64,000 bases of DNA from Fulvia fulva (lineage: Eukaryota; Ascomycota; Dothideomycetes; Mycosphaerellales; Mycosphaerellaceae). The first letter of the stretch is position 1, and every line of letters starts with the position of its first letter. The stretch spans positions 3,472,001 through 3,536,000 of the forward strand of contig NC_063012.1 in the NCBI RefSeq assembly GCF_020509005.1, read 5' to 3'. The position numbers and the translations under genes are program-made. Positions 1 through 64,000 of this stretch are shown in pieces. The notes beneath the pieces were generated by a model. The model was not told where the DNA came from and made no database searches. It saw only the letters and a program-made list of their open reading frames with translations.

Positions 1-1
1 A

Positions 2-3000
2 GAGCCGGCATGGATTGCAGAGCGCAAGGAGCGACAGAGTGGGAGCCCGGGAGAGGAGGGCAAGGGTCGACGCGGCAAGAAGGAGCCCAAGGAACCCAAG
101 GAACCCAAAGAGTCGGCGACGAGGCCGGCCACGCCCAAAGCAGTCGTGTTGACTGATGCACCTCCGCCGGTGGTCAACCCGTGGGCCAAGCGTATGGAGA
201 CCGCCAAGGCGAAACCAACCGTTACACCATCGGCCCCCAGGTCGGCAGCTCAGCCAGAGACCAAGGAGAATCAACAACCTAGTTCAGAGTCACGGAAGAA
301 TGCGAGCTCAGTCACGACTCTGCCACGTGAGGTTGCCACCCCAGCAGCGGCAGGAGCAGATGTCAAGAAGAGTACATCGCAAAGTAAGCGTGCCAGTGAT
401 GCGCGCCACAATGCCCGTCAGAGCTCAAAGCAATCTGCAGAAGATGCACACAAAGATAGCGGAGCCGCCGCTCCTGCCAAAGCCATGCAGCGCGAGCACC
501 AGAGTCTGCCGAATCTTACAGCAGTACCACCTCCTGTCAAGGATGATGTTGCATGGCCAACTCCAGAGACCGCCCAGGAAAAGGAGCGCAAGGACACACA
601 AACAGAAAAGGAAGTCGAGGACAATGCTGATGCCGAAGCTACTGCCGGTGCTAAGCGAGAGAAGACGAAGTGGAAGCCCGTTCCTGTAACGCCGACGATC
701 GTATGGCAGACCGAGGAGATGAACCGCCCACCACGTGGGCAGAATGGCGAGAGAGGAGGTCGCGGCGGCAACGGAGCTCGAGGACGTGGTGGGTTCCGTG
801 GTGCACCCAATGGCTCCAAGGGTGGCGATCGCACAGCACCACGCAATGGCAGCTCTGAGGGCGAGGCTAAGAGCGCTGTGGAACCATCGACGGCATCAAA
901 TTCCAACAATCAACGATCAAATGGAAGCCAATCACAAGAGGATGGCTTGGTCTATGCACCAACACAAACCAACGGCCAATTGTCTTCCACCGAAGAGACT
1001 ACCACTATCAGCGCCACGGCACCAGTCTTTGATGCAAGGCGATCATACTCGTCCAAAATGGAGCCTGCAAGTGCTGGTGAACAGCAAGATATCAAGATAC
1101 CGGAGCCGATACCGCGCCAGAGCCACCCCACCGCTCAAGTGAGCGACGCAGCCGATAGTTCTGAAGCTGCGCGCGATGGTCCCACGATTCGCCGAGTCCC
1201 CTCCGATGGCAGGAAGGAAGCGCGCCCATTCGAGTCTCTTGGTGGCAAGGAATGGAATGGCGCATCACGTGGAGGAGGGAAGCGTGGCGGACGCGGCCGT
1301 GGTGGCTCGCGCGAATACTCCAACGGCCACCAAGCAAGCCAACCTTTTGTCAACGGTCATGCTGACTTCGTCAACTCCTTTGCTGGAGTTCCACCGTCGC
1401 CGTCAGCATATCCGACATCTCGGAGTCCATACCCCTTCACACAACAAGGTCGGGGTGGTTGGCAACGTGGTGCCTCACGGTCGCAGTCGATCCCTCTTGA
1501 GAATGTGTATGGTGGGCGACAATTCTGGCCTGGTGGTCAACTTCCACCAATGCAGACTTACATGCCAGGCATGTACGACTACCAAAGTGGTGCGCCCTAC
1601 ACTGCTGTGCCGTTCCACCCAATGGCTGAGCACCAACAACTTTTAGACATGGTCCACACGCAGCTGGACTACTATTTCTCCATGGACAACTTACTCAAAG
1701 ACATGTTTTTGCGCAAGAATATGGACGGCCAAGGCTTTGTGTTCCTCGACACAATTGCTAACTTCAACCGTGTCAAGCAACTCACCGCTGACAAAGAAAT
1801 TATCAGAGCCGTGTGCTTGCGCTCTGACACCATCGAGATCCGTGTGGGTGAGGATGGAAAGGAACGACTACGTCGTCGCGAGGGTTGGGAGCAATTCGTG
1901 CTGCCCAATGAGCAACGCGAAACGGCTGCGCAGACCGAAGGACCACAGATTTTGCAACGCCCCGAGCAGCCTCACTTGCAGTTCTGGACGCCGCCGTCGA
2001 TGTTCCGTGGCCCACCGTCCGCTGGAATACCTGGACGACGCTCGTACGACTCTGGGTTTCCCATGAATGGAGGCGTCCCTGGCTTTGCCCCATTCTCACC
2101 ATTGGCGGAAGCGCCATATGGTGATTTCACCAACGGCGAGGAAGGTCGCGGACGCTCGGCCAAGTCGCCTATCCAGGACTCGAGCAGTTCACCTGGACCG
2201 CAGGCATTCCTTGGACATCGAATTGGCGATGATTCCGAGCCAGATGTCTTTCCCAATCAGAACATAGAGGCGCTTACCGTTGTTGTCAGGCCTGGCCTGC
2301 AGCGATCGTCGGTGCCGCATCATCACGCAGCTTCTAGGACTTTTTCAAACGGCTCTATAGATACTCGCAGTATCCAGGGAGAGCTTGAAAAGTCTGCGGA
2401 TGACGCTGCCCAGCCGACCACCAATGGCGAGCCCGTTGTCAATGGTGACCACAACGGTGCAGCCCTATCTCGCCACACAAGTCCCACCCTCGGGCGCTCT
2501 CCGGAGAAAGGGAACAATGAACAAGATCTTGCACTCTTTTGGTGCAAGGACAAGGAGTTGCCACAGGAGAAGATACCACAAGATGGAACTACCGAGCCTT
2601 ACATCACGCTCAGAGCCAAGGCTATCAAGCAACGAGACGAGGCCGCCACCGGCAACTGCCCCTACGACCTGGATGTCCTCTACCAATTCTGGTCACACTT
2701 CCTCATTCGTAACTTCAACAAGTCGATGTATCGCGAATTCCAGGAGCTTGCTCACCTTGATGCCCAAGAGCGACGCAATGGCGTAGGGATGCGCAACTTA
2801 GTCCTGTTTTACGCCAAGGCTCTGTCAAGCACCAACCCAATCCGCGACAACATCATCAGAGATTATGTGGCACTGGTCAACAACGAGCCTCAAATCCTGG
2901 GTGGAGCTGCTTACAAGCAGCTGCGTCAAGCATGGCGTGACGGCGCACTTAACCTGAAGAATCGCAAGAAACTAGCTGACATCCTCGACGAGGCGCTAAA

Positions 3001-3025
3001 AACCAAGCTGGAGGGACAAGCTTGA
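2..3025 (+). CDS. LARP1-type La-domain and DM15 RNA-binding protein (5' partial)
   Basis: The reading frame is open from base 2 with no in-frame ATG near the edge, so the gene starts upstream of this window. The first two thirds are low-complexity, rich in Gly/Arg/Ser, with RGG-like clusters near bases 730-800 and 1260-1310. A La-type winged helix lies at about 1630-1905 (LDYYFSMDNLLKDMFLRKNM, then a VxxFNRVKQLT-like segment). The C-terminus at about 2670-2960 matches the DM15 repeats of LARP1 (LYQFWSHFLIRNFNKSMYRE, then GVGMRNLVLFYAKAL). By family, LARP1 proteins bind mRNA 5' ends and poly(A) and control translation and stability of ribosomal-protein mRNAs in the cytoplasm. The DM15 block separates it from Sro9/Slf1-type proteins, which have only the La domain. 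No intron is seen in the visible part. Family assignment is firm; target mRNAs are not inferable. Confidence 0.88.
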   Translation, partial: EPAWIAERKERQSGSPGEEGKGRRGKKEPKEPKEPKESATRPATPKAVVLTDAPPPVVNPWAKRMETAKAKPTVTPSAPRSAAQPETKENQQPSSESRKNASSVTTLPREVATPAAAGADVKKSTSQSKRASDARHNARQSSKQSAEDAHKDSGAAAPAKAMQREHQSLPNLTAVPPPVKDDVAWPTPETAQEKERKDTQTEKEVEDNADAEATAGAKREKTKWKPVPVTPTIVWQTEEMNRPPRGQNGERGGRGGNGARGRGGFRGAPNGSKGGDRTAPRNGSSEGEAKSAVEPSTASNSNNQRSNGSQSQEDGLVYAPTQTNGQLSSTEETTTISATAPVFDARRSYSSKMEPASAGEQQDIKIPEPIPRQSHPTAQVSDAADSSEAARDGPTIRRVPSDGRKEARPFESLGGKEWNGASRGGGKRGGRGRGGSREYSNGHQASQPFVNGHADFVNSFAGVPPSPSAYPTSRSPYPFTQQGRGGWQRGASRSQSIPLENVYGGRQFWPGGQLPPMQTYMPGMYDYQSGAPYTAVPFHPMAEHQQLLDMVHTQLDYYFSMDNLLKDMFLRKNMDGQGFVFLDTIANFNRVKQLTADKEIIRAVCLRSDTIEIRVGEDGKERLRRREGWEQFVLPNEQRETAAQTEGPQILQRPEQPHLQFWTPPSMFRGPPSAGIPGRRSYDSGFPMNGGVPGFAPFSPLAEAPYGDFTNGEEGRGRSAKSPIQDSSSSPGPQAFLGHRIGDDSEPDVFPNQNIEALTVVVRPGLQRSSVPHHHAASRTFSNGSIDTRSIQGELEKSADDAAQPTTNGEPVVNGDHNGAALSRHTSPTLGRSPEKGNNEQDLALFWCKDKELPQEKIPQDGTTEPYITLRAKAIKQRDEAATGNCPYDLDVLYQFWSHFLIRNFNKSMYREFQELAHLDAQERRNGVGMRNLVLFYAKALSSTNPIRDNIIRDYVALVNNEPQILGGAAYKQLRQAWRDGALNLKNRKKLADILDEALKTKLEGQA

Positions 3026-4262
3026 GTGTGGGCGACACCTCGTTGCCGATGAATAAATGCTGCCGTGTAATGATCTGGGAGGATCACCGAGACTGCAGCT
3101 GCTGTGCTGGCCTCTTCATGACGAAGCTGCGATTCAAACCATGCCACCGCTTGAGACAGCAAGGCCTCATGATTGCAGCACCATGGAGAATAGAACAAAC
3201 ACGATAATTCGAATGCCGTTCTCACACCACCGGGATCGTCGCAGGAATGTGTGGATGTATTGGCGATGATCTCGACCTTGTTTCGCGGCGTTACTGGCGT
3301 TATCTTCTTCTGGACGGTGCATATTTCGCCCTCGTACAAAAGCATGACCTTATACCTGTTCATTGACGACTACCGGCTGCATAGATGATGGGAGCTTCGG
3401 GTATGGGTTGGCGTTGGGAGTGTGCTGATCAACGACCCTTCGCCTTGAAAGTTCCGTGGATACACTCAATTCTTTTCTGGGCTATGCAGCGGATGCTTCG
3501 ACCACGGGCTGGCGTATTTGCTCTCCGAAATATTGACAGACCCATTCAACGATGATGTTGCATCGCAAGGCGAAATCTTGCGGCAGCAAGAAGCTGCTGC
3601 AGCGCAGCTGTTTATGTATTGAAATGCTATTGCTGTTTTGCGAGTCTTGGGGAGGAGGGTCATCGTGTCAGAAGAAGCCATCAGCTTAATGCATAGCCTT
3701 AGGTGCTCACAATAGAACACCACTCCTCCACACGCGATCTGTCAAACTGCTCGTCCAAGACCACTGTGGCTATGTAGGAGAAACGCAGGTTGTTCATCAT
3801 TGTGTACAACATCTTATGATGCAGAATGTGTGCCCGATGTAGCGTTCTTTCATCATAGTCAGACAGATCTCCTCGAACATGTGCACTGTCGTTCACCGTC
3901 TTCCAGTCTCGTTGAAGTTTCGCTCGTTGTCCCTGACCCGCAAGACCTTGGTGACGGCCCCCCAGCGGACTCGCCCAAAGAGGAAAGTCCGCCCGCAAAT
4001 GATACCCGACATTTCTTCACAAGGCAGGGCAACGACCGTGCAAAAGTGTAGATTTCACTTCGTATATGTGCCGTAAGCATTCGTCCATCGGAGTAGGTCA
4101 AGTGAAACACACTCGCTCACCGCACAGGGTGTTTGATCCGCATCACTACTCGGCTCACAACACACGCAGATCAGAACGGACTACTCTTGCACAATCTGAG
4201 CCCCATCGCAGCACCATAAGCCCAAGCAGCAGCTACATCCATACAAGCCAACATCCGTCAAC
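3026..4262. other. Intergenic region, no supported gene
   Basis: This holds the 3' region of the LARP1-like gene and the promoter of the HAD phosphatase gene. The short open frames on both strands have no family resemblance, no start context and no splice-linked partner. Confidence 0.6.
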
Positions 4263-5066
4263 ATGCCGCATCACGAAGAAAACAACTTCTCCGCGCCAGC
4301 CGAACTGCACGACTTTGCCGCCCTACTCTTCGACATGGACGGCACCATCATCGACAGCACAGATGCCATCGTCAAGCATTGGCACCAGATAGGAAAGGAG
4401 ATTGGCGTACCAGGTGACGGTAAGTGACTCGCATCGTGATCTGAACACGTTTGAATCGTTTGCTAACAAAGCATGACAGAAATTCTCCAAACATCCCACG
4501 GACGAAGAAGTATCGATGTCCTAGCCATCCTCGCCCCGGACCGTGCAGACTGGGACTACGTATGCCAAGCCGAAGGCGTCATCCCCATCAACTACGGCCA
4601 TGACGCTGTCGAGATCCCTGGTAGTAGAGCCTTGCTCGATCATCTAGAGAGCGCCAATGCACCTTGGGCAATCGTCACTTCCGGAACGAGACCGCTCGTG
4701 ACTGGCTGGCTGGATCGCATGAAGCTGGCGCATCCCAAGTACATGGTGACGGCGGAAGAGGTCCAGCACGGGAAGCCTGATCCTGAGTGTTACAGAATGG
4801 GTGCTTCGCGGTTAGGGTTTGGCGAGGGTGGTAAGGCAGTTGATCCTAGTGAGATTCTGGTTCTCGAGGACGCTCCGGCGGGAATGAGGGCGGGAAAGGC
4901 AGCGGGCTACAAGGTTGTTGCGCTGGCGACGACACATGATGTTGCGAGGCTGAAGGAGGCAGGTGCGGATTGGATTGTAAGGGATATGAGGAGTGTTACT
5001 CTGCAGCGTGTCGATGGGAAGACTGGTCGGGTCAGTATTGAGATTCGGGATGCATTGGTGGCATGA
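4263..5066 (+). CDS. HAD-superfamily sugar/glycerol phosphate phosphatase (GPP/DOG-like)
   Basis: Two exons, 4263-4419 and 4480-5066, give 247 residues. The 60-bp intron has donor GTAAGT, branch TGCTAAC and acceptor ACAG, and splicing keeps phase. Haloacid dehalogenase motifs are in order: FDMDGT with nucleophile Asp24 and acid/base Asp26, VTSGTRP (motif II), a Lys in HGKPDPE (motif III) and LEDAPAG (motif IV). The cap region between motifs I and II matches the fungal glycerol-3-phosphatase and 2-deoxyglucose-6-phosphatase group. The expected reaction is hydrolysis of a small phosphorylated polyol or sugar in the cytosol; which substrate cannot be told from sequence. There is no signal peptide. 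The start ATG follows a CA-rich leader and places the DxDGT motif at the usual distance from the N-terminus. Confidence 0.88.
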
Positions 5067-5214
5067 ATGACAGCTTGAGGAGGAGGGATTTTGCTTTTTA
5101 TGAGTGTTGAGAGAGTCTTTCAGCGAGCAGCGGTGAATCAAATACTACATTAGACAAGATCAGCGATAGATCTATACAGATTTTCAGCAAGGCAATCGGC
5201 GACAATGATTGGCC

Positions 5215-7318
5215 CTACCTTACCACCGAATCGGCCTTGCCATGCTCCATATCCAAGCGACCTTGACGGTCAGCCTTCTTCCTCTGCCAAGCTTCGTGCA
5301 GTGCTTCCTTGATAGCACCTTGCCCATCGTCAAAATTCGCCCTGCACACTTTGACCAGCATATCTACCTGTTCAGGAGTCCAAACCAGATTAAACGAGCC
5401 AGAAAATTTAGCAGTTGAAGGATCAAAGTCCGCTACTGCTTTCTCGTTGGGTAACAACGGCATGTAAACCATCCCGCATTCCCTCCGGTACGTCGGAGCA
5501 GGTGGGTTGAGTACTTTCCTGCCATAGGAGTCAACCACAGTCTTTGGTCGTTCACACGGGATGCCGTCGTATAGTTGAGCGTATAAGCCATTGAAGCGGT
5601 CGGGGTCTTTGGGGTCTTCGCCAGGCTTGATATCGTGTCGTTTGGTGAATTTCATGCCTCGCCGGCTGCCGATTTGATCGACTCTCTCGGGAAAGCTGCG
5701 TCTTGTTCAGCATTGATTCGCCAAAGGGGCGAGGCAGAACTTACGTATCTTTCTGGACATCACTTGATGCATCCATGTTGATTATGACGTCCACTTCGCG
5801 GCTTGGATTCAGGAGCACGTATGTTGGACAATTATTGTCCATGCCGGAGTCTATCAGATGAATACGCAGAGAGTTCTCTAAGCCTGGTGGCCTGCCTTCT
5901 CCATTTTTCTCTGGTGTGTAGTGGAACATGAAATTGTGCTCATTACACGCATGAAGCGGATGGTGGTTGTGGAACTCCTCCGTCCCTTCCTTGCCCCATA
6001 GCTTGGTGATGCCATGTGCCAGCTTGTGGATGGAGTTGCCCAAGAAACCTGAGGGTAAATTGCGGCTGATAGTGGCTATGTAGGATGTGAGTGGTCCAGC
6101 TGGTGCGCTTGTAGCGAGACCAAGTAGGAGCGCGAGAGATTGTTCTGGTAATTGCATAGTCGACTTGCCTTCTTCGAATGGCCTTCCGAAAGCCCAGGTT
6201 GGTACCCATGCCTGGATCTCATCGCAACCAATCTCGTATGGGCTGAACTCGAACCACTGGAACCATGCTTCCGGAGCTTCGGCGTGATCGCCTTGAGAAT
6301 GATCTGCGTCTTTGAAGGGATGTTCTGGGTCTTCCCAGTCCTTCCACGGTCTTTCATGGCGGATTGCGGTCAGCAGTGGAAGCGGCTCACTACCATCATC
6401 TGTGTACTGTCTAGCACTCGAGTACTTGTACCAAGATCTCTGATAGCCAGTCACCTCCTTGTGAGCACTGCCTCCTGGATGTCTTACTGGGTCGTCTTGG
6501 AAGAAGATCCACCCGGTCGTGAAGACAGAATAAAGGTCCATAGCGACAGTCTGCAGACCACTTCTTGACTTGTGTATTAATGGTCCTAAGGTCACTCTTG
6601 CACCACCAGAAGCGCTCAAGATTGTGCGTATCGCGTCTCCTGACAGTGGATGGTATGGCGAAAAGCGCTTCTTGCAATGATCAATCACAGCCTGCATGCT
6701 GACCTTGCCAAACGTGTAATAGGCTGCAATCGACCAGCAAGAGCCAGACACCCCTGATACGTAAGCCAAGCAGTCCCAGAGACCAGTTTTCTTCATCTCA
6801 TCGGCATAAGCTAATGCTCCAATCATGGCACGAAAACCACCTCCACTGCCGCCAAACGCTACTATTGGTACATCTTCAGCGAGAACTTCGTCGGAGTTCA
6901 GACCAAGATATCGTGCAAAGTTGTCTCTGGCGTTGAGCTTTCGTTTCGCGAGAAATGCTTGCTCCTCCGGACAGAGCTCGATGCCACGACGGACCTGCGC
7001 TATCTTGGTGATCTCAGGAAATAGGTTAGGGTCGTTGATCTCATGCTTTACGCGAGTCTCAAGAGTAGCCACCCCGCCCATAATCTTGATGTCGGTAATG
7101 GCTTCAGGAAATGCCGGCATGATGACTTTCTGATAGAATGCAGAAGCTTTGCCTTTCAAGAACCCGTGCTTCTTTTCGTGCTCGTCTTCGATCCTCATCT
7201 TCTCGAGGTTATCGAGATGATCCGTGGAGTCACTCAAATCCTGCTGGATGTGCACGTCTTGCTCATATCGCCGCTGCTGCTTCATTTCGGACGCACGAGA
7301 ATTGAATTGGTTTGACAT
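5215..7318 (-). CDS. Cytosolic phospholipase A2 / lysophospholipase (PLA2c domain)
   Basis: Exons 7318-5745 and 5701-5215 (reverse strand) give 686 residues; donor GTAAGT, intron 43 bp, phase maintained. The PLA2c catalytic domain fills most of the protein. An oxyanion-type glycine loop GGSGGGFRAM is at about 156-165, the lipase nucleophile motif GVSGS is at 189-193 with Ser191, and the catalytic Asp of the Ser/Asp dyad is in INMDASSD at about 516, just before the intron. There is no signal peptide or transmembrane segment, and the N-terminal 60 residues are charged and probably coiled, so a cytosolic cPLA2-like enzyme is more likely than a secreted phospholipase B. The expected role is release of fatty acids from membrane phospholipids. 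Exon 2 carries the conserved fungal C-terminal part (MKFTKRHDIKPGEDP...). At 43 bp the intron is short but normal for fungi. Confidence 0.88.
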
Positions 7319-10300
7319 AGTGACGCTGCCTGCATTGCCATGTGCGAGTTTTCTATTGCGGCTACGCTGGTGTTGCGTGGACCTACCGCAGCGTTTGCGG
7401 TATTAAATGCGTGAAAGTGACAGCTCCTCAGATGTTGCAACTCATGCGCACATACTGCTCTGGCACATGTGGCCAAGCTTCGACCTAAGATTGGTATCGT
7501 ACGGCCCATGGTCGTTGAGCAACCAGAACTGAGATGGAGTGAGTAGCCAATGAGGAAGTCGTGTTGATAGCACGAGGTGCAAGCTTTATTCACCATGTTT
7601 ATCAGACGCGAGGTTTGTGCACGTCATATCTTGCAGCTGGAGATTCAAATAGCAGGCCAAAGGATAGGACATTGATGTGCTCTGCTGTAGAAGGGTTACC
7701 TGGCGGCTTGTTGCGTCAATTGATCCAGACCCGGTCAACGGATATGCTGCTGCATGGCGAGAAGACAGGAACCTACTGTACAAAGCTCACTGACCGACGG
7801 GCTCATGAGCGATGCTGTGACACGGAGATGCGCTCATAAGGTGACGTTCGATATGCCGCGTGGCCGCGCAGCACCGAGGTCATGCATCGCGAGGTAACAA
7901 CAAGCATGCTGTGCAGCAGATCGTGGCGACAGTACCGGCGAGGTGGCTCTGGACGTGCTGCAGGCCGAGTCAAGCAACAACTCCCTCCTTGCGGTGTCTT
8001 GATAACGCGACTTGCGTCACACCAGGCTTTCTCGTGCCATGCGATTGCTGCAATGGGACTCGATCGGTTCCGAGTAGGAGGAGCGACGGGCATGTCTAAT
8101 TCGTGTGCAACCATGTGATCGCATGTTTCTGCCACGCATGTCGTTGTTGCTGTTCCATTTTCGTCCTGCTCCATCATGGTGGTGATACAAATCTGCATTG
8201 TGCTACTGTGTCACCGCCCGAGGCGCGGATCCACCTGCAAGGAACGAAGGCCGCCCAGAGGAGCACAGGTCGTGCAGATTTGTTGTTGAGCAGCGTGTCG
8301 CGGAGTGGCCGTCAAACAAGTCGGCAAGTCGAGTTTCGGGTAAAGATAGCATTTAGGCGCGGCACGGACGATCGCTAGAAGGAGTGCTTTCGGGACCTGA
8401 GTAGACAAGACAAAACGAACTAATTGATCGGACCGGTTTAGTGAGACGTTCGCCCTGATATTGATTAAGAACTGCTAGGCACGCTAGGTCGCGACAGAGC
8501 TGCGCGGCTTGAAGCTTCACGGCTTGCTCCACAAGCTCAGTCTCATCAGTCGGGAGTCGGGAGAAGTTGGAGCGTGCTATTGGAAGCCATGCGAAGGTAA
8601 ATTCTTCGGGACCTGCGTGGAAATTGTTGTTCTATGCGCTGCCCCTATCCGCCGTGGCAGCGTGGCAGCGCGAAGCCACCACGCGTCGATGCTTGTCGTG
8701 AATCGTGACGATGCTGTGGACGGCGAGTCGCCGGGATGTGCGCTCACTGCTGCTGCGCTGTCAACACGACTCGGAAGCGAGTTCCAGGTTGGCGTCCGCG
8801 GGCAAGGAGCTGCGGGTCATGTCGTCGCTTTACGAGACACACTGGTTGATGTGGTGGTGGCACAGGCAGGGCTACGAAGCAGATTAATATCTAGATGAGG
8901 GCAGACGAAAGAAGAAGGCTTCCAAATAAGCATAACGATGACCCGTGGGCCGTACGACGGCTTCGCACCAGCATCGATAGTCGCCGATGTTGAATGTTCA
9001 GTTCTGGTGTGGGTGATGCGGTGCAGCGCGTTGATTGATGCGGACCTTGCTGCCGTGAGATGTGTTTAACCCCAATTCTGGATAGCCGCCGTGTGCGGAA
9101 AACAGGCTCATCACTGGCGCCGAGTTAGCGCTGAGCGCAGGGCAGCTGTGCCATTTCCCCCATCGCGCATCTCCTTCCGCCGTCGTGTCGCTGGGATGGT
9201 GCTGAGGGTACGCTCGTCAGCGAAGGCAACTCGCGCGCGAAGATGTGCTGCGACGCATGAGGCTGTGCGGAGCATGAGCGCTCCGGCGGCGAAACAGTAT
9301 CATCAATGACAAGACCAGACAGGAGAGCGCTCGCACGAGTTGCAGCAGAGCGGGCTATTTTAAGCCAAAAGTGGAGGAGCGCCCGCAGCTCCTCCACGGT
9401 CCACCCACCACGACCAATGGACGGTAGTCGCTGTGGCTCCTATCCGCTGACGCTGCAGCTGCTAGCCAGGGCAGGGGGGAGGTGCTGTCGGCGTAGAAGC
9501 AGTACTGCCCGGCGTAGAGCGCGCGGGCAGCAGGCGTAGTGCGCTGCTAGAGGTGCTGGGCGTGCTGCAGCAGAGTGCAGGGATCACAGCAGCCGCGAGT
9601 TGTGGCTGTTCTGTTTGGCTGGTGAGAGAGTGCGGCCAGGCTCGCAGCCAGTCAGCGTCGGCGGGTGCAGCCTCTCGTCTCCCTTCGTCTGGGGTGAAAG
9701 GTGAAGCGTGAAAGATGCGACGACAGCAGCCGCAAGCCGTTTCCGTTTCTCCTCCTTCACCTCGCTCTAACCCACGCTCGCTCGCTGCAGTCCGCCGTCC
9801 GTCCACCGCTACCACTGCGCCTCACCTTCGTTATTCCTCGTTCGCGTCTTCTTTGTATGTAGCTATCCGCGGGTGCATACACTCTTCCACTGCACTATCG
9901 ATCATAGCGTCGAAACGCCCTGCCCGACCGCAGTCACTCGCTTTTTGGATCATCAGCCGGGAAGGCCGCTGGACGCCGGGGAAGCCTGGACGCACTCTGC
10001 ACGCACCACACGCACCGCACGCACCGCACGCACCGCACGCACCGCACGCACCGCACCTCGAGGCTGCCGCGACCAGGCCTGCTACTGCTACTGCTGCTGC
10101 TGCTGCTCTTGCTGCTAGGAAGCGGAGCACCAACACACGAACGATTGCGAAAGTTGGCTGGCTGGCGGCACTGAGCAGACCGCGCCGGTGCCTTACCTGC
10201 CGACCGGCGCTGCGCTCGCCGCCCGACCTTTTCTTGGGAAACAGCCCAGGACTCATACAGCTGTGCCTGGCAGTGCGCAGCACAGGGCACTGGGGACTAG

Positions 10301-10473
10301 GATCGGCCAGGAACGCGGAATTGGTGCTGACGGGAGGTAGCGTCAACGTCAACACCCGGCACGCAGCGTAGGTTCGCCGACCTTGCAACCACCTGGACCG
10401 CTCGCCCAAAGCCCAAAGCCCTCGCACAACCGCCCTTCGTTGTTGCAGCGCGCCTGCCGCATCGGCATTGAGC
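7319..10473. other. Long intergenic region: divergent promoters and GC-rich leader of the homeobox gene
   Basis: About 3.1 kb lies between two divergent genes. The right third (about 9100-10470) is GC-rich and simple, with open frames on both strands that overlap one another, as expected from base composition rather than coding. It includes a 9-bp tandem repeat and a short CTG-rich run. Long upstream regions are common for fungal developmental regulators. I see no gene here. Confidence 0.55.
9999..10056 (+). repeat. 9-bp tandem repeat (CACGCACCG unit)
   Basis: About six direct copies of CACGCACCG, the first slightly degenerate. Because the unit is a multiple of three it is open in several frames (Ala-Pro-His on the + strand), which creates apparent ORFs. 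It lies about 420 bp upstream of the homeobox gene ATG, probably in its leader or promoter. A (CTG)n-rich tract follows at about 10080-10115. Confidence 0.85.
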
Positions 10474-13139
10474 ATGGCCTTCGTTGCTGCCGAGTACATC
10501 GACGCTCACCACTCCCACTCCCACCCACATCCGCACTTCCAGAGTCAGCACGGCATACCACCGGATCCTTCTACACAGCCGGGCTTCTACAACCCCAATG
10601 CCAGCCTGGCCCAGCAAATGTCTTGTGACATCAAGCCGCGCCTGACCAAGGAGCAGCACGACATCCTCGAATCGCACTACCAGAAGCAGAACAAGCCCAA
10701 CACCAACACCAAGAAGGGCTTCGCCGAGTCTCTCAATGTTTCCTTGGATAAGGTCAATGTAAGTTATACCACCACGCTCACCATGAACCATGTAGCGGTG
10801 CTGAGTCGTCCCTCCAGAACTGGTTCCAAAATCGCCGCGCGAAGTCGAAGCAAGATGCAAAAAAGCAGTTGGGCGCGTTCGGCATATACGCGCAACAACA
10901 ACAGCAGCAGCAGCAGCAAATCGGCAACCTCAGCTACAACTCCGCCTCCAACACCGAGACGTCGCCCGTCTTCCAACCATCCGCCGACTACTATGCAATG
11001 ATGCAGCAATTCGCTGCCGACGACCAAATGCCGATCGATATGCCAGCAGGGCAGACACAGCAGTCTCAGGATCAGTCTACACAGGCATTGCCCTTCGCCA
11101 ATGGCCCTGGCGCTCATCATCACTTCAGCGGCACCGCGGTGCAACGACAGACAGCTGCCGACATGTTCGACAGCCCGCAGGAGATGAACCGGAGGACACT
11201 GACTCAGGAACAATTCGACGCGTTGGCACAGAACGGCGAGATGATGCACTCCTCGGGACATTTTGACAATCTTACACATGGATTTTCGGGCGGCTTCGAC
11301 GCGTTCGGGCAGGCGTTCCCGGACAAGTCGCCAGACGATTTCCAACAGCAAGATGCCTTCGCGTTTCCAGCACCGCTGGGGACGCCACTGTCGAGCAATG
11401 ATTCAAGCGTGCCATCCACAATCTCGGAACACTCCATGTTCCCCTCATCTGCCGCCATGCAAGACCAGGCCAATCTCTCAGCAACGTCTTCCGAGTGGGG
11501 AGACAGCCGCAGCTCATCAGTCTCGCTCTCACAAAATCATGATCACTCACTCCATCAGATGGCTGTTCCAGCATCTCAGCCTATGGACACCTCGTCACAG
11601 TGGCAGCCAGGGCAGTCGGTGCCCGTCGACCCGAATGCCTTGCAGCAACAATTCCGCGAGGCCTCAGCACAGCGTCAACAACAGCAGACACACGCTCATG
11701 CTCAAGGACAGAGCCAGGTTCCGACAGAGCAGCCGTTGGCCTGGCCATCCGACGAAGCATTTGTCCGGAGAGATTCACAGAACGGTACGATGCTTGCCCA
11801 GCAGATGAGCAGCTTCGCACTCCAGACACCGCAGCCTTCACAGACTGCCACGTTCAAGTCACCCGCACCACCCAGCGATCATTCAGGGAGTATTGCAGCC
11901 AGGCGCCAGAGGCCACGTCCACAGCAGCTTGGAATCACATCTCTTCGAAGCCAGTCGTATGGTGGTGTTGCACCGCCTATATCACCGAGCCACCCAGCAG
12001 CCCAAAATCTGACAGCTTCTGGCCAGCAACTGCGCCGTATTCGGTCCAGCAATGTTCTCCATGGTGGCGTCTCTCAAGGTCGGGTGATGAAATCTACGCC
12101 GGGCTCTGCACAACGCTCTCCTCTCGCCTTCACCTTTGGGGATTCTATGAACTCGCCAAAAGCTGCTCGCCATGCCTCGACATCTTCGACTGGGAATCTA
12201 GCGCCTCCAACGCCCTTATCGCCCAGCGAACTGCCTAACCGACCGACATTTCCTCCGTGGCAGTCGTCCTCTGGTCAGTACAGCAGCCGTCAAGCAAGCA
12301 TCAGCGAGACCGATGCCGAGCATGGCTTAAGCAGCATGCCATCCGCGAATGCTTCAGGTCAAAATGTTTCTTCACCACCGCAAACGCCTATGTTTCACCA
12401 CCATGGACAACAATTCCAACCGTTCAACCAGTGTCGAGTCGGCGGCAATGCGATCATCGAGCACACACCACCACAGTCGGCCCCTGCCGCTCAACAAACG
12501 TTTCCCTCTAGTGTGTTTATGGCCCCACAACATAATACTTACGGACATCCTTACCAACAAGGGTATCAAACACAACACCCACCACAGCAGTTTATGAACG
12601 TTTCTGTACCTGAGCAGCAACTCGCGGGACCGCCTGCATCGTTTGCACCAGCGCAGCATTTCGCCGCATCAGCATCCGAAACGCAGTCAGCAATGCCAAT
12701 GGCGATGCCGATGCAATTCGCGAATGGGGTGCCTATTGTCAATGCTCAAGGCACTTTGACAATGGGCTTCCCACCACAAATGCCACAGATGCAGTTTGTA
12801 CAACATCCCTCTCAACAAGGCCCACCTCCGCAGATGCAGACGTCACCGCAGGGGGGTCAGTATAACTTCATGGCTGCACCTGGAATGCCTGCGGGTATGG
12901 CGGTCACCGCACAGATGCCGAAAGCGCCTTCCCAACCAGCGTCGGAATTTTTTGTGCACGAGTACAGCCCGCCACAGGATATAAAGCGATCTGCAACTCC
13001 TAGAAAGCCTCAGTCGGACGGACCGAAGAATTACACATTCGCGAACCAAGGACCCGAGCACTTTGGAAAGGACCGGGCGAAAAAGGGTTCCATCGACAAG
13101 ACTGCCTCGAGCAGTCCTGCAAGCGCGTCTTCCTGCTGA
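10474..13139 (+). CDS. Homeobox transcription factor with long Gln-rich activation region
   Basis: Exons 10474-10758 and 10818-13139 give 868 residues. The 59-bp intron (GTAAGT...CCAG) splits the homeodomain just before helix 3, a classic position. The homeodomain spans about residues 53-112: IKPRLTKEQHDILESHYQKQ, then after splicing KVNNWFQNRRAKSKQ, with the invariant W, F, N and R of the recognition helix. Before it is a His-rich stretch (HHSHSHPHPHF). After it comes a polyglutamine run and some 700 residues rich in Gln, Ser and Pro with no other domain, typical of an activation region. The protein should be nuclear. In filamentous ascomycetes such factors control conidiation and development; no specific orthologue is claimed. 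The ATG at 10474 is preferred to the upstream TTG in the same frame. Confidence 0.9.
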
Positions 13140-13672
13140 TGGCACACGGCGATATTTGTTCGAAATTTTCTCAAGCGATTGGCGACTTCGCGCCACAGGA
13201 GTAATATGGAGTATGACGTGCGTCCTGAAAAGTGGGCGCACCGTCTTGATCTTAATGTTTTATTTGGTCACGGCCCAGGCAAGCACAGCGTTACTGGACA
13301 CGAACAATGATGGCATCCCGGTCACGGGCGAACGCAATGCGCACTATTCACCACCGAGATCTATGGAGTTGTGTGGCGGGCGGGCAGGGACGAGAGATAT
13401 GGCTAATGACTCTTCTTTCTTTTTTTGGCGAAATGTTTGCAGCAGATCTGTACTATATAGTGTGTCGAGCTACGGCCAAGGGTGGCGATATGCACATCAG
13501 CTCGTAATGCATAATGCGAAGCGTACACGTTCTCAAAAGCTGGACAGACAGCATGAAGGCTGATCATGAGGAAGGCAACGTATATGATAATTGACAAACC
13601 AACCAACGTACCACTCTGTTCCCCATTCCTTACCTCTCTAAATCTCATAGCTGACTGTCTGAACGATGACCA
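13140..13672. other. Convergent 3' intergenic region
   Basis: Shared 3' flank of the homeobox gene and Trm8, which converge here. It is relatively AT-rich. No gene or RNA is recognisable. Confidence 0.6.
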
Positions 13673-14602
<930 letters not shown>

Positions 14603-15068
14603 TTTGATGGGATGTTGTGTTGTCGCAAAGATATGCTAAAGTGAAGCGTGGCGTCAAAGATTGAGGTTGCGAGTCAGGCACCAACTTGTCAGGCATCAAC
14701 ATGAGCCATTCTGGAGGAAGAACACAAACTCGCGGGTGAGAACGCCGCAGTGACAGTGCGAGTTTTTCAGGTGGTATGAATGAGCGATTCGACGTTGCCC
14801 ACTGTCTGTGGAGATTCTACTAAGCGGAAGTGCTTGCGTTCAATTGGTACGTGTGCATAAGCACGGAGCTGGGCTTCGGCCTGATCGACCGGTAGCAGAT
14901 GCACAACATCGCAAATGTCGAGGCCGCTGGACAACCAGTAATTGCGACTGGCATTGACTGTATTCATTCCCCGGAGCCTCGCCTTTCTTCACGCCCACGT
15001 CGCCAGACGCCATGCATCGGGTGATTATCCTCAAACGTGATCTATATCATTTCCACTTCCCTGTGATC
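14603..15068. other. Intergenic region, no gene seen
   Basis: Promoter side of TRM8 and 3' flank of SEC26. Only short overlapping open frames without family resemblance. Confidence 0.55.
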
Positions 15069-18007
15069 TCACACAGCCAACTCTCCAATCTTACTGAGAC
15101 CCTTGAGTGAGCCCAGACTAAGGGCTAAACCTTGAGACCTGCTGCGTATACGCATGAATCCAGTCACCGGTCCATGCTCGCCTTCCTTCTCAACACTGAG
15201 GTTTGCTAACGCATCCTCGCCTAGAGACAAGTCAGTATGGTTTTATGGCCCACGGTATGCGGGATCAACTTGCCGAAAACACTTCTCGCATAAAGATTAG
15301 CACTCAAGAACTGGCACTCGCCCTCCAGACTGGCCTCTGGCGTTAGGCAGCTCATGTTAGTGACCTTCATCAACCGCTGCAGGAAGTCACGAAGACCCTT
15401 GCCTTCTGGCATCTTGGTGTTGATGTTCACCTTGTTCTCCCACTCAAATTCGGTCCACATCGTGCGGAATTGAGTCTCTGTGCATTGTGCGGGCTGTATG
15501 TAATCCATAATGTCAACATGCACATCATTCAGGATGACCACATTGGAGTCAGTTGCGGAAGGCCCATCGTAGACAACGTTTCCGAAGATGACTCCAGTAT
15601 CGGTAGATGAGACCTTGATCGTCGCTTGTACGTTCAAGAAGTCCAGTCCAGGAAGATTTTGTGTTGTAGGCCTCTCGACTACCTTGAGATCACCCAGCGT
15701 GGCAAATTCGACAGACAGGTTTTGCAGTGTATCCCGAGTCTGGTTGACCAGCAAAACATCCAAGATGATATCGAATTGGTGGACCTGCACGTACGCTTCG
15801 GCATAGACCGGGTCTGAGAAACCAGTGAGCTGCACTACACGGCTCAGCTTCGATGTCAGATCTTCCGTGGTGGCATCGCCGCCGGTCGCCTTCTCCAGAT
15901 CAACCTCAGCCTCGTCGGCGCCATCGGTAGTCTTCTTGCTGAGCTGTCGTATCGATACAACATCGTCGACCTGAATCGCGCTCTGCGCCTTCAGTACAGC
16001 ATCCTTTTCTGCGCGCTTCTTCTCTTCCACCTGAACCATATCTCGGAACGCCTTTCTCGTGTCGTCCAGGAAAGCAGTCTCAAGATCCTTCTTCTGTGCG
16101 AACTCGGCCAATGAACGCACGCAGGACATGAGTCGGTCGACAGAGTCTTCATCGATTGGTGCCTTCACAAATTGCGACTGTCCTGCCCTAATAATGGAAA
16201 TCATGATGAGCATTGCTTCTGCACGCAGAGCGTTTGTACGCGCGGCATCGCTGGAGATTTCAGAGAAGCGCATGACCAACTTTGTGAGTGTTGAGGAGAG
16301 AACAGTGGCCAGGAAGTAGTCTCCGTCAAGAATGAGCTGACGGAGTGGTGGCTTCTGCGCAGCCTTGACAGCATCGAGCTTCGCTTTTGCTGACGCTTGG
16401 CTGGTTAGTGCGCTTTCAGTGGCATACGTGCCATCTGCTAGGACTTTACGTGAACCTGTCGGCGCAGCTGGCTTCGCGTGCCCGTTGACTTGTTCATTCA
16501 GCTCCGGTTCGCCATCTGGCTGCTCTTCCAGAAGTCGGGCTTCTGAGGCAACGATCGGGATCTCACCCAGACTGGCCCTGATTCGCTTCCATGCTTCTTT
16601 GATGTCGTTCTGCTCGAGGGAGTATTCGCCAATGATCCAGAGACTGCCTCGATACACCTTGCCGGCGCGAACCTCGGAAAGCGTTGTGACGAGCCTCTCC
16701 ACGATTGAGCTTCGCATCTTGGGAAAGCGTTCTACGACCTCCTTCACGAAGGAGATGACATCCACGGCAGAGGCATTGTTGAAGTCAGATATGAAGTCCA
16801 TGAGCAAACCAACCACGCTCTGTGCGATCTCGGAGAACTTGATAGCGCATTGATGTATCGAGTGGATCAGGAGGGATCTGTACTCGTTGTTCTTCTCGTA
16901 TTGCTCATCAACGGTCTTCGCCAGCTCCTTCTTGAGCAGCATCACGACTTCCTCGACGTTCTTGCTCGACACCATGTCCATGGCAAGCTCAAGGGCTTTC
17001 TTTCGCACGTCCAGGTCTGGGCTCGAGAGTACGCGGAGGATCTCCATGGTCAGGTCGTCCAGAATGCCCTCGTTTGACTTTCGTAATGTGTTGACCTTTT
17101 CTAGAACGATGAGCTTCACGTTGTTGTCCGACTCCTTGATTGCCAGCTCAATAAACTTGCCAGCAGCTGCTTTCACTGCAACCGGGTTGTTGGTCAAGGC
17201 GGTCAATGAGGATGCTGCCTCGTACACGACTGTAGAGTCCTTCGCTTCGAGGAGATCGAAGATCAGTCGCAGATATCTCGCCTTGTTTCCTTGGTTCTGC
17301 ACAGCATCTTTCCGAATAAACTCGAGCTCTACCAGCTGAAGCAATTCACTCGCATTTGGGATACCCTCAAATACCCCGCTCAGATACTCCAACGCCTTCT
17401 CATGACTTATGCTCAACAGTGCAGCAAATGCGTTTCGCTTACACGTGTTGTCGCTCTCGGATTCGAGGAAGGTCTGGATTAGTTCGGGAGCATCGGGCAT
17501 CAGGGCCTCGGAATGCTGGAAGATCGAGGCAATGGCGAAGACGGCATTCTTGCGGACATATGAGTGTCGATGCTCGAGACATTGCCGTGCGGGGGCGAGC
17601 AGAGGTTCTATGAGTTCAGGTTCGCGCAGCTTGCAGAGGAAGCGCAGCGTGTTTCCCCTGATGTACTCGTTGGGGTGCTGGAGATCCATTCGAATGCCGT
17701 TGCACACCAGAATCATTTCCTGCTTGAGTTTTCCACTGGCGTCCAGCTTGGGGCAGATTTCGTAGTACAGGTACAGCAGCTTCTTGAGAGCCTTGCTCTT
17801 CGAGGGCATCACGAATCGGATGATGTGCATGAGGAGATTAGGCATTGGGTCGCCGTTGAGCATGACGGTCAAAATGCGCTTCATCGTCTCCTGCTTCGTC
17901 TCATCGTTGCCCTTCTCCAGCTGTGTCCGCAGGTCCTGCAATGACGGCTGGTCTGCTGCGTTGTCCTGATGTACCAAGCTGTACGACTGCTCGAGGAAAG
18001 TCGCCAT
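15069..18007 (-). CDS. SEC26: Coatomer subunit beta (beta-COP)
   Basis: Exons 18007-15274 and 15220-15069 (reverse) give 961 residues, the usual family length. The N-terminal two thirds are HEAT/adaptin-like helices (e.g. [20 protein letters not shown] and [20 protein letters not shown]), and the C-terminal third is the appendage domain. The last intron, 15273-15221, has a GC donor (GCAAGT) and a CTCTAG acceptor. Only this splice restores the family C-terminus ([14 protein letters not shown], then [14 protein letters not shown]). Reading through instead gives a short unrelated tail. Beta-COP is a core subunit of the COPI coat for Golgi-to-ER retrieval. The start codon is 12 bp from a TGTGCG microsatellite. 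The divergent neighbour is Mago nashi. Confidence 0.95.
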
Positions 18008-18018
18008 GCTGAGCGGAT

Positions 18019-18104
18019 GTGTGCGTGTGCGTGTGCGTGTGCGTGTGCGTGTGCGTGTGCGTGTGCGTGTGCGTGTGCGTGTGCGTGTCGTGTCGTGTCG
18101 TGTG
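18019..18104 (+). repeat. (TGTGCG)n / (TGTCG)n microsatellite
   Basis: Around eleven near-perfect TGTGCG hexamers, then about three TGTCG units, ending near 18104. It sits 12 bp upstream of the SEC26 start codon, so on the transcribed strand it is a CACACG-rich leader element. The repeat also makes spurious Thr-His or Val-Arg open frames. Confidence 0.95.
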
Positions 18105-18490
18105 AGGGCGCAGGCGTGTGCTCGTCAGGAGCAATTGCTCACTGGCGGTGTTGGCACTTTATTGATGCGCCGCCGATCTCGACAACCCTTCCCGCTCCCG
18201 ACACGTGGGGCTGTGTTGGATGTCGGTCTGTTCGAGGTGAAGCCAGGAGCGGCGATTATGGCAGAGGGATTGGGCGGAGATTGGTCGTGGAAAGCAGTGA
18301 CATGAGAAACGGACTGAGCCGTGGTTGTTCGTGGCCGTGTCTCCAGCAGCCAGCTGTCTCTCTACACCAGCAGGAAGGGTCGACGAGCAGGGGTCTTGGC
18401 GATATTTGGCCTCCCCGCTACCACAAAACATCTCTCTTCGCAAGCCACTTCTTGCCAAACAACACGCTGGCTCCAAACACGATCGCCGCC
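18105..18490. other. Divergent promoter between SEC26 and Mago
   Basis: About 390 bp of upstream sequence shared by the two divergent genes. It contains no gene. I could not assign a specific factor-binding site. Confidence 0.5.
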
Positions 18491-19272
18491 ATGTCAGGAA
18501 CCGCGGAACCCTTTTACTTGAGATACTAGTGAGTCTCCCGCGAAGAAGAACGGCGCCGATACTACGTGCCATTTCTGCTTCACTTTCTGCTTCACATGGA
18601 GAATGTGCTCGACACTGACCCATATCACAGCTCTGGTCACTCAGGAAGGTTCGGACACGAGTTCCTCGGTAAACCAATGCTTCGCCCAGGTGTCTCTCGA
18701 GTGAAAGCTCACGCTGTGCAGAATTCGACTTTAGAGTGGTGGGCGATGGCAGCCAAGCGATAGCCCGCTATGCCAACAACTCGAACTACAGGAACGACTC
18801 CCTGATCAGGAAAGAGAGTACGTCGTCCTCACTTTGGATCAGTGTACGAATGCTAGCATGCTAACAGACATGCGTAGTGTGCGTCAGCTCGCTCATGGTC
18901 AAGGAGATCAAGCGCATCATCAAGGACAGCGAAATCATGAAGTGGGCATCTTCACCACAGACCTGAGAGGAATGTCAGCACTAACATCATACAGGGAAGA
19001 CGACACTAAGTGGCCACAGAAGAACAAGGACGGTCGACAGGAGCTCGAGATTCGGCTGGGAGGCGAGCACATCTCGTTCGAGACTGCCAAGATAGGATCA
19101 TTGGTGGATGTGAACGAGTCCGAGGATCCAGAAGGCCTGCGCGTCTTCTACTACCTTGTGCAAGACCTCAAGGCGCTTGTGTTCTCTCTGATATCACTCC
19201 ACTTCAAGGTCAGCTACGCTAGCATGAGTCCCTCCTTTCGATGCTAACTTTGACCAGATCAAGCCCATCTGA
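18491..19272 (+). CDS. Mago nashi, exon junction complex core subunit
   Basis: Six exons: 18491-18528, 18631-18668, 18722-18817, 18878-18941, 18995-19208 and 19258-19272, giving 154 residues. All junctions keep phase, and all acceptors are CAG or TAG with CTAAC-type branch sites in most introns. The product follows the Mago family closely: [77 protein letters not shown], ending LHFKIKPI. The family binds Y14 and eIF4A3 in the nucleus to form the exon junction complex deposited on spliced mRNAs. The final exon encodes only IKPI and stop. A small insertion ([10 protein letters not shown]) lies in the first beta hairpin. Five introns in 155 codons is very dense. Confidence 0.95.
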
Positions 19273-19720
19273 GGCCTGGGAGGACAGATCACCGCAGGCC
19301 TACAGATTGACACGACTGAAGCACCAAGGACGACACACGATCTGTTATGCCACCACCACGAAGACCACGTATAGCCAGGAAGACATTAGCACTTTCCAGA
19401 GAGAAGTCAAGGACCGCATGACATGCCAAGGTCGAAAGACGAATGGGGCATAGGGCGAGCGGCAGGGCCGCGTGAAAGCTGGGGTTCACGATCGTCCAAC
19501 GCCAGAAGACCCGTCAGACCTCTCTCCAAAGAACGTCATCCAAACAACCATCAGCGCTGAACTGCACATACAGCTGTCGCAACTGAAAACTTCCACCTTT
19601 TGTCGTGCAGGCGCGATACTGTGTCTCTTCCATTCTTGACATCGCCGCGATTTGTAATGCCTTCATAAACCGCCGAGCCCTAATCGACCCACTGCCGCAA
19701 CGTCACGCGAGTGCCTGAAG
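19273..19720. other. Intergenic region, no gene seen
   Basis: 3' flank of Mago and promoter of the GID4-like gene, which is transcribed the same way. No coding or RNA signal was found. Confidence 0.55.
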
Positions 19721-20874
19721 ATGCCGACTCCCAGTGAAGACACAATCCAGCCCACCGAGATCGTAGATGCCACCCCGTCCTCGCAGAATGGCTTCATGAG
19801 CTGTCCACCTGAAGAACAAAGAGAGCCTCGTGCGCCTCGCGATGGACCAATAGAACGAGTCGACACGCCTCATCCCGCATCGCTCGACGATCACACAACG
19901 ATCCATGACCATGGCTCAGACTTCGCGGCATCGGAACCAATGCCAGGTCGCGACGCTACCTCCGGCACACACGACGTGATGGAAACAGAACACAGGCCTC
20001 CCAAGGGAGAGCACATAGAAGATGCTGGCATACTGGTGGAACCACCGAGTCCAACCGTGGGATCGCCAGATGTGCCTAGCGACAGCGATACCAAACTGGC
20101 ACAATCTATGTCAACAGCAGCCATATCGCCTGCGACACCTCCACCGCAATATCTGCGCTTTCCAGAGTTGGACCAAAACAGGGTAAGGCGCAATGCTAGA
20201 AGCGTGTGAGAAGATGCATCGGGCTGACAACTCTACTACAGCAAACATCGCCGAGTTCGACCACGTCATTTCTCCGTCCAGGGAGCAAATTCCGAGGAAC
20301 GCAACAGTCTGACCGACAGGTCTACGATGTGCAAGTCGAGATCAAGGACGTGGACTTAGCCGAGTCGTTCTTGTGTGGCTATCTACGGATACAAGGTAAG
20401 AGTATGGACTATCATAGAAGACGGTCCTTGGGTGCTGACACATTTCCAGGCCTGACTGACGACCACCCGACACTCACGACTTTCTTCGAAGGCGAGATCA
20501 TTGGCCCAAAATACCTCTTCAAGACCACCCACACGTCCTGGGGCAGCAGCGAGAAGGTCGACTTACAGCACTGGGCACGATTTCCAGCATGGCGGCCGCT
20601 CGCAAAGTCTGCCAAAAGTCCAAATTTCACTCTGAAGAATTATCAGCAGAGGGAGCACCTATTTATGCGCTGGAAAGAATACTTCCTCGTACCTGACCAT
20701 CGGGTCAAAACGATCACGGGCGCGAGTTTCGAGGGCTTCTACTACATCTGCTTTAACCAGGCTTCGGGGTCTGTGAGCGGGATATATTTCCACGCTAAAA
20801 GCGAAAAGTATCAACAGCTTGAACTCAAGCATGTCGAGGACAGAGGTTGCATGCCGGCGATGGAGTTCCGATGA
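19721..20874 (+). CDS. GID4/Vid24-family degron receptor of the GID (CTLH) E3 ligase
   Basis: Exons 19721-20182, 20242-20395 and 20450-20874 give 346 residues with phase kept at both junctions. Residues 1 to about 155 are acidic, Pro/Ser-rich and probably disordered. From about 160 the Vid24 domain is clear: SFLRPGSKFRGTQQSDRQVY, YDVQVEIKDVDLAESFLCGY, LTTFFEGEIIGPKYLF and FEGFYYICFNQASGSVSGIY. In yeast, Gid4 forms a beta-barrel pocket that recognises N-terminal proline degrons and recruits gluconeogenic enzymes to the GID ubiquitin ligase when glucose returns. Role and complex membership here are inferred from the family. The domain is complete to the final YxQLxL strand. Confidence 0.92.
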
Positions 20875-22284
20875 CGAGGCTATCAGCTGTTGTGTAGGTG
20901 GACGATGTTTCAACCATGCGGGAGGGATTTGATAGCGTTATGGCGCAAGACTGCGGAACCAGGCTGCAATGTGTCCTTTTAGGGTTGGAGAGCAAGAGGA
21001 TCTGGGTTCTGAATGCATCGCACACCTCGGCGGTGGTGTTACCAGGTTGGAGGGGAATAACGGTCTGTATATAACCATCTTTCAGAGGACTTCTTCAACG
21101 GTCGGCTTGCAAACCAAACATCGATGGAACCCACCAGAATAGCAGGATCTCGCCTCGTCCTCTGACCGCGAAGGAGTATATCGCTTCCTCACCCATCTTC
21201 GTCTACGAGGAGGCCGCGACGACCTTCAGCTGATGCTCTTGGAAGCTCTCGCAGTCGGTGTTTCACGAAGCGTAGCAGTAGCAGTGGTCACGCAATCTGT
21301 CCGCCATTGCATCGACTTGTGGCCGGTGTACCTCTCGGACGCGACCACAAAGCTTCTCACAGCTTCGTCGCCATCGCCATCCTCTAGCATTTATCGGGAT
21401 GAAGGTATTCTGAGCGCGGCACTCACGCCATGTGTACATTACTCCCGCTCTGCCCATCGGTTACACCTTGCTGTGCACGCAAGACTGGGTAGTCACGACT
21501 TGCTTGATGATTTCATGCCGCTCCACAGGGCGAACACGCGTCGTCCTAGTGGCTTCAACGGCATTCACTGCACTGTTCAATAGCATGCAGAATCTCAGGG
21601 GAAGGACCGGGCTTTCTCCGGAGAATTGCGTACGGAGTGTCGTGGCTTGCATATGCTGCTGACACGAACGTACATGCGACTCCATCAGATGAACTTTGCC
21701 TGGAAGGTCTCGACGGCGACATCACATCCGTCGAAAACTTCCGGTCGTCGAGCGCTGTGAGTGGGAGCGCATACTGTACTTCTGCCATGTGAGAGGAATG
21801 CTTGTTCCGACCAAGCACCCGTATCGACGTCTTGACGGCGCGAAGCGATCCGATGATCGTGCGTCTCACACTGCGTAACACTGGGCCAACCCGCACGGTA
21901 CCTGACGATCGTCCTTTGACAACCTTGCAACACACTCGTGCACTTGAGGTGTCCACCTACCGCGCCCGGACTCGCGAACTCCTTCCGCAAGACGCCTATA
22001 GGCAGAGAAAGAGCGCACGTATGCTCCCATGGCCTCGCACTTCTCGTGTGGGTCGAGATTGCTCACCTCTCCTGCTAAACAAGGCTATTCCTGCTGAGTG
22101 GACCGGACGAATGATTGTCATTGTGGTCGTGTCCAAGAAGGCTCCGTCTTCTTCGACCTTGCCGGGGATATATCAGTTCTTGCCTGCTCACTTGGGACTG
22201 TCGCAACTTTCTCCCTCTTCACCACCTCTCGTTTTACTTAGTCCCTCGCTCATTTGATTTAATATCTTGTTTCCTTTTCTTGCC
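20875..22284. other. Intergenic region of 1.4 kb, no gene seen
   Basis: Short overlapping open frames on both strands, none with family resemblance or splice partners. The 100 bp or so before 22285 is pyrimidine-rich (TCTCCCTCTTC, CTTTTCTTGCC), which is typical of a fungal core promoter and leader for a highly expressed secreted protein. Confidence 0.5.
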
Positions 22285-24882
22285 ATGAAAGCCGTATTCC
22301 ATGCAGCGGCATTTGCTGCTGCTGCTTCGGCTGCCGTCCTTCGTCGGGACCAATGCTGCTTTCAGATCACTGCTACAGGCGGCGTCTCTGGAGTGATGGG
22401 ACATCTGTCGGACGGGCAGAACCGCATCAACGGCAGCTATCCAGCCGCGACATACTGCCTGAACAACGGCGTCATGCTGGACGACACTGGCAAGACCTGC
22501 CTGGTGACCCTCGACAACGATGCGACTCACCAATTCCAATGCGATGAGCACCCAGAATCCGCACCACTTTCGGCTTCCACAGGCTGGAGCGTCGCAAACA
22601 ACGGCTCTCTCCTTTTTCAGGGCAACGATCAATTCTACGCATGTCCCGCAACCGATACGGAATACAATCTTTACACCCAACGGTTGAACGGTCAAGACAA
22701 ATGCAAGGCTGTCAAGCTCAACACCAACGCCAACAGCACATGTGGTGGAACATCGGGAGGCCAGTCAGCACCTTCAGGCTCAGCATCCGTTTACGCCAGC
22801 ACTCCTGTTGGTCCTGTTGGAGGCAGCGCCACTGGCTACGTCGCCACTCAAAGCCAGAACACCCCGGCCGCCTACAGCTCGCACGGCACTGCTTCATACC
22901 CATACGGTTCGCAGAGCGTTCCTGGCTACGGCACTGCATCGCAAGGTACCGCTCCGGTCTACAGCGCTGTCTCAACACCTGTTGTTCCAGGCTATGGATC
23001 CCAAACCGCACCTGGATCTGGCTCCACAGTGCCAGCTTATAGCTCCGCATCCGAGTCTACTGCCCCGGTATACAGCGCTGCCACAGAGGCCACGACTGTT
23101 GAGACTGTGCCTTCGTACAACACTGAGACTGCGCCCATCAACAGTGCGACGACCGAGGTCACCACGGCGGAGACGATTCCCTCGTATGGTGCTAGCTCAC
23201 AGCCTGTGGTTCCGGCTTACAGCTCTGAGTCTCCCTCTTCGTCCGTCGAGACTGCTCCAGTGTACAGCTCAGCCTCAACTCCTATTGTACCAGCCTACAG
23301 CTCGGTACCGGTACCTTCTTCAGTCGAGACTGCTCCAGTCTATAGCTCGGTTCACAGCTCGGTCTACGGCTCAGTCTACAGCTCAGTCTACAGCTCGGTG
23401 TCCACTCCGGTCGTACCTGGCTACGAGTCTTCTGCATCAACGCCGGTTGTGAGCACCCCGGTCGAAAGTGCGCCAGTCGAGAGCACGATCGCCTCAAGCA
23501 CTGTGGTCACACCATACGTGCCTGTGGTCGAGACCACCCCTGTGTCATCTTCTACCTCCAAGAACAAGCACCACATCAACAGCTTCACCCCGAGGTTGTT
23601 GACGACTATCGTCAAAGAGACCACTTCGTGCTGCGAGACCACGCCCGCTGAGACCACGCCCGCTGAGAGCATCGTACCTGTCGTTCCGTTTCCCTCATAC
23701 CCGGCTGGCAGCTCCTCGCAGGCGGTGAGCACAACACCAGTGGCCCCATCTTACCCAGCTGGTACTTCGAGCACCGCACCTTCCGCACCTAGCTCGATCA
23801 AGACATCGCCAGTCCAGAATTCGAAGTCAGAAAGCACACCAGTCGCTACTACACCCGTTATCAGCACCAGCAGCGGCCCGGCAACGATCCAGACATACCC
23901 CGTGTCGAGCGAGACTGTCCCATCTGACAACACAGTGACTTTGGAGACAACATACTCAACCACGTACTGCCCAGTTACCGAGACCCAGGTATCAAGCGGC
24001 TCGACTAAGATTACAGTCTACTCAACCTGGTCTACGCTGACCTCTGTCAACAAGCCCACAACCGCTTACGCTACCGAGTCCACATCAGCACCAGTGGCTA
24101 CAAGCAGCGTGCCAGTCGGCGGTGATACCACTGTCGTACCTTCAGGCACCAAGCCAGCGGGTCACGAGACCCCAAGCGCTAGCGTTGAAACCGGCTACTC
24201 TGCAAGCACTTCTTGTTCCGAGTCCGCCACCTCTGGTGTAGCCTCATCAAGCAGCACGCCAGCTGGACCAGTCTCTTCGGCTACCACGCCAGCGGCATCT
24301 GTGCCAGGGTACGGCTCGCCATCGACTGGAGTCACATCTGCTGCCACCACATCCGCTGCTTCATCAACTCAGCCAGCGAGCTCCACCTCCGCCACCGCTT
24401 GCCAGACCGAGCTTTCTGGTGCATATCAGACCCCTCACCTGATCGAGTGGATTGCCAAAGAGTATCCAGACACCGCCTACGGCTCCAAGCTGAACGCATC
24501 CGTCAACGCTGACTGCGACACCCTCTTCAACTTCGACATCCCAGACTCATACGATGGCAAGACATGCAGCGTCGTCTTCCTCTTCCCAGAACAAAAGGAC
24601 CTCGAGACTTCTGCTTACACCTTCTCCGGTTCTGGTGACCTCGTCGTCGCTGAGCTTAGCGACGTTGCTACGGAGCAAACTACTTACAACACTTGCCCTG
24701 CCGTCAACAGCACTTTGGACTGTATTGCTATCCAGCCTGGTAACAGCTATGTCGTTGCCTCTGGTCCATGTGCTGCTGGCACAACGGAGACTTACAAGCT
24801 CAGCTCAGAGAATGGTTTGACGCTTGAGTTCTTCGAGGACTGGAACCCATCGAGCTTGGGGCTTTACGTCACTGCATGCTAG
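22285..24882 (+). CDS. Secreted Ser/Thr-rich cell-surface protein with But2-like C-terminal domain
   Basis: Single exon, 865 residues from the ATG at 22285; the frame also extends to an upstream TTG, which is not used here. It begins with a signal peptide (MKAVFHAAAFAAAASAAV) and a dibasic Kex2-like site (LRRD). A Cys-containing globular segment of about 140 residues follows. Then comes a 550-residue Ser/Thr/Pro/Val linker with repeated motifs such as APVYSS, VVPxYSS and VETxP, a likely O-glycosylated stalk. The last 160 residues (from about 706) hold a But2 C-terminal-like domain: HLIEWIAKEYPDTAYGSKLN, FNFDIPDSYDGKTCSVVFLF. Such proteins are usually wall-associated or secreted. No GPI-attachment tail is visible (it ends LYVTAC), so covalent or non-covalent wall retention is open. 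Molecular function is unknown. Confidence 0.85.
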   Translation: MKAVFHAAAFAAAASAAVLRRDQCCFQITATGGVSGVMGHLSDGQNRINGSYPAATYCLNNGVMLDDTGKTCLVTLDNDATHQFQCDEHPESAPLSASTGWSVANNGSLLFQGNDQFYACPATDTEYNLYTQRLNGQDKCKAVKLNTNANSTCGGTSGGQSAPSGSASVYASTPVGPVGGSATGYVATQSQNTPAAYSSHGTASYPYGSQSVPGYGTASQGTAPVYSAVSTPVVPGYGSQTAPGSGSTVPAYSSASESTAPVYSAATEATTVETVPSYNTETAPINSATTEVTTAETIPSYGASSQPVVPAYSSESPSSSVETAPVYSSASTPIVPAYSSVPVPSSVETAPVYSSVHSSVYGSVYSSVYSSVSTPVVPGYESSASTPVVSTPVESAPVESTIASSTVVTPYVPVVETTPVSSSTSKNKHHINSFTPRLLTTIVKETTSCCETTPAETTPAESIVPVVPFPSYPAGSSSQAVSTTPVAPSYPAGTSSTAPSAPSSIKTSPVQNSKSESTPVATTPVISTSSGPATIQTYPVSSETVPSDNTVTLETTYSTTYCPVTETQVSSGSTKITVYSTWSTLTSVNKPTTAYATESTSAPVATSSVPVGGDTTVVPSGTKPAGHETPSASVETGYSASTSCSESATSGVASSSSTPAGPVSSATTPAASVPGYGSPSTGVTSAATTSAASSTQPASSTSATACQTELSGAYQTPHLIEWIAKEYPDTAYGSKLNASVNADCDTLFNFDIPDSYDGKTCSVVFLFPEQKDLETSAYTFSGSGDLVVAELSDVATEQTTYNTCPAVNSTLDCIAIQPGNSYVVASGPCAAGTTETYKLSSENGLTLEFFEDWNPSSLGLYVTAC

Positions 24883-25033
24883 ATAGGAGAGTATTGATTA
24901 CTGTGTGAGGGCGAGATGAGTGGAATGCCACATGGTTGAAGATCACTGTATCTTATGATCGATATCGTATAGACTAACAAATAGCGTAGAATGGTAATGT
25001 GTAAACCACGTTCTATGCAGTCTGATCAACAAG

Positions 25034-27889
25034 CAAGTCATTCTCCAAGGTTTGCAATCAAGCCTTGTCACAAGCAAGCAAGTTGGAAGCCTATAGCTTA
25101 GTCGGTATTTTCAAACAATCAAGCGGTGTTTTCTCCTTCGGTTGCAAGCCTTGTGAGCATGTCTGTGTCGTTTTACAAGGTGTTGTTAATGATATTCAAG
25201 GTCATGTCGATCTAAGAAGGTGGAATTCTAGGAAGTGCGGACCTATCTCCAAGCCAATCGGATCACGTACCGACGGTCACATGCTTTCCCGCTTCAGTTT
25301 TCCCGGCTTCTCAATTCCGACGCGTCTATCTCAACCTCCAAGCATAAACTTCACGACCTCACTACACCACAACATGGACTCGCAGCAAGTTGAAACTGGC
25401 AGTGTGCTTTCAACCGCACTAGATACTGAAGATCTGTTCGCGCCGACTATCGAGATCGACGCCGTGAGCAACAAAGCCGACATATCCAAGGTGCTAGGGA
25501 AGAGAAAGCACGACTTGCTTGACCAGCTAGATTAGACGCGACTGAAGTCCTATTGCCGTACCTCACAAGACCGCAACCACTCATCATTCATTTAGAACCA
25601 CGGCTAGCCTATTAAGGACAAAGATGGGCTCGAATGCTGGCTCTGTAAGCTATGCTATAGCGCTAGTAGAAAAGAGAAGGGCATCTATAAGACTAACGTC
25701 TCTACGACTAGTGCTTCGAACTATATAAAGACGAAGCACCACATCGATAGTAACGGTGTCATTCAACCGAAAGAGAAGAAGAGGAAGGGCTTAGATCAAT
25801 ATTACAGTAGGTAGCAGGTTAATAACGAGCGTGCTATCGAATTCGATAAGGACGAGTTTCTCGCACTGCTTTATAGCTGGATTATTGAAGACAATATCCC
25901 CTATCGTAAGGTCCAGACAGTACGCTTCAGACGACTACTTGTCTACCTTTAAGAGCGCTATGAGTCCTATCTACCGTGTTAAGTCACTACCGGCTCAATA
26001 ATCGACAGAATCTACGATAAGACACTAGGCTATATCACGGAAGAATTGGCCTTATTATTGAGCAAGATCAGCTACAGCTTCGACTTGTAGACTTCGAAGA
26101 ATAAGCTCGCACTACTTAGGCTCGTTGCTTACTTTATTAACAAGGACGGTAAAGCTACGAAGATGCTACTCGTATTGCTACGATAGCGAGGTCGTTATTC
26201 TAGATACAACATCTCCGAGACTATTAGCAACACGCTTGTCTACTACGGCGTAGAGTATAAGATCGGTTACTTCATTACTAACAACGCTAGCAACAACCCG
26301 AAGGCAATAGGCTTTATGTCTACCGAGTACGGACTCGATAAGAAGTAGTGCTAGCTTCGCTATACTGGTTATACCTTCAACCTTACTACATAAGCTACGC
26401 TCTTCGGCAAGCACGTAGGCGATATCACGTAGGGCTTCGAAGACGAGCTTGTCGCTATTAAATCGGTTAAAGAGGCCAATCTACTGCTATAGCGAAAGCG
26501 AGGGCCTATCGGTAAGCTTTACTACGTGCTATATTTTATTGACTCGTCACCTTAGCGCCTAGAGCTATTAGATCAACTACAACTTGACCTTATTGCTCTA
26601 ACGAAGCCGGACAGCGCTTAAGATATATACGGTATTATCTACGCTATCGAGACACGATTAGAACAGCTATGTCGATAGTGCCGAGAGAGCCGCGTACCTA
26701 ATACTAGCTATCGACGAGTTCATACGCCGAGAAGTCGACAGCTAGCATAACTACCTACGCCGCTATATAGAGCGCGGTATAGAGCCTAGTCGCAAACCTC
26801 CTTCGATCGTACGCGATGCCCTCACCGCTAACGATTGGACTGTTATTGAGCGATATATCGAGATCCTTCGGCCGTTAAAGGACGCAACGATGACTCTATA
26901 AGGTGATGCCGGCGGCAACTTCGGTACAATCTAGTAGGTACTGCCTACTTTCGCTAGCGTAATACAACACTTCGAAGAGTAGCGAGAGAGGTATCCACTT
27001 TAGCCACTACGGCGTGCACTACCGCGGTCTCGAATAACGGCTAATACAACACTTGAACGAGTGTCGGATGAGGAGCTCGAGCTACCCTTAACCGCAGAGG
27101 GTCACTTCTCTATAGCGATCAACCTTGCTTAGTAGAAGATGAGTGAATACTTCATGCGATTAGACGACACGCCTATGTACGTGGCAGCAGTCGTATTACA
27201 CCTAAGAATGAAGTAGCGTTGGCTTGAGCATAACGAAAGCGATGGCCGCTTCGGTCCTACTAATACGTAGATTGTAGGCCGTAAGAAAGAGGTAACGAAG
27301 CTCTAGCTAACCTACAAGCTAGTCACGATCAAGAAGAAGCAGCCGCAACAGTCCTTACACCTTGCCGTCGATAAGGGCTTCGTCGAAGATTACGAGAGCG
27401 ACGAAGATTGCGCTTAACGAGGCCTCGATGAGATGGAGCAGTACATACGCCTACCGCGGTGCCCTAAAGCTGAGCTTGCTATTACTGATTCACCTATCAA
27501 GTATTGGGTTGATAAGCTACCGCAATGGCCTAATCTAGCACGAATAGCGCTCGATATCTACTGCTGCCCTACAATGAGTGATGAGCCGGAGCGACAGTTT
27601 AGTCAAGCAGGTGATATTCTTACACCGAAGCGAAGGCACATAGCAGCAAGCACTATCAGCAACCTAATGACCTTGAAAAGCTGGTGCAAGCAAGGGGTGA
27701 TAACGATTAAGAAAGAGCTGTTCGATAGGGTGAGAACTCCGGCAACAACACCTCCGACAGCAACACCAGCAACGACGACGATATAGGTCTTGGCACGTCA
27801 CAAGTTGGGCAACCAAGGCAAGTCAGATGCTGTGTATTCACTTGCAAGGCAAGTCACGAGCTAGCAGGGTACAAACAATCAAGTCATTC
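25034..27889 (+). mobile_element. Decayed hAT-family DNA transposon
   Basis: The boundaries are suggested by a 10-bp direct repeat, CAAGTCATTC, at 25034-25043 and 27880-27889; hAT elements duplicate 8 bp. Immediately inside, GGTTTGCA (5') and the reverse complement of the 3' end (TGTTTGTA) form a weak inverted match. The subterminal sequence at both ends is rich in GCAAG/CAAGGC motifs, as in other hAT elements. The interior encodes a BED-finger and RNase-H-like transposase, now full of stops. The middle is richer in TA than its flanks, while the outer 400-500 bp look normal. No second copy lies in the window. Confidence 0.8.
25374..27786 (+). pseudogene. hAT transposase, inactivated by RIP-like mutation
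   Basis: The coding start is probably the ATG at 25374, with about 54 intact codons. A BED-type zinc finger (ECWLCKLC ... KTKHH) follows near 25640-25745. The catalytic core is readable across many TAG/TAA stops: FDL-stop-TSKNKLALLRLV, YFITNNASNNPKAIGF, then after a frame change near 26.67 kb DWTVIERYIEILRPLKDATM. The C-terminal dimerisation region at 27433-27786 is open (IYCCPTMSDEPERQFSQAGD, then TPKRRHIAASTISNLMTLKS). Stops fall where the family has Gln or Trp, and none that I read is TGA. This is what C-to-T change at CpA, on either strand, produces. The product is certainly non-functional. Confidence 0.85.
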
Positions 27890-28150
27890 ACCTCATTTTT
27901 GACTCGTTTGTTGATCAGTCTGGTTCTATGCCAAGATCGCATGTGTCTAAAGTACTTCAATGCAAGTCTCGTTTGTAACTCGAGTGCTATCCAATGTCTG
28001 CTCTTCTATGGCTGCCTTGCCTATGGCACGGCCCACAAGGGAAACGAGCAGTGCTGCAAGCATGGCGCGATGCGACGCATGATGCTGTAGAATGGCCGCA
28101 TACTACCATGATTGCCGAGAGTAATCTGCTGCGTACAAGAGCACGTCGTC

Positions 28151-28790
28151 TCAATCGAGACTCATTTCGAGCTCGCGCAGGATCTTCTGCATATTGAGAG
28201 TCGGCGAGCTGCGCGGACTGGCAAACTCGCGTGGCTGAGACGACTGTGGTGGTGTCGGGGTGGTACTCCCAGACAGTGGATGGCCGTTGAACTAGTAAGG
28301 TTGCGTTAGACCACGGATTGAAAATGTGTTACACCTTCGAGCAAACGTACCGACACTGGGTGGCAGATCAGGCACAGACGATCCTCACACTGTGTGAACT
28401 GGCGAGGGCGTGGTGCCATCAGACTGCCATACACGCTGGTGGTGATCACGCCAAGTGGCGAGTGGTGGTGGATGATTTTGGCTGAGTAGCCGATTGGCGG
28501 TCCGAGGTAGGTGCAGTTGAATGGAGGCAAGTCTGGCTCGGAGGAGCTGACTAGGCTCTATGGTATGATGTTAGTACTCTCTCGTCGTGGAACATGTGCT
28601 GGTGCTGAGGGCTTCCCTTTAGATCGGTGTGGTCTTCTATCTCTTTTCCGATGCTCGCGGAGGTTTGGATGAGGTCTGCATATGCGAGCTGGTAGAGCTT
28701 TGGGAGGGAGGTGTTGTGGTGCTGGGGAGCCTCAGGCGTCGAGAGCTGGATGTTCTGCTTTGGGGTACGAGGCTTGTGAGAGTCGGCCAT
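28151..28790 (-). CDS. Small protein of unknown function (three-part model)
   Basis: Model: 28790-28578, 28557-28351 and 28291-28151 (reverse), 186 residues. The second intron is ordinary (GTACGT...CTTACTAG, 59 bp) and joins two open segments in phase: CEDRLCLICHPVS to FNGHPLSGSTTPTPPQ. The C-terminus is TLNMQKILRELEMSLD. The first and second segments are in different frames. They join in phase only if the 20-nt segment at 28577-28558 is removed. That segment starts GTAC, contains ACTAAC and ends TAG, but is far shorter than any normal fungal intron. The protein is Pro/Ser/His-rich, with a CxxC pair and no signal peptide or membrane segment. I do not recognise the family. Either the gene is real with a very odd intron, or it carries a deletion or sequencing error. 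Confidence 0.45.
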
Positions 28791-29148
28791 CCTCTGCTGT
28801 GCTGTGGAAAGGTAGCGTGGTGCTGGATGGTAGATTGAACTTCTTCTCACGGCGCGGCGATTATATGTAGTGCTTGCCAGTCTGCTATTGTTAAACGAGC
28901 AATTGTCAAGTACTATTGTACAGCCGCACGCACCTCATTCATGCATAGAAACAACAGGATGAATAGTACTATTGAATTGGCCTACACAATAGCAAGCACT
29001 TTTCGCACCTACGACAATAGACCGGACTCACCTACTTGGAGCAAACAGCATGTGCTTCTCGGCCGACAAGCCATGAACCTTGTGTGAATACAGGAACCAC
29101 AACTCTTGAATACATGATACTCATACAGACCCGCAGAAAGATGCACAC
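28791..29148. other. Intergenic region, no gene seen
   Basis: AT-richer than its surroundings, with the motif GTACTATTG occurring twice in similar form (near 28911 and 28961). No gene was found. Confidence 0.5.
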
Positions 29149-30642
29149 TTAGTCATCGGGTTGGTGACCTGACATGGAACGCCTTTCGTTATTAGCCGTG
29201 ATCTCCCTCGCGTCGGCTTCTTCCTCCATCTCGACAGGTCCAAAGCCCCCTTCAAAACGTTAGCTTTGCTCGAGCTTCGCAACAGTAGTGTCTTGACAGC
29301 AGATCACTGAGCAGAGAGTAGGTGCAGACATGCCTCAAAAAGACAATGCCTTTCGCAATGAATACGTACCCCAACCGTCGAACTCTTCTGCCAACTTCAC
29401 GGCAGCCTTGAGATAGAACTGGTTTGCGTCTCCCCATGTTTTGCTCGCTTCGTGCATGCACCGTAGTGACTTCACGTAGTGCGCATCTGTGTGATAGCTG
29501 CCCTTTAGGGCTTTCTCGCTGACATACTTCCAGTCTCGTCCGTCGAGATCCACCAGCTTGATCTTGTCGATGTCGATCTTCGGCCGAAGCTGAGCGATGT
29601 AGACCAGAAGCGTGAAGAGCCACCACTGTCGCACCAGCGGAAGGTGGTACTTGTTTGGCAGTAATGGTATTAGTGTGCGCACAGCATGCGAGCTTGTCAG
29701 TAGATGAACGGCAAAGAAGTCATAACGCTTGTCCGAGGACGACTGCGCCGCAACCAACAACGCGACCGCAAGCTTTTGGGACTCGGCGAACTGCTCGGTG
29801 GGTTTCTTGAGGTCCCATGAATTCCAGTAATCCAATGCCGCCGCAGCTAGCTCCTCGTTGCCAAGGATTTTGTCAATGTTATCGCTTCCCAAGTGATCCG
29901 AGAGGTTGTCGAATCTGTTGTCGTCCGCTACTCTTCCAAGAATGCTGAAGAGTGAGTCTGACGGCTGCTTCGCAGGCTTAGTGTACTTTGGATCATCCAA
30001 CAACACATGCCAGTCGTTGTAGAAGCATGCAGCAAGACCAAGAGCCTCGATTACAACGGTCCGCGATGAAAGCTCGTAGCCGTATCCGAGGTGGATCAAA
30101 GGGTGTGCTAGGCCAGAGATCAAGTTGTTGACCAACGGTTCCTGACCCGACAGGAGAAATTCATCGAGCAGCGCTCGCCAGTCATAGCCATGCTGCACAA
30201 GCTGGTCCTCGAAGAAGTCGATGAAGGCTCGCTGATATCTGCCAACGCAAGGTAAGCGATCTAGCTCAACATCTCAGCTCGTATGTACCACGCACTCTCT
30301 CTTTCCCAAGTAGTCCCTCCAATCGTGCTTCGCGATCTCGCCGGGACTATCGTGCCACGGCTCTAAGTTCTTGCCTTCCACCTCGTAAATGTGATTGAGC
30401 TGGTCTGCATCTGCTCCCAGGATGTACGCCGAGCCGAGGAGGTGTGGCGTGTGATTGTGGAAACGCAGTTTGTTGTAGATGATGCTGTGGTTAATGTGGT
30501 TCGCTTTGAGCAGGTGCTTCAGCGTACGAGCTCGTTTCTCGGGACGCTCTTCGACGTCGTGTATCTCAGGCTTGGGGATGTGGACGCCGCTCCGGAAGAG
30601 GTTGCCGAACGATGGCAGCGACGGCAGCTTGAACTGAAGCAT
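29149..30642 (-). CDS. Questin oxidase-like protein (AflY/GedK family)
   Basis: Exons 30642-30296, 30238-29370 and 29249-29149 (reverse) give 438 residues. Intron 1 is GTGCGT...GGCAG. Intron 2 is GTACGT...GAAG with a CTAAC branch site. The family signature is present: NKLRFHNHTPHLLGSAYILG, WHDSPGEIAKHDWRDYLGKR, LLSGQEPLVNNLISGLAHPL and HLGYGYELSSRTVVIEALGL. Characterised relatives are cofactor-poor Baeyer-Villiger-type oxygenases that open anthraquinone rings (questin to desmethylsulochrin; a step in aflatoxin and dothistromin pathways). Most fungal genomes also carry stand-alone members of unknown substrate. There is no polyketide synthase or other pathway gene within the window, so this is probably one of those. 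The tail after FDGWG is acidic and ends HQPDD. Confidence 0.87.
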
Positions 30643-32803
30643 CTTCGTCGTCTACAGCGTTAGAGCCTCCGAAGCATGAAGAGTATCGCGATGGGACTAC
30701 GGACACGAGAGCACACTGCTGACGGCCTTCTCACCTTCTGTGAGCAGCTCTCGCTATCGCTTTGACGTATTGCACTCGCCCATCCTAGCACATGCATCTT
30801 TGTTTAGCAGCCACGCGTGAGTACCCCGCGATGCGCACGTGATCGGCCATCTTTCCTTCTCTTTCAGGGTCGGTATGCGAAAGATACTACTGGCAACCTC
30901 AACCATTTCGGTCGTCGATTGTCTGCGAGGAAGCCTGCCACTACATGTACCTGCTACACTCGTTTCGCTCCTCGTCGCCGACGGCAGTCTCGTCTACGTC
31001 GTAGGGAAGCAACGACGATCGACTTCTGGTCGTTTGCCAGGCAGCAGCGAGTCCAGCGAAACCGAGGCTGGATCACGGCCAACGTCGGCCAGAAACCATG
31101 AATTGATGCTGACTGCAACGAGGGATCATCGCGACAGGCAGCAGGCGGCTACCATCCTATCTCAGGGGAAGTTTCTACTTGGCGTGTGATGAGGCTCTAC
31201 TATACTGCCTGGAAGCACTTGCGCTGCGGTGTACCGTTGGCAGGTCCCGCAATTTCGCGCACGAGCTCGCCGTCTCACTGCCGTGATGTGTTCACAGCCT
31301 CAGCATTCGTTTCGGAGCTGGTCGGACTGTGCAAGTGTGGCCCCGGCCGCATCTGGTGACTGACTGCGACCTGTGGCTGTGGTCCTGAGCCCAGGCTCTC
31401 GCAAATCTTGCTTGCCGTGGCACATGACTGTGAAACGCCGGTTGTAGAATCTGAGAGGAAGCCTCAGGCATATCGAAACATGTGACACGAGAGGATTGCT
31501 GACCTCTGGCTTCAAGTCCGCAAGGTAAACGACATGGAGCCTGGAGGAGTGATGAAATAATCGTGGCGCTCCCGCAAACGTCTGACCAGTAGTAGCAGTT
31601 TGACAACATGCTTTCCCGCTTGCCCGCTTCCGGTACCACTCTAAGCGTTAGCTCGTGGCTGGGATGCTGTAGTGACGATGTGCTCGTGTCGGCTCAAGTG
31701 ATCGGAACGAGAGGGTGCAGTTCGGCAGGTGGCGAGTCTAAGCGCATGGGGCTGGCGACGACCTATGACTGTGCTGGAGCGTGAGTAACAGACGGTCGCC
31801 TCCCCCATCAAAGCACACCTCTTCGACGTGAGCTGCACAAGATTCCTTTTATTACACACCGCAAACATGGCATGCGCAACACCCCCCCCACCACAGAGGT
31901 GTTAGGTCAGATTCTCCTTGTATCGCATCACTCGACGTGGATGCTTGTGAGAGCCTGCCGAACACCAACCTGCTCCCGCATCTCGCTGGGCCTTTGCGCT
32001 TCTGCCTTGTCTTTGTTAGTCACCATATCGCCACCACTTGCAAGACTCATCGCCACCGCGCTTGTTTCTTGCCTTGAGCCCGACTCATATCTTCACCCCA
32101 ACCACGCACTCCTTTCGCCTGCGAGGACGGACTGCTTCGCCGGACTTACTTTGACGCCTTCAGCAGCGCTTACTGGACCTTCGCGATACTATCCTGAGCG
32201 AGCCTGATCACGACCTTACTCATACCACCACCTTTACTGTAACCGACAACACACCTTGCGACTCACCGCGCGACTACAGTGACTCGACTTCACTCCACTC
32301 AACCTTTCGGAACGACACGACGTAGCAGCTTTCACTAGCCTCTCTACTCGAATCGATCCCGGAACAGTCAGAATGGTCCTCTCTATGATTTACCAACACT
32401 TCTCTACCAGCGGCCCAGTCATTTCCAAGTCCAACAAGTCTACCGGTTCACCAGTGCAGAGCTCAGAGTTGTAGATACAACTCGACCTGCAATTCAGCTT
32501 CATCGGACCTCTCAACTCTGAAGAGCACCATCAGAACGCAATCGAACAAAACGGAAGAGCAAGATTAGACTATTGGAATACTGGGCCTGTTGCGTAGAGT
32601 ACTGAAAGAGCATCGGTACTGTTGCTGAGGTGGAACGTTGCATCGGCAACACCTCGACGACTCACACCTCTATCCCGTCGACTGTTACATGTCGGTGTGG
32701 TCGTTGTAACATTTGCCGTCTTTCAGCATCGGAAGGCGTACTGGGTTGCTATCACGAGCCATCATTTTCTATCGGACATATCGATCACAACATCTTACAC
32801 AGA
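30643..32803. other. Intergenic region of 2.2 kb, no supported gene
   Basis: Divergent upstream regions of the questin-oxidase-like gene and the cyclin gene. From about 31860 to 32800 the + strand is pyrimidine-rich and CA-rich, which suggests a long 5' leader for the cyclin. The open frames within it do not look like known proteins. Confidence 0.5.
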
Positions 32804-34934
32804 ATGACCTTGGAGGCCAGCGAACACAGCTCGGACGATCATGCGTCCTCTTACGGGAACTACGAACCGTATGAGGCCTCAGTCGCCTCGACAGCACCTT
32901 CATCGCAGGCTTCTGTCTTTTCAGACACCCTCTCTGCACAGAGCTCTATAGCGACTTCAATATCGGACGACTTTCGAAGTAGCCAGGAGGATGCGCGTGA
33001 ACAGGACAGGATCTGCGCAGCCGCGCAGCTGCAGTATCAGGTGCAGAACAACAAGCTGCCAGAGCATTCGTCGCTTCCCGTTGGAGGCACGAAAGTATGC
33101 GCACCATTCCCATCGTATGCGGATGTAACATCTGTGCCAGCATCGTACACTGTGCATCCACGAAGAGGCTCACTCACGAGGAGCCAAAAGCCGCCGCTAC
33201 TTATCCGTCAACGAGAACGGAAGAACCACTTCGTTGACAACCTTGTCGGTAAGCATTATGCATCCATGTTCTAGTACCAAGATGGTCGCTAAGATTGTTC
33301 GTTGCAAAGACTCTGCCACACAAATGGTCGAAGTCATTTGGCCGTTATCAGTCGTACCTTGCAGAAGTGAAGGCGGCGGACGTGGCGTGTTGCCGCTTCG
33401 CACCTACATTGAAGAGACATTGAAGCGCTCGCGCACCAGCTACTCCACATTGCAGGTCGCGCTCTACTATCTCATACTAATCAGGCCCCACGTGCCCAAG
33501 ACGGACTTTACCCTGGAGCAAACCGTGGACTGCCCCGCCGACAGATCCCTGATGTGCGGCCGACGCATGTTCCTGGCTGCACTCATACTTGCGTCCAAGT
33601 ACTTACAGGATCGCAACTACTCTGCGAAAGCATGGAGCAAAATGTCAGGCTTGAAAGTATGCGAAATCAACATGAACGAGCGAATGTACCTGAGCAAGAT
33701 CAACTGGAAGCTCCATATCTCGCAGGCAACCTTCGAGAAATGGCAGGAGCTTGTACTCAGGTTCTCCCCAACGCCATCCTCGCCCGGCGGCGGTGCGACT
33801 GTCAATACTTGGAAGCAGATTGTACCCATTCTCACACCCGAGCTGGACACCTTCACAACCAGCAGACCCGCATGCCCAGCACTTGCACCGCGAGCTGAAC
33901 TGTGTGACTTGTCGTCTTCAACAACCCCGACCCCGACCAAGTATCTAGGTCATGCACATATCGACTCGGCCTCACACGAGAGCACACCTACGCCCTCCAC
34001 GATCCTGCCACGGTTCTTGGAGCCGAGACCTGACATCCATCCACCAACGCCAGCCCTCGCTCGCATGGGTCCTCTACCCACGCCGAACATGACACCGTCG
34101 ACCGTCGCCTCAAACACTCCTGCAGCGAGTGTATGCGGCTCCCGACGGCCATCCATGTGCTCTGCAATGGCTACGGCTCAGAAGAGTCAATTGAGCAGAT
34201 GCTCTATCGATGCCTATCCGGCCCATCACGAAGCTCGTGCATTGTCACGACGACCTTCGATCATGAGCATGACATCGTATGGTTCCTCGCCAGAATCGAT
34301 GATGACAGATCGCTCGCGATCATCGCGCTCGTCGTCCATCTCTTCCATCTCCACTGTCTCGACAACTGCGTCGCTGGCGCCACAGCGAGCCTGTTTGGCT
34401 CGCCAGGCGACTTGTCGCAACGTCAGACTGCCGCCACTTAGGCTGGTCAAGGAAGAGAAGGAAGGAATCTGCACGAAGCCCATCGTTATCGACGATGATG
34501 TGGAGATGGTCTCTAGCCCAGTCATGGCAGACTTCCCCGTCAGCGAGAAGGTGTCGCGGCACAGTCGAGCATCGAAGAACATGCCGGTGGCAGCATCGGC
34601 AACCTCATCCAGTGAGAAAAGCCGAAAGCGTGGTCGTGCACACGGCAACCGTCGGTCGGAACTTCAAGAAGAAGTTCGATATCTCCTCGAAGAGTCTTTC
34701 GAGGATGAGATGGATCTTGATGACACTATCGTCTCGTCGCCGGAGGCGGCAACTTATGCCTCGAACATGCTCTCGCACGATTATTCGACCAAGCAAGTGC
34801 AGCACCCGGTCATGTATGCTCGTCGAGAGTCGAAGCGCGTGCCCGTGCAAAAGAACGATGGCAGAAAGCGCTTTTGCGGCTCGACGAGTGTCATGTCGAT
34901 CTCGCCCGTGCCACTCTACGGCGAAGTGGTGTAA
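32804..34934 (+). CDS. Pho85-type (PCL/PclA-like) cyclin
   Basis: Exons 32804-33248 and 33310-34934 give 689 residues; the 61-bp intron is GTAAGC...CAAAG and keeps phase within the sequence FVDNLVDSATQMVEVIWPLS. The cyclin box spans about residues 145-270: PLRTYIEETLKRSRTSYSTL, ALYYLILIRP, CGRRMFLAALILASKYLQDR, then NERMYLSKINWKLHISQATF. This pattern matches Pcl1/2/9, Pas1 and PclA cyclins, which activate the CDK Pho85/PhoA. Such cyclins link nutrient status to polarity, G1 progression and, in Aspergillus, conidiation. The remaining 400 residues are Ser/Pro/Thr-rich with many SP/TP sites and basic patches (KSRKRGRAHGNRRS), with no further domain. The upstream leader is long, suggesting translational or transcriptional control. 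Confidence 0.88.
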
Positions 34935-35806
34935 TTATGACACTGCCCGAGGGCAACACAATCCCACATGCGTCCAGAGTAGTCGCATTATGGTTATGAA
35001 CAGGACACATGGTGTTTATTGGCGCACTGTAGTTGTACCTTGTTTTAAAGATATCCCACAAATCAGATGTGTTTCATACGCAATTATTCCACGTCAACAT
35101 TCTCTATCCCACCTGACCCCAGTCACAACGACGCTCCCACATACGACCATGGCATCGTTCAATTTCAAGTTTTACAATATAGTTCGAGCGTACGAATCTG
35201 GCTACCAGTTCATTCTACTTTCTTTCAATGACGAGGAAGACGAAACTCCTCGGCGTAGTAGTGGAGTAGTATCTCGCTCATGGTGTCGAGAAATAGGGAA
35301 AATTCATGGAGACCTCAACGACGACAGAGAGCAGAGGACGGGTGATAGAGGCATTTGCATAAATAGTCACATCAGAAGCCAACGTAAGGACGGGAATTAG
35401 CTATGGATAGCTCTGTCTGCCACATCGGATTTGCTGGATTTGCCGGTTTACTCATCCATCGGATACATCATGGCCATTGCTGTATCTTGAACAGTACCTT
35501 CGATAAGCGTCGAATACATCACTTGAAGACTTCGGCGATGTGTTCTGATGCTGCTGGAAGGCTTGCACGGTTGTTGCGTTGAAGCACAGTGAGTGGTACG
35601 TCCATGACATTTCACAGCCTGATTTGGCCTTCGTGGTCACCACACCGTACAGACCCACGATCACCCATTTTCACAAGGTGACATCGTCGCTGAGCATGGT
35701 GGTTAGCTGCTCTTCCGCCCCGTTTCTGTTGTAGAGCTATATCAACAGCTAAAGAAGGACCGCTTCCACCAATCACCATCGAATGCTCAGCATTCAACTC
35801 GGTTCA
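34935..35806. other. Intergenic region with one small doubtful ORF
   Basis: 3' flank of the cyclin gene. An ATG at 35150 in good context (CGACCATGG) opens 83 codons to 35400 (MASFNFKFYNIVRAYESGYQ...). It has no recognised family, no signal peptide and no splice partner. I do not call it a gene, but RNA evidence could change that. Nothing else is seen before the tRNA at 35807. Confidence 0.4.
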
Positions 35807-35817
35807 TCCCCGATGGT

Positions 35818-35869
35818 GTCAGTACCTCTCCACATTCCTCCCAGTATCAAGTAACTAATAATTCAGCAG
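35818..35869 (+). other. Spliceosomal-like intron 1 in the tRNA (D stem)
   Basis: 52 nt, donor GTCAGT, branch-like AACTAAT, acceptor GCAG. It falls between tRNA positions 11 and 12, inside the A box. Confidence 0.5.
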
Positions 35870-35885
35870 CTAGTGGCTATGATTT

Positions 35886-35935
35886 GTTCGTCTCCTCATC
35901 AACGGTTGATGTGAGCAAGAACTAACATCGTACAG
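35886..35935 (+). other. Spliceosomal-like intron 2 in the tRNA (before anticodon stem)
   Basis: 50 nt, donor GTTCGT, branch-like ACTAAC, acceptor ACAG. It falls between tRNA positions 27 and 28. Removing it rebuilds the T27-G43 pair and the continuous stem TCCGC. Confidence 0.5.
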
Positions 35936-35971
35936 CCGCTTGTCAATCAATCAATTCGCAAGTCGCGGGAG

Positions 35972-36023
35972 GTAAGCAGTGCAGTCTGTCCACTCTCGAT
36001 GAACGTAACTAACATATCATCAG
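35972..36023 (+). other. Spliceosomal-like intron 3 in the tRNA (variable loop)
   Basis: 52 nt, donor GTAAGC, branch AACTAAC, acceptor TCAG. It splits the variable loop (AG and AC). This is the best match of the three to the intron consensus of the protein genes in this window. Confidence 0.6.
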
Positions 36024-36050
36024 ACCAGGGTTCGATTCCCTGTCGAGGAG

Positions 36051-37107
36051 CATCAAGCGTCTCTCAAGAGCGATATATCTTTTTGATCGTCTTCTTCGAG
36101 GTCGGATAAGTGTGGATGGTGGTCGGGGTTGTGAAGCCTCGAGTATTTTTGAAGACGCGGGGTCAAGGGCAGCGTTCGAATGTCCAAGAGCTTGAGCATG
36201 TGATTATTTATAAGACTGATTGTAGTCGTAGTCGAAGATGAACAAGTCAATGTCGAAGAGCTGAAGTTGGTCCAGGAGGCTTGATCGGCTTGTGACACAC
36301 TTTTGCCGCTTTCGCAGTAATCCAACAGGCTCAGCGACAATGATACGACCAAGGTGCGTGGGACGATGTTGTGAACCGGAATGTAGAACTTTTGACAAGT
36401 GGCGAGATCGATATGGCTACTTGGCTGGGCTAGGCGGAGAGCTGTCTGAAAGAGGCTCTGGAGCAATTGTTTGAGTGATCATCTGAGTAGTAGTCCCAGA
36501 CATTGTATAGAGCTCGTCGGCGTGTCCACGATGTAGAAGGAAACGAAGCACTCCAGGGTCAGGGCCAATATTTGGGCTGCCTTGGGTCAGCGATATAGTC
36601 GGGGGCTGCCCGACGTGCCCAGGAGCGCATTTCCCAAGTTTCCGCGAGACGAATAGACGTTACTTCGTTCTGTATGGTTGGTTGGGGTCGAGCCAGACCC
36701 AAAGATGCGTGATGAAGCGCGTGTTTGACATTGTTTACATGTATTGGATCATGACGTGGGGATCAAAACAGCAACCACCACATTTGACGCCCAACGGCCA
36801 GCAGACAGCTCTGAATCCTTCCTTCCGCAACACTTCCTTCCGCCACACAAGTCTCGTTTGCACCAGCCTCTGCTTCACATCCAACACCGACACTCGCTTG
36901 ATGTTCACATCCCACACAGCTTCGCCTTCTTGGTCGTTCATCAGCTGAACGAGAGGTAATGTCGTCACCAGCAATGCGCCCGATCATTCGCCGTTCACCC
37001 TCGCTGACCCATTGGAATGCAGTGCAGCGACTCGCATTTCACGATCCCTCTCCCTCTCCCTCTCCCCCAAACGCCGGCCAGCTCACGGCCCTGCGCAACG
37101 AGGCACC
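36051..37107. other. Intergenic region and MOB1 leader
   Basis: A minus-strand open frame (36466-36053) ends 3 bp from the tRNA and is low-complexity Ser/Thr/Leu; I take it as chance. A CT-rich run (CTCCCTCTCCCTCTCCC) near 37050-37070 lies in the presumed MOB1 leader. Confidence 0.5.
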
Positions 37108-38165
37108 ATGACCTCGTTCATGAACACAATGTTCGTACACAACTCCCCTCCGCAGCCATACTCCCAGTCGCCCACAAAGCCATTGCCAGCGCTGCAGTCC
37201 AACGTGCTCGCAAACTCCGAGTCGTACCCCCACCTGCACTGTCCAGAGAGTCCGCGCTCCGTCTACCATTCGCCACTGCAGCGACACATCCAGCACGTGT
37301 TCGAGCATGGCAGCACTTCGCCCACGCGCTCACAGATACCTCTCCCCGTCCAGCACGAGTACCGACATCATGACACACATCGTGGCGCAGCGCTGGGCTT
37401 CGGCTTCATGGATATCGTGAAGAAGACTGACCTCTTGACGCGCAGCAACAGTAGCGCTCGAAGCCGCGCAACAGCCTCGTTCCAGCCAACAAAGCGACAG
37501 AAGGGTACCAACAGCTGGCAGCTCAAGCAGTTCGCCGAAGCCACTCTCGGAAGCGGCAGTCTACGAAAGGTCGTCCAGCTACCAGAAGGCGAAGATCGGG
37601 ATGAGTGGTTGGCCGTCAATGGTGTGTCCATGGAGAGCATGCTTGTTTGTCGATGCTCATTCGGCGCTAACGCCTACCAGTGGTCGACTTCTACAACCAG
37701 ATCAACCTCCTCTACGGCGCCATCACCGAGTTCTGCTCGCCTCAATCATGCCCGGAGATGAAAGCCACCGACGAGTTCGAGTACCTCTGGCACGATCCGC
37801 CAGCATTCCCCAAGCCGACACGCCTTCCAGCACCTACCTACATCTCCCATCTCCTCACCTGGACCTCCAATCACCTCTCGAATCCCTCCGTCTTCCCGAC
37901 ACACCCAGGCGTCGTCTTCCCGTCGAACTTCCAGCAAACGATACGCACCATCTTCAAGAGACTGTACAGAATCTACGCGCACATATACTGCCATCACTAT
38001 GGCGTTGTGAGGGGCCTTGGGCTGGAGGCGCACCTCAACACAGGCTTCAAGCACTATGTTCTGTTCGTCGAGGAGTTCAACCTGGCAGATGAGAAGGGCA
38101 ACAAGAAGGGGGAGTGGTATGGACCGCTTGGAGAGCTGGTTGAAAGCATGCTACGCAGCGACTAA
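37108..38165 (+). CDS. MOB1: MOB1 kinase activator (mitotic exit / septation network)
   Basis: Exons 37108-37621 and 37681-38165 give 332 residues; the 59-bp intron is GTGTGT...CTACCAG with a GCTAAC branch. The Mob1/phocein fold starts near residue 135: [40 protein letters not shown], then the zinc ligands as CSPQSC and, later, HIYCHH, followed by [18 protein letters not shown]. Mob1 binds and activates the NDR/LATS kinase (Dbf2/Sid2) at spindle poles and the septum. The first 134 residues are an extension rich in Ser, Pro and His with several SP/TP sites, comparable to the yeast Mob1 N-terminal extension but not alignable with it. A second in-frame ATG four codons on (37120) could also serve as start. 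Confidence 0.93.
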
Positions 38166-38563
38166 GACTGCGCGACTTGTACTGTTACATGAACTTCAGG
38201 ACGGCGTTACGGGCACATGATGATGAGCGGGCTTGAGGCACTTCACGAGCAGGGCAGGCGTTGAACTGGAGACCAGGCAAACAGGCCTGTGAAATCATAG
38301 AAGACAATCACGCACAGAAGCGCGGGTCGTTGATTTGCGAATAATGGAGTAGAGTTCTGTCTATTTGATGGCCATGAGTATGCATTCCCTTTTATGGAAT
38401 CAATGGGGTTGCTGGAGAGCTCATTTGCTTCCACAATGCTGACATGATCGACCAAATCTGTAGCGTACCTTCTACCGTCTAGGTTGTACACCAGGATCCC
38501 ATACTGAAATTTTGAACAATCGGTCCACCGCGTAACGCGACAAGCGGTGACAAACCACAGTGA
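38166..38563. other. Convergent 3' intergenic region
   Basis: 3' flanks of MOB1 and the Nudix gene. No gene is seen. Confidence 0.6.
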
Positions 38564-39141
38564 CTACCGCCTGATATTGCTCCTCTCGAGCGCTTCGAGA
38601 AGCTCAGGACGGCCCTCTAGCAACTGTCTCGCGGTGCGATAGCTCATCCATTTCCGCTCTCTCTTATGTCGCTCTGGCCAATTCTCCCTCGTCTCGATTA
38701 CTTTCACCTCGTAAAATTGGTAGCTGGCCCGTGGTGCTGTTACGCCGTACTTTTTGATTTGAGACTCGGTCCGCTTCTCACTGATGGTGCCCAGGTCCTT
38801 CTCCACTTTGCATATGATGCCGGCCTCCTCCCAGGCTTCACGACATGCGGCTTCTTGTTGTGTTCCTTCGTCGGTCTCCCACCCTCCTTTCGGCAGGACC
38901 CAGCCTTTTCGGCCAGAGCTTTGGATCATGAGGACTTGGTGGCGGTCTGCTGAAAGTGGTACCACGCCGGCTACGAGGCGCTCGCCATTGGGTCCGTACC
39001 TGCATGACCACGTGATCAGTATGTGTACAAACGTGACTTGGAGAAATGTTGTCGAAGGCTTGGGATCGGCCAAGCTTACCTCTGTTTGTCTCTACCGGTC
39101 CTTGCCGGCTTGAGTGTGCCAATGTCCTGTTGCTGGGCCAT
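38564..39141 (-). CDS. Nudix hydrolase, diphosphoinositol polyphosphate / diadenosine polyphosphate type
   Basis: Exons 39141-39080 and 38999-38564 (reverse) give 165 residues; the 80-bp intron is GTAAGC...TGCAG, phase kept. Exon 1 encodes MAQQQDIGTLKPARTGRDKQ, and the splice makes the family start R-YGPNGERLVAGVVPL. The Nudix box is complete at about 59-81: GGWETDEG, then REAWEEAG. The upstream GRKGWVLPKGG and the small size fit the Aps1/DDP1/DIPP group, which cleaves inositol pyrophosphates, diadenosine polyphosphates and polyphosphate. No targeting signal is present. A longer open frame reads through the intron to 39073, but that version lacks the conserved N-terminus, so the spliced start is preferred. 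Confidence 0.92.
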
Positions 39142-39810
39142 CGTGTACACCTTTGTTGTGGCTCTGTCGAGCAAGGAAAGTAGGGGGTTGAAGGACCAGA
39201 ACAGCTATCTGCTGTGGGTAGGACGTAGTCGCTGGAGCCCTTGCTATACTGGTGTCACGACCTTTCTCTCTAGTCGGCCGCTGGCTCAAGGGCGTGAGCA
39301 GGCTGCCAAGCGAACGAAAAGGTAGCAAATCGTGGGATGGTGTTGTTCGGAGAGGGAGATGCATCAGACCCGCTTGCGCCGGGGCTGCGGGCGGGAGTCT
39401 GACCTGGTGAGGCGGCGAGGGCCTCGCGTTGTGATTGACATTGTGAATGTTTGTGGGAGTGGGAGGACGAATGGGCTGCTAAAAGAGAACGGATCCCTTG
39501 GGTGCTAGCAGTGTGGAGTGCACACGTGACGAGAGATGATCAAGCGTGGGCATGCTCGACGGCAATACTACTTTGGTGCTAAGTGAACTCTGTCTGGATC
39601 GAGTGACCGTGGCTGTGGCCGTGGCCGCGGCATTGACTTAACGTTAGTTACTACAAGAAGTGTGGTGGTCCTCCTTGCACCAGCGGGCATTTCTCCTGCA
39701 CGCGTGAGTGGTCCTCCGTGGCGATCCGCGTCAGAAGGTGAAGTGCATTCACATAACAACACTGAATGTTCATCGTGACGGCACTTGCATCCACGTCCCA
39801 GCTTGCCAGC
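39142..39810. other. Divergent promoter region between the Nudix and ATE1 genes
   Basis: About 670 bp, GC-rich, with a short alternating TGGC/CGTGGC run near 39607-39630. No gene is seen. Confidence 0.5.
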
Positions 39811-41632
39811 ATGCAGAACAGCAACAGCGACAGCAGCAGCTCTCCCGACCCAGCACGGCTATCGCTGTTAACACCTATAGGTAAGCTGCCGCGCTCACCA
39901 ATCACCTGTCCAGCATGGAGCGCGTGTCGTCGAAGCTCTTCGACATGGCCTCCGCTGGCGCGCCCTCGGGATGGAGCTCCTGAGCCACTAGGCACGCGAC
40001 CTACTCCGCCGTTGCATCCGTGCTGGAGCAAGACAACGGGCTAAGTATGTGTCTTGAACAGGTTATCAAAGCAGCGACTGCGGATACTGCAAATCAGAAG
40101 AGTCAAGTCAGCGAACTCCCGATTCCCGTGCGTTCCATTGAGTCCTTGCTTTTGCCTCTCCGACTCTCCTTGCCTCACTCCTTCTGGCACCATGTGAACA
40201 TGAGGTCTTTGACCTCCCACAACACCTTTTCTACCGATCGTGGGCGGCCATCCCTAACGACGAACATGCAGGTGCTTCGTACTATGCACGAGCGAAAGTC
40301 CTCGGTCCTGAACACTACCAAAAGCTCATGGACCGTGGTTGGAGGCGATCCGGCACCCTGATCTACCTCCCGGATGCGTCCAGAAGCTGCTGTCCGCACT
40401 ACACAATCAAGCAAGTCATGTTCAGCTTCGCGTCAGTGGCAACGTAGACTGACCTGGGCAGATTACCTGCCTCTGAGTTCAGGCCTTCTCGTGATCAGCG
40501 TCAGGCGCTCCATCGATGGAACAAGTTCGTTCTTGGCGAGAAGTACATCAAGGAGGTCGAGAAGCAATTTCCCAAGACGAAAGAGTATGTTCTCTGGGGC
40601 CATGCCTGCAGCTTTGCTCAGTGCTGACCCTTGCAGGGAGAAGAAACGCCTCAAAGACACCTTCGACCTCGAGCAGGTAGTCCACGAAAGCGGGCGTCCC
40701 AATTTGAGGCCTAGCATTGAACCGGACCACCGCTTCGAGGTGACGCTTGAGCCAGACAAATTCACCGAGGAGAAGTTCGGGCTGTTCGAGAATTACCAAC
40801 GACACGTACACCACGAAGAGGACGGTGATATCACCGCATCCGGATTCAAGCGCTTCTTGTGCTCCTCCCCAGTATCAAGACAGACAGACAGCGATGGTAA
40901 GAAGCTGGGCAGCTTTCATCAATGCTATCGCCTCGATGGACGCCTCATTGCTATGGCCGTTCTGGACCTACTTCCTCATGCTGTCAGTGGCGTGTATTTC
41001 ATTTACCATAGTGACTTCGAGAAGTGGTCGTTTGGGAAGTTGTCGGCTCTTCGGGAGGCATGCTTGGCCCTCGAGCAAGGTTACCAGTACTACTACATGG
41101 GCTACTACATCCACGGTTGCAAGAAGATGCGCTACAAAGGCGACTACAAGCCACAATATGTTTTGGACTACGACAGTCTCCAGTGGGATCCCCTGAATGA
41201 CGACATGAAGTTCCTCATGGAACACAGCAAATACGCCAGCATGTCGAGGCACCGTCTGAAGGAGGCCGGCAGCCTGCCTGACGAGGAGGACAAGCCTATG
41301 CATCCCACACCAACTGAGGCAATGCAGTCTGGTCTATCACTACTTCAGCTCGGCATGCCCGGAGTCTTGACATTAGATCAGCTACACCAAGAGGTGGAAC
41401 TTGATCACATGAAAGTCCATCTTGGCCGCGGGAGTGTTCACGAGATTCAGGTAAACTGCCCTTCCTCACGTCTATGTACCTAAAGGAAACCTCTAACATC
41501 CAAGTCCAGAACATCTCAACCTGGGACTCAGGCTCAGATCTCGACCAATCGTCCCTACGCGGCATCTTCGCTGAGCTCGCCGCCGTGCTTGGACCCGACG
41601 TTGCAAAGGAAGCCATCATTGACTTTGGCTGA
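39811..41632 (+). CDS. ATE1: Arginyl-tRNA--protein transferase
   Basis: Six exons: 39811-39880, 40062-40127, 40272-40410, 40462-40584, 40637-41450 and 41510-41632, giving 444 residues with all phases consistent. The N-terminal Cys cluster is intact: SSDCGYCKSEESSQRTPDSR and SCCPHYTIK. The catalytic region follows: SGFKRFLCSSP, GSFHQCYRLDGRLIAMAVLD, VYFIYHSDFEKWSFGKLSAL and YYMGYYIHGCKKMRYKGDYK. Intron 3 (40411-40461) has a GC donor, GCAAGT. Only that choice keeps TIKLPASEFRPSRDQR in frame, since the nearby GT would give an early stop. Ate1 adds arginine from Arg-tRNA to N-terminal Asp, Glu or oxidised Cys, marking proteins for the Arg/N-degron pathway. The last exon (NISTWDSGSDL...) is acidic. 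Confidence 0.94.
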
Positions 41633-42071
41633 TGACCTACCACCAATCTCCAGCACGGCAGCAAGGACGTGGGCACATGCGCCGATTCGCCGAGTGCCAG
41701 CGCTGACTACAAAGCACTGCGCCTTGCGCCGCACGCATGCATATGCAAGGCCACTAGAGAGGAAAGAGGGCACGTGCTCATTCGACGGCACCGCACCACA
41801 GCGAAAATTTGGAGCTTGGAGCAGCGTTCATGCCACGCACTACCCGGGACTGTGTGTTTGCGATGTGCGGAAATGCAGCATGGCGATATGTAAAAGAGCC
41901 AGGCTTTAAGTTGCAGAACATGTCATGGAGTGGCACGATGTTTAGGCGCAGCATGCAGATCTCGCGCCGGAGCAGTTCACGGCAAATTTAACTGAACAGG
42001 CAACGACGACCAAGTACTGGCACAAGATGTCATTAGACTCTGTATCGATCTCAGGATAAGGGCCTCATCCA
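41633..42071. other. Convergent 3' intergenic region
   Basis: 3' flanks of ATE1 and the 952-residue gene. The + strand frame at 41589-41909 overlaps the ATE1 end and has no family match. Confidence 0.55.
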
Positions 42072-44930
42072 CTATTCCCACCTGTCCTTCCACTCCGTAG
42101 AGATCTTCTCTAAATCCCTATTCAACCTCCTCTCATCATCAGCCGAGACATCACCCTCCAGTGACAAGCGCTTCGCTCTCGTCACGACATCCTTATACTT
42201 CTCCTGCAACCAAAGTTCAGCCTCACGGCGTTCCTTGGACTTTCGCGCAAGGTATTTGAAGTCATTATCTTCAACAGCACGTTGGAAAGCTTTCCGCATG
42301 CGACGAGAGTAGAGCTGGCAACTGCTGCCTATTTCTTCGCCATAGACTGGCTGCACCGTCCGGTTGAATTTTTTAGCCACGGATGACCCTCTCTTGATCT
42401 CAGGTTCCACTACTGACTCGAAGCAGTCTTCGCAGATCGTCAAGCTGGGGATCTCTGGTGAAAAGTGCCACAAGCTTCCAATGAGCATATTATCACGGGT
42501 GCACTCCTGTAGCCTGGTCCTGCGCTCGATCAAATCGATCAATGGCATTGGATCTGCGCCTTTCCGCGAAGTAATGGCTTTCTCGTGTGTGGAGACGAGA
42601 GCATCCAAATAAGTCGAGAAGCGATTACTGTCCGTGCGTATGGCGCAGATACGCTTCTCGCACGATGCGCGGTGTGGCAACTTGACGAATATCCCTGAAA
42701 GGCTTGGGAGCAGCCGTTCTATCTTCCGCACGTCGCCAAAGCAGATATGAAAGTCTCTCACGAAAAGTCCATCAGGATCGCGAAGACCATACCATGATTG
42801 CACGGACTCCACGCTTCCTGGGCAAGGTTCTGTAGTGCTTTCGATCTCAGCGACATCTTTCAAGAGACCAAGATCTGTCCGATGTTGCCGGAGGGTGAGC
42901 AACCATGCCAGTCGTATCCAAGGGGATCCAAATGCACATTGCACTTTCTGGTTGAGATTCCGCGGCAGTGACCGCCGGAACTGGGACCGAAAGACGGTGC
43001 GCTCAAACAACGTATCGATGCAGTCGGGACAGAAGTCAATGTCAGAAGAGCCAATGACGGTGTACCAATCGTCGTGGCCAGCAATCGGTTCCGGTCGAGT
43101 GCAAGGCGGCAATCCTTTCTTCATCAATGCTTGGAGCTCTTTCTTGGTCTCCGAGGCGGTTGCAAACGACTCCTGACGCTTCATCTCGGCAAGGCGTGGC
43201 CGAATCTCTGCTGCATTGCGAGGCTCGATTGAGGAGACATTGCCCGCAGAGTATCCGCGAGAGATGTTGGGCCTATGCGCGCTCCTGCTCGAGACGTGCG
43301 AAGAATTGCTTGGAGCGGGTGAAGCCGATCGTGTCGAGTTTTGATAATCGTATGCATTTGGCGCGAGAGAAGCTTTTTTGCCGGGCAGATATGCATGCTC
43401 TTGCTCTTCTGGCATGTATATTCTACCACCCATCAAGGAAGAATCTTCAGGGTATGGTAAACTGGTAGCTTTGGGTCCAGTGCTCTCTTGGGGGGTTGTC
43501 CTGCGTGAAGCTTCTGCTGATGGCTCCTGCGACATTGTCTCTGCCAAGCGCGAAGGTGGCTTAGCTCGTCTTGCTGCATTCGCGGCGAGGAGTGCGCTCC
43601 AATCCATTTCAGTTTTCGCCAAACGAGGGGACTCTGTCGCGGGAGTACGAGGAGATGGCGAAGGTGGACGGGACGTTGAGGCAGACCCTGGCTTTGAGCC
43701 GATGGCGCTGCCTTCCCTTGACAAATCGCTACTCATCCTAGGAGAGTGGGAGGCGGAGTGGTTGGAGTTGGCTGGCGATACTCCGCGCGAAGAGGTATAG
43801 CTCGCTTCCCTTGATCGAGGGTAGTGCTCGGCAGTCCTTGGATCCAGAGAACCTGATGCCATAAGATTGACGTCTTGAGCCCCGCTCAAAGAAGTTGAAG
43901 CCATCAATGGAGTTGGTCTGCGAGATCTCTCAATATTGAGTCGGCCAAGGGTCGGCAAGGTACCTTGAGAGTCGGTGTTTCGCCTTGCATCCAGATTGAC
44001 CTTTCGAATAGGGGGCGCCGCACCAGACTGACCCGCGAAATCCATGACCGAAGTGCGAGGACTTTGTGATAGTGGCTGATCCATGATCTTACCTCTCGGT
44101 TGCGGTCGCCGAGCGTCGAAGTCTGTATCATCAACAGCGTTATCATTATCGTCGGCTCCCTTTCTGGCGGTGAAGTAGTCATTGCCCCTCCTTGATGTTG
44201 GACTCAATCGAGCAGAGTCCCGACGCGGAGAAGGCGGCGGCCTGGTTGTGTCCGTAAAACGTGCGGTCTTTGTGCCTGACGACCCTGCAGATTTGGGAGA
44301 TGGAGCGTCGAGTGAGCTGTAACGGCTGCTGCGTGACGTGTTGTGAGACAGCTTGGTAGGCTTGGTATATGCATAGGGCGATGACGTGCGCTTGTCCATC
44401 TCTGGCACTCGATTGTCACTGTTGATGCTAAGCTTCGACGGACGTCGTCGGGCCTTTCGTGCTCTTCCATCCTCGCTAGTTGGAGGCGTGAGAATGCCTG
44501 TGCTGTTGACCTTGGGCCCGGAATCTGCAAACACGAAGCGCCGTTCGTGCTGGTTGATGAACTCCGGTACTTCTTGGATCAGAGGATCTTGGTCCACGGA
44601 CCCACGCGACGGCGCTTCATGCTTGCGCGCCTCCCTCAAGAGCTGTTTTGCGTTGGACTCCCGACGCAGAGATGTCACTTCGTCTTCGGCAAATGGTTGT
44701 GGAGGCCATGACCTGCGCTTTCGTAATGGCGATCGTTGAGGCCGCCTTCTTCTTTCGGCTGTTGGTGAAGGAGGGTTGTGGTAGCGCGAGTCATATCGGT
44801 CGTCATACTGGCGGGCGGAACGGTCATACCCCGCCGCACTGGCCTTCAGACGAGGCTGTTCATCTCTTACTTCGTTACGTCGCGAGTCTCGTGGGCGTGC
44901 ACCGAAGGAGTCGTAGTAGAGGCGTTCCAT
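42072..44930 (-). CDS. Large Ser/Arg-rich protein of unknown function with Cys-containing C-terminal domain
   Basis: Single exon, 952 residues. The first 600 or so are disordered: Arg/Ser/Pro-rich with RS-like and PSP-like stretches (ERRRRPQRSPLRKRRSWPPQ), reminiscent of nuclear matrix or SR-type proteins. From about 605 on there is a folded region with paired cysteines (FCPDCIDTLFERTVFRSQFR, then later ICEDCFESVVEPEIKRGSSV) and conserved-looking aromatic positions (YTVIGSSDIDF, NMLIGSLWHFSP). The C-terminal 100 residues are predicted helical and charged (YLARKSKERREAELWLQEKY). I recognise this only as a type of conserved hypothetical protein annotated in other filamentous ascomycetes. No catalytic motif is visible. 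The CxxC pairs might bind zinc. Coding potential is strong: a long uninterrupted frame with coding-like codon use. Confidence 0.8.
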   Translation of the reverse strand: MERLYYDSFGARPRDSRRNEVRDEQPRLKASAAGYDRSARQYDDRYDSRYHNPPSPTAERRRRPQRSPLRKRRSWPPQPFAEDEVTSLRRESNAKQLLREARKHEAPSRGSVDQDPLIQEVPEFINQHERRFVFADSGPKVNSTGILTPPTSEDGRARKARRRPSKLSINSDNRVPEMDKRTSSPYAYTKPTKLSHNTSRSSRYSSLDAPSPKSAGSSGTKTARFTDTTRPPPSPRRDSARLSPTSRRGNDYFTARKGADDNDNAVDDTDFDARRPQPRGKIMDQPLSQSPRTSVMDFAGQSGAAPPIRKVNLDARRNTDSQGTLPTLGRLNIERSRRPTPLMASTSLSGAQDVNLMASGSLDPRTAEHYPRSREASYTSSRGVSPANSNHSASHSPRMSSDLSREGSAIGSKPGSASTSRPPSPSPRTPATESPRLAKTEMDWSALLAANAARRAKPPSRLAETMSQEPSAEASRRTTPQESTGPKATSLPYPEDSSLMGGRIYMPEEQEHAYLPGKKASLAPNAYDYQNSTRSASPAPSNSSHVSSRSAHRPNISRGYSAGNVSSIEPRNAAEIRPRLAEMKRQESFATASETKKELQALMKKGLPPCTRPEPIAGHDDWYTVIGSSDIDFCPDCIDTLFERTVFRSQFRRSLPRNLNQKVQCAFGSPWIRLAWLLTLRQHRTDLGLLKDVAEIESTTEPCPGSVESVQSWYGLRDPDGLFVRDFHICFGDVRKIERLLPSLSGIFVKLPHRASCEKRICAIRTDSNRFSTYLDALVSTHEKAITSRKGADPMPLIDLIERRTRLQECTRDNMLIGSLWHFSPEIPSLTICEDCFESVVEPEIKRGSSVAKKFNRTVQPVYGEEIGSSCQLYSRRMRKAFQRAVEDNDFKYLARKSKERREAELWLQEKYKDVVTRAKRLSLEGDVSADDERRLNRDLEKISTEWKDRWE

Positions 44931-46707
44931 GGGTCGTGTCTAAGGCATCCGTGGTGGCGTGTATGGTGTCGCTGCGCCAGCAGGCAACTCGGTCAGTGAA
45001 AGGATAACTAAAGAGACATGTGAGCAGGGGTGGAGGGGAGTGGTCGAGCCGAGTCGAGTCGAGTCGGATGGTAAGATAGTCTAAGGTAGGTCTTTCGCGC
45101 TAACATGACGTCCACATGTTGATTCAACGCATGATCCCTACTTGTTGCAGCTGCGTTGCTCGATGTAGAGCGGATAGCTGCGACGGCGAGCGCTGCGGAT
45201 AGCGGCCAGCTGTGCTCTGACGACAAGCAGCAGCTGCATACATGTACATGTAGACACAGGCAAAACGAGGGCACATGCGCACTGCCGCACTGTCGAAGTC
45301 TCACTGTAGTCTGTACCACGGCTGTCCAGGCTGGCGGCGGGAACGGATGGCGCAAGCACCTCAGACGAATCACACTCACGCTGATGGCCGTGCAATGCTT
45401 GCCCTTGCTTCCGGCAATTCCAATACAGTACTGCTGTATGGCGATTGGACATGCGACCATTCACCGCCACTTGGCTCACTGGCTCGACTGGCTCACTCAC
45501 GCGATGAAGATGTTCAGGCACACCACTCATATGCAGCCCTCCCCAAAGATCATCCGCCTAGCTGCAGTGCCACGAGCGTCGAAATGCAGTGTGCGATGTG
45601 TCTTGCCCTCGATGCTTGCTTGCTTCCACGACCATTCACGCGCGGCCTGAGATGCACGCTACATGTATGCTGCATGACCTCAATCGTCTCCACCTTCCAC
45701 CTCGCACACTCAGCATGAAGCAGTTGGGACGAGAAGAAACTTTCAACCTGGCGTTGAAGGTCGGAGAAGACGGTCGACCACACGGCAATCATCTTTCTCG
45801 AGCACGAGCATGGACAGTCAGATGCTGGACACTTCTTTCCTCATCTGGCAAGGCAAGCTCGTGACGTGTTCCACGGACAGGGAGCTTGGCATGCGATGCA
45901 GCTCTATACGACCAACAACTCGGACCCCTTAGCCGTGGCGCTGCTCGTACTGACAGCGACGTTACAGCGCTGCCACCTGCACTGCCCGACATGGACAAGG
46001 GGCCTCGATGCTGTGCTCTGTTCACCGGCAGTAGGTTCGTGATACGGCTCCCTAGGTACTGACAACTGCCCAGGTGAAGTTGCATCACAAACTCAAATCC
46101 GACCTCTGCACTGCCCGCTGATGCCCACCACACTCTTGATTAAGCGTAGCGACCGAGCGCTAGCCACACCGGAGTACGAGCTTGCGAGTACGTAGGTGAG
46201 GCGTCAGCGAGGGAGTGAAGCTCTATACCAGCCCTCAACTAGCCTTGGCGCCCGCTCTGATTGGTCAACTTTCAAGTTTTAGGGTCACGTGACCTACCGC
46301 ACTGTGCCTGTTGGCGAACTCGCAAACATATACTCGTCGCTAACGCCGATGTCGTCGTATAATAAGCACTGTACGTCGGGTAGCGGTAGCGTGGATCGCA
46401 CGCTACTTTGCAGTCTAGAAGGGTTGGTAGAGAGCTCCACTCCGCTACGCTTACCTTTGGAGGTCCACAACCGCCAACAGCACATTTTTTTGAGGTGCAG
46501 CAAGTACTTAGGTACCTCCACTGGACTCTTGAAAGTACGGCAACTCGATTACCAAATCACTGAAAACATAAGAGAAAGCTGCTTCGGGCCTCTAGGAAGG
46601 CAAATGGGCCGTCTCGCTGCATGCGCTGTTTACCAGTCGTCATTTGCATTATCTAATGGCCGTGCGCGCTCCGCTGTACAACAATGACCACCAATTCTCC
46701 GCCCATA
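44931..46707. other. Intergenic region of 1.8 kb, no gene seen
   Basis: Upstream region of the 952-residue gene and 3' flank of the aspartic protease. Open frames on both strands overlap each other and look random. The only notable motif is the 12-bp palindrome at 46283-46294. Confidence 0.5.
46283..46294. promoter_or_regulatory. GGTCACGTGACC palindrome (CACGTG E-box core)
   Basis: A perfect 12-bp palindrome with a CACGTG core, the site class bound by bHLH factors such as Cbf1/Pho4/SREBP types. It lies 415 bp past the 3' end of the protease gene and 1.35 kb upstream of the 952-residue gene, so the regulated gene is unclear. Called from the motif alone. Confidence 0.3.
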
Positions 46708-48146
46708 TTACGATATCGAATAGAACTGCCTGGCGGCGAAGCGCATCTCTTCCGCCCCGATGTCAAAGACAGCAATGACATTCTTCATCCAGGTACCTCC
46801 TAGGATATTCAGCCCGCCTTGAGCCGGCTGCACACCGATCGCGCACACATCTTGCTGGATCTCGATGACCAGATCCAGTTTATTAACGTAAAAGATCTTG
46901 TCTGAAATCGCCACACCAAACACCGGCACAGCGGCGTCACAATCGACCATGTACGCATCGTTATCATCGCTCCACCAGCCTGGCGGGTCGAAGGAGAAGG
47001 CAAGATCCTCAGCAACCTTGTCTGGGACATAACACAAACTCGTCCCAGAGTCGACAATCGCCCGAGTATTGTTCCCAGCTATCGGGATCTTCGTGGGGTT
47101 GGCGTTATTGTAGACATTGAACTGTGCTCCGCTGGCATTCGAGTACGCATAGCCGCCAACGTCGATGGTATAGAACTCGTACACCTCTTGCCCATCGGTC
47201 TGGTTCACACCAACTGGCTCGATCTCAGCACTCACCCAGTAAGGCGAGTGCGGAATATCGGGAATGCCACCCAATGCCAGGACGCCTCCTTTACTAACAT
47301 CGCGATCGATCGCCAAACTGAAGACAGGCGCAACATCTTCGTTCTCATACATGTTGACGAAAAGTGGGTTGTAAAGGCGTCGAGTCCTGGCCGAATTCGT
47401 GGTCGGATCTGTACCAGCATACGCCGAGACGAGTGATCGATATGCAAACCCGATCAAACCTGCAGTCGACTGATCGCCAAACCAAGCCGCTCTATCCACA
47501 GCTCCAAATTGCTGCTTCTCCACCTCAATCCCGGCCATGGTGAAGGTCTCATAGGCGAGCTCACCAGTCAGGTACTCGCCATCCGCATAGCTTATATTGA
47601 AGTTCAGGTCGGGAATCTGCTCGTAGGTCGAAGACTGCAATGGATCGTACAGCATGCCGAATTCGCAGGCGGCTTGATCTTGCTCTGCGTGGGTGAAAAC
47701 ATCATGGCAGATGAAATCTGTCGTTGCTAGCCAAGGATCGCTACTGCCGGTGTCGATCACGACAGAGTATTCTTGCCCACCGACCAGCACTTCGGCAGAG
47801 AAGACTTGTCCTCCCGCCACAATCTCTATCGGGGTCGTGCCATTCTGCAAGTGTGTCAGCACGCAACCACCATACTCGACCCGCTCATACCATCACCCAC
47901 AGCTACCCTCGAAACGCGCGACCTCCCAAACCGCCTCATGGCGTGTACAAAAGTTGAGCTGAGCGATGTTCCCGACCTCGCCCTGGTAAGCTGGACGACA
48001 TTTTCCGTGATCTTCAGCTCGCTCGGCTGAGCTTTCTGTCTTTGCCTTGGAATTTTGGAAAGTGTAAAGTCTCCATAGTTCTGCGGAAAGGGCGATGTCT
48101 TCAGCGCCGCAGCCGCACATGCCAGAAGCGGCAGTGCGATGAGCAT
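46708..48146 (-). CDS. Secreted pepsin-type aspartic protease
   Basis: Exons 48146-47907 and 47844-46708 (reverse) give 458 residues. The ATG at 48146 gives a signal peptide (MLIALPLLACAAAALK) and then a pro-region. The splice enters at NGTTPIEIVAGGQVF. Donor choice is uncertain: GTAGCT at 47906 and GTGGGT six bases downstream both keep phase, differing by two residues. Both active-site motifs are present: DTGSSDPW with Asp111 and DSGTSLCY with Asp near 344. So are the flap tyrosine region (ISYADGEYLTGELAYET) and the C-terminal ILGGTWMKNVIAVFDI. It ends at FAARQFYSIS with no GPI signal, so it is probably a freely secreted acid protease for extracellular protein degradation. Confidence 0.9.
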
Positions 48147-48659
48147 GCTCGCTGCGATCGCAGCGGAACTGTCGCGACTATGGCGTCTCGAAGTCACAGT
48201 ATGGCGACGAGCGGAGTCAATGAACGATATGTTGCAGCGATGCTCAACCCCGAGAGTGAAATAACGAACGACAAACGACCGCACAGCACGACATTGCAAG
48301 TTCTCCCAGTCCCTAGCTTGAGCGGCAAAGGCAGGCCTTACATTGTTGATTGCACTGCGTGGCACTCCATGCCTTGCTTGAGTCGGAATGCGGGACTGCA
48401 GTGAAGAGGAACGCAACAAATGGCACCCAGCCAATCGGACAGGTAGATAACCTCGCCTGAGCGGACCATTCATCCATCGTATTACACTTGGTCCTCTAGA
48501 TCGTAATCTATCCATATAGGTCTAATCATGTGTGCCTATCCTGGCGCCATGCATAGGTAGGTGTACAAGAACTACACACCAAGAAATCATTTCACAAACT
48601 TTCGGTAGGCCCCCAGACGCCATGCTCAAAACAAATTTGGTCTTGCCGAACAGTCTAGT
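48147..48659. other. Intergenic region, no gene seen
   Basis: Promoter of the aspartic protease and 3' flank of the short-chain dehydrogenase. No coding or RNA signal. Confidence 0.5.
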
Positions 48660-49808
48660 CTACCACAGAGTGTAGCCGCCGTCGATAAGGCAGTCGTTGC
48701 CAGTCATGAAAGCCGAGCCGTCGCTTGCCAAGTAGACTGCCAAGTTGTTGAGGTCGTCAACGGCACCCAGACGCTTCTGTGGTGTGTGGTCGACCCAGAT
48801 CTTCTTCTGTGCTTCGAGCGCTGGAACGCGGTTGAGAGCTGTGTCCATGTAACCTGGGCTGATGGAGTTGACTCTGATGCCGTATCGTGCCCATTCGGTG
48901 GCGAGGGACTTGGTGAGCTGGACCACAGCGGCCTTGCTGGCGTTGTAGCACGATTGCTCCTGTGGATAGTTTACCACGGTGCCGGACATGGAGGCGATGT
49001 TGATGATGCTGCCGCCGTTGCCGAGAGCCATCATTTGCTGTGCCACTGCTTGTGCTACGATGAATGTGCCGGTGATGTTGATGTCCAATAGTCGGCGGAA
49101 CTTGTCATGGTCGTATGTCTCGGCTTTGATGTTTGAGCTGTGTACATGTCAGTGAGGTGGACTCCAGAGACGCGTTTCCCCGATACTCACTCGGCAATGC
49201 CGGCCGCGTTGATGAGGACGTCTAGGCGGCCAAAGTGATCGACGACATCCTGAATCACTTGGCCCATAGCCTGACCGTCTCGCACATCGATCCGGTAGAA
49301 GCGCACGTCGATGCCGGTCTGCTCACCAAGCTCGCGAGCTGCTTTATCTCCTAGCTCTTGCTGCACATCCATGATTGCAATGCCACGAACGCCCACTTCT
49401 GCAAGCGCCTGTGCCATGTTGAAACCAAGACCACGGCCTCCGCTGTCACCATGTCAGCGAATGCTACGATCGACTGCTCAAAGCCACGACATACCCTGTG
49501 ACCACAGCTACCTTTCCTGGGAGGGTAAAGTTTTGCAGTGTCGGTGTGAGCTTCGAGTGGATCTCAGGCTTGAGTGGGATAGCATGCTTCTCGACGTCGG
49601 CGCCAGGAGGAGAAACAGGGCCGGCTTTCTTAGCAGCCTCGAAACGAAGTTGCTCCTCACTTCGCTCGCCACTTCGGTAGCTGACGACAGGCACTTCTGG
49701 GTCGTATGTCCTTGCGGATGATGTGAAGGTGGCACGGGCGGCGAGCGGTGCGAAGGATGCTGGTCGAGCAGCGCGCTGGCTGAGCCTCAGAGCACTGCGG
49801 GCGAACAT
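48660..49808 (-). CDS. Mitochondrial short-chain dehydrogenase, polyol type (D-arabinitol/mannitol dehydrogenase-like)
   Basis: Exons 49808-49495, 49442-49191 and 49137-48660 (reverse) give 347 residues; introns GTATGT...GACAG and GTGAGT...CACAG. The N-terminal 35 residues are basic and Ser/Ala-rich without acids (MFARSALRLSQRAARPASFA), a likely mitochondrial presequence. The Rossmann motif VTGGGRGLG is completed by the first splice. Then NAAG, the catalytic Ser in IASMSG, YNASK (Tyr and Lys of the triad, about residue 250) and the C-terminal LIDGGYTLW are present. The pattern is close to fungal D-arabinitol 2-dehydrogenases and related NAD(P)-dependent polyol or sorbose reductases. The exact substrate cannot be fixed from sequence. 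Confidence 0.9.
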
Positions 49809-51207
49809 TTTGAAGGTAGTGGATGCGAGGTGTCTGTGGCAGTTAAAGTGTTCAGGGAAATGGAGGAATCGAGTTCCGCTAGCTGATCGGTGCTAGCAAT
49901 GTAGGCTGTTTCTGGAGTGTGATGCTGGATTAAGGATCTCGGAGTGCGAAGGTAGAGTGCTTGTACTGGGAGAAAGACGACGCAAAGCACGCAGAAACGA
50001 GACAGATTCGAGAGGAAGATCAGGGGAGGCAGGAGCACTCTCGCGACGGACAGCAGTCGCGGACTTTATAGGGCAGGAAGTGACAGTGGCAGCGAACAAG
50101 GCCGACGTCGCCATGTGTGGGCGCAAAAGACAGCAAAGATTTCGCGCGTAGCCCTTGGTGGTTATCTGGGATCCATGGCACCAGACTTTATCCAGCTGTC
50201 ATACCATCCCAAGAGGCACAAGTGTGTGACCCGTTATTGTGGGCTCTCCGTCAGTGCGATAGCAGTTGGCGTGCTTCAGGACCCCCTTTCCCAGCAGTGC
50301 GAGTGCCAGCAGCCCAGATGCCTGGCTAGCAGTCGGCAAGAGCGACGATGTGCCGACACCGATAACGAAGCAGCACGAAACGTGGACAGATTTGAAATGC
50401 GAAATGACGGTTTCGCTCTTGTGTCGGTGTGTTGACGGCGGTGATGGATCATGTCATGGCAGGCTGTGAAGGGTGTTTGAAAAGAAAGCCAGAGCTCCCT
50501 CGCCGCGTGACGTCCCTGCTCCACGTTTAAACGACCGCGTGCATGGATCATGGATGGCAATCTTCGGAACACGACCCGCGCCTGCTCTTGAAGAGTGAAG
50601 ATCTGGGAAACGGCACCAGCAAGCATCGTGCGGCGTGCGCTCGCTTGTCCACTTCATCTGGCGCCGGTGCTCACGATGCCCCATCAGCCCTACCGGTTGA
50701 ATTGCTGAAGCCGAATGCCGATGGGTGCGCCTGCAAAGTGGAAGCTGAGGCTGTTTGGCTTGGTGCTGCGCACGAATGCTTCGTACTGCCGTCTGTGCTG
50801 CCCCGAATGACCTGTTCAATTTCCTCGACCACCTCCTGGACCACGTCTAGGCCATCGCTGTCCGGCTTGTCGACCTCGTGACAGTCTTTCGGCTTTGATT
50901 GACCTTTTTGAGAACGACACAAACTTGCACAACCACGCCCTCTTTCCGCATCCATTCTGCAAGTTGGGATAGTGTCTTCTAAACAGGAACATACGGCACT
51001 TGATAGTGTATACTTGCTCAGAGCGACGTTTCCCTCGAATCATTGTAGGTATGGCTGAGGCGTTTCTCTTACGAATGCTACATTCGTCCTGCTGTCCTGC
51101 AATGTTACTGTAGCCAATATGCACCAGCCCTATGGGTGTAGCAGCCGAGCTGGACGTCGGTATCCTAGGAAGCCAGCATAATGTTCAAGTGTATTGCCGT
51201 ATCCACT
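49809..51207. other. Intergenic region of 1.4 kb, no gene seen
   Basis: Upstream region of the dehydrogenase gene and 3' flank of the small membrane-protein gene. Open frames on both strands lack family resemblance. Confidence 0.5.
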
Positions 51208-51829
51208 TCATCTCGACTTGCTCGACATGCTCTTCCTCTTGCTCTCCTTCTTCTTCTCTCTTGAGCTCTCTTTGTTCTCAAACGGAAAGTTGCTGGTCCT
51301 CTTGTCCGCTCCAGTCCTTTTGCTGATCCTCCCCTTCTCACTACCGAAGAGCAACACCCACACTCCTAGAAAGAACAAGCCGGCGCTTGCGATCAAGCCA
51401 ACGCCGAAGCCGAACGTGAACCCATAGGCGACCTGCGTGTAGAGGTAGAATGCGCTGGTCGCGTGGTACACTGTTGTAGTGATGAGTGTCGGGTATGCGT
51501 AGGGATCCTTGATGCCCCCATCACTGTCTTCTTCCTGCACAGCAGCTATCTGCGAAGAAACTGGTAGGATGCCTGTGAGGAGCACGATGATGACGGCGAG
51601 CGTAAGAAGTGCGAAGCCGAGGCTTCGTGAGAGGTAAGACTCGAGGTCTGTGGATGTGCGTGGTTCGCTGGCTAGGAGGGAGACGATGATCCTAGGCGTG
51701 AGGACGAGAGGCAGCGATTGCACTGCTAGGTATGCCGAGGTACTCAGTGTGTAGGCGCGAAAGACCTGTGTAAGACACGTGAGTTGTCGCGTCGTGGAAG
51801 TTGGGAGCAGAAAGGTTACTTACATCCAT
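51208..51829 (-). CDS. Small multi-pass membrane protein of unknown function
   Basis: Exons 51829-51824 and 51765-51208 (reverse) give 187 residues. The first coding exon is only ATG GAT, followed by a consensus donor GTAAGT. The acceptor TACACAG then joins VFRAYTLSTSAYLAVQSLPL in frame. Hydrophobic segments lie at about residues 10-32, 53-75, 103-122 and 124-146 (LGFALLTLAVIIVLLTGILP; TFGFGVGLIASAGLFFLGVW). The last 40 residues are lysine-rich and polar (NKESSREKKKESKRKSMSSK), probably cytosolic. I do not recognise the family, although short four-span proteins of this kind recur in filamentous ascomycetes. Without the two-codon exon the frame has no ATG before the first membrane segment, which supports the model. 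Confidence 0.72.
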
Positions 51830-52069
51830 CGTATTTCAACTGGAAAGCGTTGTTGCTGCAATGATGTCTGCAAGTGTTTGGTTTGGGAATGTTTCCCAGC
51901 ATGGTGGCTGACAGGGCTGACAGCTCCAGCTGAGCGACAGCTACGTCATCATGCATAGTGATACATGTATGGTTACGGACAGGATACAGTGCATCCACAT
52001 TGCATGTCTGTGGATGGATCTTGTCCATGGCACGCCCTGCAATATACATTACTGCTATCATACATGCTA

Positions 52070-55000
52070 TTACACAGTATTGTCAACGTCCGCTAAGCTC
52101 GGCCGCATCTTTGTGATCTCGCGCAGGCTTCGCTTCATCGACTCCAATTTGGCCCGCTCCTTCACTATGCTCTCCTTTGCCAACTTTCTTAGCATAGCAC
52201 GACCATCTTTAACATGCTGCTCCTGCCAGGCGGCCAGATCACCTGCGATGGTCTGCTGCGTGTACCTCAGCTCACGTCCCAGTGTCTCAAGCTCTCCCCG
52301 GGCCTTCGCTGCTTTGTCCCATGCTTCGAGCGCTACAGCCTTTTTGGCATCTTCAAAGAAGCCAATGTTGGGAGTCCAACGATTGGAGCGGGAGATTGAG
52401 TTCTTGCTCTTGTCGATCGCACGTTGTGCTTGTGCCATGCTGCCGATGAGGTATGCCGGGCGCTCTGTGGCGACCTGCATTGCAGTACTGGTAGACTGGA
52501 TGGAGTGGAGAGCATAGTATAGGCCTGCTAAAGGCGATGCCTCGCTTTGCACCAGCGATTTGGTGAAACGTTCGAAAGCCATTAGGTATTGCTGAGGCAG
52601 GAACTGTAACGTCGATACAGCACTCGATGCCAATATCGATGCTTCAAAGCATTCATTGTGCATCATCCTCTGCCGGTTCGTGACGCGAATGACCTTTCTG
52701 ACTGCTTGGGTAACGCCTCGTACCTGCTCTCTGGAGAACACTGCAAAGTTCTCGACCTCTTGTGTGTCTTTGACTGGCTCGAAGTCGTCTTTGACATTCT
52801 CTACACGAGTCTCAGCTTTGCGCTTGCTCCGCTCGTTGAGCATGTCAGTGTCCAGTTCTGGTACAAGGAAGAACTCCCAAACCAGCTCGTGTGTAGAGAA
52901 CGTGCCATGCGTGAGTAGACTATGGAACAATTGGTCGAGCCTGATCTGGATGTCACGCAAGACTACTCGCGAAGGCTTCGACGGTATCAGAAAAGGCGAT
53001 GGTAGGTTGAGATGCGCAGGGAGCCAGCTTGCAGGGCATTCGATAGCCAGCCATCTTGTCAACTTCTCAAAGTCAGTCACTGACCTCCTGCAAGTAGTCA
53101 CGGTGACACTTCCATTCGCATTCGGCGCGCCGGACTTGAGGACAAGCCGGATCGTACAGTCTTCCACGAAAAAGGAGCGTACAATGGTTGTGGTACGTCC
53201 GTCACTATTGGCTGGCGTGGACAGCAGTACCAGGTCGTCTATACGGTTCCTCATTTCATCATCTTTCGCCAGCTCGACAGCAGTCAGTCCACGAAGACAT
53301 TTCAGAGTCATGTCCACCCGAGGATCGCCGAAGAGTGCTCTCACCAGATCGATGCGGCCGTACTTGCTGCCCGTCATGAGGGGAGTGAATCGCTTGTCGT
53401 TTGCAGCATTTACATCCGAATCGCAGTGTCTCAGCATCCTGAGAGTAAGCTGCATGTCATTGACGACGTGGAGCAGTGTATTGCCTTTCGCATCGACATG
53501 ATCATCAAGATGTAGCGGCTCATGATCGCCTTGTGTATCAGTGCAGAATGCCAGAGCTTCTTCGACCATGACATGATATTGCTCGTGATCGTAGGATCTG
53601 CAAAGTGCGAGCAGCGGAGTCTGACCGTTCTTGTCTTTTAGCCTCCACGGTAGCTTCTTGCCAAATCGTCGTATCAGATGAGGTTGGTGGAACAGATAAT
53701 GCGCGAAGCAACGGCCGTTGCCGTCTTGTGTCCGAAGGTACTGGCTCAGCTGCTCCTCAGATGCATGCTTCTCCAGGTAGGTGATGATCTCTTCAGTGAC
53801 GACGTGATTCCCAGACTGAACAGCAGAAGTCAATAAGGTGGCTCCATCGTTGTTGACGTCTTCGATGATAAAGTCTACGCGGAAGTGAGCTGGTAGACTG
53901 AGCAAGAACCGCAGAGCTTCATGCTTGCCAGCGTCTATAGCCATCATCAGTACTGAATTGCCATCCGCATCTTGTGTCTGTGCGAGTTTCTCTGTGGATA
54001 GATCGCTGCCAATGGTCGTGCCCATGTCAGAGTCAATACTTTTCTGGCGTGAGTGTGACCTCGATGAGTATCCAGACGATGCAGACTGACTTCTAGGTAG
54101 CGAAGCCATCGAGACACGCTTCTTCACTTTGATGTTCGCTTGCTCGGGAGGCGGTGTCGGAGGTCGCTGGAAAGGAAATACGTGTCCGAGGGAGCCGTTC
54201 AGAGCTGCAAAGTCTTGTGTCGAGCTAGCGACTGACTGCTCAAGCATTGTGTTGTCGTGTGACGATAAGTCGGAGATATCTTCATCGTCGGAAGACTGCG
54301 CTTCCAGTGCACGTGGCGAGGAGGTGAAAGATCCACGCTCAGAATGCCACTCTGGCTGAAGAATGGCTTCTAATGCATGAGTATCGCCAGTCTTCACAGC
54401 CTGCCAAAGCAGCCTGTTGCGTTTGCTGGCCTTTCGCAGCACAGATGATCCACTTGAGAGATGTACCAATACAGCTTCCATTGTTGCAAGAGCATAACCT
54501 TGCTCACCACTCTCCACTTCGTCGATGAAGATGAAGTAACGCATGTACAGTAGTCGCGCATGAAGATGTCGAACTCCGCTGCGTATCACAACAACCAATA
54601 GCATTGAGACCAGGACATCAGCGTTGATGGTGAGAGGTGACGCTTCTTGTTCGCCTTCTCCATCCGAAGTTTGTGCACGGTCGGTTGCAGTTATGGCCTT
54701 CTGCGTGGCTAGCAAGATGCCCAGCATTTCTTGTGGACTACTTGCAACGCCCATCCGCCTGAATGCCTCGATACCTTTGTTAAGGCGAGTTGCCAGCATG
54801 CGCTTGCCCTTCATACCATCTTCCACAGGGATGCCAACCTGCGCGATATCAACATCGGCCATTTTGCGGATCTTGTGCTCCAGATCGCTGTCATCTGGTC
54901 GACGTATCGCGCAGACTCTGGGGAACAGATTCTGGTCATGTACCTGTTCGGTGATGTACCGCTCTATCATGCGCTCAACGACCGGTCCAGTAAGCTCAGT

Positions 55001-55930
55001 GTTGGCACCCAACAGGGACAATTGCTGCTTGTCTACACCTTGGAAGAGGTCAATTGCAGAGACGACAGCCGTCTCCAGAGAGGTTCGCATGGTTTCCTCT
55101 CCCGGCTCTAGCTCCAGGGATGTTGGATGGATGGTACTAATCCCAGACAGCGATGATTTGATCGTTGAGACCGAGTCACTGATTGATGGCCCAGAAAGCT
55201 GTGAGCTCACGGAGGACCTTCTTGATTTCGGTTTCGGAAGCGGCTTGTCGTTGACTGCGATGAACTCACGAATGATCTTCTCCAGACCGCTCTGCATTTG
55301 CCTGGAGATCATCGGGAACTGTACCATGAGATCTCCAAACGTTTTTATGTCCTTCTTCTTCGGTACAGGTGGGCCCAAAGTCGAGCCTGTTGCTGTGTCT
55401 GTGGAGGCCTCTGCAAGCACCCTCTTTCGCTCCCTACTTGGCTCATCTGTAATGACAGCAGGGGTGATTGGCGTCGGTTGGTATATGCCTATCAGAGGCC
55501 GCGAGATGTAGTAAACCAGCCATTGCTGCCCATCAGCCACATCCGGATAGTAGATTGTGTCGCTGAGCAGCTGTGCTTGGTTGAGCGTCTTGAAGCCCTT
55601 GTTGCTGTAGACGAAAGAGTCCTTCACCACGACGGTCCTGCCATTAATGGTGGAAAACTGTTTCGCCTTGCTCTTGTTCTCCCGCGCATTGCTGCCGTCC
55701 TTGCCGCTGCCTGACGATGGCTGTCCACCTCCTGGCACGCGCAAGACATGGCTGGCCAAGAAGTCTTCGGTGCCCGCAAGATCAGCATAGGAGGTGTTCG
55801 ACTCGCGATCCTTGGAGTTGAGCAAGATATCGGTGGTGGGCACCAGCAGAACGTGGTGGCTTATCGGCTGACATTGCGCCGGCAGTGCGCTCCGGAAGAA
55901 GGCGCGCAAGTATGGGTTGAGTGGTTGCAT
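52070..55930 (-). CDS. Vrl1-like VPS9-ankyrin-PX-BAR endosomal protein
   Basis: Single exon, 1286 residues. An N-terminal conserved region is followed by a VPS9-type Rab5 exchange domain at about 310-490 (RLNKGIEAFRRMGVASSPQE, INADVLVSMLLVVVIRSGVR). Ankyrin repeats run from about 650 to 900 (DADGNSVLMMAIDAGKHEAL; DAKGNTLLHVVNDMQLTLRM). A PX-like segment is at about 910-1030 (RRSVTDFEKLTRWLAIECPA, WLPAHLNLPSPFLIPSKPSR). The C-terminal 250 residues are helical and BAR-like (AWDKAAKARGELETLGRELR). This order matches yeast Vrl1, which with Vin1 forms the VINE complex: a sorting nexin coat that also activates Rab5-type GTPases at endosomes. Metazoan VARP shares the VPS9-ankyrin part. The assignment rests on architecture; catalytic residues of VPS9 were not checked one by one. 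Confidence 0.85.
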   Translation of the reverse strand: MQPLNPYLRAFFRSALPAQCQPISHHVLLVPTTDILLNSKDRESNTSYADLAGTEDFLASHVLRVPGGGQPSSGSGKDGSNARENKSKAKQFSTINGRTVVVKDSFVYSNKGFKTLNQAQLLSDTIYYPDVADGQQWLVYYISRPLIGIYQPTPITPAVITDEPSRERKRVLAEASTDTATGSTLGPPVPKKKDIKTFGDLMVQFPMISRQMQSGLEKIIREFIAVNDKPLPKPKSRRSSVSSQLSGPSISDSVSTIKSSLSGISTIHPTSLELEPGEETMRTSLETAVVSAIDLFQGVDKQQLSLLGANTELTGPVVERMIERYITEQVHDQNLFPRVCAIRRPDDSDLEHKIRKMADVDIAQVGIPVEDGMKGKRMLATRLNKGIEAFRRMGVASSPQEMLGILLATQKAITATDRAQTSDGEGEQEASPLTINADVLVSMLLVVVIRSGVRHLHARLLYMRYFIFIDEVESGEQGYALATMEAVLVHLSSGSSVLRKASKRNRLLWQAVKTGDTHALEAILQPEWHSERGSFTSSPRALEAQSSDDEDISDLSSHDNTMLEQSVASSTQDFAALNGSLGHVFPFQRPPTPPPEQANIKVKKRVSMASLPRSQSASSGYSSRSHSRQKSIDSDMGTTIGSDLSTEKLAQTQDADGNSVLMMAIDAGKHEALRFLLSLPAHFRVDFIIEDVNNDGATLLTSAVQSGNHVVTEEIITYLEKHASEEQLSQYLRTQDGNGRCFAHYLFHQPHLIRRFGKKLPWRLKDKNGQTPLLALCRSYDHEQYHVMVEEALAFCTDTQGDHEPLHLDDHVDAKGNTLLHVVNDMQLTLRMLRHCDSDVNAANDKRFTPLMTGSKYGRIDLVRALFGDPRVDMTLKCLRGLTAVELAKDDEMRNRIDDLVLLSTPANSDGRTTTIVRSFFVEDCTIRLVLKSGAPNANGSVTVTTCRRSVTDFEKLTRWLAIECPASWLPAHLNLPSPFLIPSKPSRVVLRDIQIRLDQLFHSLLTHGTFSTHELVWEFFLVPELDTDMLNERSKRKAETRVENVKDDFEPVKDTQEVENFAVFSREQVRGVTQAVRKVIRVTNRQRMMHNECFEASILASSAVSTLQFLPQQYLMAFERFTKSLVQSEASPLAGLYYALHSIQSTSTAMQVATERPAYLIGSMAQAQRAIDKSKNSISRSNRWTPNIGFFEDAKKAVALEAWDKAAKARGELETLGRELRYTQQTIAGDLAAWQEQHVKDGRAMLRKLAKESIVKERAKLESMKRSLREITKMRPSLADVDNTV

Positions 55931-56485
55931 TCAGAGCGATCAGGTCTACATCTCATGCTGCAGCGGCTTCGTCTGATGTGCGGTGTTCGGCCGTGAATAG
56001 TGAAGCCTGGATGATGCAGTGGGTCGTGGGGCGTTTGTGGACTCGCGGGTGTCGCTTCGATCTCAGGACTGCAGGCGAAGTGCTTTCTCGCCGGTGGTTC
56101 CACTGGGGCCAACGGACCAATTCCTGCGAATCGTCCTCTGTGTGCAATACAAACGTGTCGCGTCGCGTAACGAGGTGTCGCAACTGCTGAACCTTATGCG
56201 TGACTGCGATCCGGCCGGGTGGTTCGGTCGGACGTTGGCCCGCTGAACTTAATGCTGCAAGCATGTGACAGCAATCTATTCCCGTCCAAAACACAAACGC
56301 AACCACAGCTTGATTAATCAAAGTCGAGCATGTATGGCAAGTGTATCTTACAGCGCTACTACAATACTAGTATTGTACATGGTTCCACGCCCACGATTAT
56401 CCATTATGCCCAAAGTCACCAATCCCATGCTAAACAGTACGCTCAAACTGCAGTAATTCTCCTCAAGCAACGCCTGCCTCAGTCA
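55931..56485. other. Intergenic region, no gene seen
   Basis: Promoter of the Vrl1-like gene and 3' flank of the RBR gene. Short random open frames only. Confidence 0.55.
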
Positions 56486-57733
56486 CTATGCCCCCCGGTC
56501 TGCCAACTCTTCGATCTGGCGGATGGCGCTGATCATCGAGTCTTCGGTCAGCACATCGGCCCAGATCTGCCTGTAGCTGGCGATGATGAGGCTCAGGCCT
56601 GGAAAGAGTTGAAAGCCCTCCTCGCCGACTCGCGCCGCTGCCGTGGTGATAGCTCTATCCACATCTTGGAAGCGACGAGAGCCACGGAATGAACGACCCG
56701 GAGTGATCAGAGTGGTTCGAAACCTCTGCAGCTGGTCGGTGATACTGTGTGTGAGGTCATGCACTGGATTCACAGCAGGATTGCCAGGATCCGGGACCGC
56801 GAAGATGCGCTCGTGTATCTCCTCAAGCTGCATCACAAGTGCGTCGACTAAGCGCTCCTCCAGGCTGACAGCCGCCTGCCCGGGAATCTGGAGCATGTCG
56901 CCAAAGTCGTGCATAGGTCGAGCGACGTCATCGTGAATGGCCCGACTGTCGCCCTTCTTCCCAAATCGAGGACAGCCCTTGCTGAAGTGATCGGGTGCGG
57001 GCTGTTTGCCACAGACGAAGCAGAGAGAGGTGCGGCACGCATGACATCGAATGGAGTTACAGCCATCCCACAGCATCATCTTGATCTTGCATGACTCATT
57101 CGGGCAGATCTGGTAGTCAACCCCTCGTGTCATCTTCCCGAACGGATCTTCTTCTTCCGTCAGCTTCTTACACTTGTGTGTCTTGGCCCCGTCAAGCGGC
57201 TCTGAACGCTTCGAGCAGAGATGTCCAGTGCACCCATTGCAGACCGTGACGTCTGACAAACAGCCGCGTTTGTCACCAACGAAGTGGCCACACACGGCCT
57301 TCGAGGCGGCCGTAGAGGATCCGGGAGCGAACGGGTCTTCTGCTGGAATGATGAAGATGATTCGATTGCAATAGAGTCGCTCTTGCATCGGAATTTGGTA
57401 CTCCTTTTCCTTGGTTGCCCACTCTTCGAGAAAGCGTTTGGTGAAGAAGCTTTCATAGTCGTGAATGTTGATATTGTTGGCGCCGTATTTGACGGGATAT
57501 TTGGTCTCGTCCTTGATCGCATCCAGGAATTGCGCTTTGATTCCGTTCGTGAAGCACTTCTCGCATAGCGAGTCGCGACCAACGGTCACAGCTACCTCGC
57601 CTGACATCTCGTCCCAACAAGTTGCGCATGTGAACATTGTGGAGTTGGACGGCGGTTGATACGGCTGGCCTTGCACCACGGGAGTGATGTCGGCAAGAGC
57701 ACGCCTGGTTGTGGATCTTGTGATTGCTGGCAT
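56486..57733 (-). CDS. RBR-type (RING-IBR-RING-like) E3 ubiquitin ligase candidate
   Basis: Single exon, 415 residues. Three Cys/His clusters are present: CATCWDEMSGEVAVTVGRDS with CEKC (about 36-61), the linker and IBR-like CGHFVGDKRGC with CNGCTGHLC (about 148-175), and CPNESCKIKMMLWDGCNSIR with CHAC and CFVC (about 213-245). The last matches the RING2/Rcat pattern CxxxxC...GCNxxxC, in which the Cys of DGC would carry ubiquitin as a thioester. RBR ligases take ubiquitin from an E2 and pass it to substrate. The first RING deviates from the canonical C3HC4 spacing, so the protein may be a divergent fungal member. No membrane or ubiquitin-like domain is seen. The C-terminal 150 residues look helical and are unassigned. 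Confidence 0.8.
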   Translation of the reverse strand: MPAITRSTTRRALADITPVVQGQPYQPPSNSTMFTCATCWDEMSGEVAVTVGRDSLCEKCFTNGIKAQFLDAIKDETKYPVKYGANNINIHDYESFFTKRFLEEWATKEKEYQIPMQERLYCNRIIFIIPAEDPFAPGSSTAASKAVCGHFVGDKRGCLSDVTVCNGCTGHLCSKRSEPLDGAKTHKCKKLTEEEDPFGKMTRGVDYQICPNESCKIKMMLWDGCNSIRCHACRTSLCFVCGKQPAPDHFSKGCPRFGKKGDSRAIHDDVARPMHDFGDMLQIPGQAAVSLEERLVDALVMQLEEIHERIFAVPDPGNPAVNPVHDLTHSITDQLQRFRTTLITPGRSFRGSRRFQDVDRAITTAAARVGEEGFQLFPGLSLIIASYRQIWADVLTEDSMISAIRQIEELADRGA

Positions 57734-59029
57734 GGTTGTCGAGGTCAGCTGGAGAGATTGTGGTCAAGCGATGGAGTGATCTGGAAGATGAAGCTTGAGG
57801 TTTCGCGCTTTTGGGACCGTGATGGGAGGTTGTCTGGAGTTTTGTCTCATCCTCGAGCATGACTTCGCATTCTCAAGGCGGCTTGTGTCGTGTGCGCCCA
57901 GACCTGACTTCACAATAGAAGCCATGAATGGCAGGGACTTATTGGAGTGTCTTATTGTTGGCGCATTCACTTCGAGTGGACTCGTGTTTGTTGTAACAAT
58001 ACCACCAACAATGTTATTGTCGACCCGGTAAAAACTCGGCCTACACGAGATACTGCTCGCGACTTCCAACAGACCGACTAGCACCTCCTTCGGATACAGT
58101 GTGTGCTGATGTGTGAGGTTCAGGAGACATGGTATCACCTAATCCTGGTACCCACGGCGATGGCGGTTTAATTTGCAGACTTCAAGAGGCAACGCCACGT
58201 TGGCGCATACGCCAGTGTTCTAGATTATGACTTGCATCGCGTACTTGACAGCAGGTCTTGATTCGTGTGGTCTTCTGATAAGAAGGTAGGCGCAGTGTCG
58301 CTAGGACCCATCGGAAGATGATCTCAACTCCATGTAACGCGCCATAGAGCCATTGCAGGCTCCATTTGAACACCCTCAAACGGTGCGAGGTCTGTCATCG
58401 AGCTGTGTCATCTTCTGCTTCGACGAGACCGCGGGTCCTACACCTGTAGCAATGATTTCAATCGTCTTTCGAAATCCTGCTAGCTGCCGAGCGTGGCAGC
58501 CTTCGCGATGAGTCGGACGCCCGCTTGCCGAATCAGTATAGCAGGAAGCACTCAACGACCACCAATTCTGTCCGACACTGTCGATACTTCGATCACCTTG
58601 AAGGTACTGTGCTGTGATATAGCTCTTCTTCTGGCGGACGAGGGGAAACGAGCTTTGCATCTCTGGTCCGCCTCGGTCTAGGACGCCTAGATGGAACTGT
58701 ATGTTTCTGTACGCCAATGATCTCATGCTAGTCCCTCCGACGTGGAAATGGCATATAACATATGGTATCCGTATCCGGATCATTGTTGAGAGAAACGGCA
58801 CAAGCCATCCTGGAGGGCGTATTACTCTGTTCTCAGCCATCAGCTTCAGCGTGAGCGCACGGCCACAGTCATGAAGGACGTAAGAGTCGTCGGCTATCAT
58901 CAAAAACTGGAACTGTAAGAAGCGCCAGAGCCAAAGATAATCGCCGCTCGATGTCATCGTGAAAATTGGTGCTGCTGGCGTTTGCAGGTAAGTCTCTGGT
59001 TTGATCCCGCTGTTTAATACTTGCCGCAG
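57734..59029. other. Intergenic region of 1.3 kb with one doubtful ORF
   Basis: A minus-strand open frame, 58957-58376 (193 codons), has no recognised family. Its composition is mixed, with no signal peptide and no flanking splice sites that I could link to other exons. It might be a decayed gene next to the dehydrogenase pseudogene. I leave it uncalled. Nothing else is seen. Confidence 0.4.
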
Positions 59030-60006
59030 ATAGCTACCAGAACCGATATCGACATCATAGAAGGCCAGTGGGAGGAGAAGGCCGGAGTGAAGCTGCCATA
59101 GCGGCTGGGTCTACGCGTTGGGAGATGGTGTCACGGGTATGGAGGTCGGTGATCCTGTAATCCTGCATCCTCTCGCAACCTGCGGCCTGTGCCGTGCTTG
59201 TCGCTTCGGTGACGATGTACACTGCGAGAACAGCACCTTTCCGGGTATCAATGTCGACGGTGGCTACGCAGAGTACATGAAGACCACAGCCAGATCGATC
59301 GTTAAGCTTGACCCAAAGCTCAAGCCAGCAGACGTTGTAGCCTTGGCAGATGCTGGACTGACAGCTCACCATGTGGCGAGCAAAGCTGCGAAGTTCCTTC
59401 GTCCAGGCGACAACTGCGTTATCATCGGAGCGGGTGGTCCTGGCCATATCGGAATCTGTTGATTGTCTGAGACTCTTCTCACACCTTCAGCAAACGAGAC
59501 AAGCAAACCAACGTGTACGATATAGATGCTGCTATTCGCAGCTCGCAAAGCAGATTGGCGCGGATCACACCGTTCAAGCAACGGACGATGGCAGCTTTGT
59601 AAAGGAGGTCCTCGAATTGACCAATGGCCAAGGCGCGGAGGCCGTCATCGACTTCGTAGCAGAAGGCGGCTCAACATCCACCGGTGTCAAAATGCTGAGG
59701 AGGGCGGGAAATCACTACGTGGTCGGCTACGGAGAAAACATCAGTAAGGAGACCTTCCGATCTTTCGGGAATGTTTGCTGACTTCGAGGCTGTCCAGATA
59801 TCCCAACAATCGATATAATCTCCGCCGAGATCAATTTCATTGGCAATCTAGTCGGAAGTTACAACGACCTTGTAGAGCTGATGACTCTGGCAGCGCAGGG
59901 CAAAGTTAAGCTGCACACGACTCAGTATAAGCTCGAGGATTTTCAGAAAGCCATTGACGATTTGAGCTCCGGAAAGGTCAGGGGCCGTGCAATCCTCATT
60001 CCGTAG
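59030..60006 (+). pseudogene. NAD(P)-dependent zinc alcohol dehydrogenase, degraded
   Basis: Recognisable blocks in order are DIDIIEGQWEEKAGVKLP (59047-59099); SGWVYALGDGVTG, then CGLCRACRFGDDVHCENSTF with the structural-zinc cysteines; LADAGLTAHHVASKAAKFLR; VIIGAGGPGHIGI (Rossmann start); QLAKQIGADHTVQATDDGSF; and, after a normal intron (GTAAGG...CCAG, 59745-59798), IPTIDIISAEINFIGNLVGS to the stop at 60004-60006. Lesions: after KLP a TAG arises where about seven residues of the catalytic GHE region are missing, and after GHIGI the frame changes and the segment carrying the cofactor-specificity acid is scrambled. The start exon is also not found. With the GHE motif gone, the product cannot be an active zinc dehydrogenase. 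Confidence 0.8.
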
Positions 60007-60268
60007 ATAGAAAGGTATGCAATGGTCTGCAATGCCGTCAGCTGCAAGACACCGGCGGAGTCAGGTAGCTGGAGGCACCATACGTGGTGTTGTAAGCATA
60101 AACGACAGCTTAGGCTCTGCGTCAGATAAAAGGTCATGCTTAGCGCCACGCAGCTCTATCCATCAAGGTCAGTCCTCTTGCTATTCGTCCCTGAGCTCAG
60201 GTTAGGCCCGTGCGCAGCAAATTTATCACTGCTAACGATACTGTGCTGTAGTCCCACGAAGGCTCTGA

Positions 60269-61764
60269 TCACGACTGCTGCCCGTTACTCATGCCCATCA
60301 ACGCACCGACCGCGTCGGCCTCTGCGGCTTGCTGCTGTTCCTGAGTGACTTCCGCTGGGGTGTTTTGCATGCTACGCATCTTTTCCCTTGCCTCGAACTC
60401 GGCAATTCTACCTGCAATGTAGTTGTCGTAGGGATCAGCTTCGCCATCAAAGCCGCCAGACATGCCTGTTGGCGGAGGCGATGTGCTATGTTGCAGACCA
60501 GCACGATCGGGAGTGCTCAGATTGATGCCAACATCCCGCTGAAGCGGCAGAGAATTTGGCCGCCGCCAATGTGGCTCGCCCCCCGTCCAGGCTAATTGCT
60601 TTGCGGGCTCTATGTCGCGTTCCATCGCATCTCTCACGCGTTGATCGACGTTCTGCAGTATATCGGCCCGCTCCGCCTGCGCCAGCTCCTGTTCCAGGAA
60701 GCCATCGAGTAGTATCTCTTTCAAAGTCCACTCCTCCCGCTTCTGTGCCTCCAGGTCATCGACCTGTTTCTTCAAGTCGTCGGCTTCTTTCTGTGCCCAA
60801 TGTAATTGTCGCCTGAGCAGTCTCATGAGCTGATCAGCGGCTATACTACTTTCCCAGGCCGTGAAGTGTATATCCGGCGGATAGTGTATCATGAAGCCTG
60901 GCTGACCAGTGATGGGATGGTGAGCGGGCATATATGTGATGTTGTCGTTTGGAGGAGAGGGATCGACCTCGTTGCCGTCTTCGTCGTGTGTTGGGCCCAT
61001 ATCAGCAGGCGCTTTGCTTGTCGTGCTGCCGTTCAGTTTCAGCTTGAGGCTCTTCTTTCCAGGCGGTGTCGGCTCGTGGGCGTGTCCTGGCCCTCCCTTA
61101 GCTGCTTCGGGCTCGTGCACAGTACGCATGTGCTTCGCTAATGCGTCTGATCTAGTAAATGCCTTGTCACATTCTGGGAAGTTGTTAGAGATGCCTGACC
61201 AGCTGCAGCGCTTCTGTATGATGTCTTACCTGGCAGCGCACAATAGTATGGCTTCTCCTTGGTGTGGCTCCTCATGTGTGCCTTCAGAGCGTAGCCACTG
61301 GGGTGATTGCTTGTCTTGCGCTGACACTCGCCCCATTCGCAGACGTATTTGGTCTTCTTAGGCCCTCCCGTGGCGCAATGCGTGCCCTGCACGTGTCGTA
61401 CCAGGTCATCGTTGTTGTTGGCCAGCCCGAACTCGCAGTCGCGCCACAGACACTGTGTCTGCGCCTGGTCACGCAGGTTGTACTCGTCGTCGTTGGGCGA
61501 ACCCGGCGCACTGCTCCAGCTATCAGAGGAGATGCTCTCGTTGTCGTCGTCCTGCTCCGGCTGCGAAGAGGGCGCCCGATCGAGGCCTAGCGACGATGGT
61601 CCCGTCTTCCGCCGTTTCGCAGGTGGTGCGAGGTGCTCTATGTCGAGGTGGGAAATGTCGACGCTTGGTCGCGACGATGGGCCTGCGGTGCTGAGTTGGT
61701 CCTCATTGTCCGATTCGGCTGACGGTGGGTCACTAAGGTCCGACGACGGCGGCGAATCGGCCAT
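60269..61764 (-). CDS. C2H2 zinc-finger protein, Iec1-like (INO80 complex subunit candidate)
   Basis: Exons 61764-61230 and 61173-60269 (reverse) give 479 residues; the intron is GTAAGA...CCCAG with a CTAAC branch, and it interrupts the third finger in phase. The N-terminal 100 residues are acidic and Ser-rich. Three GLI/YY1-like fingers follow: CLWRDCEFGLANNNDDLVRH, CEWGECQRKTSNHPSGYALK and, across the splice, CALPECDKAFTRSDALAKHM. After these come a basic Pro-rich stretch (GKKSLKLKLN), a PGFMIHYPPDIHFTAWESS block and a long coiled coil (LHWAQKEADDLKKQVDDLEA). The finger arrangement with downstream coiled coil resembles fission yeast Iec1, a subunit of the INO80 nucleosome remodeller. That identity is a family-level judgement; the protein is nuclear in any case. 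Confidence 0.82.
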
Positions 61765-62242
61765 GATATGATGGTGGGCGTATGGAAATATGGTATGTGC
61801 GTGTTGTAGGAGGAAGACAGGAAGATCACTGCAGCTGGACGCGGAGGTGTCGCGACAGATAGAACTAGGTAGTAGCTCTCCCTTCACATGGGGCAGCTTC
61901 AAGTTGACACGTGAGGCAGGACCCTCTACACAATGGGACATTCTTGGCATCACAGGTACATGTACACATGACATGTTCACATGCAAATCGTAGGCACGTC
62001 AATCACTCGAAACGAAGAGCGCATTGGACCATCATGCACCTGTACATTTCGCATTTTATGTCCTTTGATAGTCTACCTGCTTACGATCGAGACCTTAGAC
62101 GCATTTCCTTCATGCCTAGGCTCGACATTGATTGCTCATGAATGCTCACAATCAACATTGCCGCATCACTGTTCTTTTCTGTATACTCGAGAGCCTTTGC
62201 GAGTAGTTTCGACGACTCTCGTACGACGTAGGAAGCCGGCTT
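61765..62242. other. Intergenic region, no gene seen
   Basis: Promoter of the zinc-finger gene and 3' flank of the SURF4-like gene. No coding or RNA signal. Confidence 0.55.
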
Positions 62243-63245
62243 CTAGTACACCTTCTTCTTCTCGTCGAAACTAACCTGTCCTGGTCCCATATTCACCAGC
62301 AGCAACAGTCCACCCACGATTGAAAGAATCTGGAAGAAGTCGTACTTTGCGAAGTCCTTGTGTGGGTGGTGAGGGTGAAGAGTCCAGAAGTTGTTGACCA
62401 AGATGTTGAAGACGCTCAAAATCATGACCAGAACGATGGCACTCCACTTCGCCTTGAAGCCCACTGCAACCATGATGCATGCCACAGCGCCGATCAGAAT
62501 CACAATCACACGTCCAAAGCTCCATTCGCCTGCGAAGACAAAGCCAATGAACAAGAATATGAGCAGGATGCGACCTGCCAGCTGAAAGTACATCTTGCGA
62601 TCCTTCTCGTCGAGTTGTGGCAGGCCCGCCGGTGCGAACTTCTTGCGGACCCAGCTGTCGGACAAGACCATCACCAGCCCACCCATGACGGAAAGGTTGC
62701 GAAGGAAGAAGTTGAGGTCGAAGATCAGACCGTAGCCCAGCGCTTGGGTGATCACGACACCGATCAAGCCACCCACAGCATATTCACTGTGTTTGCGAGC
62801 AATGACAAGTATACTGCTGGCGGTCATTGCGACGACATTGACGAGCAAGAAGACATGGTTGATGCCCCATGGCACTATCACAAGCACATTAGTCGGTTGT
62901 CCCCGTAGGTTGGCCTCCTGCCTTGAAAGTTTGGCAGCGTCTCGAGTGGCACTCACTGTGTCTGTATTGGTATAGATACTCCAATTGATCTCCCCATTGT
63001 GTCAAGATCCTCAGAGCATCTTCCAAGAAGGTGACTACAATCAGAAATCTGCCGATCATGGGAAGGTACGGCTTGACCGGATCGGAGTATGTGTCCAGGA
63101 GGTCCTCAATCTTGCTCGTCTGGGCTCGGATCTGGTCGAGTGGCGAAGGGTCATTCGTTGCAGATGAGCTCGTCTGTCCGCCAAAAGACGACATGTTCTG
63201 CTGATTGCCGAGGTGGTAACCCGCTGTACCTCTGATTTGCGCCAT
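62243..63245 (-). CDS. SURF4/Erv29-family ER cargo receptor
   Basis: Exons 63245-62957 and 62874-62243 (reverse) give 306 residues; the 82-bp intron is GTGAGT...GATAG with GACTAAT as branch, and the splice yields QYRHMPWGINHVFLLVNVVA. The family core is clear: YLPMIGRFLIVVTFLEDALR, then FDLNFFLRNLSVMGGLVMVL, GRILLIFLFIGFVFAGEWSF and LVNNFWTLHPHHPHKDFAKY. Several transmembrane helices span residues 70-300. The C-terminus ends KKKVY, which contains a KKxx dilysine signal for COPI-mediated retrieval to the ER. Family members load soluble secretory proteins into COPII vesicles. Beta-COP, a coat subunit that would recycle this receptor, is encoded 45 kb away in this window. Confidence 0.94.
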
Positions 63246-64000
63246 GCTGGTGTTGTGGTCGAAGGGGGGTTGTGTGTATGTGTGGCCAGGGAGGCAACGT
63301 CTAGTGTTCAGCTAGTCTTGCACAAAGTGTTTTTCGGCGTATGTTTGTGTTGTTGGCGGTCGGTGGAGTGCTGTGCTGCGGCTGCCTCGAGCTCCACAGG
63401 TGATCCAAAGGAGTGTCGAGTATTCGGTCGTCCGCAGTGTGCGAGAATGGCCGATCGGAGGGTGGAGACTGCGGCGATGCAGAAGCAGAGTGGTGTGTGT
63501 GGTGGTGGTGGTGGTCTCAGAGTGCTGACCTTTGCGCCGATCGTGCGATATCCAGGAGTGCCGTGAGGGTGATTGTGAGTGTGGGGTGGCTAAGTAAAGG
63601 TGGAAGGTGGAAAGAGGAGCCCAGCCAGTTGTCCTCTTCGAAGCTTAGTTCGTGAACCCTGCAAATTAATGCACCCTCTCCGAGATAATGACCCGTGGCT
63701 GAAATACACGGGAAGGGCTTTGTTGCTGGCCAAGAAGAGACTACAATGCTGGTCCCTTTCAAGGCAGCTGACAACTTGACCCGTGGCTTCTTGACACAAG
63801 ATGTTCTTTGATTGTGGTTCTGGCTCAGGGTGCGGTGCTCGGGAGAGCAAATATAGCATCAGCTTACCTCATGCCACAACACCGCTCCCAAGCGCGTCAT
63901 CCGTGGGGGACTAGCTAACGATGTGTGCCGGAGGGAGCGCCTTCTTGAACCGGCGCGGCATGGAGGACGCAGAAGAAACCATTCACGGACGCAAACGCGT
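63246..64000. other. Upstream region of the SURF4-like gene, no gene seen
   Basis: Holds a GTGGTGGTGGTGGTGGTC simple run near 63495-63512. Short open frames on both strands show no family resemblance. A gene starting beyond base 64000 cannot be excluded. Confidence 0.5.

Follow-up and report, generated by a model that had tools for sequence, protein, structure and literature searches.

Can the transcript of a tRNA gene be a substrate of the spliceosome? Spliceosomal introns are customarily kept apart from tRNA introns, each class being assigned enzymes of its own. The question is raised by positions 35807-36050 of the stretch of DNA analyzed here, from the tomato leaf-mould fungus Fulvia fulva (the window; 64,000 nucleotides, C1:3472001-3536000), in which a sequence-only reading had proposed a tRNA-Asp gene with three spliceosomal-type introns. 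This segment is a tRNA-Asp(GTC) gene (L009) with four main exons, interrupted by GT-AG introns of 52, 50, and 52 nt and, in addition, by an 18-nt canonical intron. The proposal is supported by two paralogues, by 18 further split genes, and by an intron of like structure in a protein gene of the window. L009 belongs to a set of 19 such genes, representing nine amino acids, which we found in this genome.

Anatomy of the window locus and its paralogues

The removal of 35818-35869, 35886-35935, and 35972-36023 together with 35946-35963 leaves a 72-nt cloverleaf with the anticodon GTC, whose mature sequence is TCCCCGATGGTCTAGTGGCTATGATTTCCGCTTGTCACGCGGGAGACCAGGGTTCGATTCCCTGTCGAGGAG. These coordinates agree to the base with those proposed earlier for three segments plus 18 nt at position 37/38. 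The locus is built as follows.

35738-35742, + strand: TATA-like element (TATAT), 69 nt 5' of the tRNA start
35807-35817, + strand: exon 1, tRNA positions 1-11
35818-35869, + strand: spliceosomal-type intron 1, 52 nt, between positions 11 and 12 (GT...ACTAAT...CAG)
35870-35885, + strand: exon 2, tRNA positions 12-27
35886-35935, + strand: spliceosomal-type intron 2, 50 nt, between positions 27 and 28 (GTTCGT...ACTAAC...TACAG)
35936-35945, + strand: exon 3a, positions 28-37, with the anticodon GTC
35946-35963, + strand: canonical tRNA intron, 18 nt, at 37/38, an expected substrate of the tRNA-splicing endonuclease
35964-35971, + strand: exon 3b, position 38 to base 2 of the variable loop
35972-36023, + strand: spliceosomal-type intron 3, 52 nt, in the variable loop (GTAAGC...ACTAAC...CATCAG)
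36024-36050, + strand: exon 4, comprising the last part of the variable loop, the T arm (B box intact), the 3' acceptor strand, and G73
36080-36084, + strand: T5 run, candidate Pol III terminator, starting 30 nt past the last tRNA base

The 18-nt insert lies at 37/38, and the inserts of 50 to 52 nt do not. ARAGORN called the spliced product tRNA-Asp, in agreement with the earlier identification of the anticodon as GUC, and inspection of the sequence bore out G10-U25 as well as the single mismatches described for the acceptor stem (4-69) and the D stem (13-22). Each of the three longer inserts starts with GT, ends with CAG, and contains a branch motif (CTAAT, CTAAC, and CTAAC in introns 1 to 3) with the branch A 10 to 11 nt before the last base, just as had been read. 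Intron 1 breaks the A box, a disruption that the sequence-only reading had likewise pointed out. For this intron, the automated parse chose an AG three bases upstream; the 3' end was set manually at 35869, because this is the sole choice giving 72/72 identity with two paralogues.

No tRNA was found by ARAGORN in the unspliced window or in the unspliced gene with the intron option on or off, and an Rfam search of the window gave no match, as is expected where a gene is split. The folding energy of the spliced Asp 72-mer was no better than that of shuffled sequences (z -0.60), and for Thr a z of -3.01 was obtained.

A T arm and acceptor end identical to those of L009 occur at three places in 67 Mb, and all three genes (L009, L010, and L011) are split; a fourth site, L012, which differs by 3 mismatches, was left out of the gene set. 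The mature sequences of the three genes, which lie on two contigs, are 72/72 identical in all three pairs. Their GT-AG introns differ in number (three in L009, two in L010, and three in L011) and partly in position, being located at 11/12, 27/28, and in the variable loop in L009, at 27/28 and 51/52 in L010, and at 10/11, 27/28, and 51/52 in L011. Thus, L010 and L011 have no intron at the variable-loop site of L009 intron 3 and have one at 51/52 instead. Intron identity was 0.67 (11/12 versus 10/11) and 0.70 (27/28) between L009 and L011, 0.62 at 27/28 between L009 and L010, and 0.65 and 0.59 between L010 and L011, compared with a mean of 0.54 and a 95th percentile of 0.61 for unrelated intron pairs. 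The 18-nt canonical intron recurs at the same place and with equal length in L010 (16/18 bases identical) and L011 (15/18), and both paralogues have a TATA-like element between -69 and -59 and a T5 run downstream. The placement of the first intron at 11/12 in L009 and at 10/11 in L011 has the appearance of a one-base intron slide.

A check for other tRNA-Asp copies equal to the spliced 72-mer, suggested along with the original reading, thus yielded two genome-wide, both of them split, and pattern searches found no contiguous copy. The contiguous D-to-anticodon arm of the three-copy sequence had 0 matches genome-wide with up to 3 mismatches allowed, and a looser contiguous Asp pattern, also applied genome-wide, matched only L051, a fourth Asp gene of different sequence, itself split by one intron at 49/50 in the T stem. 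A 401-base query (window positions 35700-36100) matched only itself and the two paralogues in the genome; near-identical copies of the introner-like kind were not found by this query.

Split tRNA genes across the genome

The genome searched, a single one, comprises 67,169,167 bases on 14 contigs. As seeds, we used 124 distinct B-box sites (GGTTCRANTCC) from 71 and 57 pattern matches, with an intact B box being required. Raw match numbers were not clearly above those of reversed-pattern controls (71 versus 79 in one search and 57 versus 46 in the other), so that chance accounts for most of these matches and the evidence has to come from the structure test. In this test, up to three GT-AG segments of 40 to 100 nt with a branch motif were removed and the best cloverleaf was scored, with a cutoff of 37 chosen after the scores were known. 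Twenty-five of the 124 seeds scored at least 37, 19 needing introns and 6 needing none. When the T-arm tails of these 25 seeds were joined to random window DNA, 5/2000 constructs passed.

The 19 split genes (Asp, 4; Thr, 4; Gln, 3; Val, 2; Leu, 2; Gly, 1; Ala, 1; Pro, 1; and Ser, 1) contain 34 GT-AG introns, one to three per gene. By our own parse, all 34 lie off 37/38, one of them, in L118, at 38/39, and 16 of the 19 genes also carry a canonical 37/38 intron. In 12/19 genes, the A box or its immediate surroundings (positions 8 to 22) are interrupted by an intron. One internal exon of the Thr gene L099 is only 8 nt long, which would be hard for the spliceosome to handle unless the introns leave in order. 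Two parses are uncertain, those of L015 (Leu), which was fitted without the long variable arm, and of L032 (Pro), in which the second intron changes depending on whether the branch motif is required. Seeds scoring 30-35 (L110, L090, L038, and L037) were left out, as was L120, a unit of a SINE-like repeat reaching 37.6 in a looser run without the branch motif. Six seeds with the B box GGTTCGANCCC gave no tRNA (6 of the 54 ANCCC B-box sites, i.e., 18 + 36). A repeated tRNA-like sequence, partly in tandem units, was seen at L084, L098, L111, L116, L120 (two units), L124, and L127; it has A-box-like and B-box motifs and looks like a SINE family.

Four paralogue sets (three Asp, two Thr, two Val, and two Gln genes) combine identical mature tRNAs with diverged introns. 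Beyond the Asp set, the mature sequences are 72/72 identical in the Thr genes L099 and L117 (identity of introns at shared positions, 0.52), 74/74 identical in the Val genes L096 and L122 (0.61), and 72/72 identical in the Gln genes L029 and L059 (0.85 and 0.73). This pattern points to purifying selection on the mature sequences. No contiguous Thr(AGT) or Gln tRNA gene was matched genome-wide by the patterns used, and for Val, an unsplit Val(AAC) gene, L003, exists beside the two split ones.

A genome search with the Rfam tRNA model, in which 63 of 1234 candidates were scored, gave 22 matches among those scored. Fifteen of the 22 are 71-134 bases long and without a visible insert of the GT-AG type. 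ARAGORN run without introns on these 15 called Cys, Val, Ser, Arg, and Pro, plus two less clear cases, leaving the others unassigned, and none was called Asp. Six of the 22 share both length and a score of 41.9 bits (C1:10675274, C2:4010719, C4:5392158, C5:4745140, C9:2445509, and C12:312588); the two loci of this score that were compared, L023 and L045, sit within near-identical longer repeats. One match (1448-1522; C3:4910445-4910519; 35.5 bits) covers the 3' part of L099, a split Thr gene, and starts inside its second intron; a split gene can thus be mistaken for a degenerate tRNA by standard scanners. L003 was missed in an Rfam rescan of 12 loci and was called tRNA-Val by ARAGORN. Both of the searches behind them being biased, the tRNA counts given here should not be taken as a census.

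Splicing and transcription signals

All 34 introns have GT...AG ends, which were imposed by the search. When six other boundary pairs were allowed to compete, GT-AG was strictly best in 16/19 genes; other boundaries tied with it in L117 and L082, and in L057 GT-CA scored 44.0 versus 43.1 for GT-AG. Without the branch motif being imposed, the same introns were recovered in 18/19 genes, and 32/34 introns contained CTRAY, the branch A lying 8-13 nt before the intron end (null, 2.4%). G occupies position +5 in 29/34 introns (null, 25%), and 30/34 end in CAG or TAG (null, 44%). The introns are 49-74 nt long, as measured before the 3-nt manual correction of L009 intron 1.

The spliced sequences of all 19 genes were called as tRNAs by ARAGORN with the anticodon found by our own parser. 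However, random removals of the same length also gave calls (452/1900 and 1211/5700), and when the junctions were displaced by 3-5 nt, the correct anticodon still emerged in 790/1900 cases, compared with 18/19 for the true junctions. ARAGORN was therefore rejected as the main judge, and its agreement on the spliced genes adds little alone. With its intron option, it made some call on 9/19 unspliced genes.

The introns in the tRNA genes resemble protein-gene introns of the same genome, for which one example verified by Pfam is available in the window, in the Mob1 gene.

37622-37680, + strand: Mob1 protein-gene intron, 59 nt, used as reference (GTGTGT...GCTAAC...CCAG, branch A 10 nt from the end)

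When the Mob1 exons were joined, the score against the Pfam Mob1 profile rose from 27.5 bits (positions 1-32) to 237.7 bits (1-165). The likeness to protein-gene introns in the window, which had been asserted from the letters, is thus upheld by this one intron of the same build. The Mob1/phocein gene itself, at about 37012-38165, is a neighbor of L009. Farther along, at about 40374-41483, lies an arginyl-tRNA-protein transferase (ATE) gene with a candidate 52-nt intron (40585-40636) upstream of the Pfam domain.

Downstream of the split genes, a run of at least four T within 60 nt is present in 18/19 (null, 8.5%) and a run of at least five in 16/19 (null, 1.6%). Inside the introns, runs of at least four T are depleted (1 versus 5.1 in shuffles, P = 0.018); for runs of at least five, depletion was not significant (0 versus 1.3, P = 0.25). 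The 3578 nt of gene bodies contain no run of five or more and three of four or more. A TATA-like element starting between -85 and -40 was found at 13/19 split and 7/14 unsplit tRNA genes (L070 left out); about 4% of random 45-nt windows hold such an element by a slightly stricter criterion, by which 11/19 split genes have one. TATA elements being common to unsplit tRNA genes, the split genes appear to share a tRNA-type promoter. Together, T runs and TATA elements favor Pol III as the transcribing enzyme, short of proof.

Competing explanations and biological meaning

L009 likely functions as a nuclear tRNA-Asp(GTC) gene, transcribed by Pol III, that contains one 37/38 intron and three U2-type introns removed by the spliceosome. 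If the choice of polymerase is left aside, it seems very likely that the split genes work as tRNA genes and that the spliceosome excises their GT-AG introns. Pol III would start downstream of the external TATA element and would stop at the downstream T run, the intact B box serving to hold TFIIIC. In the nucleus, the spliceosome would free the pre-tRNA of its GT-AG introns, a role that it also plays for U6 in some fungi, and the refolded pre-tRNA would then lose its 37/38 intron by the action of tRNA-splicing endonuclease and ligase, followed by the usual end trimming. Among the considerations that count against this explanation is that, to our knowledge, the spliceosome as a rule does not act on transcripts of Pol III.

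Spliceosomal introns are normally a feature of Pol II transcripts, and the split genes might be functional but transcribed by Pol II from a TATA promoter, the tRNA being cut from a longer, capped precursor after Pol II-coupled splicing. TATA-like elements upstream of 13/19 genes, T runs located as far as 51 nt downstream, and the split A-box region in 12/19 would fit this possibility; the sequence-only reading had raised that of a Pol II transcript with a tRNA-like tail. Transcription by Pol II is nevertheless unlikely, considering the T5 runs within 60 nt downstream of 16/19 genes against a null of 1.6%, the depletion of T4 runs in introns, the TATA elements at 7/14 unsplit tRNA genes, and the B box, intact in 19/19 genes, though demanded by the search. 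A removal of the inserts by the tRNA-splicing endonuclease, as extra noncanonical introns whose GT-AG look is incidental, has a precedent in the multiple noncanonical tRNA introns of other lineages. We know of no use for CTRAY or a +5 G by this endonuclease, and the occurrence of CTRAY in a zone only 6 nt wide in 32/34 introns (null, 2.4%), together with the +5 G in 29/34, renders such a removal very improbable.

The preferred reading also has to be weighed against the suggestion, again made at the outset, that L009 is a pseudogene: the split loci might be dead tRNA copies invaded by introner-like or intron-like insertions, with the real tRNA-Asp genes elsewhere. F. fulva is known for multiplying introner-like elements, according to the consulted portion of PMC4457414, and the existence of an unsplit Val(AAC) gene beside two split ones would fit this account. 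Dead copies would not be expected to keep paralogous mature sequences identical (72/72 for Asp) while their introns diverge; moreover, contiguous Asp, Thr(AGT), and Gln genes were not matched by the patterns used, two pattern searches having been run for Asp, and the 401-base L009 query found only itself and its two paralogues. We thus hold this account to be improbable. The notion that only the 3' fragment is derived from a tRNA, the 5' exons being a chance construction, draws on the ability of a combinatorial GT-AG search to build cloverleaves, as in the 5/2000 null trials that passed; it is already contradicted by the paralogues, with 5' exons identical base for base at three loci on two contigs and diverged introns between them, and its probability appears negligible.

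A spliceosomal intron in the gene of a small structured RNA is likewise found in U6 snRNA genes of fission yeast and other fungi. The U6 gene is transcribed by Pol III, and its introns were reportedly gained several times, a view attributed to Canzler et al. 2016. U6 introns concern one RNA, whereas in F. fulva the tRNA genes affected represent nine amino acids, and each contains one to three such introns. A U6 search of the F. fulva genome gave one match (L154; C4:1169208-1169308), full-length and uninterrupted, so that introns are not a feature of every small RNA in this fungus. Spliceosomal introns also occur in rRNA genes of lichen ascomycetes, thus likewise in RNAs of the translation machinery, but in Pol I transcripts and not in tRNAs. 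Canonical nuclear introns, removed from 37/38 by endonuclease and ligase, share the tRNA gene as their host, and 16/19 split genes carry one; the 34 introns described here differ from them in their positions, their length of about 50 nt, and their spliceosomal signals. Archaeal and red-algal tRNA genes likewise may have several introns at unusual positions, but those are cut by endonuclease at bulge-helix-bulge folds.

The U3 snoRNA introns of fungi are another case of spliceosomal introns in a small noncoding RNA, albeit U3 and not a tRNA, and for them intron sliding in Dothideomycetes is noted in the consulted portion of PMC5832005. The introner-like elements of F. fulva and its relatives are spliceosomal introns multiplying in the same species (PMC4457414, in part), but L009 had no matches beyond its two paralogues. 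The word tRNA is absent from the main text of both this paper and the Race 5 assembly paper (PMC9453070). Passages of a 2026 review of noncanonical splicing (PMC13149111) describe tRNA splicing as spliceosome-free, and among the matches listed in a search of open-licence PubMed Central (titles and starts of abstracts, no preprints), none reported tRNA genes with spliceosomal introns.

Where tRNA genes are split in this way, ordinary tRNA production would need the mRNA-splicing apparatus. We regard it as fairly probable that decoding of at least Asp, Thr, and Gln in F. fulva depends wholly on split genes, that the spliceosome and then the tRNA endonuclease act in series on Pol III precursors, and that spliceosomal introns were gained repeatedly in tRNA genes. 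In that case, every cell would need two splicing machines in series, the split genes would presumably be essential, and translation capacity would be tied directly to the spliceosome. In practice, tRNAs of such genomes can be missed or misinterpreted by scanning programs. If these views hold true, the spliceosome can serve Pol III transcripts broadly, beyond U6, and the split tRNA genes of F. fulva would offer a natural system for the coupling of splicing to polymerase type, for the recognition of very short exons, and for intron gain in noncoding genes.
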